NCBI GenBank assembly: GCA_011772595.1
Contig: WVZH01000369.1
Coordinates: forward strand, 1,335 to 8,536
Source: Anaerolineales bacterium
GTDB lineage: Bacteria; Chloroflexota; Anaerolineae; Anaerolineales; E44-bin32
Length of the DNA stretch: 7,202 nucleotides
Direction: 5' to 3'
Notes under the pieces: generated by a model
What the model was told of the DNA's origin: nothing
What the model saw: the letters and a program-made list of their open reading frames with translations, nothing else
Databases searched by the model: none
Shown here: positions 1 to 7,202 of the stretch, in pieces
Numbering within the stretch: the first letter of the stretch is position 1
Layout: every line of letters begins with the position of its first letter
Made by a program: the position numbers and the translations under genes

Positions 1-834
1 ATCGCCACCGCTGGATGCAATCTCCGATGTCTCTACTGCCAGAATTGGACCATCTCACAACGCGCGCCAGAGGAGACGCAAAATACCGATCTCCCACCTG
101 AAGATGTCGTCTACTTCGCCCGCAAATACGACGCGCCGGTAATCGCCTACACCTACTCCGAACCAGTCATCTTCTACGAATACATGTCAACGACTGCGCG
201 ACTCGCACGTAATGCCGGTTTGCGAAACGTGGTCATTTCCGCCGGCTTCATTGAATCTGAACCCCTGCGGCAACTCTGCAATGTCGTCGATGCTATCAAG
301 ATCGATCTCAAAGGATACGACGAGGATTTCTACCGAGATGTGTGTGGCGCCGAACTCCAACCTGTACTACGGGCGATTGAAACGATCTACGAGATGGGCG
401 TGCACATGGAGATCGTCAACCTGGTAGTTCCAACGCTCAACGACAGTTTCGAGCAATTACGCGCACTGACCCGCTGGTTGGCAAGAGACCTCAGCCCGGA
501 CGTCCCTCTGCACTTCAGTCGTTTTCATCCTCAATACAAGCTGATGAACTTACCACCAACACCAATTGAGACGCTTGAGAAAGCACACCAGATCGCTCAG
601 GAAGAAGGGATACGGTACGCATACGTTGGAAACGTGCCAGGCCACCCTGGTAACAATACCTATTGTCACACGTGTGGCAAACCCCTCATTCTCCGACAAG
701 GATTCGCTGTCTACGAGTATCACCTCGATGGAGGTATCTGCGAATATTGTGGCGAGCCAATTCCGGGTGTTTGGTGGCCTGGTGAACCCGAGGGCGAGCC
801 CGTTGAGGTCCAGCCCGGTCCTCCGGACACATAG
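1..834 (+). CDS. amrS: AmrS-type radical SAM enzyme (AmmeMemoRadiSam system), 5'-truncated by the window
   Basis: The reading frame is open from base 1 to the TAG at 832-834, giving 277 visible residues. The radical SAM cluster motif CNLRCLYC is at visible residues 6-13 (C6, C10, C13). The family's typical motifs follow: YTYSEPVIFYEY, then IKIDLKGYDEDFYR, FHPQYKL and GNVPGHP. A C-terminal CxxC...CxxC pair (C222/C225 and C247/C250) looks like a zinc ribbon or a site for a further metal. Compared with the complete paralogue at 5910-6968, about 83 N-terminal residues are missing, so the true start lies upstream of the window and the internal ATG at 184 is not the start. The C-terminal tail is rich in Gly, Pro and Glu and extends beyond the ribbon. 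Radical SAM enzymes of this family cleave S-adenosylmethionine reductively to start a radical reaction; the substrate of the AmrS family is not established. The gene directly precedes a Memo-AMMECR1 fusion, which fixes the family call. It could also be labelled pyruvate-formate-lyase-activating-like, a looser name for the same superfamily. Confidence 0.93.
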   Translation: MATAGCNLRCLYCQNWTISQRAPEETQNTDLPPEDVVYFARKYDAPVIAYTYSEPVIFYEYMSTTARLARNAGLRNVVISAGFIESEPLRQLCNVVDAIKIDLKGYDEDFYRDVCGAELQPVLRAIETIYEMGVHMEIVNLVVPTLNDSFEQLRALTRWLARDLSPDVPLHFSRFHPQYKLMNLPPTPIETLEKAHQIAQEEGIRYAYVGNVPGHPGNNTYCHTCGKPLILRQGFAVYEYHLDGGICEYCGEPIPGVWWPGEPEGEPVEVQPGPPDT

Positions 835-847
835 TTTCGGAGCACGA

Positions 848-885
848 GTGTCCCACCAACCTCCACCGGTGTGCATTTGGGACAC
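848..885. repeat. Inverted repeat in the gap between the first two genes
   Basis: GTGTCCCA at 848-855 is perfectly matched by TGGGACAC at 878-885, an 8-bp stem around a 22-base loop. The loop contains the self-complementary octamer CACCGGTG (864-871). No T-run follows, so it is not a standard intrinsic terminator. It could be a protein-binding dyad, an RNA processing or attenuation structure, or chance. It lies in the only gap in the cluster longer than a few bases, which is the most natural place for a control element. Confidence 0.35.
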
Positions 886-917
886 GGAAGCGACCTCAAG
901 TCGTGGAAAGTAGAAAC

Positions 918-921
918 GAGG
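918..921 (+). promoter_or_regulatory. Ribosome binding site that favours the ATG at 927
   Basis: GAGG lies 5 bases upstream of the ATG at 927. The alternative GTG at 903 has no comparable purine-rich site and would put an eight-residue charged leader in front of an otherwise textbook lipoprotein signal, so 927 is preferred. Confidence 0.6.
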
Positions 922-926
922 CAAGG

Positions 927-977
927 ATGAAACGTCTCAATGTGTTCATAGTTCTTGCACTCATTGTGACAAGTTGT
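927..977 (+). other. Lipoprotein signal peptide coding segment with lipobox
   Basis: The segment encodes the n-region KRLN, the hydrophobic core VFIVLALIV and the lipobox V-T-S-C, with Cys17 as the predicted lipidated residue. A long Thr/Pro linker immediately after the cysteine is typical of surface lipoproteins, which supports export rather than a chance hydrophobic start. Confidence 0.85.
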
Positions 978-2462
978 GCCACTAGACGCTCTAGTGTTAC
1001 CCCTACACCAAAGGTCAGAACACCCGACCAACCATCCCCGACCACAACCCATTACACACCTACACCCACCTCTGGTCGCATACGTTCATCCGTCATTGCC
1101 GGCCTATGGTACCCCGATGATCCGCAAGAACTCACTATAATGGTTGATGGATTCCTGTCAGCTGTACGACCGATCGACGGAGAACCGATCGCCATCATCG
1201 TCCCCCATGCGGGTTATGTCTATTCAGGGCATGTCGCCGCACATGGATTCAAGCAATTGGAAGGCGTCCCTTATGAGAGCGCCGTCATCATCGCCTCCGA
1301 CCATCAGACGCCACTATCCAGTCCGATCTCTGTATGGGCAGATGGCGGATTCGAGACCCCGCTTGGCATCGTCCCAGTGAACGTTGAACTAGCCCAAGCG
1401 CTAGTCGACGCCGATCCTCGCATCCAAGCCGATTACACTGCCCATCAAGGGGAACACCCAATCGAGATCGAACTTCCCTTCCTACAGCGTGTATGCCCAG
1501 GTTGTAGCATCGTCCCCATATTGATGTCTTCCGATGATGAAGAAATCGTACAAGCGCTGGCGGATGCGTTAATCCCGTTCCTTTCCGAGAGGCCGGCCGT
1601 GGTCATCGCCAGTTCCGACCTTTCCCACTACCCCGCCTATGAAGATGCCCTCAACGTTGATTCTGCTACGCTTGGAGCAATCGAAACTGGCGACACAAAG
1701 ATCTTGCGCCTGACGTTAGAGCGCTCGATGACAGAAGACATTCCCCAGCTTCTCACTTGTGCCTGTGGAGAAGGACCGATTCTGACCACTATGCTGATTG
1801 CGGAAGGTCTAAATGCAAACAATATCACATTGTTGCACTACGCGAACTCAGGCGACATCCCGGTTGGAGACAGAGAGCAAGTGGTAGGGTACGGATCCTT
1901 GATGTTCTGGCGCTACGAACCCCCAGCATTGAACGACGCACAACGTCGGAATTTACTTCAACTGGCTCGTACCGCAATCGAGGAACACCTCGAGAGCAGC
2001 CAAATTACACCGATCGAGATCACAGATCAGGTCTTACTCCGCCGCGCCGGCGTGTTCGTGACGCTCAAGGAAGAAGGTGAGTTGCGCGGCTGTATAGGTC
2101 ACCTTTGGGCAGACACCCCCTTGTACCAGATCGTCCAACATATGGCGGTTAAAGCCGCTACGTCAGATGCTCGATTCGCACCTGTCACTCGCGAAGAACT
2201 CGATCACCTGCATATTGAAATCTCGGTCCTGTCTCCCCTTCACCGCCTCACGGACATCGATCAGATCGAGGTTGGAACCCACGGCTTGTTGATCTTCCAA
2301 GAGGGGCGGCAAGCAGTGATGCTCCCCCAGGTAGCGATCGAGGAGGGGTGGGACCGAGACACGTTCATAGAAAGCCTATGTCTCAAGGCCGGTTCACCCG
2401 TAGATTGTATAACCGATCAAGCGACACTTTACAGTTTCACTGCCATCGTCTTTGGAGAGTAG
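927..2462 (+). CDS. Memo-AMMECR1 fusion (AmmeMemoRadiSam proteins B and A) with a lipoprotein signal
   Basis: The protein is 511 residues from the ATG at 927. Residues 1-17 form a lipoprotein signal: a KR-containing n-region, a hydrophobic stretch, then the lipobox V-T-S-C17. Residues 18-50 are a Thr/Pro/Ser-rich linker. The Memo domain (about 52-328) opens with AGLWYPDDP and carries PHAGYVYSG (H94), ASDHQ (H126), EHPIEIELPF (176-185), SSDLSH (H234) and CGEGPI (C280). H94, H126, H234 and C280 match by eye the metal ligands and nearby cysteine of human MEMO1, so the metal site looks intact. Memo belongs to the LigB-type extradiol dioxygenase superfamily. The AMMECR1 domain (about 335-511) carries the hallmark LRGCIG at 386-391. 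Fusion of the two domains is known in bacteria; export to the outer membrane face is the unusual part. The gene sits between two radical SAM genes and its stop overlaps or abuts the next start. Its biochemical role is not established. Confidence 0.92.
   Translation: MKRLNVFIVLALIVTSCATRRSSVTPTPKVRTPDQPSPTTTHYTPTPTSGRIRSSVIAGLWYPDDPQELTIMVDGFLSAVRPIDGEPIAIIVPHAGYVYSGHVAAHGFKQLEGVPYESAVIIASDHQTPLSSPISVWADGGFETPLGIVPVNVELAQALVDADPRIQADYTAHQGEHPIEIELPFLQRVCPGCSIVPILMSSDDEEIVQALADALIPFLSERPAVVIASSDLSHYPAYEDALNVDSATLGAIETGDTKILRLTLERSMTEDIPQLLTCACGEGPILTTMLIAEGLNANNITLLHYANSGDIPVGDREQVVGYGSLMFWRYEPPALNDAQRRNLLQLARTAIEEHLESSQITPIEITDQVLLRRAGVFVTLKEEGELRGCIGHLWADTPLYQIVQHMAVKAATSDARFAPVTREELDHLHIEISVLSPLHRLTDIDQIEVGTHGLLIFQEGRQAVMLPQVAIEEGWDRDTFIESLCLKAGSPVDCITDQATLYSFTAIVFGE
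2454..2459 (+). promoter_or_regulatory. Ribosome binding site inside the end of the Memo-AMMECR1 gene
   Basis: GGAGAG sits 5 bases before the GTG at 2465 and 2 bases before the GTG at 2462. The spacing favours 2465. It overlaps the last codons of the upstream gene, so ribosomes ending there could restart directly. Confidence 0.6.
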
Positions 2463-2464
2463 TG

Positions 2465-3685
2465 GTGAACGAGCATCAAGTTAGTGTTGTAGATCCGTCA
2501 ACTTGCGCCAACTGCGGGTTTTGCCAGGAGGTTCTCTTTTGTCCCAGCCCGGAAGAATGTGTTGGTTGCGGTGTTTGTGTAGTAGGTTGTCCCTATCGAG
2601 CGCGTAAATTTGTCTCCGATGAAAAACCTCGTCAGCAAATCACCATCAATTTGAACGGAAATACGATAAACGTACCCGAAAAAGTGACCCTCAAGTCTGC
2701 GATTGAGAGATCAGGTCATCGTATCGAGCACGTTCCCTGGGAAGGAGACCTCACTGTCCCGTGCCGCACGGGTGGCTGTTGGACGTGCGCCGTGCTTGTG
2801 GACGGACAACTCACAAGAGCCTGCGTGCAATCTGTCTCTGAGGGAATGGTCGTGCAAGTCCCCCCACCCGTCAAGAGCCCGCCGTTGCGCATTATCCACG
2901 GACCTCAACCTCATTCGGTAGGCGGAAAAGCGACACCGTGGTCCTTGAAGCGAAGCCGCCAATACATCGAGGTCGCCATTTGGACGGCAGGCTGTAATCT
3001 CCGTTGCCCTCAATGTCAAAATTACACCACGACCTACGACGGCACTTCTTCGGCAGTCACGCCGGAAGAGGCAGCTCGGCGAGTGACTCGTGCCCGTCAT
3101 CGATACCAAGTGGATCGCATGGCCATTTCGGGAGGCGAACCAACGCTCAATCGCCGCTGGCTGGTCACCTATTTTCACGCACTGCGGAAGCACAACTCCG
3201 ACCCCAACGCCAGGCTTCATCTGGATTCCAACGGCACCTTCCTTACACCTGACTATATCGACGAACTCGTCGAGGCAGGTGTGACCGATATCGGCGTCGA
3301 ACCCAAAGGGATTCGAACTGAAACCTTCATGCACATCACCGCAATATGCGATAGAAACCTGGCACAACGCTACCTCACAACGGCCTGGGAAGCCATCGCT
3401 CACATCACCTCTCACCATCGAGATCATGTCTTCCTCGGTGTAGGGTTACCGTACAACCAAGCGCTCATCGACCCTGGCGAGGTCCAGGATTTTGGCAGGA
3501 AGTTGGCCAGTATCGATCCCGAAATTCAGGTGTGCGTGCTCGATTATTTCCCCTCTTTCCGCCGACGGGACATAAGTAGGCCTAGTGCCCAAGAAATGCT
3601 AGCCATCAGGCGGCTGTTGGAAGGAACGGGTTTGAAAACCGTGGTTGTGCAGACCGCGAGGGGACACTTCGGACCGGGAGATTGA
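2465..3685 (+). CDS. Radical SAM protein with N-terminal 2x[4Fe-4S] ferredoxin and [2Fe-2S] domains
   Basis: The protein is 406 residues from the GTG at 2465; the GTG at 2462 would add one residue. Three iron-sulfur modules lie in order. Residues 10-45 carry two ferredoxin-type cysteine sets, C14/C17/C20 with C26 and C32/C35/C38 with C42, each ending in Cys-Pro, enough for two [4Fe-4S] clusters. Residues about 57-132 resemble a plant-type [2Fe-2S] domain, with C100-x4-C105-x2-C108 and C120 in the context VLVDGQLTRAC. Residues about 165-400 form a radical SAM domain with CNLRCPQC (C177, C181, C184) and SGGEPTL (222-228). The core around the radical SAM cysteines resembles the AmrS proteins encoded on either side, but the C-terminal GNVPGHP motif and zinc ribbon are absent. 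The extra domains suggest an intramolecular electron relay feeding the SAM cluster, which is an inference. No signal peptide is visible, so it should act in the cytoplasm. I do not recognise a named family; the substrate is unknown. Confidence 0.85.
   Translation: MNEHQVSVVDPSTCANCGFCQEVLFCPSPEECVGCGVCVVGCPYRARKFVSDEKPRQQITINLNGNTINVPEKVTLKSAIERSGHRIEHVPWEGDLTVPCRTGGCWTCAVLVDGQLTRACVQSVSEGMVVQVPPPVKSPPLRIIHGPQPHSVGGKATPWSLKRSRQYIEVAIWTAGCNLRCPQCQNYTTTYDGTSSAVTPEEAARRVTRARHRYQVDRMAISGGEPTLNRRWLVTYFHALRKHNSDPNARLHLDSNGTFLTPDYIDELVEAGVTDIGVEPKGIRTETFMHITAICDRNLAQRYLTTAWEAIAHITSHHRDHVFLGVGLPYNQALIDPGEVQDFGRKLASIDPEIQVCVLDYFPSFRRRDISRPSAQEMLAIRRLLEGTGLKTVVVQTARGHFGPGD
3676..3680 (+). promoter_or_regulatory. 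Ribosome binding site that favours the ATG at 3691
   Basis: GGGAG ends 10 bases before the ATG at 3691 but only 1 base before the alternative TTG at 3682, which is too close to work. The site lies within the last codons of the upstream gene. Confidence 0.5.
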
Positions 3686-3690
3686 GCCGG

Positions 3691-5913
3691 ATGAGATTAT
3701 CCCTGGCTGCTCTCGGATTCACCTTGTCCATCTCGCAGTTCTTGCTCATGCGCGAAATGGTGGCTACTTTCTATGGCAACGAATTGCTTTTTGGCTTGGT
3801 TCTAACGGTGTGGTTAGGCTGGGTGGCGGTCGGTGCGTGGGGTTTAGGACGATTAATCGTTCACACCATAGCTACACGTACGTGGCTTGCTCTGGGATTC
3901 GTTTCCCTAGGGATATTGCTTCCGGCTCAACTCACAATCATCCGTAACAGTCGCAACTTGTTGAACGTTCCTCCAGGCGCATTCGCAGAACTCGGTCCCA
4001 CGGTCCTCGTCATCGTTGTTACGCTGGCACCTTTGTGTCTCCTGGCAGGTCTGCTCTTCACGCTCGGCGTACGGATGATCATCGAACGTGGAGGATCTGC
4101 AGGTCATGCTTACGTTTGGGAAGGTCTCGGCGCCTTTGTAGGTGGTGTGTCGTTCAGCTTCTTCTTGATCCACCACCTTGACCCATATCAAACCGCCCTC
4201 GTAATATCAACTGTGGACATCGCCATCTCCGTCAGGTTGCTCCTCGATCCCCTCTCCAATCGGAGGATTCTTCGGTTGGCTCCCGTGATAGCACTCGCCC
4301 TGGGAATCCCGATCGCGCTCTCCCTGGGCCAAAATCTCCACATAAATACCCTCCGACATCAGTATTCTCGTTCCTCCACAGGCTCGGCCTACGAATTGCT
4401 ATTTGCAGCTGATTCACCCTACGGTCGGCTGGTCATTCAAGCCCGAGATGGACAACGTGTCTTCTTCGAGAACGGCCTTCTGGCATTTGAAACGCAGGGC
4501 ACCTTCCCCGAAGAGGTCGCTCACTTCCCATTGTTATCACATCCCGACCCTAAAACCGTGCTCCTCATTGGAGGAGGTGTTGCTGGTGATGTGCGTGAGA
4601 TCCTCAAGCATCCCATCGAACAGATGACGTATGTGGAGCTCGATCCATTACGGATCGAAGCGGCTCAACTTCATCTCCCATCGGAAGAAGCGCTTATCTT
4701 GGACAACCCTCGAGTGGACCTGGACCTCAACGACGGACGTGTCTTCATCAAGCAAACCAAGGAGCGTTTTGATGTCATCATCCTCGATTTGCCTGAGCCT
4801 TCCACCGGGACCCTCAACCGCTTCTATACTCAGGAATTCTTCAACGAAGTTCGCTCGATCCTCAACCCGGGTGGTGTTTTCGCACTGGGTTTACCTTCAG
4901 CGGAGAACTACTTGAGCCCGGAACTTGCGCGCCGTAACGGCAGCGTTTTCCATACCCTGCGAGCGATCTTCGCGCAGGTAGTCGTTCTGCCCGGCGAGCA
5001 CAACTTCTTCCTCAGTTCCAACACCACCATACAACTCGATCCCGCCGATTTGGTCGAGCGATTACATACACGCGGCATCGAAACAAGCTGGGTCACACCC
5101 GCATACATTGAATACACGCTCACCACAGGTCGTTTTGACATCGTGCGGCGTGAGTTGGAAGCCATCCAAGGTGTACCTATCAACCACGACCTATCCCCCA
5201 TCTGCTACTACTACGACTTGGCGTTGTGGCTCTCGAGGTTCTATCCCAACCTGCGTGGCGCATTCGAAGGAGCAAGTTTGTTCAACCTGTGGTGGATCGC
5301 CGCTCCGCTGTTTCTATGTGTCTTAATTGTCCGCTTGTTGCGTGCATCCAAACGGGAGCCTTCGACGGGAACATGGACAGTTACGTTCATTACAGCTAGT
5401 GTCGGGCTGTCGCAAATGATCTTACAGGTGGTGATCCTTTTCGCTTTCCAAGTGTTCCACGGCTCTTTATTCGCCGATGTTAGTCTAATTGTGGCAGCTT
5501 TTATGGCCGGTCTGACCATGGGAGGAACTTCAAGTACCCGCCTGCTAGAAACATGGGCTCTTCAGCGGAAAGCAAGAGCCAAATATGGACTGATGGTTGT
5601 CCTAATGACGAATCTCATACTGAGCTTCACTTTCCTGCTCTTCACACAACTGCCCTTTCCTGCTCCTCGGTTCGCCTTCCCACTAACGGCCATGTTGGCA
5701 GGAGCGCTCGCAGGACTTGCTTTCCCGTTTTCGGTTACCCTTGTAAAGGGAGACCGCAGCCGAACGGCGGGCATGCTTTACGGAGCCGACCTGGTAGGGG
5801 GTTGCTTGGGCGCCATCTTGACCACAGGTCTGTTTGTCCCTATCTTAGGCATCCCTCAGACTTGTTTGTTGGTAGCGATCGTTAGTCTTTCTGGTCTGTT
5901 GATATTGGGATGA
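3691..5913 (+). CDS. Membrane protein with a central spermidine-synthase-like domain between two helical bundles
   Basis: The protein is 740 residues from the ATG at 3691; the TTG at 3682 would add three and overlap the upstream stop. Seven hydrophobic segments precede the soluble domain (about 3-20, 31-53, 64-84, 102-127, 141-160, 166-185, 193-213) and seven follow it (about 529-550, 565-589, 593-612, 631-654, 661-685, 697-720, 721-740). The central domain (about 235-515) has a spermidine-synthase-type Rossmann fold: SPYGRLVI (242-249), GGGVAGDVRE (294-303), VELDP (315-319), NDGR (347-350), LDLPEPST (365-372) and FYTQEFF (378-384). It ends with NHDLSPICYYYDLALW (498-513), a motif I associate with the membrane-fused members. 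The GGGDG aspartate of true spermidine synthases is replaced by V297, and the second aspartate of DSSDP is E369, while the presumed catalytic D366 remains. Polyamine synthesis is therefore doubtful. It lies 5 bases after the ferredoxin-radical SAM gene and overlaps the next gene by 4 bases, so it belongs to the cluster. Function unknown. Confidence 0.87.
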   Translation: MRLSLAALGFTLSISQFLLMREMVATFYGNELLFGLVLTVWLGWVAVGAWGLGRLIVHTIATRTWLALGFVSLGILLPAQLTIIRNSRNLLNVPPGAFAELGPTVLVIVVTLAPLCLLAGLLFTLGVRMIIERGGSAGHAYVWEGLGAFVGGVSFSFFLIHHLDPYQTALVISTVDIAISVRLLLDPLSNRRILRLAPVIALALGIPIALSLGQNLHINTLRHQYSRSSTGSAYELLFAADSPYGRLVIQARDGQRVFFENGLLAFETQGTFPEEVAHFPLLSHPDPKTVLLIGGGVAGDVREILKHPIEQMTYVELDPLRIEAAQLHLPSEEALILDNPRVDLDLNDGRVFIKQTKERFDVIILDLPEPSTGTLNRFYTQEFFNEVRSILNPGGVFALGLPSAENYLSPELARRNGSVFHTLRAIFAQVVVLPGEHNFFLSSNTTIQLDPADLVERLHTRGIETSWVTPAYIEYTLTTGRFDIVRRELEAIQGVPINHDLSPICYYYDLALWLSRFYPNLRGAFEGASLFNLWWIAAPLFLCVLIVRLLRASKREPSTGTWTVTFITASVGLSQMILQVVILFAFQVFHGSLFADVSLIVAAFMAGLTMGGTSSTRLLETWALQRKARAKYGLMVVLMTNLILSFTFLLFTQLPFPAPRFAFPLTAMLAGALAGLAFPFSVTLVKGDRSRTAGMLYGADLVGGCLGAILTTGLFVPILGIPQTCLLVAIVSLSGLLILG

Positions 5914-6968
5914 CGAAAATGAATCCTGCAATTCGAAGGGAGGCGCTTCTCCAAGAGACGCTTGAAAACAAGATCCTCTGCGGGACCTGCGAGCGACGGT
6001 GCCTGCTCGTCGAAGGAGGAACTGGCTGGTGTCGCACACGCATCAACGTACAGGATAAGCTCTATACACTCACGTATGGTGCCGTATCGTCTCTTTCCGC
6101 CAACCCCATCGAAAAGAAACCCTTGTACCACTTCTATCCCGGCAGCCGAGCGCTGACTGCAGGAAGTTGGAGTTGCAATTTCGGCTGTCCGTGGTGCCAG
6201 AACTGGGACATCAGCAAGTCATCACCACGGCCGCATAGTCGTTATATGTCTCCCGAGAGATTTGTCGAAGAAACACAAAGGGCGAATTGCCAGGGAACTT
6301 CGATCAGTTTCAACGAGCCTACACTTTCACTGGAATGGTCACTCGACGTTTTTCGCCTCGCACGCGCCCGAGCACTGTACAACACCTATGTCACCAACGG
6401 CTATATGACTGAGCAGGCTCTTTCCATCCTGGCAGAAGCTGGGCTGGACGCTATGAACGTGGATGTAAAGGGGAGCCCCAAGACCGTTAGACGATATTGC
6501 AAAGGGGTCGATATCGAAAGGGTTTGGGCACGCTGCCAACAGGCACGTGTGTTGGGTATTCACCTGGAGATCACCACGTTGGTCATCCCTGAGGTCAACT
6601 CAGATGAGCTCACTTTGACGGAGATCGCTCAGCGAATTGTTTCGGATCTCGGACCTGAGACGCCCTGGCACGTCAGTGGCTACTATCCAGCATATCGCTT
6701 CCGCGCACCCCCGACGCGTATCTCAACGCTGGAACAAGCCTGTAAGTGTGCTAAGGAAGCCGGACTACACTACGTATACATCGGAAATGTCCCCGGTCAT
6801 CCGTATGACAATACAAAGTGTCCGGTATGTGGTGCAACCTTGATTATCCGCATGGGTTTTGACATATTACGGAACGAGATACGAGATGGATGTTGCCCTC
6901 AATGCCACACACCTATCCGCGGCGAGGGTTGGAATTGGCAAGAGAATTCACAATCAAACTCCACCTGA
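5910..6968 (+). CDS. amrS: AmrS-type radical SAM enzyme (AmmeMemoRadiSam system), complete second copy
   Basis: The protein is 352 residues, a length I consider normal for the family. Residues 24-41 carry the N-terminal cysteine group CGTCERRC plus C41 (C24, C27, C31, C41), which could bind a metal or an extra cluster. The radical SAM motif CNFGCPWC is at 89-96. Then follow SFNEPTLSLEW (133-143), a VTNGYMTEQAL segment, MNVDVKGSPK (182-191), YYPAYRF (258-264), GNVPGHP (292-298) and a C-terminal CPVC (304-307)/CPQC (329-332) ribbon. The start ATG overlaps the upstream TGA as ATGA, indicating translational coupling; ATG 5919 is an alternative only three codons in, and the purine run GGGA at 5907-5910 would suit it about equally. 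It aligns along its length with the truncated gene at 1-834 but is clearly divergent, so the two are old paralogues rather than a recent duplication. The substrate is not established; the presence of Memo-AMMECR1 in the cluster places it in the AmmeMemoRadiSam system. Confidence 0.93.
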   Translation: MTKMNPAIRREALLQETLENKILCGTCERRCLLVEGGTGWCRTRINVQDKLYTLTYGAVSSLSANPIEKKPLYHFYPGSRALTAGSWSCNFGCPWCQNWDISKSSPRPHSRYMSPERFVEETQRANCQGTSISFNEPTLSLEWSLDVFRLARARALYNTYVTNGYMTEQALSILAEAGLDAMNVDVKGSPKTVRRYCKGVDIERVWARCQQARVLGIHLEITTLVIPEVNSDELTLTEIAQRIVSDLGPETPWHVSGYYPAYRFRAPPTRISTLEQACKCAKEAGLHYVYIGNVPGHPYDNTKCPVCGATLIIRMGFDILRNEIRDGCCPQCHTPIRGEGWNWQENSQSNST

Positions 6969-7026
6969 TGAATGGGCTCATATTTCAATTCATCAACATG
7001 CTGTTCTCATTTATACGTGGTTCGAA

Positions 7027-7057
7027 TGTAGAGGCGCCCCGCTGGGGCGCCTCTACA
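7027..7057. repeat. Perfect palindromic repeat, 14-bp stem with 3-base loop
   Basis: TGTAGAGGCGCCCC (7027-7040) is exactly complementary to GGGGCGCCTCTACA (7044-7057), with loop GCT. It begins 58 bases after the stop of the last gene. Eight A's start at 7057, and there is no T-run downstream on the + strand or in the equivalent place on the - strand, so it does not fit an intrinsic terminator in either direction. It may still end or protect the 3' end of the operon transcript through its very stable hairpin. Its form resembles dispersed palindromic repeats of some bacterial genomes, which is an inference. Confidence 0.8.
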
Positions 7058-7125
7058 AAAAAAATCGTGGAAACAATATTATCCATAAGCAAACGAGCGT
7101 GTACCCCAACATTTCAAGTTCACAC

Positions 7126-7143
7126 GTAGGGGCGACCCGGCGG
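7126..7143. repeat. Partial copy of a GTAGGGGCGACC-type repeat
   Basis: GTAGGGGCGACCCGGCGG looks like the left arm of a short dispersed palindrome whose right arm would be expected to read GTCGCCCCTAC. That arm is absent; the sequence instead continues into the direct repeats that follow. I recall such repeats from Chloroflexota and cyanobacterial genomes, but with one half-copy here this is weak. Confidence 0.4.
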
Positions 7144-7149
7144 TGTACA

Positions 7150-7195
7150 ACCCGGGGACATAGGTAACACATTGACCCGGACACATAGGTAACAC
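7150..7195. repeat. Two near-identical 21-base direct repeats, possible mobile element end
   Basis: The copies at 7150-7170 and 7175-7195 match at 19 of 21 positions, sharing ACCCGG and ACATAGGTAACAC or CACATAGGTAACAC, and lie 25 bases apart. Short tandem subterminal repeats with this kind of sequence occur at the ends of some insertion sequences, where they serve as transposase sites. The element body would lie to the right of the window, and an ATG at 7199 could even be its first codon. No transposase is visible, so the mobile element reading is tentative. Confidence 0.5.
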
Positions 7196-7202
7196 TTCAT
7201 GG

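Follow-up and report, generated by a model that had tools for sequence, protein, structure and literature searches.

A radical SAM enzyme with N-terminal ferredoxin-like and [2Fe-2S] domains in an AmmeMemoRadiSam gene set, and its co-occurrence with one branch of AmrS

The window analysed here, a stretch of 7,202 nucleotides from an Anaerolineales bacterium (GCA_011772595.1, contig WVZH01000369.1, positions 1,335 to 8,536, forward strand), holds a tight set of five genes on the same strand. The first gene (1..834, +) encodes AmrS1, an AmmeMemoRadiSam radical SAM enzyme, whose frame is open from base 1 with its 5' end beyond the window; because the gene is cut by the window edge, its portion 184-834 reaches 208.6 bits with TIGR04337, below the cut-off of 220. 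It is followed by a Memo-AMMECR1 fusion with a lipoprotein-like N-terminus (903..2462, +), which scores above the cut-offs of TIGR04336 (233.4 bits) and TIGR04335 (175 bits) and whose stop precedes the next start by 2 bases. The third gene (2465..3685, +) encodes a 406-aa radical SAM enzyme with an N-terminal eight-cysteine ferredoxin-like module and a [2Fe-2S] domain, identified from the ORF, translation, Pfam, homologs and a structure model; we call it FdxRS, a name coined in this analysis. The preliminary description had placed it between Memo-AMMECR1 and a membrane protein, and the ORF coordinates agree. This membrane protein (3682..5913, +; 743 aa) is polytopic, with 11 hydrophobic segments by Kyte-Doolittle count, and has a spermidine-synthase-like domain (PF01564, E 1.5e-29; NF037959, 51.1 bits vs 40); its gene overlaps the FdxRS stop by 4 bases and the AmrS2 start by 4 bases. 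The last gene (5910..6968, +) encodes AmrS2, an AmmeMemoRadiSam radical SAM enzyme (TIGR04337, 252.1 bits vs 220) from the branch that co-occurs with FdxRS (clade support 100/100).

With TIGR04336, TIGR04335 and TIGR04337 (AmrS2) all above cut-off, the window carries the AmmeMemoRadiSam gene system, to which FdxRS is an addition and not a defining part. The proteins of this system have human relatives, MEMO1 and AMMECR1. The Memo-AMMECR1 fusion begins with MKRLNVFIVLALIVTSC..., which is matched weakly by LPAM_1 (E 0.26, below its cut-off) and may be a lipoprotein signal, so that the protein may be located outside the cytoplasm. Unlike this fusion, AmrS2 and FdxRS contain no hydrophobic segment. 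No glycyl radical enzyme domain was found by Pfam in the window proteins scanned.

FdxRS is taken to start with GTG at 2465: a GGAG at 2454-2457 fits this start, and so do the homologs, most of the 120 listed having about 400-415 aa. On translation from 2465, the cysteines lie at 14/17/20/26, 32/35/38/42 and 100/105/108/120, exactly where they had been claimed, and the radical SAM motif at 177/181/184; residues 1-140 contain 12 cysteines and residues 141-406 contain 5. We aligned the window protein with 119 other listed homologs (out of 1347 matches), and it turned out that the 15 cluster positions hold solely cysteine or a gap in all 120 sequences, with all 15 cysteines present in the 108 sequences (108/108) that extend to residue 14. 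Since it is conserved across the alignment, the cysteine pattern is not due to chance. A second alignment combined the window with 35 of 54 loci at 34-48% identity, omitting 19 that were mostly truncated or of unclear start; here the sole loss is Cys38 in L003, a row with a short deletion.

The first eight cysteines make up a compact 2x[4Fe-4S] ferredoxin-like module at residues 14-42 (2504..2590, +; C-x2-C-x2-C-x5-C-x5-C-x2-C-x2-C-x3-C), modelled as strand-helix-helix-strand, with 8/8 cysteines in the 108 sequences reaching residue 14. By its cysteine motifs it looks like a dicluster ferredoxin, but profile membership is not reached: Fer4 scores 19.6 bits vs a cut-off of 21.1, and the Pfam dicluster models likewise stay below cut-off. 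Of the 2x[4Fe-4S] ferredoxin claimed earlier, an eight-cysteine ferredoxin-like module is supported. A number of homologs carry PF00037 or PF12838 in their domain listing. The second domain, at residues 57-131 (2633..2857, +), has C100/C105/C108/C120 as presumed ligands (C-x4-C-x2-C-x11-C). The earlier claim of a [2Fe-2S] domain here is well supported, for Fer2_4 scores 41.2 bits vs 22.8, four cysteines are present and the fold is a beta-grasp. A structure search with the model of residues 1-143 returned a NuoG/[FeFe]-hydrogenase-like fold, with matches that span 56-143 and give little information on residues 1-55.

The signature R-IIHGPQPH-VGGKATPW, seen in the alignment at residues 142-159 (2888..2941, +), joins the [2Fe-2S] domain to the barrel, and its residues R142, G146, P147, H150, V152, G153, K155, T157, P158 and W159 are invariant in 28 rows. 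The radical SAM partial barrel spans residues ~168-395 (2966..3649, +) and has CxxxCxxC at C177/C181/C184, conserved in 120/120 sequences. By this motif and the PF04055 score (residues 173-329, 75.7 bits vs 29.5), FdxRS is a member of the radical SAM superfamily, with SAM cleavage predicted. C357 in VCVLDYFP (3533..3535, +), a conserved cysteine outside the clusters, is retained in 114/120 sequences. AlphaFold2 gave a pLDDT of 90.9 for the entire protein and 90.8 for residues 1-143 by themselves; the N-terminal part was folded separately because the matches listed for the whole model were radical SAM enzymes alone. Together, translation, Pfam, AlphaFold2 and fold search support a ferredoxin-like module, a [2Fe-2S] domain and a radical SAM core in a single chain. 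Among the structure-search matches listed, none is a solved structure that combines all these parts.

The closest known enzyme is the PFL activating enzyme (3cb8), to which the structure search comes nearest and whose barrel FdxRS resembles. PFL-activase is not known to have N-terminal Fe-S domains, unlike FdxRS. FdxRS falls below the cut-offs of glycyl radical activases (TIGR02493, 37.1 vs 231.75 bits; TIGR04041, 30.1 vs 250.2), MoaA (51.2 vs 284.05 bits) and NrdG2 (50.3 vs 131.15 bits). AmrS (TIGR04337) shares with FdxRS the superfamily and the gene set and co-occurs with it; the window AmrS2 and the FdxRS relatives are about 20-30% identical in the core, and TIGR04337 is absent from the best 25 of 83 NCBIfam models on FdxRS, the last of which scores 22.1 bits, against its cut-off of 220. 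The [2Fe-2S] domains of NuoG, [FeFe]-hydrogenase, FDH and the xanthine oxidase family have a related fold, but that of FdxRS differs in following a 4Fe-4S module and being joined to a radical SAM barrel. TYW1 (PMC4417183) combines radical SAM chemistry with an N-terminal redox domain in one chain, and some relatives lack this domain; FdxRS is alike in both respects, but has Fe-S modules where TYW1 has a flavodoxin (FMN).

Because complete ligand sets are conserved and the [2Fe-2S] domain has an electron-entry fold, a redox relay is supported, and an electron wire in FdxRS is plausible. Electrons would come from an external donor, probably a ferredoxin of low potential or a redox enzyme, and enter at the 2x[4Fe-4S] module, the [2Fe-2S] domain or both, from where they would reach the [4Fe-4S] cluster at C177/C181/C184; this cluster would cleave SAM, and the 5'-deoxyadenosyl radical would then act on the substrate. 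The core is taken as an active radical enzyme because CxxxCxxC is intact and the barrel is PFL-activase-like. In three relatives (L021, L026, L029) the protein begins with the [2Fe-2S] domain, and their loci gave no dicluster ferredoxin motif. In the FdxRS tree the fork uniting these three is drawn as open, so the module may have been lost once or twice. Therefore, the [2Fe-2S] domain and the barrel are regarded as the core and the ferredoxin module as an extension that can be absent, and the former domain would be the fixed electron input. The dropped module would also suit upstream domains that serve as redox or oxygen sensors or as substrate-binding auxiliary clusters, with free ferredoxin reducing the SAM cluster directly. 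We consider this improbable, for the eight ferredoxin cysteines form full cluster sets in 108/108 sequences and the [2Fe-2S] fold is the electron-entry type of NuoG, hydrogenase and FDH.

In total, 1347 proteins match FdxRS at E <= 1e-3, and Fer2_4 and radical SAM occur together in 120/120 of the listed matches, which rules out the reading of FdxRS as a unique fusion. The layout is a conserved family, not a one-off, and apparently an unstudied one: no paper describing it was found in the open-licence literature. A scan of a genome collection gave 54 loci, including 50 archaeal ones (two of which, L053 and L054, match weakly), 2 from Chloroflexota, 1 from Omnitrophota and 1 from Methylomirabilota. 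Among sampled genomes, with seeds counted and phylum names read from the label of the seed genome, FdxRS was found in 29/141 Thermoproteota, 24/196 Halobacteriota and 2/251 Chloroflexota, as well as in 1/201 genomes of the order of G001 and 1/145 Omnitrophota; in these two samples the one hit is the seed. Metagenome relatives with 60-70% identity also exist, such as P0003-P0009. The family is thus mostly archaeal and sporadic in bacteria. In one genome (G189) there are three FdxRS paralogs (L062, L063, L064) with 42-46% identity to the window; one of them, the fragment L063, shares its 9.4-kb contig with one PFL-like ORF and two ORFs resembling activases, as judged by eye.

To describe the co-occurrence of FdxRS with AmrS, we checked 27 FdxRS genomes, corresponding to 27 of the 54 loci. 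AmrS above the TIGR04337 cut-off was present in 27/27 of them vs 4/14 control genomes. All 24 FdxRS Halobacteriota have AmrS, but it is common there anyway (162/196 sampled); G006 and G024 belong to both the 27-genome set and the Halobacteriota sample. In Chloroflexota, AmrS was found in 73/251 sampled genomes vs FdxRS in 2. FdxRS had been proposed as the dedicated reductant of the system; as a general role this is unlikely and is rejected, because most AmrS genomes lack FdxRS.

FdxRS genomes tended to have a second, lower-scoring AmrS. In a tree of 61 AmrS proteins (a few fragments of the 27-genome set were left out), the window AmrS2 groups with one fetched copy each from 22/27 FdxRS genomes, with support 100/100; G003, G004, G006, G009 and G022 are not represented in this clade, and AmrS1 of the window falls outside it. 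A model of the clade (A3), made from the window and FdxRS genomes only and without two broken or truncated copies (L109, L113), was run on the three genome samples with a cut of E 1e-117, which in Chloroflexota means roughly 409 bits or more. In calibration, full-length AmrS2 scored at least 434 bits, two truncated copies 362 and 373, and other AmrS at most 392. It turned out that AmrS2 was present in 26/29 FdxRS genomes vs 28/112 others in Thermoproteota (p 2e-10), 15/24 vs 22/172 in Halobacteriota (p 4e-7) and 2/2 vs 3/249 in Chloroflexota (p 3e-4; one of the three non-FdxRS rows is doubtful, with 413 bits), all by Fisher test with kinship ignored. Since Thermoproteota rows of 399-428 bits were doubtful, the test was rerun there at 430 bits (25/29 vs 20/112), at 430 bits without the genomes from which the pattern had been found, and at 460 bits. 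The samples contain 7 Thermoproteota, 2 Halobacteriota and 1 Chloroflexota genomes already known for FdxRS; without these pattern-finding genomes, the counts were 21/22 vs 28/112 (p 4e-10), 14/22 vs 22/172 (p 6e-7) and 1/1 vs 3/249 (p 0.016), respectively, again by Fisher test with kinship ignored.

The association has exceptions on both sides: among Halobacteriota, AmrS2 is missing from 9 FdxRS genomes, and FdxRS is missing from 22 genomes that carry AmrS2. Genomes without AmrS2 are scattered over the FdxRS tree, with nine changes vs a shuffled mean of 11.8. A mirror-tree comparison of 22 genomes, for each of which a single AmrS1 copy was picked by hand, did not single out AmrS2 (r 0.39 for FdxRS-AmrS2 vs 0.43 for FdxRS-AmrS1); the partial r from the distance matrices was 0.25 (22 genomes, permutation p 0.005). 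FdxRS and AmrS2 lie on the same contig, within about 7 kb, in 3/26 Thermoproteota with both (G824, G839, G821); G824 and G839 are syntenic kin, and most other pairs are on separate contigs. Methanococcoides (G005) also has both genes, at L021 and L095. In all, FdxRS is statistically tied to AmrS, chiefly to the AmrS2 branch, which is the new, testable point of the analysis.

As FdxRS tends to co-occur with AmrS2, the two may share a pathway. We favour, with a probability of roughly 0.6, the reading that FdxRS, a radical SAM enzyme equipped with an electron-input chain of its own, works in the same pathway as AmrS2 and is not a general AmmeMemoRadiSam reductant; in this bacterium, both genes are found alongside Memo-AMMECR1. 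The proposal starts from computed domains, cysteine conservation, fold, gene set and co-occurrence, from which we infer cluster occupancy, the electron path and the shared pathway. Alternatively, in line with the preliminary description, FdxRS might mainly be an electron-delivery or activating partner, which either wires AmrS2 or generates a radical (glycyl or other) on AmrS2 or Memo-AMMECR1. Its gene set (which also holds Memo-AMMECR1 and two AmrS genes), the AMMECR1 and AmrS neighbours of two relatives described below, the presence of AmrS in all 24 FdxRS Halobacteriota and in 27/27 FdxRS genomes, the co-occurrence with AmrS2 and the activase as closest fold all fit such a partner. However, most AmrS genomes have no FdxRS, AmrS2 occurs without it in 22 genomes of Halobacteriota and 28 of Thermoproteota, the radical SAM cluster motif kept in 120/120 sequences is superfluous for mere electron transfer, and the fetched archaeal flanks contain no Memo/AMMECR1. 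We hold this alternative to be rather unlikely; in particular, the retained radical SAM core and the absence of FdxRS from most AmrS genomes make a plain AmrS reductant less likely.

If the favoured reading of FdxRS as an enzyme with its own input chain is true, a radical SAM enzyme with a four-cluster chain would be a good model for electron supply to such enzymes. No paper settling the role of bacterial or archaeal AmmeMemoRadiSam was found in the open-licence literature, and a recurring partner enzyme, together with AmrS branches that have different partners, offers a concrete starting point for a substrate search.

For the neighbourhoods, bacterial FdxRS with AmmeMemoRadiSam neighbours comprise the window operon and two relatives. 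AMMECR1 is immediately upstream of FdxRS in L001; in L004, AmrS is two genes upstream with a PCMT gene between, and this AmrS is not AmrS2 in the AmrS tree. No AmmeMemoRadiSam neighbour was matched at FdxRS in L003 (4.6 kb in all) and L029, and tblastn with the window domains (E 1e-4) gave no Memo/AMMECR1 match near the archaeal loci, in flanks of at most 10 kb and often shorter. The membrane protein of the window has no tblastn match in the FdxRS loci. Thus, the earlier idea of a rare layout linked to AmmeMemoRadiSam survives in part: the statistical tie to AmrS, chiefly AmrS2, speaks for the link, but the layout is that of a 1347-match family and Memo/AMMECR1 is missing from the archaeal flanks.

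The record of L001 (CP070708), deposited as "chromosome", has 100-N runs at steadily shrinking intervals. The pattern suggests contigs ordered by length and then joined, so that adjacency across the N runs is uninformative; therefore only 9206-11181 was taken as contiguous, a piece that contains the end of Memo, AMMECR1 and most of FdxRS. For the same reason, an 834-aa ORF of this record was rejected as a fusion. The genome of L001 (G001), an Anaerolineaceae bin, has five or more AmrS-type copies and is perhaps a mixed bin.

A conserved archaeal FdxRS operon was rejected, since no neighbour family except ABC-type ATPases occurs in more than 6 loci (clustering; by eye). A possible three-gene operon of Trm5/TYW2, FdxRS and a protein of about 390 aa is seen at L006:8853-12353 and L014:8855-12429; the ~390-aa protein of L006 has no Pfam match.

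Besides, FdxRS could be an RNA-modifying radical SAM enzyme that acts beside Trm5/TYW2-type tRNA methyltransferases. In L006 and L014 a Trm5/TYW2-family gene directly precedes FdxRS, and in L109 such a gene adjoins AmrS2, and Burroughs 2019 reportedly linked Memo to nucleotide modification, which counts for this view. But these are just 2 FdxRS loci and 1 AmrS2 locus, all Bathyarchaeota-labelled, of 71 and 21 loci respectively (anchor in 90/92), the remaining archaeal neighbours vary by lineage, and accidental adjacency of housekeeping genes is likely, so we regard the explanation as doubtful. The 2019 work of Burroughs on Memo is mentioned in PMC7159879.

Returning to the favoured reading of two enzymes in one pathway, a broader picture is possible, which we put forward tentatively: FdxRS, fed via its four-cluster internal chain, and AmrS2 might catalyse the two radical SAM steps of an ancient, so far undescribed pathway of archaea, which would perhaps modify RNA or protein and was carried into a few bacteria; here the two enzymes would be joined with an extracytoplasmic Memo-AMMECR1.

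As a minor observation on AmrS2 itself, in one archaeal lineage it adjoins a KaiC/RadA-like ATPase (L153:7053-8844, L154:11175-12966 and L159:310-2080), and glycine-dehydrogenase-like genes are close to it in the same three loci, both as judged by eye.
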